Source: Actinomycetes bacterium (GTDB taxonomy: Bacteria > Actinomycetota > Acidimicrobiia > Acidimicrobiales > RAAP-2). Taken from it: DNA of 40,540 bases. Where the stretch lies: the NCBI GenBank assembly GCA_021794655.1, contig JAJYQJ010000095.1, forward strand, positions 1 through 40,540. Reading direction: 5' to 3'. Below the pieces are notes generated by a model that worked only from the letters and a program-made list of their open reading frames with translations, did no database searches and was not told the DNA's origin. The translations under genes and the position numbers were made by a program. Shown one piece after another: positions 1-40,540 of the stretch. Each line of letters opens with the position of its first letter. Position 1 is the first letter of the stretch.

Positions 1-795
1 ACATTTTTGGGGTCCACCTCGGGTCGGTCCACCTCGGGTCGGTCCACTTCGGGCCGGTCCACCTCGGGTCGGTCCACCTCGGGTCGGTCCACCTCGGGTC
101 GGTCCAGAGCGCCTCAGACGACGTCTCGTCGGCAACCTCGTCCCCGCGACCACCGCGCCGAAGAACACTAAGGTGGCAAAGACTAGAACTCCTGGCGCGT
201 CGACGAGTTTCAAGACGAGCACGCCGGGTATGGACGCGATGAAACCCGCGAGCGTGCCAAGAAGGGTTAGTCGTGCGTTTAGCGCCGCGAATCCGACGTC
301 TCCGAGAGTCCCACCGACCGCTCCGTTACCACCTCGCTCTCTTGAGATAGATGCCATCTCGGGCACGAGTGCACCTCTCGTAACCAGGTATAGCTTGGAG
401 AGAACGAGGATCAAGAACGCTTCAGGGAAAAGCAGAAGACTGTGCGTGTCCCTCGCCATCAGCGGGCAGAGGACCGCACGCCCGAGTGCAGAGAAGACGA
501 CCATCACCTTGCGCGCACCGCGGCTGCGATCAACGAGGGGCCCGAGGAGCGGAGAGACGACCGCAAACGGAGCGAGGGTGAGCACGAGATACAACAAAAC
601 CTTGCTCTTCGCTTCGGTAGGTGAGATCGAAAAGAAGAGCGACCCCGCGAGGGATATCGCCACCAAAGTATCGCCCGCGAGCATGACCACTTGGACCAAC
701 GCGAGCCTCCCGATCGGATCGTTCTGGTCGAACAGATCGCGTATAGCTTCACGAGCGAGAGCTCGGAACTGGTCTACTCGATCACCGACGGCCAC
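1..795 (-). CDS. MFS transporter, N-terminal part, runs off the left edge
   Basis: A minus-strand reading frame is open from an in-frame stop near 850 to the window edge. The first ~45 residues are polar and amphipathic ([22 protein letters not shown]). Then follow several long hydrophobic helices ([56 protein letters not shown]) with the loop [11 protein letters not shown] between helices, which resembles the conserved cytoplasmic loop 2-3 motif of major facilitator transporters. I place the start at a GTG at 795 ([10 protein letters not shown]). A TTG at 822 is the alternative, and neither has a strong ribosome-binding site. After about six predicted helices the frame enters a tandem repeat coding for GPTRG pentapeptides, probably the long central cytoplasmic loop. 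The substrate cannot be told. The opposite-strand frame at 173-856 is its shadow. The family call is fairly sure; the C-terminal half is outside the window. Confidence 0.75.
11..106 (-). repeat. 15-bp tandem repeat coding for GPTRG units in the MFS protein
   Basis: Six head-to-tail copies of a 15-bp unit (GGTCCACCTCGGGTC on the plus strand) occupy 11-100, with a seventh partial copy at 101-106. The third copy carries two substitutions (T for C at its 8th base, C for T at its 14th). Because 15 bp is five codons, the array stays in frame with the minus-strand transporter and encodes repeated Gly-Pro-Thr-Arg-Gly, with one GPARS variant. It follows a predicted transmembrane helix. Copy number is likely variable by slippage. 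Confidence 0.9.
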
Positions 796-895
796 CCAAG
801 CTAATGTAGGTGCTCGCGCCAAGAAGGTCGGACAAGATCGCGCCGGCCCGTGTTAGCCTGGGAGAATTCACTAACCGAGCGCCGGGGAGGTCGAC

Positions 896-1132
896 ATGGT
901 GATGAGCGCGTACGTACTCGTGCAAACCGAAGTTGGAAAGGCTGCGAACGTCGCCCAACAGATAGGATCTATCGCAGGCGTCGTAAACGCCGACGACGTC
1001 ACGGGCCCTTACGACGTCATCGCGAAGGTGGAGGCTAAGTCAGTCGACGATCTCGGAAAGCTCGTCGTCAGCCAAGTCCAGCAGATCGAAGGGATCACGA
1101 GAACGATCACCTGTCCGATCGTCAACCTCTGA
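896..1132 (+). CDS. Stand-alone Lrp/AsnC ligand-binding (RAM) domain protein
   Basis: This 78-residue protein consists only of the alpha/beta ferredoxin-like RAM domain found at the C-terminus of Lrp/AsnC regulators. Seen: the opening strand AYVLVQTEVGKAANV, the central VTGPYDVIAKVEAKS (the typical GxYDV ligand-pocket turn), and a last strand GITRTITCPIV. There is no helix-turn-helix, so it cannot bind DNA alone. In the family such small proteins form dimers or higher oligomers that bind amino acids or partner with full-length regulators. The ATG at 896 is preceded by GGGGAGG at a good distance. A second ATG two codons later is possible. It is divergent from the MFS gene with about 100 bp between them, so a shared control region is plausible, but no operator was recognised. 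Confidence 0.85.
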   Translation: MVMSAYVLVQTEVGKAANVAQQIGSIAGVVNADDVTGPYDVIAKVEAKSVDDLGKLVVSQVQQIEGITRTITCPIVNL

Positions 1133-1235
1133 TTCACAAACGCCGATCACTGCAAACCGCCGGTGTCAACCACGCCGACGGGAAGCACCAACCCAGCTGA
1201 ACGGGTGGAGTCGGCCAACACGAAATGGGGAACAG

Positions 1236-3026
1236 ATGCAGTTGAAACTACGCCTCGCAACGTTGTCGTTACTCGTGTCGATCATCGTCGTCGCAACTTC
1301 GTGTTCGACGGCCAACGCGAGGCGAGCGCCGAGTTCGCCCCCCAGCCCCTTGCCGGGACCAGCTGGATCCCTACCACATCCTCATGGAAACTCCTTGGCG
1401 GCACTCCCCGGCGTCGTCCAAGATGCCGGCATCAACGGGAGAGCGGCGAGGCTCTCTTCTAGCTACTTGAGCGGCCTTCTCTCTACTACAGGCCCGTCCG
1501 CCTCGGGTGCTTCTGGCCTCGTCAGTCCGCCCGGCATCTACGACCCTTCGGGGAGATTCGTAATCCTCCACGGCGTGAACGCCGTCTATAAACGGCCGCC
1601 GTACGAACTCTACGTCGATCCGGGAAAGCCTTGGAACTTCGACGCGAGCGACGCTGCCCACATGGCGGAGCTCGGGTTCAACGTCGTGCGGCTCGGAATA
1701 CTGTGGCAAGGCATCGAGCCGGGTACCCTGGGCCCGAACAACCCGAAAGTGTGTACGAAAGGTCAACCCGGCGATCCGCACCAGTGGAACCAGGAGGTGG
1801 CGGACAGATACATACAACCAGTCGTCCAGACAGTGAACCTGCTCGCGAGCTACCACATATACACGTTGCTCGACATGCACAAGGACGTCTACAGCCAGCT
1901 CTTTGGAGGCGAGGGTGCACCCGCGTGGGCTGTCTGCACGAACGGGCTCCCGTTCAAGAGGGCAAAGGGGCGGTGGTCGAACAACTATGCGACCCCTCAA
2001 CTGAACGCGGCCACCCGTAACTTCTGGTCCAACGACGTGATCGGCAACCTCCAGGGCCAGTTCGCGAAGTCCTGGGACGCCGTCGCAGCGGCCTTCGTTG
2101 GAAATCCCTGGATCGCTGGGTATGACGTGGTGAACGAGCCGTTCACCACGTCGGTTTCAACCAACCCGACCGACGCCGCCGACGTCGAGCTCGAGTGCTT
2201 CTACACCGGAACGGCCTATCCTCCTCTGTTGAACGGAAAGCCTCTCTCTTGCGGCCCAGATATCCCAAGAGTCGGCTTGATCCCGTCGATTCGCGCCGTC
2301 GATCCAAATCATATGATCTTTCCGGAACCGACGATATATCAGTACAAACAGATCCCGAACTTCCTGTCTCCGATGCCGTATCCAAACCTCGTTATAAACT
2401 TCCACGCCTACTGCGGGGGACGCAACCCGGTTACCGGCAATCCGTTCAGTACAGCCGACTGCTTCAACGAGATGGCGCAGTCCGTCCTGTTTCGCACCTT
2501 GCAAGAAGCGAGCAATTCCTCGCCGTACCAACCTCAAGGACTCCCGCTTTTCATGAGCGAGTTCGGGGCCACTCGCGATACGTCGTTGCTCGCCCAGGAG
2601 ACGAGCGCCGCGAACCTCTTGTCCATTGGTTGGATCTACTGGGCTTGGAAGTTCTACAACGATCCGACGGGAAGCTCGGCAGAGGGGATGATATCTGCGA
2701 ACGGCAAGGACGGGCCACAAGTCGCGGTCCTACGCCAGGCGTATCCAGAGGCCGTAGCCGGAACCGTCACCGACTACCTGTCGGACCCGACCACTGGAAT
2801 CCTCTATCTCTCTTACCAGGCGAACCCCAACGTCACCGCACCGACCCTCATCTGGATCGGTGCCAACTTTCAATACACCCACGGTTACTGTACGGGCGTC
2901 GGAGGCGGCACCGTAGTATCGAAGAAGAACGCAAAGATGCTAGAGATAGCGAACCCTCCACAATCCAGCAAGGTTGTCGTAGCGGTCTTCCCCCGTCACT
3001 ACTGCAGTTCGACTCTCAGCAGATAG
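1236..3026 (+). CDS. GH5 endoglycoceramidase-like secreted lipoprotein
   Basis: This 596-residue protein starts with an export signal (hydrophobic residues 8-22) ending in a relaxed lipobox, ATSC with Cys23, so it is probably lipid-anchored outside the membrane. A Pro/Ser-rich linker (about 30-95) follows. A glycoside hydrolase family 5 TIM barrel spans about 100-480. Motifs seen are HGVNAVYK, the endoglycoceramidase-type LDMHKDVYSQ (212-221), the acid/base glutamate in VVNEPF (E301), the histidine in NFHAYC (H390) and the nucleophile in MSEFGA (E442). The last ~100 residues look like a beta-sandwich, as in endoglycoceramidases. Family knowledge points to cleavage of a beta-glycosidic bond in glycolipids or glucans; the real substrate is unknown. 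The start ATG has GGGGAA upstream. It converges on and overlaps the CoA-transferase gene by 11 bp. Confidence 0.85.
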   Translation: MQLKLRLATLSLLVSIIVVATSCSTANARRAPSSPPSPLPGPAGSLPHPHGNSLAALPGVVQDAGINGRAARLSSSYLSGLLSTTGPSASGASGLVSPPGIYDPSGRFVILHGVNAVYKRPPYELYVDPGKPWNFDASDAAHMAELGFNVVRLGILWQGIEPGTLGPNNPKVCTKGQPGDPHQWNQEVADRYIQPVVQTVNLLASYHIYTLLDMHKDVYSQLFGGEGAPAWAVCTNGLPFKRAKGRWSNNYATPQLNAATRNFWSNDVIGNLQGQFAKSWDAVAAAFVGNPWIAGYDVVNEPFTTSVSTNPTDAADVELECFYTGTAYPPLLNGKPLSCGPDIPRVGLIPSIRAVDPNHMIFPEPTIYQYKQIPNFLSPMPYPNLVINFHAYCGGRNPVTGNPFSTADCFNEMAQSVLFRTLQEASNSSPYQPQGLPLFMSEFGATRDTSLLAQETSAANLLSIGWIYWAWKFYNDPTGSSAEGMISANGKDGPQVAVLRQAYPEAVAGTVTDYLSDPTTGILYLSYQANPNVTAPTLIWIGANFQYTHGYCTGVGGGTVVSKKNAKMLEIANPPQSSKVVVAVFPRHYCSSTLSR

Positions 3027-4179
3027 CACCGGCCTCGCGGAGCTCCGCGATCGTCGCCTCATCAACTCCCCAGGACGTCAAACCCTCATCGGTGTCCGCA
3101 CCCGGCGCAGACGCGGCACGACTGACAGCTCCCGGGGTGCGGCTGAACCGCGGGGACGGGCCGGGTTGGACGACTCCGTCTACTTCTACATACGTCCCAC
3201 GTGCCACGTTGTGGGGGTGCTCTCGGGCTTCGAAGGGAGAGAGCACCGGAGCCGCGCACGAGTCGGTACCGTCGAAAATCTTCGTCCACTCGTCACGGGT
3301 CTTCGTCAAGAAGATCTCCGCGAGGCGATCTTTCATCTCGGGCCATCGATCTCGATCCATCTGGTTCGCCAGATCACGTCCAGCCTCGCCGGACAGACCG
3401 AGACCCTCGAGCAACTCCGCGTAGAACTTGTCCTCGATCGCGCCGACCGCGAAGTACTTTCCATCCGACGTCTCGTATACCTCGTAGAAGTGGGCTCCTG
3501 TATCAAGGATGTTCGCTCCGCGCTCTTCTATCCACCAGCCCGACTGCCGGAACGCAAAGAGCATCGTGAGCAACGACGCCGACCCGTCCACCATCGCCGC
3601 GTCGACGACCTGACCTCTGCCCGAACGCGACGCTTCGATCAGTGCGGCGAGTACGCCAAACGCGAGCATCATTCCTCCCCCACCGAAGTCACCGACGAGG
3701 TTGAGCGGCGGGACCGGCGGGGAGCCGGCACGCCCCATCGGCCAAAGCGCTCCAGATATCGCTATGTAGTCGATGTCGTGTCCGGCCGTCTGGGCGAGCG
3801 GCCCATCTTGGCCCCAACCAGTCATCCTGCCGTAGACGAGTTTGGGATTGCGCGCACTGCAGTCGTCTGGACCGACTCCGAGGCGCTCTGCGACGCCGGG
3901 ACGAAACCCCTCTATCAACACGTCTGCCCGCTCAACCAGCGAGAGGACGAGTTCTGCTCCGCGAGGGTTCTTCAGGTCCACTCCAACAGACGGGCGGCTC
4001 CTGTTCAACAGATCCCAGTACGGACCCTCTTGGGCGCCGCCGCCCGCCGCCCGCTCTAGCCGGATCACGTCTGCACCGGCGTCTGCCAAGAGCATGCACG
4101 CGTACGGCGCCGGGCCTACCCCCGCGAGCTCAATTATCCTTATCCCCGTCAGCGGTCCGCTCCGTCGCCGTTCGCTCAT
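3016..4179 (-). CDS. CaiB/BaiF family III CoA-transferase, alpha-methylacyl-CoA racemase-like
   Basis: The 387-residue protein begins with the family III CoA-transferase signature (GIRIIELAGVGPAPYACMLL, 13-32) and has the LADAGADVIRLE CoA-binding stretch. Residues matching the racemase active site of bacterial Mcr/AMACR are present: H134-D135 in AGHDIDY, D164 in NLVGDFGGGG, and E249 in GAIEDKF. This set favours 2-methylacyl-CoA racemase, which interconverts R and S epimers before beta-oxidation of branched fatty acids, over a true CoA-transferase. Length is normal for the family. The ATG at 4179 has AGGGCGAG upstream. It is transcribed towards the GH5 gene and divergently from the GH1 gene, with no functional link to either that I can see. 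Confidence 0.88.
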   Translation of the reverse strand: MSERRRSGPLTGIRIIELAGVGPAPYACMLLADAGADVIRLERAAGGGAQEGPYWDLLNRSRPSVGVDLKNPRGAELVLSLVERADVLIEGFRPGVAERLGVGPDDCSARNPKLVYGRMTGWGQDGPLAQTAGHDIDYIAISGALWPMGRAGSPPVPPLNLVGDFGGGGMMLAFGVLAALIEASRSGRGQVVDAAMVDGSASLLTMLFAFRQSGWWIEERGANILDTGAHFYEVYETSDGKYFAVGAIEDKFYAELLEGLGLSGEAGRDLANQMDRDRWPEMKDRLAEIFLTKTRDEWTKIFDGTDSCAAPVLSPFEAREHPHNVARGTYVEVDGVVQPGPSPRFSRTPGAVSRAASAPGADTDEGLTSWGVDEATIAELREAGAIC

Positions 4180-4329
4180 CTCGCCCTAACCCCCGAGCTA
4201 CCCCCAACATTCGTCTCCGCAATTCCCTGAACACCTGTGTCAGTCATGCCCGGGATGCTGCCTGCTCCAGCGGCTCAGGTCAAACCCGCAGTCTGCAGGC
4301 CATCTCGAACCGTGCAAAGCTGTACCGAT

Positions 4330-6078
4330 ATGAACGACGTACCTCCGACACCAGGTTCCAAACAACCAACTAGACCTACCAAGAAAGCGTCGGCTCGAAC
4401 CACCAAGGCGGCAGCGGGGACGAAGAAGACGGCGGCGGGAACCAAGAAGGCGGCAGCGGGAACCAAGAAAGCGTCGGCTCGAACCACCAAGGCGGCAGCG
4501 GGAACCAAGAAGGCGGCAGCGGGGACGAAGAAGACGGCGGCGGGGACGAAGAAGACGGCGGCGGGAACCAAGAAGGCGTCGGCTCGGACCAACTCTGATA
4601 CCGGCCAGGTGAGCGCTCTGCCGTCACTTGTACGACCTGGATTTCACTTCGGAGTCGCGACGGCTGGATTTCAAGTGGAGGGAGGCTTCAACGGGCCTGG
4701 GGAGCCAAAGAACAACTGGTATCGCTGGGAAGCCGACGGGCGGGTGGAACCTTCTGGGGAAGCACTTGGGTTCTGGTCGAGATACGAAGAGTACCTCGAC
4801 CTTGTGCATGGACTCGGGTGCGACTCGTTTCGAATGTCGGTCGAGTGGTCGAGGGTGGAACCCGAAGAGGGGCATCTCGATGAGTCGGCCCTTGAACACT
4901 ACAAGTTGATCTTGACGGCGTGCAGGGACCGCGGTCTGATGCCGCTTGTGACGTTGCACCACTTCACGCATCCGCGCTGGCTCGGCGAGGAGTTCTGGCT
5001 CAAACCTGATTCGCCCCAGCGATTCGGCGAATGGGTGAGCAACGTCGTCGGATACCTCGGCGAGGAGTGCCGTCATTGGGTGACGTTGAACGAGTTCAAT
5101 ATTCTCGCGCTCCACAGCTGGATGCTTGGGAGCTTTCCACCAGGGAAAAGAGGCGACCCAGCCTCGAGCGCGCGTGCCCTCGACAATATGCTCTGTGCGC
5201 ACATAAGGGCTTATGAAATCATCCACCGCGAGCAACGAGACGCGATGGTCGCGACGAACAACTACGCACTCTCTATCTACGAGCTGGACCGCATGCCACT
5301 TGACATCTTGGTCGCGAGAGATCGTGGGATCGAGCACCACGCCCTCCCGGCCTGGCTCGCCGAGCGGCGCGTCGAGCACTACGGTCGCGTGGCCGTGGCG
5401 ACGAGTTTGATCTACAAGAACCTCGAAAACGTGATGAGGAAACTCACCCCCCGGCTATTCCCGGCTGACTCGATGTTCGCGAACGCGACGAACGCTGTGT
5501 ACGAGAGCGACCTGGACCGGTTCGTCGACGTCGCCCAACTCGACTTCTACGCACCTGGAACCGCCGAGAACTTCCGGCTTCCCGGCCACGACGACGCGGG
5601 TGGACGTGACTGGCTCCCGTTTCGCCCGCTTTGGAGTATGCGACCGGACCCCGATGGCCTGATCGACTACTGCAACGACGCTCACGTCGAGGGTCTCGAC
5701 ATTTGGGTGGTGGAAAACGGCATGTGCAACCGCGTGCGCCGCGGCCGTTCCTTCCCCCGCATCGACGGGTGGACTCGCGACCGCTACTTGAGAGAGAACA
5801 TCTCCGCTCTTGTACGGGCGTCGGAAAGCGGACTCCCGGTATCGGGATACTGGCACTGGACGCTCGCGGACAACTACGAGTGGGGTAGCTACGAACCTCG
5901 ATTCGGGCTGTTCGGCGTAGATCGCGAGAGAGGGATTACGATATCTGATCGAGACTCTATGGGCGTTGATTCAGCGAGCACTTATAGGGAGTTGATAAGA
6001 GGGATTAGGGCGGGCGACCGCTCCGTGTTGGTCGGAGGCGGTCGAAGCGCCGAGAGCGGGCCGCGGGACGAGCCGTGA
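4330..6078 (+). CDS. GH1 beta-glycosidase with Lys/Ala-rich N-terminal repeat leader
   Basis: From the ATG at 4330 the protein has 582 residues; in-frame starts at 4237 (GTG), 4246 and 4255 would add up to 31. After a short Pro/Thr segment comes a ~70-residue basic repeat region (AAAGTKK/TAAGTKK seven times, KASART three times). Then a full glycoside hydrolase family 1 barrel follows, opening with FHFGVATAGFQVEG. The acid/base glutamate lies in VTLNEFN, where the usual Pro of NEP is Phe, and the nucleophile lies in WVVENGM. The substrate-site tryptophan segment HWTLADNYEW is intact. No signal peptide is evident, so it is cytoplasmic. It hydrolyses a beta-glucoside or beta-galactoside. Its TGA overlaps the GTG of galK, which favours a galactose-releasing role. 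The basic leader looks like histone-H1-type tails and is unusual for this enzyme family. Confidence 0.88.
   Translation: MNDVPPTPGSKQPTRPTKKASARTTKAAAGTKKTAAGTKKAAAGTKKASARTTKAAAGTKKAAAGTKKTAAGTKKTAAGTKKASARTNSDTGQVSALPSLVRPGFHFGVATAGFQVEGGFNGPGEPKNNWYRWEADGRVEPSGEALGFWSRYEEYLDLVHGLGCDSFRMSVEWSRVEPEEGHLDESALEHYKLILTACRDRGLMPLVTLHHFTHPRWLGEEFWLKPDSPQRFGEWVSNVVGYLGEECRHWVTLNEFNILALHSWMLGSFPPGKRGDPASSARALDNMLCAHIRAYEIIHREQRDAMVATNNYALSIYELDRMPLDILVARDRGIEHHALPAWLAERRVEHYGRVAVATSLIYKNLENVMRKLTPRLFPADSMFANATNAVYESDLDRFVDVAQLDFYAPGTAENFRLPGHDDAGGRDWLPFRPLWSMRPDPDGLIDYCNDAHVEGLDIWVVENGMCNRVRRGRSFPRIDGWTRDRYLRENISALVRASESGLPVSGYWHWTLADNYEWGSYEPRFGLFGVDRERGITISDRDSMGVDSASTYRELIRGIRAGDRSVLVGGGRSAESGPRDEP
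4381..4590 (+). repeat. In-frame degenerate tandem repeat coding for AAGTKK / KASART units
   Basis: The stretch encodes seven copies of (A/T)AAGTKK and three of KKASART in a higher-order order: KASARTTK block, three AAGTKK units, a second KASARTTK block, four AAGTKK units, then a KASARTNS block. At the DNA level the 21-bp unit (for example ACCAAGAAGGCGGCAGCGGG) recurs with few changes, pointing to recent duplication by slippage or unequal exchange. The coded segment is strongly positive (about one Lys or Arg in three) and has no hydrophobic residues other than Ala. Confidence 0.9.
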
Positions 6079-7178
6079 GCGACGGCGAAGCCTCCGTGAA
6101 CCCCGAAACCGTGATCGCCGACGGTGTAGAAGAGACGCTCGCGTTGGTCGCGAGTGCGCCCGGGCGAGTCAACCTGATAGGCGACCATACCGACTACAAC
6201 GAAGGTCTCGCTTTTCCCGTAGCGATCGACCTATCGACCGAGGTCAACTTCGTAACAAACGCGTCGGACGACATAACTCTTTACTCGACGCTCGCGACGA
6301 AGCCGGCAAAGATCCCGGCGACGATAGCGTTTGAACGAGAGACCCTCGCTCTCGTAGAACCCCGCTGGGCACGTCTCGCGGCGGCCGTCATTGCCCAGTG
6401 CGGACTGAATGCGGGCGGCGTCGGAAGGGTGACGAGTTCTGTGCCGGTTGGTGCTGGGATGTCCTCTAGCGCGGCGTTTTGTGTTGCGCTCACGCTGGGG
6501 CTCGGCGTGGAGGGAGAGCCGGAGGTCATTGCCAAACTCTGCCAACGAGCAGAAGAGGCGGTAGGCGTGGAAGTGGGTTTGATGGATCCGCTCACGAGCT
6601 TGCTCGGCGTCGCCGGGCACGGACTACTGATGGATTTCTCGAACCTACATACCGAGTCTGTCGCGATCCCCGATGGAGCCGAGATCGTCGTCGTGCACTC
6701 CGGCGAAGAGCGCACGTTATCCTCTACGCCCTATAGAGCACGAAGGGCCGAGTGCGACGCGGCTTCGTTGGAGCTTGGATATCCGATCGGCAGAGCCGAC
6801 AGTGCCGATCTCACGGGCCTCTTGGACCCAGTTCTTCGGGCGCGGACTCGCCACGTAGTAACCGAGTGCGCCCGGGTCCGCGCGTTTTACGACTCGCTCG
6901 CGAGTAACGATCTTGCGGCCGCCGGGCTATTGATGCTCGAGAGTCACAACAGCATGGCAACCGACTTCGAGGCGTCGACTGAGGCGATTGACTCGATCGT
7001 GGAAACCCTTGCGGCCAGAGGCGGGGTCTACGGAGCGAGGATGACTGGTGGCGGGTTCGGGGGATGCGTCGTCGCACTCTGTGAACCAGGTGCGATCGAT
7101 CTTTCGCCATGGAAGCACGGTGCGTGGAAAGTCGCACCGTCGTCAGGTGCGACGTCGAGGACGGTCGCCGCCGATTAA
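6075..7178 (+). CDS. galK: Galactokinase
   Basis: The GHMP-kinase family protein has 367 residues. Motif 1 (GRVNLIGDHTDYNEG, 30-44) is the galactokinase signature; the usual GEH is GDH. Motif 2, the ATP-binding loop, is PVGAGMSSSAA (124-134). The catalytic Asp is D171 in VGLMDPL. Motif 3 is RMTGGGFGGCVVAL near the C-terminus. It phosphorylates alpha-D-galactose at C1 with ATP, the first step of the Leloir pathway, in the cytoplasm. The GTG start shares the four bases GTGA with the stop of the GH1 gene, so the two are translationally coupled. No galT or galE is in the window. Length is slightly below the usual ~380 residues. Confidence 0.92.
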   Translation: MSDGEASVNPETVIADGVEETLALVASAPGRVNLIGDHTDYNEGLAFPVAIDLSTEVNFVTNASDDITLYSTLATKPAKIPATIAFERETLALVEPRWARLAAAVIAQCGLNAGGVGRVTSSVPVGAGMSSSAAFCVALTLGLGVEGEPEVIAKLCQRAEEAVGVEVGLMDPLTSLLGVAGHGLLMDFSNLHTESVAIPDGAEIVVVHSGEERTLSSTPYRARRAECDAASLELGYPIGRADSADLTGLLDPVLRARTRHVVTECARVRAFYDSLASNDLAAAGLLMLESHNSMATDFEASTEAIDSIVETLAARGGVYGARMTGGGFGGCVVALCEPGAIDLSPWKHGAWKVAPSSGATSRTVAAD

Positions 7179-7250
7179 ACGAGAAGCCGACGAGGCTCTA
7201 TCACGTTTCGCTTATCGGCGTTGCAAATCGTCGTCGCTTGTCGGTTTGGC

Positions 7251-8027
7251 TTATCGGCTCAGATAAGGCTGCTCTTGTTGCCAGGTGAAGGCGGCGGGCA
7301 GATACGTCGTTGTCTCGACCAACACCTCGGCGTACGAACACGGCTTGCCACTCGAGTCCCGCGGAGCGTAAGCGGCGCCGATCGAGCAGTACTCACAGCT
7401 GAGTGATACGAGCACGTTAGCCCGGTGAGCCCAGCAGGGGCTCAAGTTAGAAGCGGTACAGGCGAGATTGCTAGATCCAACCCCGTCGTCGTAGACCCAC
7501 TCGTAGACGGCTTCTAATGGATTCGAATATCCTTGTATCCAGTTGGCGGCGACGCTCGTGTAGATACCACCGGCACTTAGTTTGGGATCTTCACCGTTTC
7601 TGGCGGCGGCTCCCGCGACGTTGTTCAACGACTCGGACATCGCAGAGATTGGCACGAGTCCCCTAGCGCTACGTTCGAGGTTCGTCGCGACAAATAGCTG
7701 TTCCTCGGGGGTGAGAACGTACCAATTCGAGGGCAACGCGATCGTCGGGAGGCCTTCGATGACACGCGCGTTGTTTATCGCCGAAACCACCGTATCGGTG
7801 CAGTTTCGAGAGTTGTCGTAGTGCGTCGACGAACAAGCTGCTAAGAAGTCGGGCTGAGGGAGGATATTGGTCCGCTGGCCGGCTATCTGAACGGCGGTTC
7901 CGATCGGTGGAGGGCTATACCTGGGGTGAGTGACCTCTCTTAATACGACTACTGCGAACGAGGCGACGGCGAGTGCGAGAACGATCGTTGCGACGTGACG
8001 CTTCGTTGTCGATCTTGTTGCAGCCAC
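7251..8027 (-). CDS. CAP/SCP-like exported protein
   Basis: The 258-residue protein has one N-terminal hydrophobic segment (about 13-35, HVATIVLALAVASFAVVV), a signal anchor or uncleaved signal, and then an extracytoplasmic domain. The segment LTPEEQLFVATNLERSARGL resembles the first helix of CAP (cysteine-rich secretory protein/PR-1-like) domains of actinobacteria, followed by the conserved YEWVYDDG and PCWAHRANVL, where CWxHRxN is the usual end of the CAP core. There are six or more cysteines, which probably form disulfides. CAP domains are extracellular and of varied, mostly unknown function. The GTG start at 8027 has a GAGAGC stretch close upstream. It converges with galK across a 72-bp gap that has repeats of GCTTATCGG but no clear terminator. 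Confidence 0.7.
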   Translation of the reverse strand: MAATRSTTKRHVATIVLALAVASFAVVVLREVTHPRYSPPPIGTAVQIAGQRTNILPQPDFLAACSSTHYDNSRNCTDTVVSAINNARVIEGLPTIALPSNWYVLTPEEQLFVATNLERSARGLVPISAMSESLNNVAGAAARNGEDPKLSAGGIYTSVAANWIQGYSNPLEAVYEWVYDDGVGSSNLACTASNLSPCWAHRANVLVSLSCEYCSIGAAYAPRDSSGKPCSYAEVLVETTTYLPAAFTWQQEQPYLSR

Positions 8028-8084
8028 GCTCTCACCGATCGTTAGTTTCTTAGCTCGCGTTCTAATGCCTAAGGCACCGATAAC

Positions 8085-10874
8085 TCAACGACGGTACCAG
8101 TTCCGGTCCCAAGAGTCGTAACGATCGTATCGATTGTGCGAATGGCATCGGTCACACTCGCTGAACCACGGCGGGCAGAGCGCCCCGCACGAACCGCATC
8201 TACCGTAGCGATTTGTCCTGATGGCCCTCTCGACGAGTCGGGCGGCTTGTTCAGAGGCCTGCTCTTCCGCGGCGGTCGCTTCGGCGTGGGTGATACCGCC
8301 TATTCCGGGAAAGGCGAGCGTGAACCATCGTAGGAGGCTGGCTAAACGAGCGGAGTCTTCGGCGTCTTCTAAGCGCACGTTCTTGGTTGCTATCCGATTG
8401 AGGAGCGGGCGGAGCGACGTGGACGAACTACATATGCACTTCGCGGCCGATCCGAGGAGCACCGCATCGCTTCTATCTGGATCGGCCGGCGCGCGGCAGA
8501 GTCGCCAGGCGTCGTCGATACTTATCCTGTCCAGATCGCCGCCGAGGGCTGTCTTGACGACGTCGAGCCGTTGGCGCATCAAAGTAGTTCTGACCGCTCT
8601 CAGCCAAGGCTTAGACCTACTCACGCGCTCACCGGCGAGTTCGAACGCTTTGAGATGCAAGACGAGCTCAGACGGTTTGTTGACATCGAAGTCAGCGAGA
8701 CGGGGACCGAAGATCGCGTGTCGAACGACACGATGACCCATGACGTCGCCGGTTATAACCGTACGGGGAACGAGGGACCTCTCGACGAGTGACGCGTCGG
8801 GAGAAAAACCGACGTGGCCGCTCAAGACGGTTACGTCGCCGGCTCCGGCCATCGAGAACCGACCTGCGCGCCCGGCAATCTGGGCTATCTCCCAACTTTC
8901 GAGCGGGCGTCGTGACGAGCCGTCAAACTTACTCGTCTCCGCAAAGCAGACCATCTTTGCGGGCATGTTGATGCCGTGCCCGATCACGTCTGTCGCGACG
9001 ATTACATCTGCACTGCCGGAGGTGAAGCGAGCTATCTCGACTCGTCTGGCGCCGGGCGGCATCGCACCGTAGAGCACCGCGACCCGACCGGGTTGATGCT
9101 GATCGATCTCGCGAGCGAGGCCCAACACCGCCTTTCTCGAGAACGCGACGACGACGGTACCACTTGGCACCTCTGCGACCTGGACTTTTCCGGCGAAACC
9201 AAGCGGTCCGAGCCGGTCGTGGATAAGTATCTCGCTTTCGGGGAATGCGGCGGTGGCGAGCGGGAGTGCGTCGGGTGCACCGCAGAGGCGAATCTCTTCG
9301 TAGGAACCTCCGACTAAGAGTCTCGTCCACGCCGGCCCTCGCTCGGGGTCGGCGGCCCAGTGCAGTTCGTCGAGCACGAGGAGTTCACCGGTCATCGGCG
9401 CCATCTCAGCGGTACAGCACAGAATCGGTGCGTCCGGATTTATCCGCTCCTCACCCGTCACGAGACCGACAACGTCGTCTCGTGTGGCTGCTCTGAGGCG
9501 TTCGTAGGCCTCTTGTGCGAGCATTCGCAATGGTGCGGCGTAAGTGCCGTTGCCTGCCGTGATCAACGCCTCTAAGGCGTCGTGGGTCTTTCCTGAGTTT
9601 GTCGGTCCGAGGTGGGCGACGACTCGCGTTGGATCCACACGGCGCTCGAACAGCTGCACCGACATTGTGTCCGCGAGCAACTCAATCTTTCGTTTCTCTG
9701 CTTTACGTTCTGCCTTACGCGCCACCTTGGGCCTCACCTTGGGCGCCCGTCGACTCTGGGCGTTGGTCTCTGCGGGGCCCTCGGGGTTGGGCCCTCCAGT
9801 CCAAAGCGGTGGAACTGGCGGCGCCACCCCGTCACGTCTCTTGGGCGTCTTGCCGGCCTTGTCCAAGACGCTGCGACGGTGTCTCGCCTTAACCAGCCAT
9901 TCGGGGGGATCTGCAGCTATATCTGCGACGACGAGCACCTGCACGTTCCAACGGTTCTCACGGCCGTAGCGAGTCTTGACGTTGACTTCGTAGGCGGGGA
10001 GATCCCCTCTGTGGATAGCGCCTCGCACCTGGTTGGGCGACAGGCCGAGCACGACGCCGACCTCCCACGGAGCTAACCAGTCAGGCCCGGTGCTCGAGAG
10101 ACCGAGGGCGGTGCGTGCCGCCGATATCTTCTCACGTTCGCCGGCGATTCGATCCGTTTCACGGCGCTGAGCTTCCTTGCGTTCTTCACGCCGGGCTCGT
10201 GCGTGATCGGTTACCCGCTTCTTCCACGAGCTGTCACTCTCGGAGAGGTGTTCGAAGGTTTCAAGCTCCGTTAGTGGAACATGGACGTCTCTTGAACTGC
10301 CGAGATTGAACAGGTCTCGAACTACGTACTGTGCGACACCGAGGCGGGTCGCAGCCTCGGCCTGACTAACTCGCACGACGACGCGAGGAGCCGTCTTGCT
10401 ACGTTCGACCTTGGCATCTTTGCCGGTGTTCTTCCGACGTCTCGGCGCGTTATCGCTCTTAGCCCGCAACGGGATGATTTGGGCGCCACCTGATCCCTTC
10501 GATGCGAGCTGTCGTGACCGCTGTGATCCAACCTGCGATCCAACCTGTGATCCAAGGCGCCCGCGAACCTCTCGGGCCTTCCGGGCACGCTCGAGGATCT
10601 CACCAGTTGATACGTGGGAGAGAAACTCTGGGTCGATCGAGTAGTCACCGAGAGAAAAGATGGCGGAAGAGAGGCGCGCAAGTATCCTCTCTCGACTGTC
10701 GAGACGGTTGCGTCGCAGAGCGTTGATCCCGGAGTCGAGCGCCGATGCTAGTTCGGCGGGGATGGACTCCCCGTCTCCGTAGCGCCTTGCGAGACCGACA
10801 AGATCGCTGACACCGGTGTCTCCGAGATCGAGCATCTTTCTTGCGTCTTCAATCGACATCAGCGACCTACTCAT
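8085..10874 (-). CDS. SUV3-like DExH RNA helicase with N-terminal HTH modules and C-terminal zinc ribbon
   Basis: This is a 929-residue superfamily 2 helicase. The motor (about 415-690) has the SUV3-specific Walker A GPTNSGKT (423-430), the DExH box DELH (502-505), the motif III region LCGAPDALPL, motif V VIVATDVIGHGINMP and motif VI QIAGRAGRF, with a SUV3-type C-terminal helical part. SUV3 enzymes unwind RNA with 3' overhangs and partner with exoribonucleases. The N-terminal ~400 residues hold two helix-turn-helix-like segments (SQAEAATRLGVAQYVVRDLF near 170-190 and APWEVGVVLGLSPNQVRGAI near 268-287), separated by basic and charged helices and a GSQVGSQVGSQ tract. The C-terminus ends in a zinc ribbon (C893, C896, C907, C910) and an Arg/Tyr/Asp-rich tail. 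It is 32 bp upstream of nothing else in its own direction; the hydrolase gene precedes it. The role of the extra modules is unknown. Confidence 0.85.
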   Translation of the reverse strand: MSRSLMSIEDARKMLDLGDTGVSDLVGLARRYGDGESIPAELASALDSGINALRRNRLDSRERILARLSSAIFSLGDYSIDPEFLSHVSTGEILERARKAREVRGRLGSQVGSQVGSQRSRQLASKGSGGAQIIPLRAKSDNAPRRRKNTGKDAKVERSKTAPRVVVRVSQAEAATRLGVAQYVVRDLFNLGSSRDVHVPLTELETFEHLSESDSSWKKRVTDHARARREERKEAQRRETDRIAGEREKISAARTALGLSSTGPDWLAPWEVGVVLGLSPNQVRGAIHRGDLPAYEVNVKTRYGRENRWNVQVLVVADIAADPPEWLVKARHRRSVLDKAGKTPKRRDGVAPPVPPLWTGGPNPEGPAETNAQSRRAPKVRPKVARKAERKAEKRKIELLADTMSVQLFERRVDPTRVVAHLGPTNSGKTHDALEALITAGNGTYAAPLRMLAQEAYERLRAATRDDVVGLVTGEERINPDAPILCCTAEMAPMTGELLVLDELHWAADPERGPAWTRLLVGGSYEEIRLCGAPDALPLATAAFPESEILIHDRLGPLGFAGKVQVAEVPSGTVVVAFSRKAVLGLAREIDQHQPGRVAVLYGAMPPGARRVEIARFTSGSADVIVATDVIGHGINMPAKMVCFAETSKFDGSSRRPLESWEIAQIAGRAGRFSMAGAGDVTVLSGHVGFSPDASLVERSLVPRTVITGDVMGHRVVRHAIFGPRLADFDVNKPSELVLHLKAFELAGERVSRSKPWLRAVRTTLMRQRLDVVKTALGGDLDRISIDDAWRLCRAPADPDRSDAVLLGSAAKCICSSSTSLRPLLNRIATKNVRLEDAEDSARLASLLRWFTLAFPGIGGITHAEATAAEEQASEQAARLVERAIRTNRYGRCGSCGALCPPWFSECDRCHSHNRYDRYDSWDRNWYRR

Positions 10875-10906
10875 AACAAAGTTGAGCTTCTCACATCGAT
10901 GTCACA

Positions 10907-11971
10907 TCAGCGACACTGCGCCGGTAGTGGGGTGCGGGCTCCGAGTTCCAGCGACAGCGGCGGGAGGGCGCCTGGAGCGAGCGAGCGCGAGATGGCCGCT
11001 ATCTTCGAACAACGGGACCGGCCGGTCGGAGTGGTTGATTCGAGCGAGCGACGCGACCCGGGGAGGCGACGGGCTCCAATGGTGGCGTCCAAGAATTTGA
11101 GCGTTTCAGCCCGCACGGCGTGGGCGACCGGTGTCGTTCCGATGTAGATCCCGAGGTGGCGGCCACCTTCGACCGTGATGAGAGCCTTGTTCATATCCGC
11201 GAGTTGGTACAACTGGGTGGCCAAGGGATAGAGCCCGGCTTGGTCGGCAGTTCCGACGACGACGAGCAAGGCGCCTGGGGCTCCGGGGTCGATGGGCAGG
11301 TTGACGCCGGGTGGGATCCGTCCGGAGAGAGCTAGGTAGGCCCGGATGTGTGGGTTGTAGAAAGCTGGATCGAGGGCGAGGAGGGCGACGTCGGTCCCAC
11401 CGTCGGACTGGCCGGCGACGGCGATGCGGGTCGGATCGACTTGTCCCCATCTGTCCATAAGGAGCATCTTGATCACAAATGAGATGTCCCAAGCCTCTTC
11501 TATATAGTCGCTCACCGGGGTCCCGGGGAGGGTGTTCGTAGAGTCTGGGAAGGTGGGCGCGGCGACCATGTAACCAGCAGATGCCCACTTGTCGAGAAGA
11601 CGTAGGTAGACGTAGGGATTTGAGTCCCAACCGTGAGCGAAGACGACGAGGGGCAACGCGGTGCGAACTCCGAGCGGACGCAAGATCAACGTGTTCAATA
11701 TCCTCCCGGCCTTGGCGGGCACAGATCCGCGGGCGGGGGTGTCTCGAGTCGGGTCAAAGAACGTGGTGGCCTGTTCGAAGATGCGAAACGAAGGACGATT
11801 TACAACGTGAGGTTGTGGATCTTGGGACCGCCCGAGGTGAGCAGAACGACGAAGCGGCGTGCCTCCAGTCTTCACCGAGCCGGAGCCACTACCTACGGCG
11901 CCGGAGCAACCCGCGAGGAGCGTTGTGGCGAGGAGGATCGATAGGGCGGCTACTACCGATCGCCGGCCCAT
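10907..11971 (-). CDS. Lipoprotein alpha/beta hydrolase
   Basis: The protein has 354 residues with a classic lipoprotein signal, LLAGC, Cys22 being the lipidated residue. The alpha/beta-hydrolase core (about 90-300) shows the oxyanion turn VFAHGWDS, the nucleophile elbow AGQSDGG with Ser189, an acid candidate in GTADQ (D243) and the histidine in GGRHLG (H272), a complete Ser-Asp-His triad. It resembles the dienelactone-hydrolase/polyester-esterase branch, so an extracytoplasmic esterase or lipase is likely, with unknown substrate. The last ~50 residues are low-complexity and basic. It lies 32 bp before the helicase gene and 36 bp after rpmA on the same strand, so it may be read through from the ribosomal-protein promoter. 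Confidence 0.82.
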   Translation of the reverse strand: MGRRSVVAALSILLATTLLAGCSGAVGSGSGSVKTGGTPLRRSAHLGRSQDPQPHVVNRPSFRIFEQATTFFDPTRDTPARGSVPAKAGRILNTLILRPLGVRTALPLVVFAHGWDSNPYVYLRLLDKWASAGYMVAAPTFPDSTNTLPGTPVSDYIEEAWDISFVIKMLLMDRWGQVDPTRIAVAGQSDGGTDVALLALDPAFYNPHIRAYLALSGRIPPGVNLPIDPGAPGALLVVVGTADQAGLYPLATQLYQLADMNKALITVEGGRHLGIYIGTTPVAHAVRAETLKFLDATIGARRLPGSRRSLESTTPTGRSRCSKIAAISRSLAPGALPPLSLELGARTPLPAQCR

Positions 11972-12007
11972 AACGCGATGAGAGGTCCTGCTCGCGTCGT
12001 TGCCCTT

Positions 12008-12259
12008 TCAGCCCGGTAAGACGTCTACGAGCTTTCGACCTTTTCGCTGCCCGAACTTCACGACTCCGTCCATCAGCGCGAACAGCGTGTCGTCTCCGCC
12101 TCTGCCTACGTTGTGGCCGGGGTGAAACTTGGTTCCGCGCTGGCGCACGATGATCGAACCTGCGGGCACGGCGGTGCCGTCGAATACCTTCACGCCCAAT
12201 CGCTGCGCGTTGGAGTCCCGCCCGTTGCGAGTTGATCCTCCACCCTTTGTCTTTGACAT
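12008..12259 (-). CDS. rpmA: 50S ribosomal protein L27
   Basis: The 83-residue protein matches L27 throughout: [20 protein letters not shown] at the N-terminus, [18 protein letters not shown] and [12 protein letters not shown]. The N-terminal tail that reaches the peptidyl-transferase centre starts directly at MSKTKGGG, with no cleavable extension of the Firmicutes type. It follows rplU by 85 bp. obg, the usual next gene, is absent and a hydrolase gene takes its place. Confidence 0.97.
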
Positions 12260-12344
12260 CTCAAAACTCCTAGCAGTTCAGTTACGCTCAGTTACACTCA
12301 GCTCAGTCACACACTGCGCCGCCGGCGACCGCCGACTTGTGGTC

Positions 12345-12659
12345 TCAGGTTGAAGCCGATATCGAGAGGATCTCGACGGTCGAGTAGTGCTGACGATGGC
12401 CCCAACGCTTGCGCTGATTGGACTTGGACTTATACGTGCCGGCCCGGATCTTCTTTCCGGCCTCTTCTCCGAGAACCTTCGCGGTCACCGTAGACCCCGA
12501 GAGCTCGTCAGGGGTGACGAGGACTGTCTCGCCGTCGACGAGCATCACCGGAGTGAAACTGACCTCGGCGCCTTCTGGCTGGCCCAAGAGCTCCACCCTC
12601 AGGCGCTGGCCCTCTGAGACCCGCTCCTGCTTGCCTCCGGTTTTGATGACTGCGTACAT
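12345..12659 (-). CDS. rplU: 50S ribosomal protein L21
   Basis: The 104-residue protein begins MYAVIKTGGKQERV, the L21 signature, and has the conserved basic C-terminal RNA-binding segment KSKSNQRKRWGHRQHYS. L21 binds domain V-proximal 23S rRNA in the large subunit. It is the first gene of the rplU-rpmA pair, with its promoter presumably in the 55 bp to the sortase stop or inside the sortase gene. The 85 bp between rplU and rpmA contain imperfect CTCAGTTAC-like direct repeats without a clear hairpin. Confidence 0.97.
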   Translation of the reverse strand: MYAVIKTGGKQERVSEGQRLRVELLGQPEGAEVSFTPVMLVDGETVLVTPDELSGSTVTAKVLGEEAGKKIRAGTYKSKSNQRKRWGHRQHYSTVEILSISAST

Positions 12660-12714
12660 AAGATGATGAGTCTAGCTCAATTTGGCAACCAGCCGCTAAG
12701 GCGTGGGAATCTCC

Positions 12715-13437
12715 TCAAATGGTTCTCTTGGGCGGTGAGTGGATCACCGGCTGCAGCGGGCTCGCGATGACGATGACGTTGTCTGCGTAGCTACCGCCCC
12801 TCGCCGTCTCGGAGAACGGTCCACCGCAGGTCACGAGGGCCAGCCTCGGAGGTCCCGTAGTCGAGAAAAGGGAGTGGTGGACGATGGTGTTCGGCGTCAA
12901 CCTGGGCGGAGACGAGACGACCCAGGAGCTTTCGATACCACCCCAGTTCAAGATCACCTGATCTCCGGGGGTGAGCTGACCGATCCCGCCGAGCGCACCC
13001 TCACCTTGACCTACCCAGTTGACGTGTCCGGCGAGCAGGGTTACACCAGGCCAACCAGGAGAACGTGTCTGGTGGTCCCATCCAACTTGGTGGACGTCTG
13101 GTGGAATCGCAAGGGTCCCTCCGACCGGACCCTCTGGTATCACGGGTGCTGAGACGTCGAGTGCAGGAATCGTGATCGTTGCGACTTGGTTTGGAACCGT
13201 TGGGTCCCAAGGGACGGACTCGGTGGCGAGCACGAACGGGTCGTTCGTGGATCCGACGTCGCTGGGATTGGAGGACTTGGGCGCCGTCTTTGCATGCGTT
13301 CGTAGTTGATCGCGCGTGGCCGAAGCCGAGCTGTTGGCGAACGACGACCACCCGGCCACTCCGGCGGCGACGATAAGAAGCGCGGCTGCGACACTGCGGA
13401 CAACTCCAAGACTACCCACTGCCCCAAGACTACCCAC
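12715..13437 (-). CDS. Class E/F-like sortase
   Basis: From a GTG at 13437 the protein has 240 residues. A TTG at 13524 would add 29 residues; GTG is preferred for the nearby GGAG and because it leaves room for a divergent promoter. One N-terminal transmembrane helix (VAAALLIVAAGVAGW) is followed by a sortase beta-barrel. Catalytic residues are the His in LLAGHVNW (H138), the Cys in LVTCGGPF (C204) and an Arg in TARGGSYADN (R213). Actinobacterial class E/F sortases join LPxTG-like proteins to peptidoglycan or act as housekeeping transpeptidases. No LPxTG substrate is coded nearby. The start region codes a small duplication, VGSLGAVGSLG. Confidence 0.85.
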   Translation of the reverse strand: MGSLGAVGSLGVVRSVAAALLIVAAGVAGWSSFANSSASATRDQLRTHAKTAPKSSNPSDVGSTNDPFVLATESVPWDPTVPNQVATITIPALDVSAPVIPEGPVGGTLAIPPDVHQVGWDHQTRSPGWPGVTLLAGHVNWVGQGEGALGGIGQLTPGDQVILNWGGIESSWVVSSPPRLTPNTIVHHSLFSTTGPPRLALVTCGGPFSETARGGSYADNVIVIASPLQPVIHSPPKRTI

Positions 13438-13597
13438 TACCTTGGTACTCCACTCCTTCTCCAAAAGATCGCCGTAGTTGAGAGCGATACCTGCGACAAT
13501 AACTCCGATCGGTGAAGAGGGCAATGGCTACGGCGAGGGCGCCGCCGACGCAGATCTGACCAGAAAGTCCGCTAGGGTGAGGGTGAGGAGGGATTTC

Positions 13598-14638
13598 ATG
13601 GATCTCGAGATGGCGGTACGCTACGAGCACATCAGCTCTCGCTCCTACGAGCACCCGGCTGACCGCGCGGCGACTTCAGCTCTCCACTCGGTCCCGATGC
13701 TCGACGCGGTCGTAAAGAAGCTCTCGGACCTTGGCCACGAGCGCCGGCTGGGTCAGGTTGTGATGGGCAACGCGATTAGAATCAACGCGGATCAACTCCC
13801 AGAGGTTTGGAGTCGTTACCAGCACTGCGTCTCGGTGCTCGACCTCGATCGGACTCCACCGCTGTTCGTGTGTAACGAGCCGGTTGCCAATGCGATGACG
13901 ATCGGTTCACACAAGCCGATGGTAGTGGTGAACTCCTCGCTCATAGCGTCCTACACGCCAGACGAGGTCCAAACGGTCCTCGCCCATGAAGTTGGCCACG
14001 TTCTTTCAGAGCACTACCACTACACGACGGCGTTACTGCTCTTGAAGCAGGTCCTGGACGGAGCACTACCTCGCTCACTCTTGCTCGGGTTGCCGGTTCG
14101 CGCAATGTACCTCGCGCTGCTCGAGTGGTCACGAGCCGCGGAGCTATCGGCAGATAGAGCAGCCGCGATCGTGCGCGCAGATCCGCTCGCGCCGTGTCGC
14201 GTCCTCATGCGGCTCGCGGGCGGCGCTCTCCCTGGAATGAGCTTCGATGCGTTCTTGAAGCAGGCGACCGAGTACCACGAGGAAGACGATCTATTCTCTC
14301 GGCATACCCGGTTCTGGACCGAGCTGAACATGACCCACCCGTTTGCCGTACGCCGTGTGAAAGAACTTGTGCTCTGGGTGCAAGCCGGCGACTACGACCG
14401 GATTCGCGCGGGTCAGTACCCACGCCGCGGTGAAGAGCCTCCACCCTCAGCAGAGTTCAACGCGGCCGTAGCTCACTACGGTGAACGCTTCGCGGCGTTC
14501 CTGGAGCGAACCGCCGGGGACGTACAACGCGTCGGTCGTCAGCTTACGGATTGGCTGAAACAGCATACGACTGGGAACTCCGAAACCGAAGAACCGGCTG
14601 ATACCGGAGCCAGAACGCGCCCTGTTACAGACGCTTGA
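13598..14638 (+). CDS. M48-family zinc metallopeptidase
   Basis: The 346-residue protein starts at an ATG with an excellent ribosome-binding site (GAGGAGGG, 6-13 bases upstream); longer in-frame starts are not needed. The zinc motif is HEVGH (H130, E131, H134) and the third ligand is the Glu of RAAELSADRAA (E182). Two moderately hydrophobic stretches between them (TTALLLLKQVL and SLLLGLPVRAMYLALLEW) fit the membrane-associated helices of M48 enzymes such as HtpX. The fold-completing C-terminal region includes TELNMTHPFAVRRVKEL. In the family these peptidases take part in quality control of membrane proteins. The last ~70 residues are polar with low complexity. Confidence 0.87.
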   Translation: MDLEMAVRYEHISSRSYEHPADRAATSALHSVPMLDAVVKKLSDLGHERRLGQVVMGNAIRINADQLPEVWSRYQHCVSVLDLDRTPPLFVCNEPVANAMTIGSHKPMVVVNSSLIASYTPDEVQTVLAHEVGHVLSEHYHYTTALLLLKQVLDGALPRSLLLGLPVRAMYLALLEWSRAAELSADRAAAIVRADPLAPCRVLMRLAGGALPGMSFDAFLKQATEYHEEDDLFSRHTRFWTELNMTHPFAVRRVKELVLWVQAGDYDRIRAGQYPRRGEEPPPSAEFNAAVAHYGERFAAFLERTAGDVQRVGRQLTDWLKQHTTGNSETEEPADTGARTRPVTDA

Positions 14639-14724
14639 GAAAGAACGCACTCTTCGCTGCTTGGGCGATCCATTAAAAGGCGTTCCGAGCTGTTGTACCA
14701 GAACTGCCTGGATTTAATTGCGGC

Positions 14725-16440
14725 TTAGCAGAGTGAACGATCGAGCACGATCCCGCGGCCGTTGCACATCTCACAGACCGTTGAGAGGGACTCGATCAGA
14801 CCCTCTGAGACCCGTTTGCGTGTCATCTCGACGAGGCCAAGCTCTGAGATGTCGAGCACCTGGGTGCGCGTCTTGTCCCGCGCCAACGCGCTTCGAAGAG
14901 CGGACGAGACCTTGTCCCGGTTACCCCTTATCTCCATGTCAATGAAGTCGATCACAATTATCCCGCCGATATCTCGCAGCCTGAGTTGCCTGGCGACCTC
15001 AACGGCTGCTTCCAAATTGTTTCGATACACCGTCTCTTCCAAGTTCGTCTTGCCGACGTTCTTCCCGGTGTTCACGTCGATAACGGTGAGCGCCTCGGTG
15101 CGCTCGATGATCAACGAACCTCCGGAGGGCAGCCACACTTTGCGATCGAGCGCCTTATGAAGCTGTTCGTGGACGTGGTAACGCTCGTAGATCGGGAGCG
15201 GTTCAACCGTTGTGTCGTAGTACTCGACGCGCTCTGCTAGGTCAGGACTCACCGCTTCGACGTAACTTCGAACTTGTTCGAATAGGTCGAGGTCGTCGAT
15301 GATGACGGCCCGGTAGTCGCTGTTGAGCTCTTCTCGTAAGATGCGAACGGCGAGAGGCGGCTCGCTGTATAAGAGGCGCGAGACCGTAGATCCCTTGAAT
15401 GCTTCGTCGATCTTGACCCACTGCTCGAGCAACGAATCGACGTCTCGGCGCAACTCGTCAGGAGTAACTCCTTCAGCCGCGGTCCGCACGATCAGACCGT
15501 GCCCGGGCGGGCGGACGTCGTCGACGATCTTTCGAAGCCTCCTACGCTCGTTGTCCCCTAGGCGTTTGGAGATTCCAAACGTCGAGCTATTGGGGACGAG
15601 TACGGCGAAGCGGCCCGGAAGCGAGACCTCCTGGGTGAGCCGTGCCCCCTTTGCTCCAATCGGGTTCTTGGTCACCTGACATAGAATTGCCTGGCCGGGC
15701 TTTAGAACGTCTTCTATGCGAGGTTCTGCGCTATCAGATGGGGCTCCCCCCTCTATGTCTTCACGGTCGTAGCGGACGTCGCCACGGTACAAGACGGCGT
15801 TCTTCGGGATGCCGATGTCGACGAACGCGGCTTCCATGCCCGGTAGGACGTTTTGCACTCTCCCGCAGTAGATATTTCCGTCGATCTGGGTGGTCTCGTC
15901 GGCGGAACGCGCGACGTAGTGCTCGACGAGCGCGCGACCTTCGATCATCGATATCTGGGTCGCTTGAGGTTCGACGTGGACACACACGAGGTAACGGCCG
16001 ACCGACTTCGCCTTTTTACTCCGCGCCCCCCTTCCCCGGGCTCGCTTGGGGCTGCGAGGATCACCGTCAACCCCTTTATTGACAACCTCTTTAGTGACAA
16101 CCTCTTTAGTGACGACCTCGGGACTGGGCCGATCGGAGGAATCGGACGAGTTCGAGCGAGACTTCGATCGTGGGCGCGAGCGGGATTTCGCGCCGGGGCT
16201 GCCACCGTCGGGCACTCCGCTACGACTGGGCGGTACCTTGACCACCGTGTTCACGGTCGCAGGAGCTGGGCGGGTGTCGCCGATCCGCGGCTTAACGGAC
16301 GGGCCCGACGAAGCGTCTGGGACGGCCTCTAGGGGTACGTCACGCTCTTCTCCGGCGGCGTCATTTAAGTGGGGGGAGCCGTCGGAGACGACACTCGCAG
16401 AAGACCCGGTGTTCGGGCGACCACTTTCGGACTCGGACAT
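14725..16440 (-). CDS. rne: Ribonuclease E/G
   Basis: The 571-residue protein has a ~145-residue disordered N-terminal extension rich in Arg, Ser and Lys, including EVVTK repeated twice plus EVVNK. The S1/RNase E core starts at GRYLVCVHV. S1 motifs IYCGRVQNVLPGMEAAFVDI (190-209) and the 5'-sensor region are present. The catalytic Asp residues are D455 in TVIDVNTG and D498/D501 in IDFIDM. The zinc-link cysteines are CEMC (556-559). The protein stops 12 residues after the zinc link, so it lacks the long C-terminal degradosome scaffold and is arranged like actinobacterial RNase E/G with the disordered part at the N-terminus. It cleaves single-stranded RNA in mRNA decay and rRNA/tRNA processing. 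Confidence 0.93.
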   Translation of the reverse strand: MSESESGRPNTGSSASVVSDGSPHLNDAAGEERDVPLEAVPDASSGPSVKPRIGDTRPAPATVNTVVKVPPSRSGVPDGGSPGAKSRSRPRSKSRSNSSDSSDRPSPEVVTKEVVTKEVVNKGVDGDPRSPKRARGRGARSKKAKSVGRYLVCVHVEPQATQISMIEGRALVEHYVARSADETTQIDGNIYCGRVQNVLPGMEAAFVDIGIPKNAVLYRGDVRYDREDIEGGAPSDSAEPRIEDVLKPGQAILCQVTKNPIGAKGARLTQEVSLPGRFAVLVPNSSTFGISKRLGDNERRRLRKIVDDVRPPGHGLIVRTAAEGVTPDELRRDVDSLLEQWVKIDEAFKGSTVSRLLYSEPPLAVRILREELNSDYRAVIIDDLDLFEQVRSYVEAVSPDLAERVEYYDTTVEPLPIYERYHVHEQLHKALDRKVWLPSGGSLIIERTEALTVIDVNTGKNVGKTNLEETVYRNNLEAAVEVARQLRLRDIGGIIVIDFIDMEIRGNRDKVSSALRSALARDKTRTQVLDISELGLVEMTRKRVSEGLIESLSTVCEMCNGRGIVLDRSLC

Positions 16441-16464
16441 AGGGGATATCCCTTCTCACACAGT

Positions 16465-17367
16465 TCACGACACGCACTCTTTGGTACGCGTTGCGAGCGG
16501 AACGGGCGCGACGCTCGCAGCATCTAAAGGCTCTGACCTGGTTCCTAGACGATCGATCCACTGATTGGTTCGACAAGCCCGAGAGAGCACCAGGTCGTCG
16601 CCGAGCCCTTTGATCAATTCCATGGGACGCAAGCCCCGGGGACGGGTCGCCGTTTCGACGAACAGACGCGCGCGCGGGCTTGAAGACGAGCCCGCGTACA
16701 CCCCCGGACCCGTCGAACATAGAAGATCGAGCACCTGGGGACGGATATCGTCGAACCTCTCGATACCCTTTCTCTCTCTCGTGACAAAGACACGCGAAGC
16801 TCCGAGCAGCCGGTCGACCCGCTCTGCAAGCTGTTCTTCGGACACTTCTCGTACCTCCATCTCCCAAGAACACGATGTTACCTCCTCTTGAAGCGAACCC
16901 GTGCCATCGGCACATAACGCTGCCGCTTGGACGTCGATGCCGTCGGGCAAAAACGCTGATAGGCCCCTTAAGAGCTCCCTAAGGCCCTGTGGGCCTGGTG
17001 AAATAAGATCATCACCCGGATCGACGCGAGAACTTCTTCCAGCGATCCCTCCGGGGTGCGCGCTGTCGATGCCATCGAAAAGCTCCTCTGGAGTGCGTTC
17101 GAGGCGCACGTCGACGTACTCCCCGAGGGACTCACATCCCGTCGGCAGGGCGAGCCCGAATGCGAGCAGTGGGTGGGGGGAGAACCCGCTTGACCAGGCA
17201 ACTCGAATCCCACTGCGCCTCAGCGCTCTCTCCCAGATCCTAGCGACGTCTCGGTGGCTTGTGAAACGCACCTTGCCGAGCTTTGAGTACCGGAGCCTCA
17301 ATCGAGGTGAACGAATGGCCTCGGCCGGGCGACGCTCGGTTCTCTTGGAACTATCTACCTCGCTCAC
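16465..17367 (-). CDS. DUF2344 / TIGR03936 radical-SAM-linked protein
   Basis: I place the start at the GTG at 17367, whose GTGA overlaps the stop of the upstream radical-SAM gene, giving 300 residues; the frame is open further upstream but only as a shadow of that gene. The family core is LRLRYSKLGKVRFTSHRDVA followed by RALRRSGIRVAWSSGFSPHP and GLALPTGCESLGEYVDV. The C-terminal half is more variable. The family is known only as a partner of TIGR03960 radical-SAM enzymes, sometimes fused to them, and is thought to act in RNA modification or processing because of its steady place next to rne/rng. Its biochemical role is not established. Confidence 0.88.
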   Translation of the reverse strand: MSEVDSSKRTERRPAEAIRSPRLRLRYSKLGKVRFTSHRDVARIWERALRRSGIRVAWSSGFSPHPLLAFGLALPTGCESLGEYVDVRLERTPEELFDGIDSAHPGGIAGRSSRVDPGDDLISPGPQGLRELLRGLSAFLPDGIDVQAAALCADGTGSLQEEVTSCSWEMEVREVSEEQLAERVDRLLGASRVFVTRERKGIERFDDIRPQVLDLLCSTGPGVYAGSSSSPRARLFVETATRPRGLRPMELIKGLGDDLVLSRACRTNQWIDRLGTRSEPLDAASVAPVPLATRTKECVS

Positions 17368-19313
17368 CGGCTCGGCCTTGAGATGAGGTCGACTGGGACC
17401 CGTTGACCGCTGGAGAGATCCTGGCCGGTGCCCTGACTCCCTCCCGCTGGAGGTAGCGCGGAGGCTACGACGTGTTCGAGTCCGTACCCGGTACACGCTC
17501 CACAGTCGTAGCACGGGGTCCATCTGCAGTCTTCCAAGCTCGTTTCTGCGAGCGCGTCTTGCCACTGCGACCAGAGAAAGTCCCGATGGAGGCCTGCAGA
17601 GATGTGATCCCAAGGTAGTGCTTCATTTTCGTCTCGATCCCTATATGCAACTTCTTCAAAGCTCAAAGACTCACGTGCGAGGGCGTCTTGCCACTTTGAG
17701 AGATCGAACCTCTCGGACCATTCTTGAAAGATTCCCCCGGCCCGCCACACCCGCTCGATAACTGCGCCGATCCTGCGGTCGCCTCTACTGACCAACCCTT
17801 CTACGACTGTCGCTTCTGGATCGTGCCAGCGGATGTTGAACCCCTTGACCCCGCTACCGGCGTTTCGAAGCAGCGTCACCTTGCGCTGCAGCTCTTCTAC
17901 CGAGTCCTGGCCAAACCACTGAAAAGGCGTCTGCGCTTTCGGTACGAATCCCCCGACCGACGCGACGACGGTGACGGAGCGTTGGTAGCGACGTCCGATC
18001 TCGACGCATCGCTTACCGAGTTCTGCGATCCCGAGGACGTCCTCATCGCGTTCGGTGGGCAAGCCGATCAAGAAGTATAACTTTACCCTCCGCCAACCCT
18101 GGCTGAAAGCCGCGTCGACTGCCTTGTAGAGGTCCTCTTCGGTTATGAGTTTGTTGATAACCTTTCGCATCCTCCAGGTGCCGCCCTCGGGTGCGAACGT
18201 CAAACCGGTGCGTTTCACCCTTTGGATTTGGGCGGCGGTTTCGACGGTGAATGCGTCGACTCGGAGGCTCGGCAAGCTAACCGATACCTGCCCGTCGTTG
18301 CGAGGGTCTTCGACGACGTCGCGAACGAGATCCTGGATTCCGGAGAAGTCGGCGGTGGAAAGCGAGGTGAGCGCGACCTCGTCGTAGCCGCTGCGATCGA
18401 GCCCTAATCGTGTCATCTCACCTACTTGGTCGAATGGCCGCTCCCTAACGGGACGGGTGACCATTCCGGCCTGGCAAAACCGGCATCCTCGCGTACAGCC
18501 TCTGAATACCTCGACGTTCAAACGATCGTGTACGACCTCGGTGAGCGGGATCAGTTGGTTGCGAGGGTACGGCCAGAGGGCGAGGTCCGATATCGTTCTC
18601 TTCTCCACCGTTTCAGGCGCGTTCGGGTCGAGCGGTTCGATCCTAACCAACCGACTGGAGTCGTAGACGGGTCTATATAGGCTCGGGACGTATACGCCGT
18701 CTAGGCTCGCGAGCGTTGCGAGTAGGTCGTGACGATCGCCACCCTCTTCCGACTCCGTTTTCGATCTTGCGAGGACCTCGGTTAACTCAGCGACTACTTC
18801 TTCACCGTCTCCGAGGACGAACGCGTCGACGAACTCTGCGAGCGGTTCGGGATTGAACGCGCAGTGTCCGCCGGCCAGTACTAGTGGGTCTTCAAGAGTT
18901 CTCTCAAGAGTGTGGAGGGGAACCCCTGCGAGGTCGATCAAGTTCAACACGTTTGTATAGACGAGCTCGGCGGACAAGTTGAACGCGAGGACATCAAAGG
19001 ATCTCGCTGGAAGATGGTTTTCTAACGAGAAGAGTGGAACTCCTGCGTCACGCATCGCTGCTTCCATATCCACCCACGGCGCATAGGCGCGCTCCGCGAG
19101 AGCGTCGTGACGCTCGTTTAGTATCTCGTAGAGGATTTGAAGACCCTGGTTGGGAAGACCGATCTCGTAGGTGTCAGGGTAGATGAGTAGCCACGCGACG
19201 TTTCCGGGAAGATGTGTTGGCGCGACGGCGCCGAGCTCACCTCCGATGTAACGGGCAGGTTTTTGAACCGTCGCCAACAACTTCTCGACATCTGGCCACA
19301 AGGTCTCATACAT
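17364..19313 (-). CDS. TIGR03960-family B12-binding-like radical SAM protein
   Basis: The 649-residue protein has an N-terminal B12-binding-like domain (WLLIYPDTYEIGLPNQGLQ, FNLSAELVYTNVLNLIDLAG, GGHCAFNPEP) and then a radical-SAM barrel with the 4Fe-4S motif CTRGCRFC (C273, C277, C280). The C-terminal part carries WTPCYDCGACTGYG, a further cysteine cluster that may bind another metal site. It is coupled to the DUF2344 gene by a 4-bp overlap, which is typical of this pair. Substrate unknown; by its neighbours (rne downstream) an RNA substrate has been suggested. The ATG start at 19313 follows a GGAAAT stretch about 12 bases upstream. Confidence 0.9.
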   Translation of the reverse strand: MYETLWPDVEKLLATVQKPARYIGGELGAVAPTHLPGNVAWLLIYPDTYEIGLPNQGLQILYEILNERHDALAERAYAPWVDMEAAMRDAGVPLFSLENHLPARSFDVLAFNLSAELVYTNVLNLIDLAGVPLHTLERTLEDPLVLAGGHCAFNPEPLAEFVDAFVLGDGEEVVAELTEVLARSKTESEEGGDRHDLLATLASLDGVYVPSLYRPVYDSSRLVRIEPLDPNAPETVEKRTISDLALWPYPRNQLIPLTEVVHDRLNVEVFRGCTRGCRFCQAGMVTRPVRERPFDQVGEMTRLGLDRSGYDEVALTSLSTADFSGIQDLVRDVVEDPRNDGQVSVSLPSLRVDAFTVETAAQIQRVKRTGLTFAPEGGTWRMRKVINKLITEEDLYKAVDAAFSQGWRRVKLYFLIGLPTERDEDVLGIAELGKRCVEIGRRYQRSVTVVASVGGFVPKAQTPFQWFGQDSVEELQRKVTLLRNAGSGVKGFNIRWHDPEATVVEGLVSRGDRRIGAVIERVWRAGGIFQEWSERFDLSKWQDALARESLSFEEVAYRDRDENEALPWDHISAGLHRDFLWSQWQDALAETSLEDCRWTPCYDCGACTGYGLEHVVASALPPAGGSQGTGQDLSSGQRVPVDLISRPSR

Positions 19314-19382
19314 AATTTGGACTCTATTTCCTTGGCGACGAGACGCCGGGAGTGATCTTGCACCTCATCTTCGTCGGACGAA

Positions 19383-21605
19383 CTAGCCGGCGGCGTTACC
19401 GGCGTTGGCGGCTGTAGTCGTCGTCGTACTGCCTCCAGTCGCACCCGAACTGCTCTTCGCTCGGGTCGTCGTCGTAGTTGTCGTAGTTGTCGTAGTCGGT
19501 GTGCCCGCTGGTGGATTCGTCGGCGGTGGGGTGGTCGATGGCGGGTTGGAAGGTGTTGGAATACGGACACCTTGTGGGATCGGGTTGGTCACGAGGTAGT
19601 TGAATATACTCATTACCGCCGGAGCCGCTGCCGCGTCGCCGTATCCACCTTGCCCGACGACGGCTAAGACTACGTACTCGGGGTTCGGTATCGGTCCAAA
19701 TGCGACAAACCAAGCGTCGGGCTGTAATAACGCTCCAGAGGTGGTATCGGCGGTTCCGGTCTTCCCCGCAATCTTGAACTGACTGAGTTTGAAGCGAGCG
19801 TCCTGGTGGAAGGTGCCGTACGCGGTCCCTCTCGGGTTCGCGACGGTGCCTTCGAATCCTTGGAGCATTGCCTGGTAGTCGATAGGCGCCAAGTTGACGT
19901 GACCGAGAACCTTGGGAGCGAAGCGCTTTAGCACCTTGCCACCTGGAGTGACGACTGCCGCTGCGACCTGGGGCTGGTAGCGTGTCCCACCGTTCGCGAA
20001 TGTCGCATATGCGTCGGCCATCTCTATTGGCGTGACGACGGTCTCGCCCTGGCCGAAGGCCATCTCCATGTTGTCACCGACATACCAACCACTATTTGGG
20101 AAAGCGGTTGGGTTCATCTTGTGGAGGAGCTGGCGCAACGCAGGGCTGTCGATCCTTCCTGCTATCTCGCCGGGCAAGTCTATCCCTGTCAACTTGCCAA
20201 GGCCGTACTTTTCGGCGGTATTTTGGATCGGTTGGATCCCTTGGGTCGAACGCTGTATCCAGAACTGGAATCCGAGATTGTAAAAGTAGTCGTCGTCGGA
20301 CTCTGCGAGCGCAAGAGGCATCTGGATCATCCCGGCGTCACTGGGTGAGGCGTCGTGGAACGTACACATCCCGGTGCAGTTGGGCACGGTGAAAGTTCCT
20401 GGATCGTTGTAGTACTGGTAGGGGCCGATGATGTTGCGCTGGAGTGCAGCTGTAGCGGTGGCGAGTTTGAAGCTTGAACCCGGGGTGTAGAGCCCGTCGA
20501 TCGCGTAGTTGTTCTCTGCGCCCTTCGCTTGGATGGCCGCGTAGTTGGCGACCGATATCCCACCGATCCACTGGTTCAAGTTATAGGTGGGCGAAGACGC
20601 CATCGCGAGGATTGCTCCGGTGTTCACGTTCATCACGATCGCGGCGCCGGTATTAGCTGCTGGATACTTGCCGTTCAACGGGTCGACGGTCTTGCGGTCA
20701 ACCGCCATGACGTTTGCGAGCGCGCTCTGGGTCACCTTTTGGAGTCCGGTGTCGAGATGGAGAACGACGGTGTTTCCTGGAATCGGAGGGGTCTTTTTCA
20801 ACGTGCCGACCACCTGGCCTTGTGCGTTAACTTCGACCTCTTGGGTCCCATGCACCCCGCGCAGGTAGTTCTGGTACTGCGCCTCGATCCCGGTCTTTCC
20901 GATCTGGCTCGCTACGGTGTATCCCTGATTCCGATGGGCGGCGAGTTCGGATCCGTTGATCGGCCCGACGTAGCCGAGGACGTGGGTCGCTGTGGTGCCC
21001 CCCTGGGGATAGTAACGCTGGGTGACAGACTCGACGGAGACGCCGGGGTACAAAGACTGGTGCGCTTGGAGGAACTGGACAGTTGCCTGCGGTGCGTTGG
21101 TGAGGACGGGCACCGGTTGAAACGGGCTGTACCTGGGGTTCTTGATAGCTGCTTCGACCTGTGCGGGCGTCTCGCCGATGAGGGCTGCGACTTGGCCTAT
21201 GACCGAGGGGTGTTGAATGGCCTGCACTCTAGACACGACGATCTGTTGGGTTACCTTGTTCCCGACGAGCACCGTGCCGAATCTGTCGACGATCTGGCCT
21301 CTTGGGGCGGGCAGAGACACGGTGCGCACACCGTTCGCGACGACGGCCGCCGCGTAGCTGCGGGTGTGGAGCACTTGGAGCGTCCAAAGCCTAAGCACCA
21401 TTACTCCAAAGAGCAACGCAACTATCATTCCCATAACCTGGAGACGGAGGAGGGGGCGCGAGGGTTGCTCTTCGGGAGGTGCGACGAGAGCGGCTACGTT
21501 CACACTCTTGCGGCGCCTAAAACGCGGCTGGTGAACTTTGCCGCGCTTCCCGAGACCCGCCTTCTTGCCGAGCGCTCGTTGAGAGCTGGATCCAGACGTC
21601 ACCAT
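19383..21605 (-). CDS. mrdA: Penicillin-binding protein 2 (elongasome transpeptidase)
   Basis: This 740-residue class B PBP has a basic cytoplasmic N-terminus, one transmembrane helix (about 53-75), a non-catalytic dimerisation domain starting at PRGQIVDRFG, and a transpeptidase domain with SSFK (S377 acylated by substrate or beta-lactams, K380), SDD (436-438, the SxD form usual in PBP2) and KTGT (615-618). It cross-links peptidoglycan during cell elongation together with MreBCD. The C-terminus is a low-complexity Pro/Thr tail with an eleven-Thr run and a second Thr cluster, likely an extracytoplasmic disordered or O-glycosylated tail. The ATG overlaps the mreD stop by 7 bp. rodA, its usual partner, is not adjacent. 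Confidence 0.93.
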   Translation of the reverse strand: MVTSGSSSQRALGKKAGLGKRGKVHQPRFRRRKSVNVAALVAPPEEQPSRPLLRLQVMGMIVALLFGVMVLRLWTLQVLHTRSYAAAVVANGVRTVSLPAPRGQIVDRFGTVLVGNKVTQQIVVSRVQAIQHPSVIGQVAALIGETPAQVEAAIKNPRYSPFQPVPVLTNAPQATVQFLQAHQSLYPGVSVESVTQRYYPQGGTTATHVLGYVGPINGSELAAHRNQGYTVASQIGKTGIEAQYQNYLRGVHGTQEVEVNAQGQVVGTLKKTPPIPGNTVVLHLDTGLQKVTQSALANVMAVDRKTVDPLNGKYPAANTGAAIVMNVNTGAILAMASSPTYNLNQWIGGISVANYAAIQAKGAENNYAIDGLYTPGSSFKLATATAALQRNIIGPYQYYNDPGTFTVPNCTGMCTFHDASPSDAGMIQMPLALAESDDDYFYNLGFQFWIQRSTQGIQPIQNTAEKYGLGKLTGIDLPGEIAGRIDSPALRQLLHKMNPTAFPNSGWYVGDNMEMAFGQGETVVTPIEMADAYATFANGGTRYQPQVAAAVVTPGGKVLKRFAPKVLGHVNLAPIDYQAMLQGFEGTVANPRGTAYGTFHQDARFKLSQFKIAGKTGTADTTSGALLQPDAWFVAFGPIPNPEYVVLAVVGQGGYGDAAAAPAVMSIFNYLVTNPIPQGVRIPTPSNPPSTTPPPTNPPAGTPTTTTTTTTTTTRAKSSSGATGGSTTTTTAANAGNAAG

Positions 21606-22144
21606 CTATTCCCACCGGTACTCAGCGCAGGTCGACGCAGTTCGGGAGATGGAAGCGCCCACGTCATCAGTCGGACCGCTACTGGCGCGAAGAGTGCGTT
21701 TACTACCGCTACGACGACAACTATAGGAACGAGGCTGACGTCGATAAACTGCTCTTGACCCAGAACTGCTCCGATCACAGCGTAGAGCATGACGGCCCCG
21801 GCGCTACCGGCGGCGGCTATCGGCATCGAGACCCACCATGGAGAACCTTCCGTTCTTGCCATGATAAATCCGGTAGAAAAACCCAGGATCGACCCGATCA
21901 AGGCCGACAGTCCAAACGGTGTCGGCAACAACAGGTCTGCGGCAAGTCCCGCGCCGAATCCAATGAAGGCTCCACGCGCTGGGCCGGCGACGAGACCCGA
22001 AGCTACCGGCAGCAACCAGATTAGTTCTGGGTGGGCGCCCCAGAAATGCAGGTCAAGACCTAAAGTTGATTGAATCACCAAGACCAGGATCACCACCAGC
22101 GTAGAGCGAACCAACGACCCGAACGTCACGGGGTCGGCTCCCAT
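21599..22144 (-). CDS. mreD: Rod shape-determining protein MreD
   Basis: This 181-residue, very hydrophobic protein has about five predicted transmembrane helices. Typical MreD features are the opening VILVLVIQSTLGLDLHFWGA, ELIWLLPVASGLVAGPARGA and GLAADLLLPTPFGLSAL. It is an integral membrane part of the elongasome. Its start lies inside mreC (overlap of 19 bp) and its end overlaps mrdA, so all are translationally coupled. Confidence 0.92.
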   Translation of the reverse strand: MGADPVTFGSLVRSTLVVILVLVIQSTLGLDLHFWGAHPELIWLLPVASGLVAGPARGAFIGFGAGLAADLLLPTPFGLSALIGSILGFSTGFIMARTEGSPWWVSMPIAAAGSAGAVMLYAVIGAVLGQEQFIDVSLVPIVVVVAVVNALFAPVAVRLMTWALPSPELRRPALSTGGNRW

Positions 22145-22956
22145 TGCACCACGTCTACGTATGCGAGGGTATTCAAGTTGGCCATCGGTTCTAAGGATAT
22201 GCTCATCTGGCTCGAACCTTGAGGGCTACGAAACCTGGTCACGAAGCCTACCGGAATTCCGGGGGGATACTCTGCGCCGGCCAACGAGTTCGTGAACATC
22301 ACCTCGCCACGCCTCATCGGGGTTCTTGGCGCGACGAAGTCGGCGGTGAGCGGGTTGCTCGACCCCTGTCCGTTTACCATAGCGATGTACTGCTTGCCAA
22401 AAGTCACCCCAATCTTTGACTGCCCGTCGGTCAGCAGTTGCACTACTGCGGAGTTGTGGTTGGCCTGCGTGACACGTCCTAGAAGCCCGCCGCTTGCGAC
22501 GACCGGCATGCCGTAGGCGACTCCCTCGTTGCGGCCTTTATCAATCACTATGCTGGCGCTGAAATTGGACATGTCGATTGCGGTCGTCTGTGCGGTCACG
22601 GTTGTCAAGCTACCCAAGAATGGAAGGTGTTGGAGCGCGGTTATCTCCCGAAGCTGTCGAGCTTGAAAGGCGGCTTCGGAGCTTTGCAGCTTCATCGCCC
22701 CGATCGTCGCTTGAAGTTTCTGGTTCTCCTTTTGAAGCGCACCGTAGTCGAGCGCGCCGGCTATGAAGTCACCGATCGGGCGAAAGACGTCGTTGGCGCC
22801 CGAACGTAACGGAGTGAAGAGCCCGGACGCGACGGACCTCAAGCCCGCCGTCACGTAGTGCGTATGAGAACTCTCGTCGATCGAAATTATCGTGAGTGAC
22901 AAGAGCACGAGAACGACGAGGGTCAGCGTACGGCGAGACCGCCTCGGCTTCGCCAA
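22126..22956 (-). CDS. mreC: Rod shape-determining protein MreC
   Basis: The 276-residue protein has a short basic N-terminus, a transmembrane helix (LVVLVLLSLTIISI), a coiled-coil (about 75-105: ALQKENQKLQATIGAMKLQS) and the MreC beta-barrel core with VASGGLLGRVTQANHNSAVVQ and SKIGVTFGKQ. It links the MreB filament to the PBPs in the periplasm-like space. The start appears to be TTG at 22956, since no ATG or GTG gives a complete transmembrane helix; this is 22 bp after the mreB stop. Confidence 0.93.
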   Translation of the reverse strand: MAKPRRSRRTLTLVVLVLLSLTIISIDESSHTHYVTAGLRSVASGLFTPLRSGANDVFRPIGDFIAGALDYGALQKENQKLQATIGAMKLQSSEAAFQARQLREITALQHLPFLGSLTTVTAQTTAIDMSNFSASIVIDKGRNEGVAYGMPVVASGGLLGRVTQANHNSAVVQLLTDGQSKIGVTFGKQYIAMVNGQGSSNPLTADFVAPRTPMRRGEVMFTNSLAGAEYPPGIPVGFVTRFRSPQGSSQMSISLEPMANLNTLAYVDVVQWEPTP

Positions 22957-22978
22957 CGAAAAACGCCCGGCCCCGTGG

Positions 22979-24013
22979 TCAGCGCGTCGAAGAGGTAATT
23001 AGAACCCGCTTCAGCGCGTCGAACTCTTCTAGGCACTGACCACTTCCGACCGCGACGCAGTTGAGCGGGTCTCTAGCGACGACGATCGGCATGCCGGTTT
23101 CGTGTGTCAGCCGAGCGTCGAGGCCGTGGAGGAGAGCACCGCCACCTGTGAGCACGATTCCTTGCTCCATGATGTCGGCGGCGAGTTCGGGCGGGGTGCG
23201 ATCCAGGGTCACCTTCACCGCGTCGACTATCGCAGAGACCGGCTCGTCTATAGCGTGACGAATCTCCTCGGTTGAGACGACGACCGTCTTTGGAAGACCG
23301 GTCACGAGGTCTCTACCTCGTATCTCCGCGTGCAACTCCTCTTCGAGAGCGTACGCGGAACCGAGGGCGATCTTTATCTCCTCAGCGGTCCTCTCACCGA
23401 GCGCGAGACTGAACTCCTTCTTTACGAAAGAGACGATCGCTTCGTCGAGTTCGTCACCGCCGATGCGAACTGACTGGCTAGTTACGATTCCGCCGAGAGA
23501 TATCACCGCGACCTCCGTGGTGCCACCACCGATGTCGACGACCATGTTCCCGGTTGGCTCGTGAACGGGAAGCCCGGCTCCGATTGCGGCGGCCATGGGC
23601 TCTTCTATGATGTAGGCCTTCCTCGCTCCCGCGTACTCCGCGGCTTCCATCACGGCTCGCTGTTCAACTCCCGTTATGCCAGAGGGAACACAGATGACCA
23701 TGCGAGGCTTTGCGAATCGGCGCTGGTGGACACGGTGGATGAAGTACCTGAGCATCTTCTCGCAGATCTCAAAGTCGGCGATCACGCCGTCTTTTAATGG
23801 CCGGATCGCCTGGATGTTGCTCGGCGTTCGTCCGATCATCCGCTTGGCTTCAGCTCCGACGGCAAGAGGGCGGCCATCTTTGACGTCGACGGCGACGACC
23901 GAGGGCTCGTTCAAGACGATGCCACGGCCGCGCACGTACACGAGGGTGTTCGCAGTCCCTAAGTCGACTGCCATGTCACGACCCAACAGGTTAAAACGGT
24001 TATTATCAGCCAT
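22979..24013 (-). CDS. mreB: Rod shape-determining protein MreB
   Basis: The 344-residue bacterial actin begins [20 protein letters not shown] with the phosphate-1 loop [11 protein letters not shown], and has phosphate-2 [16 protein letters not shown] and the adenosine motif [13 protein letters not shown]. The ATG at 24013 is preferred over the upstream in-frame start (24079), since it gives the family's normal N-terminus with GAGGAA upstream. It polymerises under the membrane and positions the elongation machinery. It heads the mreBCD-mrdA run, after a 119-bp gap behind ndk that probably holds a promoter. Confidence 0.96.
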
Positions 24014-24132
24014 GGAGGTCAGTTCCTCTCGGTAAATCTGGGTATGCGCGTGACCGCGCGCACTACTGGTAGCGGCCACTAGGCTAGGGGAACGGTCGAT
24101 CTAGCACAAGGCGAGAACCACAATTCCTTCCA

Positions 24133-24543
24133 TCAGCCCAGTTCAGGAAAGAAAATAGCTATCTCTCTTGCAGCCGAATCGGGCGAGTCGGAGCCGTGGA
24201 CGAGGTTCTCTGTCATCTCGACGCCGAGGTCGCCGCGGATCGTTCCGGGCGCCGCGTCGGCGGGGTTGGTCGTGCCCATGAGGGTCCTCACCACCTTGTA
24301 GGTATCCTTTGGTCCCTCGAGGACCATAGCGAGAGCAGGGGAACGGGTGATGAACTCCACGAGGTCGGAGTAGAACGGCTTGTCCCGATGCTCGAAGTAG
24401 TGCCGCTCTGCGACCTCTCTTGAGACGTTTCGCAACTCTGCGGCAACTATTCGTAGGCCCTTTGCTTCAAAGCGCCCGATTATCTCTCCCACCAGACCGC
24501 GCTCGACTCCGTCTGGCTTCACAATTACGAGTGTTCGATCCAC
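24133..24543 (-). CDS. ndk: Nucleoside diphosphate kinase
   Basis: The 136-residue protein shows the whole NDK pattern: TLVIVKPDGVERGLVGEII, the substrate region HYFEHRDKPFYSDL, MGTTNPADAAPGTIRGD and the phosphohistidine H116 in NLVHGSDSPDSA. It transfers the gamma-phosphate between nucleoside triphosphates and diphosphates by ping-pong through that histidine. It lies between folC (84 bp upstream) and mreB. Confidence 0.97.
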   Translation of the reverse strand: MDRTLVIVKPDGVERGLVGEIIGRFEAKGLRIVAAELRNVSREVAERHYFEHRDKPFYSDLVEFITRSPALAMVLEGPKDTYKVVRTLMGTTNPADAAPGTIRGDLGVEMTENLVHGSDSPDSAAREIAIFFPELG

Positions 24544-24627
24544 AAGTTGGGCACGCTATCAAATTAACGGGGGTGCCGTTGAACGAAGAGCTACGGAGGT
24601 GCGTTGTGCGTGCTCGCCGCCACGCGT

Positions 24628-25986
24628 CTAGCGGGTGATCGCTCCTTCGGTTCCTTCGGTCAAAATCTCGCGAGCTTCGGCGACGAGATAGAGGGACCCG
24701 GTGACGACTACCATCGCGTCGTCTGGGATCCACGATGCTGTCACCTCCCAGGCTTCTCCAAACGACCGCACAACTGTAACCTCGCAACCGAGAGCCTCGC
24801 CGGCTTCCGCGATGAGTTCGGGCTCGAGTGCCCTCGGGGATAACGGAGGGCAAGCTACGATACGGTTAACTCCGACCCGCACGAGAGGAGCGAGCATCGC
24901 GGAGGGGTCACGCCCTCTCAACATTCCAACGATTGCAACCTTTGGCCCGTCGACGTTAAAGCCCTCTTCGATCGATGCTGCAAGAGCCTCACTCCCCGCG
25001 ACGTTATGGGCTCCGTCCACAACGTAGAGCGGATCGTGACCGACGACCTCCAATCTTCCGGGCACCTTAACCGCGCTGAACGCGCTCTGAACGATCTCTG
25101 GGCCAAGAGGTGCGGCGTGGAAGGCTTCGACGGCGGCGAGCGCACAAGCGGCGTTAGCGGCCTGGTGGATGCCGTTCAAGGGAACGAAGAGATCAGGGTA
25201 GCTCGCACGAGGAGTCGTGATGTCGACCAACCTTCCACCGACGCCGAGACGGTTCTCGCGACAGAAAAAGTCCCTCCCGTATACCCAGACGTCTTCAGCG
25301 CCCAACTCGGAGGAGACGTCTTCGATCAGAGCTACGAGATCAGGGCGAGTTTCGCCGACGATTACGCGGCTACCTGGTTTCACGATGCCGGACTTATCCC
25401 GTGCGATGCCCTCCAAAGTTGGTCCCAAGATCTCCGTGTGGTCATAGCTGATGTTCGTGATAACGGCGACGTCAGCGTCGACGACGTTCGTGCAGTCCCA
25501 AGTACCTCCTACGCCGACCTCGACGACCATTGCGTCGACCGCCTCGTCTGAAAACCAGCGGAGAGCGGCGGCTGTCAACAACTCAAAACGAGTAGGCCGC
25601 TCGCTCAATAGAGTTTCCAACAGCGCGAGTGAGGAGAGGATCGACACGAATGACTCGTCGTCGATTCGGGTGGAGTCGATCGACAGTCGTTCACTTACCG
25701 AATTCAGGTTCGGACTTGTGTAGGTACCGGCGACGACCCCGGTCGCGGACAGAAGGTTAGTGGCCATTGCGGCGGTCGAACCTTTTCCGTTGGTCCCGGT
25801 GAGGTGGATCGAGGGTGCACAAAGCTGAGGGTCGCCCATTACAGAGACGAGTTCGCGCATCCGCTCCAGCGTCGGAAGCGATCTGCGGTTGGGAACGACC
25901 GACTCGAAGTCGATATGCGAGTCGAGCCAGGTGAGTGCCTCGTTGAGCGACGAGAAGGGTTGCAGCAGATCTTCTCGCAAGCTCAA
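24628..25986 (-). CDS. folC: Folylpolyglutamate / dihydrofolate synthase
   Basis: The 452-residue Mur-ligase-type enzyme has the ATP loop [10 protein letters not shown] (61-70), [15 protein letters not shown], the [20 protein letters not shown] stretch and [11 protein letters not shown] of the C-terminal domain. It adds glutamate to folates (and may add glutamate to dihydropteroate). The TTG start ([11 protein letters not shown]) overlaps the clpX stop by 4 bp (TTGA). An ATG-initiated form within the first 40 residues would cut into the conserved N-terminal helix. Confidence 0.93.
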
Positions 25987-27257
25987 GAAGCGGCTCTTCT
26001 ACTCCGAGTCGACTTTGCGGGCGGCCTGTTGAGGGGCACGAGGGTCGGGTTGACTTTGTCCAAGACGACCGCTTTGTCGATGACGCACTTGCCGATGTCG
26101 CTTCTGCTCGGCAGGTCGTACATGACGTCGAGAAGCACCTCTTCAAGGATTGCCCGCAACCCGCGCGCCCCGGTCCCTCTCAATAGGGCTTGGTCCGCGA
26201 TGGCGTCGAGTGCTTCTTCGGTTATCTCGAGCTTGACCCCGTCGAGTTCGAAGACCCGCTCGTACTGACGAACCAGTGAGTTCTTGGGCTCTACGAGGAT
26301 TCGAATCAGCGCATCTTTGAACAGCTGGCTCACTGCTCCGACTACTGGAAGACGGCCTATGAACTCGGGGATTAGCCCGAACTTGATCAAGTCTTCAGGC
26401 AGAACCTCGCGCAGAAGATCTGCGTCGTCACGACCGACCCGGTCGACCTCTGCCCGGAACCCGATCCCCTTCCTGCCGATCCTGTTCTCGATGATCTTGT
26501 CGAGACCCGCGAACGCTCCCCCACAGATGAACAAAACGTTGGTCGTGTCGATCTGGATGAACTCCTGATGTGGATGCTTTCGGCCGCCCTGGGGAGGGAC
26601 CGAGGCGGTCGTTCCCTCCAAGATCTTGAGTAGAGCCTGTTGGACTCCCTCTCCAGATACGTCACGAGTGATCGAAGGGTTCTCACTCTTTCGAGCTACC
26701 TTGTCTATCTCGTCGATGTAGATGATGCCTATCTCGGCGCGCTTGACGTCATAGTCTGCCGCCTGGATTAGCTTCAACAAGATATTCTCGACGTCTTCAC
26801 CTACGTAACCGGCCTCAGTAAGAGCAGTCGCGTCTGCGATAGCAAAGGGAACGTTGAGCATGCGGGCGAGCGTCTGGGCGAGCAACGTCTTCCCGCATCC
26901 CGTAGGTCCGAGAAGAAGGATGTTGGACTTGGAAAGCTCCACACCGTCGTCGGGCGGAGGACCGGCCTGAACCCGCTTGTAGTGATTGTAAACGGCGACC
27001 GACAAGATCTTCTTAGCGTACTCCTGGCCTATGACGTAGTCGTTCAGGAAATCGAATATCTCTTTTGGCTTTGGGAGCTCATCGAAACTCACCTCAGGCG
27101 TCTCGGTGAACTCCTCGGCGATGATGTCGTTGCAGAGGTCGATGCACTCGTCGCAGATGTAGACCCCGGGACCCGCGATGAGCTTTTTCACCTGCTTCTG
27201 CGACTTCCCACAGAAGCTACACTTGACCAGGTCGCCACCTTCGCCGAACTTAGCCAT
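25983..27257 (-). CDS. clpX: ATP-dependent Clp protease ATP-binding subunit ClpX
   Basis: The 424-residue protein has an N-terminal zinc-binding domain (C13, C16, C35, C38 in KCSFCGKS and [10 protein letters not shown]) and one AAA+ module with Walker A GPTGCGKT (117-124), Walker [10 protein letters not shown], and the pore and sensor regions [11 protein letters not shown] and [11 protein letters not shown] (sensor 2). It unfolds tagged proteins and feeds them into ClpP. The ATG at 27257 has GAAGGGGGAG just upstream; the longer frame to 27320 has no support. A 99-bp gap separates it from clpP. Confidence 0.97.
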
Positions 27258-27356
27258 CACTCCCCCTTCCCAGTTGCGAACTACCCAGATCGTCCACTCT
27301 TGTTGACTCCCGATATCCAAACGGTGGTGCCATATACGAAACCGTCCCTCTATACC

Positions 27357-28007
27357 CTACGCCGCGCCGACGGCTTCTAGAAGAGCTGCGTCGCGTGAAG
27401 TGATGACTTCGTCGATCACTCCGTACTCGACCGCCTCTTGTGCTGTCATGACGAAATCTCGATCGGTGTCCTTGGACACTTTTGCGTGATCCTGGCCCGT
27501 GTCTGCCGACAACATCCCGGTCAAGAGGTCACGCATCCGTAGTATCTCTTTGGCCTGTATCTCTATGTCACTCGCCTGTCCCTCCACCCCACCAAAGGGT
27601 TGGTGTAAGAGGACTCTCGCGTGGGGAAGTGCGAACCTCTTCGACTTCGCTCCGGCTGCGAGTAGAACTGCCGCCGCAGAGGCGGCCTGGCCGAAGCAGA
27701 ACGTCGACACGTCGGGCTTTATGTACTTCATCGTGTCATATATTGCAAACAAAGCCGTGATGTCGCCGCCTGGAGAGTTGATGTAGAGGTGTATATCTTT
27801 GTCGGACTCTTCGGACTCCAAGAAGAGAAGCTGAGCGCAGACGAGATTCGCCACCGTGTCGTCGATTGGCGTACCCAAGAAAATTATCCGCTCCTTTAAC
27901 AGGCGAGAGTACAGGTCGTAAGCCCGCTCGCCTCGATTTGACGACTCCACGACAGTTGGAACGAGGTAGTTCGTCTCATGAAAACGGTCCCCGCTCTGTA
28001 ACCTCAT
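27357..28007 (-). CDS. clpP: ATP-dependent Clp protease proteolytic subunit ClpP
   Basis: This is a 216-residue serine peptidase. The catalytic Ser110 is in [15 protein letters not shown], His135 in [10 protein letters not shown], and the Asp is most likely D180 in SKDTDRD. The processing region [20 protein letters not shown] is preceded by 14 extra residues that are probably a propeptide. It forms the 14-mer chamber with ClpX. Its ATG shares ATGA with the tig stop. Only one clpP is seen, while many actinobacteria have two in tandem. Confidence 0.97.
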
Positions 28008-29473
28008 TGCTCACGCTCCTCATCTTTAACTTCACCGATTCCTTCAACTCCATGAACTTCTGCTGCTTCCGCGTCGCCGGGCCCTTCGCTCGACGTGTCG
28101 TCGATCTCTGGGTCGCCGATCTTCAGCTGGGCATGAGACAACGGCGTACCTTCTTCATCCACCAGGGTCACGTGTTCAAAGAGCCACTCACGGGCTTTTA
28201 CCTTTCTCTGCTCCGAGCGTACAGCGGAGACCCTTCCAGCGCTGTCGAGTTGGGAACGTAGCGCCTTCGCGTCAATATCCATCCTGGTGGCCATAGTCGC
28301 GATCACCTCGTCGAGTTCATCATCGGCAACCGTTATGCCCTCTGCATCAGCAACTGCGCGAAGCGCGAGATCTTCTCTCACCGCTTGGGTGGCCTCACCT
28401 CTGATCATCTCCAAAAGCTCCTCTGGGCTTTGACCGGTTGCATTGCAGAAGTCGTCGAAAGAGATCCTTCGTTCATCAAGCCTATGCGAGAGATCGTGCA
28501 GGCGTTCCTTGGTCTCGTCGTTGACCAAGACCTCTGGTAGATCTTCGTCGTTCACGAGTCCGGTCAGCGCTACTATCGCGCGCTCTCTTAGCGCCATCTT
28601 GGCCCGCATGACCCGCACCTTGGCGATTCGCTCGCGGATGTCGTCTCGCAGCTCGCCGAGAGTCGCGAATTCAGAAACTTCCGATGCCCACTGGTCGCTC
28701 AGATCAGGAAGAACTTTCTGCTTCACTTCTTTCAGGACTGCTTCGTACTCTTGTACCAGGCGACCACTATCGACTCCATCTTGGCCTGCCTCATCTTCTT
28801 CGTCACGACTGCCCGGATCCGGGACCTTGAACTTCAAGACGTCGCCGGCCGATGCACCCTCAAGTCTATCCTCGAGCTCGGGAAAGACAGACCCACTTCC
28901 CAACTCGTAGACGAAGTCCTCTGCCAACACGACCGTCTCCTCGCCGGCAGTGTCGATCCTCTTTAAGTCAAAGGTAACGCTGTCTCCGCCGGCCGCGGGT
29001 CGCTCGGCGGTGATCAACTCGGCGTCTTGGCCACGCAAGTTGTCGATCTCGACAGCGACGTCGTCGTCGCTCACTTCGAGTTTCGGTAGGGTGACTTCCA
29101 GTCCCTCGTATCCAGGAATAGCAATCTGGGGCCTAACCTGGACAACGGCCGCGAACTCAACCGGTCCGCTCTCCTCCCCGTCGGTTATCTCGATCTCTGG
29201 AGGAGCAATAGCATCTAGTGAGGCTTCGTCGAGCGCTCGTGCGTAGAAGTCCGGCAGAGCTTCGCGCAGCGCCTCTGCTCGAATTGCAGCCGGCCCTCCC
29301 AGTCTGGCCTCGAGCACGCGGAGGGGAACCTTGCCTGGCCTAAATCCGGGCACCCTAACCCGGCGCGACAGCTCGCGCACAGTGTTCTTGAGCGCTTTGT
29401 CGATTTCTGGCTCGTCGACCTCCACCAAGAGGCGGACGAGGTTTCCTTCTACTGCTTCGGCGGTTGCGCGCAT
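28004..29473 (-). CDS. tig: Trigger factor
   Basis: The protein has 489 residues from the ATG at 29473 ([20 protein letters not shown]). The upstream extension of the frame is Arg-rich and unlike the family. The ribosome-binding signature is [14 protein letters not shown] PPIase-like domain (about 160-260) and a long helical chaperone C-terminus follow. The tail beyond ~450 is acidic ([20 protein letters not shown]). It is a chaperone for nascent chains, with peptidyl-prolyl isomerase activity in the family. It is coupled to clpP by the 4-bp overlap. Tig-clpP-clpX order is conserved in many bacteria. Confidence 0.95.
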
Positions 29474-29508
29474 ATGTGAGAAACTCACTCTACCGGGTCG
29501 CGCGGCCC

Positions 29509-30351
29509 TCAGGGTGCAAACGCCATTTCGGCGAGTATTCGCTCTGCAATCGAGACGTCTCCGACGACCGCTACGTCTCCGTCCAGCACTGTATCTCCTG
29601 GGGAAATGCGCCCACACCCCAAACGCCAGAACACATCGGCCGGCAAAGAAATAGCTGCGGTTGGGTCAGCCGCCTTCCCTTCTTGAACCACTCCTCTACC
29701 GTCTCGAATCACGACGGTCGCAGAGAGCGGGAGCGGCCCGCTAACGTCGAAAGAGACCTTCGTTCCCTCTGGTGGGCCCACCTTTCGCCCAACGACGTAT
29801 CCCAACGAGTCGCGAACTCTACGCAACGTTATCTCCTCGCCGCGACCCCCACGCCCTCCTTCCCGGCCGAGAGCGATCCTTATGTCTTGCTCATGAACCC
29901 AGCTATCAAAGGCCCTTACTTCCATGAACACGCGGTAGGGAACCTCACCGATTGGGCTCGGACCGACCTCGTCGAACCGCTCCACTCCGAAGTGGCGGAG
30001 CTCTGCGATCCGCAAGCGAGTCACCTCTTTGAACTCTGCGAGAACCCGCCCCCCGGGCACGCCCCTGCGGGCTTCCACCCAACGTTCATTGAAAGCGCCG
30101 AGCGGGTTCTTCACATGCGCTGGGTCAAGACCCGCGCTCTCAGGTGGGGACTCGCCGAGCAAGAAGCGTTCTGTGCCGACGAGATGTGAGATCTGGTCCT
30201 TCACGCTCCAGCCTGGACATTCGGTCGCAAGACTCCACTGTCCTTCGTCCAAGCCTTGGCACGCTTGCAGCGTTGAACCCCAGGTTTCCTCCAAGGCTTC
30301 GACAATCGGCTCACAGTTATTGGACTCGAACTCCTTCGAATCTTCACTCAT
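29509..30351 (-). CDS. Maleylpyruvate isomerase family mycothiol-dependent enzyme (TIGR03083)
   Basis: The 280-residue protein has an N-terminal DinB/MDMPI four-helix bundle: WSLATECPGWSVKDQISHLV with H56, and RAFDSWVHEQDIRIALGR with D149 and H153 as candidate zinc ligands. The C-terminal sterol-carrier-like domain (about 185-280) is typical of actinobacterial MDMPI proteins. The family includes mycothiol-dependent maleylpyruvate isomerase and mycothiol S-transferases; the precise substrate is not visible. It lies 35 bp upstream of tig on the same strand and divergent from the GGDEF gene. The ATG at 30351 is the only good start. Confidence 0.85.
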   Translation of the reverse strand: MSEDSKEFESNNCEPIVEALEETWGSTLQACQGLDEGQWSLATECPGWSVKDQISHLVGTERFLLGESPPESAGLDPAHVKNPLGAFNERWVEARRGVPGGRVLAEFKEVTRLRIAELRHFGVERFDEVGPSPIGEVPYRVFMEVRAFDSWVHEQDIRIALGREGGRGGRGEEITLRRVRDSLGYVVGRKVGPPEGTKVSFDVSGPLPLSATVVIRDGRGVVQEGKAADPTAAISLPADVFWRLGCGRISPGDTVLDGDVAVVGDVSIAERILAEMAFAP

Positions 30352-30358
30352 AACGAAA

Positions 30359-30386
30359 TCCTAGTAACCAAGAACGATAACTAGGA
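30359..30386. promoter_or_regulatory. Inverted repeat in the divergent MDMPI/GGDEF promoter region
   Basis: TCCTAGT (30359-30365) and ACTAGGA (30380-30386) form a perfect 7-bp inverted repeat with a 14-bp spacer, starting 8 bp from the MDMPI-like start and ending 59 bp before the GGDEF gene start. It could be a dimeric operator or a transcript hairpin near the 5' end of the left gene. No known regulator consensus was recognised. Confidence 0.4.
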
Positions 30387-30444
30387 GTATCATTGCAGAG
30401 ATGGACGGCGCTGCGAATTGCGAGCAGAGGGGAGGTGTCGTCAG

Positions 30445-33400
30445 ATGAACACGGAAGTGACCGGCGATACAGGAGGCTACGACGCTCAAGGAGTGACACG
30501 CCAGGACGTGTCGGGAGCTGTGACCGGGGTGGTCGTCAGGTACGTTCGCGCTCGGACGGGAGAGTTTGGAGTAGGCCAGATGCTGGCTGCAGCAGGTGAC
30601 TCACGCCCTGCTCAAGTCCTCGAAGATCCAAGGAGTTGGAGCAGTCACGACGAAGCTCTCAAGCTGATTATCGCTGCCGGCGAGATCACAGGCGACCCCG
30701 AAATTGGCAGGCACATCGGAGAGGAGATCCTGCGTCAGTACGACGGAACCGATGTCGCGAACTTGCTTCGATCGCTCGGCTCACCGGCTGAGTTGCTGCG
30801 CAACGTAACGGCGGCTGCCGCCAAGTTCTCGACCGTCTCCTCGTTGGAGCCTCTTGAAGTTGGCGACGCTCACGCGGTTGTAAGGGCGATCACACGCCCA
30901 GGATTCATTCGACACCTCCAACTCTGCGAATTCACAAAGGGTCTGCTTTCCCAGGTCCCGGTTCTCTTTGGGATGGTCCCCGCAACTGTGACCGAGTCAG
31001 AGTGCCAGGCGCGAGGCGGTCGATTCTGCCTGTACAGCGTGGCGTGGGAAGCTGGGCAGTGGTCCTCGTTTGTCGACGAGAGAACCAGCTTGTACTCGTC
31101 GGCATGGGGGGGCCAAGTGAGCGAAGCTCGCTCGGAGCTCGAAATCGATCCAGAGACCCGTATCGAGATGCTCCAAAGACAGCTCGACGAGATGGGCGAG
31201 AGGCTCGAAGAGGTCTTCTTGACCGCACAGGCCCTGCTCTCGGTCGACGACCTGTCGGAGCTGCTATCGAGAATCACCGAGAGGGCGGCGCACGCGGTCA
31301 ACGCCCCTCGATACCTGCTCGTTGTGAGAACCGGACCAGAGCAGCCGGCCCATATCGAGCAGAGCGGGTTCACAGACACCGAAGCGAGAGCTCTTGCAAA
31401 CGAGCTACGCCAACCCAATCCTGACGACGCGGGTGGGTGCCGCCTCATCGTGGACATCGCGTCGTCGAGGCAACTCTACGGACGCTTAGCCGCCGTCTAC
31501 CCGCCTGGAATGCAGTTCATGGAGCGCGAGCGTGAGATATTCTCGCTATACGCGAACTACGCTGCAACCGCTCTCGACCTCGTCACATCTCTAGCCGATT
31601 CACGACGTTCGAACGAAACCGCGCGTGCGCTGCTTGGTTTCTCCCGCTCGCTCTCCAAGATTAGCACCACAGACGATGTAGCACAGACGCTTTCAGACAC
31701 AGTTCCACTTGTACTGGGTTGCCAACGATCAACGGTGATGCTCTGGGATCCGTTTGATATGAAACTTACGTTAAAGGCGGTATCTGGGGGGATGGAGATA
31801 CCGCCGTCGCCGGTGGAAGTAGCTAGTGAGAGCGGGGAGAAGATCGTGTTCATCCCCGAAGAAGAGATCGATCTGCCCGACGAAACGGTGTCAGAGTCGA
31901 CTGTCACGTCGATCTCGCCCAGTGATACGCCGATCGTCAACCAGTTGATGTCCTCTCGCGACATTCTCGTTGTAGACCGAACAACCCAAGATCCGTTCCA
32001 GCTCGCGGTTATGGAGCGCTCCGATACAAGCACGACCGTGTTCGCACCTTTCTTCTCCGACGAGGAGTTCTTGGGAGTCGTCAGCGCGGAGTTCAGCGAA
32101 TCTCCGACAGTTGATCCAAGATCCGATCGTGACCTCCAAGAACGCCTCGGCGCCCTGGCAGACCAGGCGGTCACTGCGTTCCAAAACGCCTGGCTGTTGG
32201 AGCAGGTCGGTCACCTGGCCTGGCACGACGCGCTGACAGGGCTACCCAACAGACGCCTCCTCGAAGACAGGGTCGCCCAAGAGCTGGAGCGGGCAAAGCG
32301 CGTTGGAGAACGGTCATCGGTGTTCTTCGTGGATCTAGATAGGTTCAAGAAGGTCAACGACACCCTTGGTCATGCAGCCGGAGATCAGCTACTCCAACTC
32401 GTCTCCCAACGCCTCCGTGATGCAGTCCGACGTCAAGATACCGTCGCGCGCCTCGGCGGTGACGAGTTCGCGATCTTGCTTCCAGGACTCGCAGACCCTG
32501 TGGACGTCCGCCTTCTGGCCGCCCAGATGATCGACGCGCTCCATGAGCCCTACGATCTCGACGGCGCTGAGGTGTTCACCTCTGCGAGCATCGGAATAAG
32601 TGTGTACCCACAGAACGGGGAGACATACGACGACCTGCTCAGCCACGCTGATGAAGCGATGTATCGTGCCAAGAGCGTCGGTCGCAACAACTACCAGGTC
32701 TACGACGAGAGCGTGCTCGACGATACCGGAGAAGAGATCCCCCTCGAAGCTGACCTGAGAAATGCAGTTGGCAGAAACGAGCTATTTGTGCTCTACCAGC
32801 CCTATATCGACCTTCACACCAACCAGATATCAGGAGTCGAGGCACTCGTGCGCTGGAGACATCCAACGAGAGGGATCATGGAACCGGGATCGTTCATTCC
32901 GACTGCGGAAGAGTCCTCTGCGATCGTGGCCGTTGACAGCTTCGTCATTAACGAGGCCGCGCACCAGATGCACAGATGGTCAGAGAACGGCCTCCCTCCT
33001 TTAAGGGTCTCAGTCAACATCTCGCGAAGAGATCTCCTCGATCCAGGGTTCTTCCAGACGGTCTCGTTCGCGCTCAGCTCTAACGCGGTGCCACCAGAGC
33101 TACTGGAGCTCGACGTCTCGGGAAAGCTCGGGGACGACGCTCAAGACGACACGGTCTTGTTCAACATAGCCGCGCTCAGGGAGTTTGGAGTTAGGGTAAC
33201 GGTTGGCGAGCACGAGTCCTTCAACGACGCGTCCGAGCAACTCGGCACATTCCCGGTCAACACTCTAAAGATCGATCGTTCCTTTGTTCAGCTCTTGGGA
33301 CCAACTGATGAACTTCACACGCTCTCACGTGCAATTGTCGACCTCGCCGAGAAACTCGGGCTCGAATGTGCAGGCGAGTACGGCGACACGCCACACCAGA

Positions 33401-33519
33401 GTCGTGTTCTGCTCCAAAGAGGTGACACGACTGCTCAGGGTTTCTTCTTCAGCCCGCCTCTCCTGCCAGGCGATGTCGAAAAGATGCTCGGTTCCGACGG
33501 CGCCGGATCGATCTCATAA
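30445..33519 (+). CDS. V4R-like/GAF/GGDEF/degenerate-EAL signalling protein
   Basis: The ATG at 30445 has GGGGAGGTG upstream and gives 1024 residues; no transmembrane helix is apparent. Residues ~40-220 resemble a V4R-type small-molecule-binding domain, ending in ESECQARGGRFCLYSVAW with cysteines. A helix (EMLQRQLDEMGERLEEVFLT) follows, then two GAF-like domains (about 245-390 and 400-570). A diguanylate cyclase domain opens at WHDALTGLPNRRLLEDRV and has an intact active site, RLGGDEF (GGDEF 671-675), so it should make cyclic di-GMP. The EAL domain (about 770-1015) keeps VEALVRW (E799) and VSVNIS, but the metal-binding DDFGTG is replaced by VGEHES and the late AEGVE motif is altered. It is therefore probably catalytically dead and may bind cyclic di-GMP or GTP. 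Signal input unknown. Confidence 0.88.
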   Translation: MNTEVTGDTGGYDAQGVTRQDVSGAVTGVVVRYVRARTGEFGVGQMLAAAGDSRPAQVLEDPRSWSSHDEALKLIIAAGEITGDPEIGRHIGEEILRQYDGTDVANLLRSLGSPAELLRNVTAAAAKFSTVSSLEPLEVGDAHAVVRAITRPGFIRHLQLCEFTKGLLSQVPVLFGMVPATVTESECQARGGRFCLYSVAWEAGQWSSFVDERTSLYSSAWGGQVSEARSELEIDPETRIEMLQRQLDEMGERLEEVFLTAQALLSVDDLSELLSRITERAAHAVNAPRYLLVVRTGPEQPAHIEQSGFTDTEARALANELRQPNPDDAGGCRLIVDIASSRQLYGRLAAVYPPGMQFMEREREIFSLYANYAATALDLVTSLADSRRSNETARALLGFSRSLSKISTTDDVAQTLSDTVPLVLGCQRSTVMLWDPFDMKLTLKAVSGGMEIPPSPVEVASESGEKIVFIPEEEIDLPDETVSESTVTSISPSDTPIVNQLMSSRDILVVDRTTQDPFQLAVMERSDTSTTVFAPFFSDEEFLGVVSAEFSESPTVDPRSDRDLQERLGALADQAVTAFQNAWLLEQVGHLAWHDALTGLPNRRLLEDRVAQELERAKRVGERSSVFFVDLDRFKKVNDTLGHAAGDQLLQLVSQRLRDAVRRQDTVARLGGDEFAILLPGLADPVDVRLLAAQMIDALHEPYDLDGAEVFTSASIGISVYPQNGETYDDLLSHADEAMYRAKSVGRNNYQVYDESVLDDTGEEIPLEADLRNAVGRNELFVLYQPYIDLHTNQISGVEALVRWRHPTRGIMEPGSFIPTAEESSAIVAVDSFVINEAAHQMHRWSENGLPPLRVSVNISRRDLLDPGFFQTVSFALSSNAVPPELLELDVSGKLGDDAQDDTVLFNIAALREFGVRVTVGEHESFNDASEQLGTFPVNTLKIDRSFVQLLGPTDELHTLSRAIVDLAEKLGLECAGEYGDTPHQSRVLLQRGDTTAQGFFFSPPLLPGDVEKMLGSDGAGSIS

Positions 33520-33524
33520 ACACT

Positions 33525-33552
33525 GCCACCAGCACTTTCGTGGCTTTTTTTT
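33525..33552 (+). terminator. Rho-independent terminator after the GGDEF gene
   Basis: The stem GCCAC (33525-33529) pairs with GTGGC (33540-33544) around a 10-base loop and is directly followed by eight T residues (33545-33552). It begins 6 bp after the TAA of the GGDEF/EAL gene. The stem is short, but the T tract is clear. Confidence 0.75.
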
Positions 33553-33664
33553 GACCATCCCCCCGTTTGCCGCCGCCCGGCGGTAGGTTCGATCTCGCAT
33601 CAACCACCGTCCATCAAGGTTGACCGGATCTCGTATCTGGTGCCGATATCTTTAGGAGACAGCA

Positions 33665-33817
33665 ATGGCGTCATATGAGGGATACTGCGTGAAGTGCAGG
33701 GAGAAGCGTACCTTCGACGGCAAAGAGGTGGAGCTCGCCAACGGTAGGAGGGCAGCCCAAGGAGCATGCCCGAGTTGCGGCACGAAGATGAACAGGATCC
33801 TCGGCAAGAAGTCCTGA
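33665..33817 (+). CDS. Small DUF5679 zinc-ribbon protein (50 residues)
   Basis: An ATG at 33665, with AGGAG about 7 bases upstream, opens a 50-residue frame. It has two CxxC pairs, YCVKCREKR and ACPSCGTKMNRILGKK, separated by a short FDGKEVELANGRRAAQG hairpin. This is the actinobacterial DUF5679 pattern, a tiny treble-clef or zinc-ribbon fold of unknown function, often found near DNA topology or repair genes. Highly basic and hydrophilic, it probably binds nucleic acid or a protein partner. It stands alone between two terminators. Confidence 0.88.
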   Translation: MASYEGYCVKCREKRTFDGKEVELANGRRAAQGACPSCGTKMNRILGKKS

Positions 33818-33841
33818 ACTCTATTCGGCGGTTTTTATAAA

Positions 33842-33856
33842 GCCCGTCCATCGGGC
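33842..33856 (-). terminator. Terminator hairpin of the CsoR/CstR-like gene
   Basis: GCCCG (33842-33846) pairs with CGGGC (33852-33856) around a 5-base loop, lying 4 bp past the stop of the repressor gene. On the minus strand it is followed by TTTATAAAAA, a weak U-run. It could also slow transcription from the DUF5679 gene on the plus strand. Confidence 0.5.
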
Positions 33857-33860
33857 ATCG

Positions 33861-34130
33861 TTAGGCCAGCTTCATGAACATCTGCTGAACGACCTCCAGA
33901 GGGTACCCGTCAGCTTCAGCTTCTTCTGGGTGTTCCAGGCAGTGGGTTAGCCCGGCCGCGATCAACCGGAATCCCGCTTGATCCAACGCCTTGCTCGCGG
34001 CACATATCTGCACGACTACATCCCTGCACTCGCGCCCCTCGGCGAGCATCCTCTCTACTCCTTGCACCTGGCCGGCGACTCGCCGGAGGCGTTTCCTCAC
34101 CTCGTCTACTACCTCGTCGGGCAGATCCAC
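33861..34130 (-). CDS. CsoR-family repressor, CstR-like (persulfide-sensing candidate)
   Basis: I choose the GTG at 34130, which has AGGAG seven bases upstream and yields the family's normal size (89 residues); a TTG at 34211 would add 27 residues. The DUF156 four-helix fold is clear: RKRLRRVAGQVQGVERML, ECRDVVVQICAASKALDQ and GLTHCLEH. Aligned to Mycobacterium CsoR (Cu ligands Cys36-His61-Cys65), both cysteines are kept (C35 and C64) but the histidine position is Gly (G60). Loss of the His with both Cys kept is the pattern of CstR, which forms a trisulfide bridge with persulfides. The divergent rhodanese gene and the palindrome between them support a sulfide/persulfide response. A copper or other metal sensor is less likely but not excluded. 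Confidence 0.82.
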   Translation of the reverse strand: MDLPDEVVDEVRKRLRRVAGQVQGVERMLAEGRECRDVVVQICAASKALDQAGFRLIAAGLTHCLEHPEEAEADGYPLEVVQQMFMKLA

Positions 34131-34290
34131 TGCAGCACTCCTAACTCGCTCGCCTAACAACGTCTCGAATGACAGTTCTCCTGGCTTCTTGAGTCCTTCC
34201 CGTCCAGACAACCCGGACTCAACCCCGAGTAGTGATTCGATAACTCAGTTCTAAAGAGAGTTTCCGCCTCCAATTCCCTCCTGTATCGAC

Positions 34291-34314
34291 TAGTATACCC
34301 CAATGGGTATACTA
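34291..34314. promoter_or_regulatory. 24-bp perfect palindrome, probable CstR-type operator over divergent promoters
   Basis: TAGTATACCC (34291-34300) and GGGTATACTA (34305-34314) are exact inverted repeats around CAAT. The AT-flanked CCC/GGG core is the type of site bound by CsoR/CstR proteins. Each arm end carries a TATACT hexamer reading outward (34308-34313 on plus, 34297-34292 on minus), so one repressor site would cover the -10 of both the rhodanese promoter and the repressor's own promoter. -35 matches are weak. The rhodanese start is 71 bp to the right; the repressor start is 160 bp to the left. Confidence 0.75.
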
Positions 34315-34385
34315 CTTTTTCGTCCAGCAAGAGATCGGCATAACTCAGACCGATCAAAATCGCTTTGATCCGAGGAGACTTAAGT

Positions 34386-34766
34386 ATGGGGTTGTTTACG
34401 AGGAGCCGGAGAGACCCGACACAAGACGGCAGACGATCTATATCCGTTCCAGCCCACAAAGCCCACGAACTGCTCGCCGACGGTGCGGTGATACTCGACG
34501 TACGTGAACACCACGAGTGGCGTGCCGGCCATGCCCCAGGGGCGAAGCACCTACCTTTGGGCGAGGTCGGCGACTCTATTGAACAGATCCCTTGTGACTG
34601 CACGGTGATAGTCGTATGTCGATCCGGCCATCGCTCAGCCCAGGGTGTAAATGTCTTGAGAAAAGCCGGAATCGACGCTGTGAACCTCCACGGCGGAATG
34701 CACGCGTGGTCTTCCGCCGGGCTACCCGTCCAAACGGCTGACGGCAGAGAAGGCGTGATCGTTTAG
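34386..34766 (+). CDS. Rhodanese-like sulfurtransferase
   Basis: The protein has 126 residues from the ATG at 34386 with GAGGAG upstream. A single rhodanese domain starts at ISVPAHKAHELLADGAVILD, with the DVREHHEWRAGHAPGAKHLP core and the active-site loop VVCRSGHRSA, where C78 would carry the persulfide. Two extra cysteines lie just before it (C70 and C72 in IPCDC). Rhodaneses move sulfane sulfur from thiosulfate or persulfides to acceptors. The divergent CstR-like repressor and shared palindrome suggest it is induced by sulfide or persulfide stress. The short N-terminus is basic and has no signal, so it is cytoplasmic. Confidence 0.9.
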   Translation: MGLFTRSRRDPTQDGRRSISVPAHKAHELLADGAVILDVREHHEWRAGHAPGAKHLPLGEVGDSIEQIPCDCTVIVVCRSGHRSAQGVNVLRKAGIDAVNLHGGMHAWSSAGLPVQTADGREGVIV

Positions 34767-34817
34767 AGCTCGCGATCGGGAGAACGCAACGGCAGTGCTC
34801 GCTTGAACGCCCACTCG

Positions 34818-35162
34818 CTACTCGGCTGTCACCTTTTCATGAATCTCTCCGATCAGCTCGTGAAGCTTTTCTATCTCGCGTCGATGCTCTCGGTTCTTGC
34901 TGATCAAGTGGACTGTTCCACCCGCGGCGATACACGCACCCAAGTCACTTGTAACGTTCGTATAGTTTCCCCCGACCAACTCGGAGAACGCGGAGACGTG
35001 GATACCTGCAAGAGGGAGGACAACAAGGTATATACCCAACGCTCCGAGAAAGACGATGTGCGGCTTCGAAGACAGGGCCCGGGGCACGTATCCGAGTACC
35101 TTCGCAATCTTGGTTGGGGTAGGTAGATCTTGACCGTCTACCATCTGGCTCACGGTTGACAT
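34818..35162 (-). CDS. Small membrane protein, unknown function
   Basis: The 114-residue protein has a strong ribosome-binding site (AGAGGAG, 9 bases before ATG 35162). A polar N-terminus leads to one clear transmembrane helix (HIVFLGALGIYLVVLPLAGI, about 35-54), a second weakly hydrophobic stretch (DLGACIAAGGTVHLI) and a charged helix at the end (SKNREHRREIEKLHELIGEI). The layout faintly recalls the low-affinity iron permease/DUF small proteins with a C-terminal amphipathic helix, but key motifs do not match, so I give no function. It converges on the rhodanese gene, 51 bp apart. Confidence 0.6.
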   Translation of the reverse strand: MSTVSQMVDGQDLPTPTKIAKVLGYVPRALSSKPHIVFLGALGIYLVVLPLAGIHVSAFSELVGGNYTNVTSDLGACIAAGGTVHLISKNREHRREIEKLHELIGEIHEKVTAE

Positions 35163-35400
35163 ATGCGGTTCTCCTCTGTCTCGATAGTTACCTCTCCCGT
35201 TGAGAATAGCTACCTTGGGGCCACGACCAACGGTTGATCAGCTCCAGCCCGACGTTGGCGAGCCTAAGGAGGTCTGACCGGGAGACCAAACGGAGACTTC
35301 TGACACATGAGGCCGCCAGCTGCTTTTCAAGCTATCGATGTTGGCGCTCAGCGTTCCTCTGGGGGTAGGTCCTCGGTGTCCGATGTTTCCAAATCACCTT
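35163..35400. other. Non-coding stretch left of the IS607-type element
   Basis: With the following omega-RNA candidate this makes a 331-bp gap between the small membrane protein start and the tnpB stop. It presumably contains the promoter of the membrane protein near 35163-35220 and the outer boundary of the transposon's right end, which I cannot place to the base. No RNA gene was recognised. The continuation of the interrupted pRiA4b-like gene was searched for in all minus-strand frames here and not convincingly found. Confidence 0.4.
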
Positions 35401-35500
35401 CAACCGTTCCCGGTGAGTGTGCAGTAGTTGCACGCTCCTTCGGCGACCCGTGAACTTCGGGCCGTGCCGTTGTCTCGGACTGATGCACAGACATCAGGTC
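35400..35500 (-). ncRNA. Candidate omega RNA (reRNA) / right end of the IS607-type element
   Basis: Just past the tnpB stop, in tnpB orientation, two perfect hairpins stand in tandem: CCCG/CGGG with a 7-base loop (35447-35461) and GTGCA/TGCAC with a 5-base loop (35419-35433). TnpB guide RNAs come from the overlap of the tnpB 3' end and the transposon right end and end in such stem-loops; the guide would be the sequence beyond the right end, leftward. The exact end of the element and thus the guide is not determined. Confidence 0.45.
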
Positions 35501-37225
35501 ACCGCCTTCTTAGGGCTGGGTGAGGCTCCGTCGAGTACGCCGACAGAGCCGGTGGCAACAACAGCTTCCCGATCAAAGGGGCGGTCCCCGGCAGAACAGC
35601 TCCGGGCGGTCTTCCTCCCCCCTCCATCGGCCCTGGGGCTTCCGGCTCGGGCACACCCCCGCGAACTGCGGGTGTCTTGCTTCTTCGGGTCTTTGTTCTC
35701 CCAGCCGTAGGGACGTACTGGGAGCTTGGACCAGTCGACCGGTTCCCCAGTTAAGAGCTGGCACAGCACGGCCACACAGGCGAGCTCCGCCAACGATTGC
35801 AGGTTGTACGCGGCGTTCAGGTCGCGGTCGATCACAAGACCGCACTTTTTGCACTTGAACGCCCGGTTCGAGCGCTTCAGGTTGTGGTGCACGAACTTAC
35901 AACCAGAGCACATCTTCGACGACGGATACCAGCGGCTGGCGAGCAGGAGGATGCCAGCAAACCACGCGTGCTTGTAGGAGAGCTGCCGACGCAACTCAGC
36001 GAGGGCCGAGTCGGCCTGAGCCCGGTTGGACCCCCGCTTGCTTCGACCTCTCCGCATCATGCCGGACGCGTTCAGGTCTTCGACCACGTTCACGCTGTAG
36101 GTGCTGGCTAGACGGTGCGACTCCTTGTGGATCGGGTCCCTCCGCATGTTCGCAGCCTTCGCGTGAGCACGCTTGAGCTTGGCCTGGGTCTGCTTCGACC
36201 GCTTCGAGCGTACTTTCCAAAGGCAGCGACCGGCGACGTGTCCCGTCCGCGTTGAAGCACGCCGGGCTGTTTGTGCGGTGCTGGCGGTCCATCCGGCGCT
36301 GGTAGCGGCTGATGGTCTGGCGGAGTTGTTTCTCGGCCCGCGGGTTCTCGACCACATGGCCGTCTGAGGAGGTGGCTAGGTGTGCAATACCGACGTCAGT
36401 ACCAGAGACGCCACAGGTAGCAGGCATGGAGGGCTTCCGCTTCACAATCACGTTGAACGAGACGAAACGTTCCCCGCCCTCTTGAGACAGCGTGGCCCGG
36501 AGGATCTTTGCCGATTCGTCCTTTAGTTTCAGCCTGAGCTTGTCTGTCGGCTCCTTTGTGCGCCGTACTCCGATCACCGGCAACTGCACATGATGGCGGT
36601 CTACGATCCCTATTGCTCCGGTGGTAAATGATACGGAGGCTCGCCCGCGGTACCTGGCCTTGGGCTTCGGCCAACCAACGGGGGTACCATTGCGCGTGCC
36701 GCTCTTCGATGCGAAATAGTTCTTGAACGCCGTAGCTGCTGCCTCGAAACCCGACGAGTACGCCTCCTTCGAGTTCTCCTTCCACCAGCCAACCGTTGGA
36801 ATCACTCGGTCCGCGTAGTTTCTGGCCTCTGTCGCACGAGCACCCTGGCGAAGAGCGAGGGCTTCGAGGACTTCTCTTGCGTGGATGTTCTCTACCGCCG
36901 CTTCGCGCTCGGCATCGTCTCTTGCGGTGATGAGGTCCTTGGTATCGTTCCAGATGCGTCGCATCGCAGCCTGTGACCACGGCACCGGGACCATCGTCTG
37001 CGCCCAGGTGTTAGCGTCCTTGGCACTTGCTCCCTGACGAAGGGCAAGGACTCGGTAGGTGTTCCTCGCATGGAGCTGGTCTGTTACAAGCCTGCGTCCA
37101 AAGTTGAAGGCAAACCGGCGGGCACCGAGGTGAGATGCCTCGGCAGGGTCGGCCCGCTCCCCGTCGTCAAGGCAGAACTTGTACGCCTGTTGCCTCCAAC
37201 CATCGGGGATCTGGAATCTACTCAC
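35494..37225 (-). pseudogene. tnpB: TnpB (RNA-guided nuclease family), one frameshift
   Basis: Two overlapping minus-strand frames make up one protein. The first (start GTG 37225) runs through the wedge/REC-like part and RuvC I (SGTDVGIAHLATSSDG, D277). The second gives RuvC II (NVVEDLNASGM), the zinc finger (MCSGCKFVHH and KCKKCGLVIDR) and RuvC III (VIDRDLNAAYNL). Reading GGG as GG at 36242-36244 restores FNADG-HVAGRCLWKVRS, so one extra G is enough to explain the break. All three catalytic acids and four zinc cysteines are kept. The N-terminal part carries a tandem duplication of a ~45-residue module (LALRQGASAKDANTWA and LALRQGARATEARNYA). The frameshift may be real decay, a programmed shift or a sequencing error. 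Confidence 0.88.
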
Positions 37226-37839
37226 GGTATGATCTTCTCACTAGGTTGTATCAGCGCCATCGGCCCCACGTCGTGTTTGGCGCAGTTGAGTGCTTTCTCG
37301 GCGCGGTTCTTCGCACCGCGCCTGCCATAGAGTCGAGCACAGAACGATGTCAGTACCTCGGTCATGTCCCGCACCAGGTCGTCATCGACCTCGCCCTCGT
37401 CTACAACCACCACCCTGCGTCCCTGTGCCGACAGTGCTGCTTCTAAGTGCTCGACTCCGAAGCGGGCCAGCCGGTCTCTGTGCTCGACAACAATGGTTCC
37501 GACACTGGCATCGGACAACAAGCGGGCAAGCTTGCGCCTTCGTCCGTTCATTCCCGATCCGACTTCGGTTGCCACCTCGTCCACTGACAGCCCCGTTGAA
37601 GTGGCCCACTCGGTAAGTCGAGCCACCTGACGGTCAAGGTCGCCTCGTTGGTCGTGACTTGATACCCGAGCGTAGACCACGGTACGGACGTGCTCCGCCC
37701 TCACGGTCCCGACATCAACCAGGATGAGCCGTCCCACGCGCTGTGCAGGGACGGGTAGGGTGCCGTCGCGCCACCAGCGATACGCCGTGTGCTTGCTCAC
37801 GCCCACCATAGAGGCCCAGTCAGACAAGTTCACACCCAT
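37222..37839 (-). CDS. tnpA: IS607 family serine recombinase (transposase TnpA)
   Basis: The 205-residue protein has a MerR-like N-terminal helix-turn-helix (LSDWASMVGVSKHTAYRWWR) that binds the transposon ends, and a small serine-resolvase catalytic domain: VVYARVSSHDQ with nucleophile Ser60, ATEVGSGMNGRRRKLARLL, and VEHRDRLARFGVEHLEAAL carrying catalytic arginines. The C-terminal ~50 residues (SFCARLYGRRGAKNRAEKAL) are standard for IS607. Its TGA shares bases with the GTG of tnpB. It appears complete and active-site-intact. Confidence 0.93.
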   Translation of the reverse strand: MGVNLSDWASMVGVSKHTAYRWWRDGTLPVPAQRVGRLILVDVGTVRAEHVRTVVYARVSSHDQRGDLDRQVARLTEWATSTGLSVDEVATEVGSGMNGRRRKLARLLSDASVGTIVVEHRDRLARFGVEHLEAALSAQGRRVVVVDEGEVDDDLVRDMTEVLTSFCARLYGRRGAKNRAEKALNCAKHDVGPMALIQPSEKIIP

Positions 37840-38447
37840 AAACTAGCACATACGTACGAGCACTGGTGGGCACTCGTTGGCCGGCAGTTGGTAGCCCCTG
37901 GTAGCACAAGCCACACACCTTGGTCGCGCTTGCTGTGCATTCGGCGCATGGATAGACGGGCGGATCGTTGCGGGAAAGTACTTCGATCATGGGACCTGTT
38001 GTCCGCGCTGTCGGAACAAGACCCAAGACACGACCCAGTAGCTCAGTGGTAGTGCCGAAGTCGTACTCGTAACTGAACCGGCTGCCCGCAGCAACCGTGT
38101 CAGCGAGCCGCGCGGCCATCGAGCGGGGATTCGCCGCCCACTCGTAAGCTCCGTCCACATCGTAGGCGAACGTCATGCCCGCATGATTGAAGCAGCTCAA
38201 GTGGCCGCAACACTCCACCCAGATGTGGCGGAGGAAGCTGTCGAGGTCGTCCCAGGTGGCGGTTGGCGACGCTTCGAGGACGAGCCAGTAGGACGGAGAG
38301 GTACCGGTCTTCGAGTGCCAGCAGCAGCGTGTCGGCGTCGCCGGCGCCGGCAATCCTTCCGCGGCAAGCGCGGACATGGCGTTGCATGCCAGCTTTCGTG
38401 AAGTTCTTTCTGCAAAGCCGGCACTGTCCATACGTGGGTTCGATCAT
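37820..38447 (-). pseudogene. Plasmid pRiA4b ORF-3-like protein, frameshifted and cut by the IS607 element
   Basis: The start ATG at 38447 (MIEPTYGQCR) overlaps the SEC-C gene stop (ATGA). An N-terminal zinc-finger-like motif is seen (C9, C12, H24, C28). After EDRYL the frame must shift by one base (near 38297, an extra T on the coding strand) to continue as PSYWLVLEA, then WDDLDSFLRHIWVECCGHLS and FSYEYDFGTTTEL, the pRiA4b ORF-3 signature. Near RNDPPVYPCAECTASATKVC the expected further cysteine-rich tail is lost: the coding sequence runs into the IS607 left end and stops at 37820. So there are two lesions, one insertion and one single-base indel. Function of this family is unknown; it is widespread near mobile elements. 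Confidence 0.8.
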
Positions 38448-39715
38448 GATCGGTGTTCTTCCTTGTTTCCCAACGGGCCCATACCGCAACATTTCTTGAA
38501 CTTTTTCCCGCTCCCGCAAGGACAGGGGGTGTTCCGACCAACCTTGGTCGGGTGCGATGCCGACCCGGGAGTAGTGGGTTGTGCTTTCGGCGTCATTTCG
38601 GGAAACTGGTCAAGTGGCAGTCCCTTGCCGCCGAATTCTAGCGTCGTCCTTTGGCGTACCGCGACAGCTTCGTCGCTCCCGTCTTCGAGCTCGAAGCTCT
38701 TCGAAATGGTCACCGGGGGTACCTCAGACCTCGCCTGATCCACCTGGCGCCTGAGATTCTTGGCCTCCCGCTGGAACGCCTGGGCTTCGAGCTTGTGACC
38801 GGTCTGTTCGCACACGACCTCCAGCCACTCGGCGATGGCTTCTCTATTCCTCACACCCGGCGTCGAGTATCCCTGGCGCAGGAGCTGCTCGGCCCTCACA
38901 TAGTCTTTCGGCCTGTCCCTGCCAATAGGAGCGCAGTGGCAGACCGCCCAGGCAACCCAGCCGAAACCCCAGCGTGGATCGACAGCCAGCCATCGCTCAA
39001 AGAGCTCCTCGGCCTTGCCGGCTTCGCCCACCTCGAAGTAGGACTCGGCGAGGGCCTGCCGCCGGTTCTCGGTCATCAGCTGGTCTTCGCGAGGGAACCG
39101 CGCGAGCGCTTCTTCGCAGACGGCGGCCCTCGCCAGAAGGACCTCGCGATCGTGAAGCCCGGCGTTCCAGAGGGCCTCCTCGAGGTCTTGGCTCCAGTTG
39201 TAGAGCGACTGTGTCATCGGAAAGCGATCGTCGAACTCCTTGATGGAGCGGATACCGGTGGCATCGCAGAGATGGAGGACATCGGACCAAGCGCTCAACC
39301 AGAGCTCGACTACGGCGACTCCTTCTCGCTCGAGTTCGTGGTAGCCGTGCTGAATCTTGTCGTCCAACAGCTCGAGGCACACCTTGTCCGGCCACCACCT
39401 TTGCCAGAGGGAGACCAGGCAGATCCAGATCCAGTCCCCTTCCACCTGCTCCTTGTCACTCCGAAAGCCGCAGCTTTTTATGAGAGGACGCGCCACCTCT
39501 TCAGCCGAGAACGCGCCTGCACACAGTTGCTCCAGGCTGTCGCGGTCGAAGTGCAACCCGAAGCTCCCAAGCTTCTCGAGAAGTTCTTCGTCGCTAAGAT
39601 CAGCGGCGCTGGAGCGCAACGGCCGGTTGTTGTCCGCGATCAGGCGGCCGATCTCATCGTCTGTGCCTCGCTGCTCCTCGCAGAATCGGTCGAGAGTGAC
39701 CCAGGAGATCTTCAT
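38444..39715 (-). CDS. SEC-C motif protein with TPR-like repeats
   Basis: From the ATG at 39715 the protein has 423 residues; its start overlaps the stop of the upstream small gene (ATGA), so a longer frame to 39805 is not used. It is mostly helical and acidic, with a TPR-like middle (VLLARAAVCEEALARFPRED, ALAESYFEVGEAGKAEELFE, AEQLLRQGYS). It ends with a SEC-C zinc motif, CPCGSGKKFKKCC (C398, C400, C409, C410), as at the SecA C-terminus. SEC-C modules bind zinc and partner proteins or ribosomes. No enzymatic domain was recognised. It is the middle gene of three linked by 4-bp overlaps, and the only undamaged large one. Confidence 0.82.
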   Translation of the reverse strand: MKISWVTLDRFCEEQRGTDDEIGRLIADNNRPLRSSAADLSDEELLEKLGSFGLHFDRDSLEQLCAGAFSAEEVARPLIKSCGFRSDKEQVEGDWIWICLVSLWQRWWPDKVCLELLDDKIQHGYHELEREGVAVVELWLSAWSDVLHLCDATGIRSIKEFDDRFPMTQSLYNWSQDLEEALWNAGLHDREVLLARAAVCEEALARFPREDQLMTENRRQALAESYFEVGEAGKAEELFERWLAVDPRWGFGWVAWAVCHCAPIGRDRPKDYVRAEQLLRQGYSTPGVRNREAIAEWLEVVCEQTGHKLEAQAFQREAKNLRRQVDQARSEVPPVTISKSFELEDGSDEAVAVRQRTTLEFGGKGLPLDQFPEMTPKAQPTTPGSASHPTKVGRNTPCPCGSGKKFKKCCGMGPLGNKEEHRS

Positions 39716-39858
39716 CGGGTTTCGCAGGGACCGGAGTCGGGCGTGGCGCGCAGGGGCTGGTGTCCATGCGAGATCAGCAGGTCGCCGTCGGTACAAACCC
39801 GGCAACGGTACAGGCCGGCGATCATGCAGAGCTCTGTGGTTGCTGCCACTTCGATCAT
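39712..39858 (-). CDS. 48-residue Cys-rich protein coupled to the SEC-C gene
   Basis: I propose ATG 39858 (MIEVAATTELCMIAG), 20 bp after the stop of the DUF4143 gene; a longer frame to 39981 would overlap that gene. It contains GLYRCRVCTDGDLL, a zinc-knuckle-like CxxC, then HGHQP and a final Cys, a possible treble-clef or ribbon with few residues. Its TGA overlaps the SEC-C ATG, an arrangement that suggests translational coupling. No family was recognised with confidence, and the ribosome-binding site is weak. Confidence 0.55.
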   Translation of the reverse strand: MIEVAATTELCMIAGLYRCRVCTDGDLLISHGHQPLRATPDSGPCETR

Positions 39859-39878
39859 CCCGAGTGCGGGCAGTCGTT

Positions 39879-40425
39879 TCACCTTGCCATCATAGGCTTC
39901 GCCGGTGTCGATACCGGACCGGCGGGGGTCCAAAGCCGGTCGATAGGGAGGACGAATAAACCATCGCGCCGGTACGACCACTCGCCTGTATAGAGCACCA
40001 CGCCCGCGAGGAAAGCGGTACCAGCCAGGCCACGGAGCTTGTCAAGGGGGCGCATGTCCTTGTCGAGTATTCGCGTGCCGCTCTTCACTTCGAGGCCCAC
40101 GATGGCCCCGTCGTCGCGTTCGAGGACCAGATCGACCTCGTCGCCGTCATAGGTACGCCAGTGGTACCAGCCGGTGACGCCGTCCAGCCAGGTTGCCTGC
40201 TTGATCAGCTCGCCCACGACAAACGTCTCCAGGAGGTGACCGAACTCGGTGAGGGCAACTGGGTCACGCCTAATGAGGTGCTCGGGGGTGAGGTGGAGAA
40301 GTCGCGCCGCGAGCCCCGAATCGATGAGATGAATCTTTGGGGCCTCCGACGTTCGCTTGCCGAGGGTCTTGCCCCACGCCGGGATCTGCCGGACGACGAA
40401 GACGGCTTCGAGGAGGGACAGGTAC
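39879..40425 (-). pseudogene. DUF4143 ATPase-associated gene, 5' part removed by an insertion
   Basis: The frame is open from the transposon end at 40425 to TGA at 39879 and begins inside the protein (YLSLLEAVFVVRQIPAWGK). It matches the C-terminal DUF4143 domain of AAA+ ATPases (KIHLIDSGLAARLL, EFGHLLETFVVGELIKQ, then EVDLVLERDDG and GLEVKSG), where the D...ExK pattern is that of PD-(D/E)xK-fold nucleases. The N-terminal AAA+ module would lie beyond the second element, outside the window. In-frame GTG at 40217 is unlikely to be a real start. Such proteins are often found in defence or toxin-related accessory loci, but their function is not settled. Confidence 0.75.
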
Positions 40426-40540
40426 TGACATCCTCCCCACGGCTAAAGCCCGGGGGTTCCCCTTGCACTACACCGCTGCCGATGACAGTTGCCTATCATC
40501 GGCTCTAGGCGGAGCTGAGCCCGTCTCCGATATTACCGGA
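40426..40540 (-). mobile_element. Right end and candidate omega RNA of a second TnpB-type element (continues off the right edge)
   Basis: Read on the minus strand, the sequence up to 40426 ends ...GTGGGGAGGATGTCA, preceded by AACCCCCGGGCTTTAGCC. This is the hairpin-plus-GGATGTCA terminus usual for IS200/IS605-group right ends and their guide-RNA scaffold. Upstream stems are also clear: GCCGATGA/TCATCGGC (40478-40503, perfect 8 bp, 10-base loop), GGCTC/GAGCC (40501-40521), and a GGGG/CCCC pair near 40452-40462. The host gene resumes at 40425. The tnpB itself would lie to the right of the window. Confidence 0.7.

Follow-up and report, generated by a model that had tools for sequence, protein, structure and literature searches.

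A predicted persulfide-responsive repressor–rhodanese divergon in an acidimicrobial genome, and a one-base-pair difference in the spacing of CsoR-family operators

The window analysed here—the whole stretch of 40,540 nucleotides from an Acidimicrobiales assembly—carries a CsoR-family repressor gene and a rhodanese gene that are read away from each other, with a perfect palindrome between them. We consider it very likely that this unit is a persulfide-responsive divergon, for which we infer DNA binding, persulfide sensing, both promoters and control of an unlinked sulfide:quinone reductase (SQR) gene. The unit is ordinary in kind and well supported by precedent; its noteworthy part is the single base pair of spacing by which sulfur-type and copper-type operators differ. 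We hold at about even chances the wider proposal that persulfide-type and copper-type repressors use identical half-sites, ATACC/GGTAT, and are insulated in one cell by 1 bp of spacing (6 versus 7), read by the tetramer face together with the alpha-3 tail.

Layout of the repressor–rhodanese unit

The repressor gene runs leftward and the rhodanese gene rightward from a shared intergenic region, as the first-pass annotation had described. The features of the unit are as follows.

33861..34130, minus strand: CsoR-family repressor assigned to the persulfide (Cys-x-Cys) type, 89 aa; GTG start at 34130; Cys35, Gly60, Cys64 and an additional Cys43
34286..34313, plus strand: promoter-like pair TCGACT-16-TATACT for the rhodanese; 9 of 12 consensus matches, shuffle mean 0.3
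34291..34314, no strand: perfect 24-bp palindrome, predicted operator common to both genes
34292..34297, minus strand: outward TATACT in the left arm, possible -10 of a repressor promoter, from sequence
34295..34310: operator core of 16 bp, ATACC-n6-GGTAT (ATACCCCAATGGGTAT); consensus as given for ScCsoR in excerpts of PMC7533328
34386..34766, plus strand: single-domain rhodanese, 126 aa; ATG start at 34386; catalytic Cys78 in CRSGHR; extra Cys70 and Cys72

The repressor belongs to PF02583 (CsoR/RcnR family, DUF156), with 72.8 bits against a cut-off of 22.8. A longer open reading frame starting at TTG was rejected as the likely gene, given the AGGAG that lies 7 nt before GTG34130 and the fact that relatives begin there. 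Numbered from this GTG, the protein keeps both sensor cysteines (Cys35 and Cys64) and has Gly60 in place of the copper-ligand histidine; in an alignment to solved structures, the counterpart of Gly60 is His in Geobacillus CsoR and Asn in pneumococcal CstR, which bears out the missing histidine claimed at first pass. A third cysteine, Cys43, sits in alpha-2 in the place that Ser or Ala usually takes in relatives, and could change the thiol chemistry of the repressor. The AlphaFold2 model, built from an alignment of 20 sequences, is all-helical with a mean pLDDT of 92.2; among its Foldseek matches the first 22 are CsoR, InrS, CstR or FrmR structures without exception, with E below 0.001 for the first only.

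The rhodanese matches PF00581 (64.3 bits, cut-off 22.2), is preceded by AGGAG at 8 nt before ATG34386, and has a CRSGHR stretch that fits the CRxGxR active-site loop. Its two extra cysteines, which the first-pass annotation had pointed out beside the active Cys, are present; among the other rhodaneses, those whose active-site motif was readable all lack them, so a conserved role for Cys70 and Cys72 was rejected, and on this comparison of sequences they look private to this protein.

The palindrome, written TAGTATACCC-CAAT-GGGTATACTA, has 10-bp arms that are 100% complementary around a 4-nt centre; its distance to the repressor start is 160 nt, and to the rhodanese start 71 nt. It is unique in the window at up to 3 mismatches, and none of 100 shuffles held a match. 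Its core, ATACC-CCAATG-GGTAT, is an exact match to ATACCn6GGTAT. Each arm contains an outward TATACT hexamer, as previously noted, and that of the right arm forms the -10 hexamer of the rhodanese promoter-like pair. The promoter scan supports the plus strand: it returned this single pair, and the minus-strand TATACT went unreported and has no good -35.

Several other genes lie around the unit. Just past the repressor gene end, 33665-33817 (+) encodes a 50-aa protein with two CxxC pairs (DUF5679, PF18930), and 30418-33519 (+) encodes a GAF/GGDEF/EAL cyclic-di-GMP protein of 1033 aa. Tail to tail with the rhodanese gene, 34818-35162 (-) encodes a protein of 114 aa that matches nothing in Pfam or NCBIfam. 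An IS607-like element occupies 35494-37839 (-), with a serine resolvase ORF (37222-37839, PF00239) adjoining TnpB/OrfB; the latter reading is divided between overlapping ORFs at 35996-37225 and 35494-36357 (the second with a Cas12f1-like TNB domain), and is thus probably frameshifted.

Relatives and the rest of the genome

A search of 148 related genomes with the repressor gave matches in 108, and a scan of GTDB contigs gave 38 named loci, mostly in Acidimicrobiaceae, Acidimicrobiales or Actinomycetes MAGs, many of them labelled bog or palsa. In a tree of 254 proteins—resting on only 98 alignment columns, with many forks unresolved and with S. aureus CstR and ScCsoR themselves not included—the window repressor falls in a 111-row non-His clade (SH-aLRT 99), apart from the Cys-His-Cys proteins. 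The clustering with copper or nickel sensors that had been raised at first pass as a counter-sign is not what the tree gives.

Gene neighbours were counted by phmmer on six-frame ORFs within about 3 kb of 245 cysteine-bearing family members; the counts are lower bounds, because many of the phylum loci are only 2.2 kb long. Of the 132 Cys-x-Cys relatives, at least 67 have a sulfur gene close by and at least 1 has a P-type ATPase gene; of the 113 Cys-His-Cys relatives, the counts are at least 1 and 64. Plasmids of S. clavuligerus, Arthrobacter sp. D5-1 and A. crystallopoietes carry csoR divergent from a rhodanese gene, together with TauE and/or MBL genes. Sites with the six-base spacer (up to one mismatch, 250 nt upstream, in the fetched loci) precede 20 of 24 Trx genes, 9 of 22 MBL (dioxygenase-like) genes, 4 of 9 CoA-disulfide-reductase/rhodanese genes and, by two queries, 7 of 14 and 4 of 8 rhodanese genes. 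Seven-base sites, also at up to one mismatch, were found before 1 of 14 rhodanese and 1 of 24 Trx genes.

The first-pass annotation had called the unit minimal, and locally this stands: neither an SQR gene nor a dioxygenase gene adjoins the repressor and rhodanese genes in the window. Elsewhere in the genome (2.71 Mb in 155 contigs), however, there is an unlinked SQR gene with a near-match operator. The exact ATACCn6GGTAT sequence occurs twice genome-wide, at this palindrome and inside a long ORF on contig C46; ATACCCn4GGGTAT at up to one mismatch gives five sites, against zero for the reversed control. Three of the five lie inside long ORFs, one is this palindrome, and one, CTACCCCAGGGGGTAT on contig C128, carries one mismatch and stands 21 nt upstream of the ATG of a gene whose 417-aa product scores 551.9 bits with the NCBIfam model of type III sulfide:quinone reductase, above its cut-off of 525. 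A dsrE2-like gene follows. To judge from this site, the window repressor probably also controls the type III SQR gene. The genome scan proposed at first pass for the full regulon added one site, and a large genome-wide regulon was rejected, three of the five sites being within long ORFs. The 20-bp form of the palindrome is exact only at this locus; with 3 mismatches it is matched at two other places, as many as in the control. A persulfide dioxygenase was not found by one dioxygenase-rhodanese query, which matched rhodanese domains only, in an assembly that is about 95% complete.

The genome has one further PF02583 gene, on contig C19. Its product is of the Cys-His-Cys kind, scores 138.7 for RicR (also under that cut-off of 175), and is encoded next to an ArsP/YHS-domain permease and, by ORF reading, ArsR- and ArsC-like ORFs. 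Upstream of it, on the plus strand at C19:3361-3377, lies ATACC-CCTGTAG-GGTAT: the half-sites are identical to those of the window and the central bases are seven. Contig C97 of the same genome holds a second sulfur module. It begins with a protein that joins an ArsR-type HTH to a rhodanese domain, and a DsrE protein and an SQR-like flavoprotein come next; no six- or seven-base site was found there at up to 2 mismatches.

The proposed switch, its precedents and its alternatives

In the circuit that we propose, a reduced repressor tetramer would occupy the single palindrome and keep both genes low; the palindrome overlaps the predicted rhodanese promoter at its -10 region and, probably, the repressor promoter likewise. 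As persulfide or polysulfide builds up, Cys35 would be persulfidated or cross-linked, Cys64 being needed; the modified repressor would leave the DNA, and both the repressor and rhodanese genes would come on. The rhodanese would then pass sulfane sulfur onward and, once the sulfur is gone, newly made reduced repressor would close the loop.

Related systems are described in excerpts of four papers. Streptomyces coelicolor ScCsoR (sco0620) represses its own gene, the neighbouring rhodanese gene Scrhod (sco0621), and a persulfide dioxygenase and TauE pair; an ATACCn6GGTAT sequence lies between SccsoR and Scrhod, and EMSA shows that this region is bound (PMC7533328). Polysulfide modifies Cys37 of ScCsoR by persulfidation, and release requires both cysteines (PMC7533328). 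The window unit shares the two-cysteine CsoR-like repressor, the rhodanese neighbour, the intergenic site and a predicted autoregulation; unlike the S. coelicolor locus with ScPDO and TauE, it has no adjoining dioxygenase or TauE gene, and instead of additional sites at a PDO promoter there is one palindrome in the window and an unlinked SQR gene with its near-match site. Given this precedent and the exact operator match, the unit is another case of a known switch.

Staphylococcus CstR, to which the locus had first been likened, fits as to the kind of switch, but the nearest characterised precedent is ScCsoR (PMC7533328, excerpts). S. aureus CstR is likewise a copper CsoR paralogue and a dithiol persulfide sensor that represses sulfurtransferase and SQR genes (PMC5480029, excerpts); the cst genes form one operon, whereas the window rhodanese and the SQR are unlinked, and the Bacillota CstR-like proteins compared carry Asn at the His position where the window repressor has Gly. 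In Bacillus licheniformis, the CstR-like YrkD represses a cluster with rhodanese-like, DsrE, TusA, sqr and pdo genes and loses DNA binding on elemental sulfur treatment; in contrast to the window unit, that cluster has 11 genes and additional NreBC control (PMC9918477, excerpts). Streptomyces lividans copper CsoR has the same fold and TAC/GTA half-sites with G-tracts, as in the window, but is a Cu(I) sensor with the His present, and its operator TAC-X9-GTA, that is ATACCn7GGTAT, is 1 bp longer (PMC3902906, excerpts).

Some observations count against reading the unit as a persulfide-responsive divergon. The identity of the repressor to solved CstR and CsoR chains is low (25-40% among the first 20 Foldseek matches), the 160-nt distance from palindrome to repressor exceeds that of most relatives without an intervening gene, the minus-strand promoter is weak, the SQR site carries one mismatch, and the full S. 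coelicolor circuit was not seen with the one dioxygenase query.

The main signal might be thiol-reactive in another way—disulfide stress, sulfite, nitroxyl or electrophiles—and not persulfide. Nitroxyl cross-linking of CstR has been reported (excerpts of PMC5480029), dithiol CsoR-family proteins can react with other thiol oxidants, and the unusual Cys43 gives the window repressor a third cysteine; the target genes of the relatives, however, encode sulfane-sulfur enzymes, and we regard this explanation as unlikely.

A copper- (or nickel-) sensing CsoR/RcnR repressor with a rhodanese gene beside it by chance appears highly improbable. It shares the Pfam family, and database matches lean its way: the best NCBIfam match of the repressor is the copper repressor RicR, at 47.9 bits and far under the cut-off of 175, and the best Foldseek match of its model is the copper CsoR 4m1p. 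The Cys-His-Cys Cu(I) ligand set of copper CsoR and RicR is incomplete in the window repressor, which has Gly in place of the His that defines the 113 Cys-His-Cys members; since this removes a Cu(I) ligand, copper is not expected to be the signal. The non-His position in the tree, the sulfur genes beside relatives, and the separate Cys-His-Cys paralogue in this genome with its own seven-base operator also speak against copper. The copper-sensor reading was rejected on the missed RicR cut-off, the Gly and the non-His clade.

Two other readings of the palindrome, as an intrinsic terminator or as an inverted repeat arisen by chance, we rate as highly improbable and reject: a scanner calls it terminator-like on the plus strand owing to the CTTTTT tail after it, yet it lies between divergent genes where no transcript is known to end, it is of a known operator class whose core recurs upstream of many homologues in differing contexts, and the 100 shuffles held no such match. 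The persulfide reading proposed at first pass is the one that we retain, backed by the non-His clade, the sulfur neighbours (67/132) and the ScCsoR precedent (PMC7533328, excerpts); binding and release would follow that precedent in the window repressor.

Operator spacing across the family

How CsoR paralogues that read the same half-sites in one cytoplasm avoid cross-regulation is a real question, and we compared operator spacing across 257 family members, of which 132 are Cys-x-Cys (non-His) and 113 Cys-His-Cys (copper-type). Pooled, with exact half-sites within 700 nt, spacer 6 was found for 61 of the 132 Cys-x-Cys genes and spacer 7 for none, whereas spacer 7 was found for 36 of the 113 Cys-His-Cys genes and spacer 6 for none; 71 non-His and 77 copper-type proteins have no exact site.

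The two underlying sets differ in how they were drawn. The first comprised the order-level genomes and eight plasmid loci (125 non-redundant genes, 700 nt upstream, spacers 3-10, exact half-sites), its Gly-type members being gathered by similarity to the window repressor and so no blind sample: sites preceded 45 of 85 Gly-type genes (all spacer 6), 9 of 28 His-type genes (all spacer 7) and 5 of 12 others (all spacer 6), and a downstream control gave 4 of 85 for the Gly-type (spacer 6) and none for the His-type. The second, blind at the level of the phylum, took 119 Actinomycetota genomes drawn by PF02583 together with five Bacillota plasmid loci (132 genes, 400 nt, spacers 2-12): 25 of 85 His-type genes had a site, all with spacer 7, and 11 of 38 Cys-x-Cys genes had one, all with spacer 6 (one also with 11); two of these eleven are Bacillota. 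A looser TACC/GGTA test over 300 nt, in which other spacers also occur a few times, gave spacer 6 for 73 and spacer 7 for 2 of the 132 non-His genes, and spacer 7 for 53 and spacer 6 for none of the 113 copper-type genes.

Ten further plasmid loci gave spacer 7 before copper-type genes of S. capitis, Streptomyces sp. FR1, Afipia and Ruminococcus, spacer 6 in Mesobacillus and Lactiplantibacillus, and no exact site within 600 nt in Acetoanaerobium, Rubrobacter, Deinococcus or at S. aureus CsoR. Five genomes, this one among them (G000, with G023, G206, G237 and G238), hold both exact forms, each before its own gene class. On Deinococcus gobiensis plasmid P2 (L287:1974-2237), a CsoR-family protein with Tyr at the His position is encoded beside MBL, rhodanese and TauE genes; it sits on a long branch among the copper-type proteins, its sole site is a seven-base one with one mismatch, and it is possibly a second origin of a sulfur-type repressor.

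Spacer and class are associated with a Fisher P of 2e-27, a value that is no evidence of repeated evolution because the rows are related and the tree needs one spacer change only. Read from the tree of these sequences, the spacer difference is one old split, a single evolutionary event.

Protein features vary along with the spacing. An alpha-3 end of R-x-x-R/K is found in 89 of 113 copper-type proteins against 12 of 131 others, and a short F-led alpha-3 tail in 107 of 131 non-His and none of 113 copper-type proteins. The R-L-x-R motif, considered as an alpha-3 tail and rejected as such, lies in alpha-1 and, like the alpha-2 Gln, is kept in both classes. Adding one base pair rotates one end of a site by about 34 degrees relative to the other. 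For S. lividans CsoR, excerpts of PMC3902906 tie the alpha-1 R-L-x-R and alpha-2 Gln to the TAC/GTA half-sites and tight binding, and place the alpha-3 arginines near the middle of the operator; that the alpha-3 tail reads the spacing is what we infer.

Each half of the spacer difference agrees with print. PMC7533328, in the excerpts available, gives spacer 6 for the sulfur repressor and calls its site highly similar to copper-repressor sites; PMC3902906, likewise in part, reports ATATACCCCTNAGGGGTATAT as the consensus for copper CsoR and TAC-X9-GTA as the pattern of several CsoR proteins, the latter amounting to spacer 7, with type 2 sites typically spaced by 11 bp. The comparison itself is what may be new: the literature covered held no text contrasting the two spacings, and the primary S. 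aureus CstR papers and the 2021 paper on persulfide and the CsoR family, outside that coverage, may already state it.

With this unit the persulfide-switch family extends to an uncultured, peat-type acidimicrobial lineage, in which the switch probably reaches an unlinked sulfide:quinone reductase. If the spacing proposal is true, putting one base pair in or taking one out should swap an operator between the sulfur and copper regulons, and a one-base-pair rule would allow a regulon to be predicted as sulfur or copper from sequence alone.
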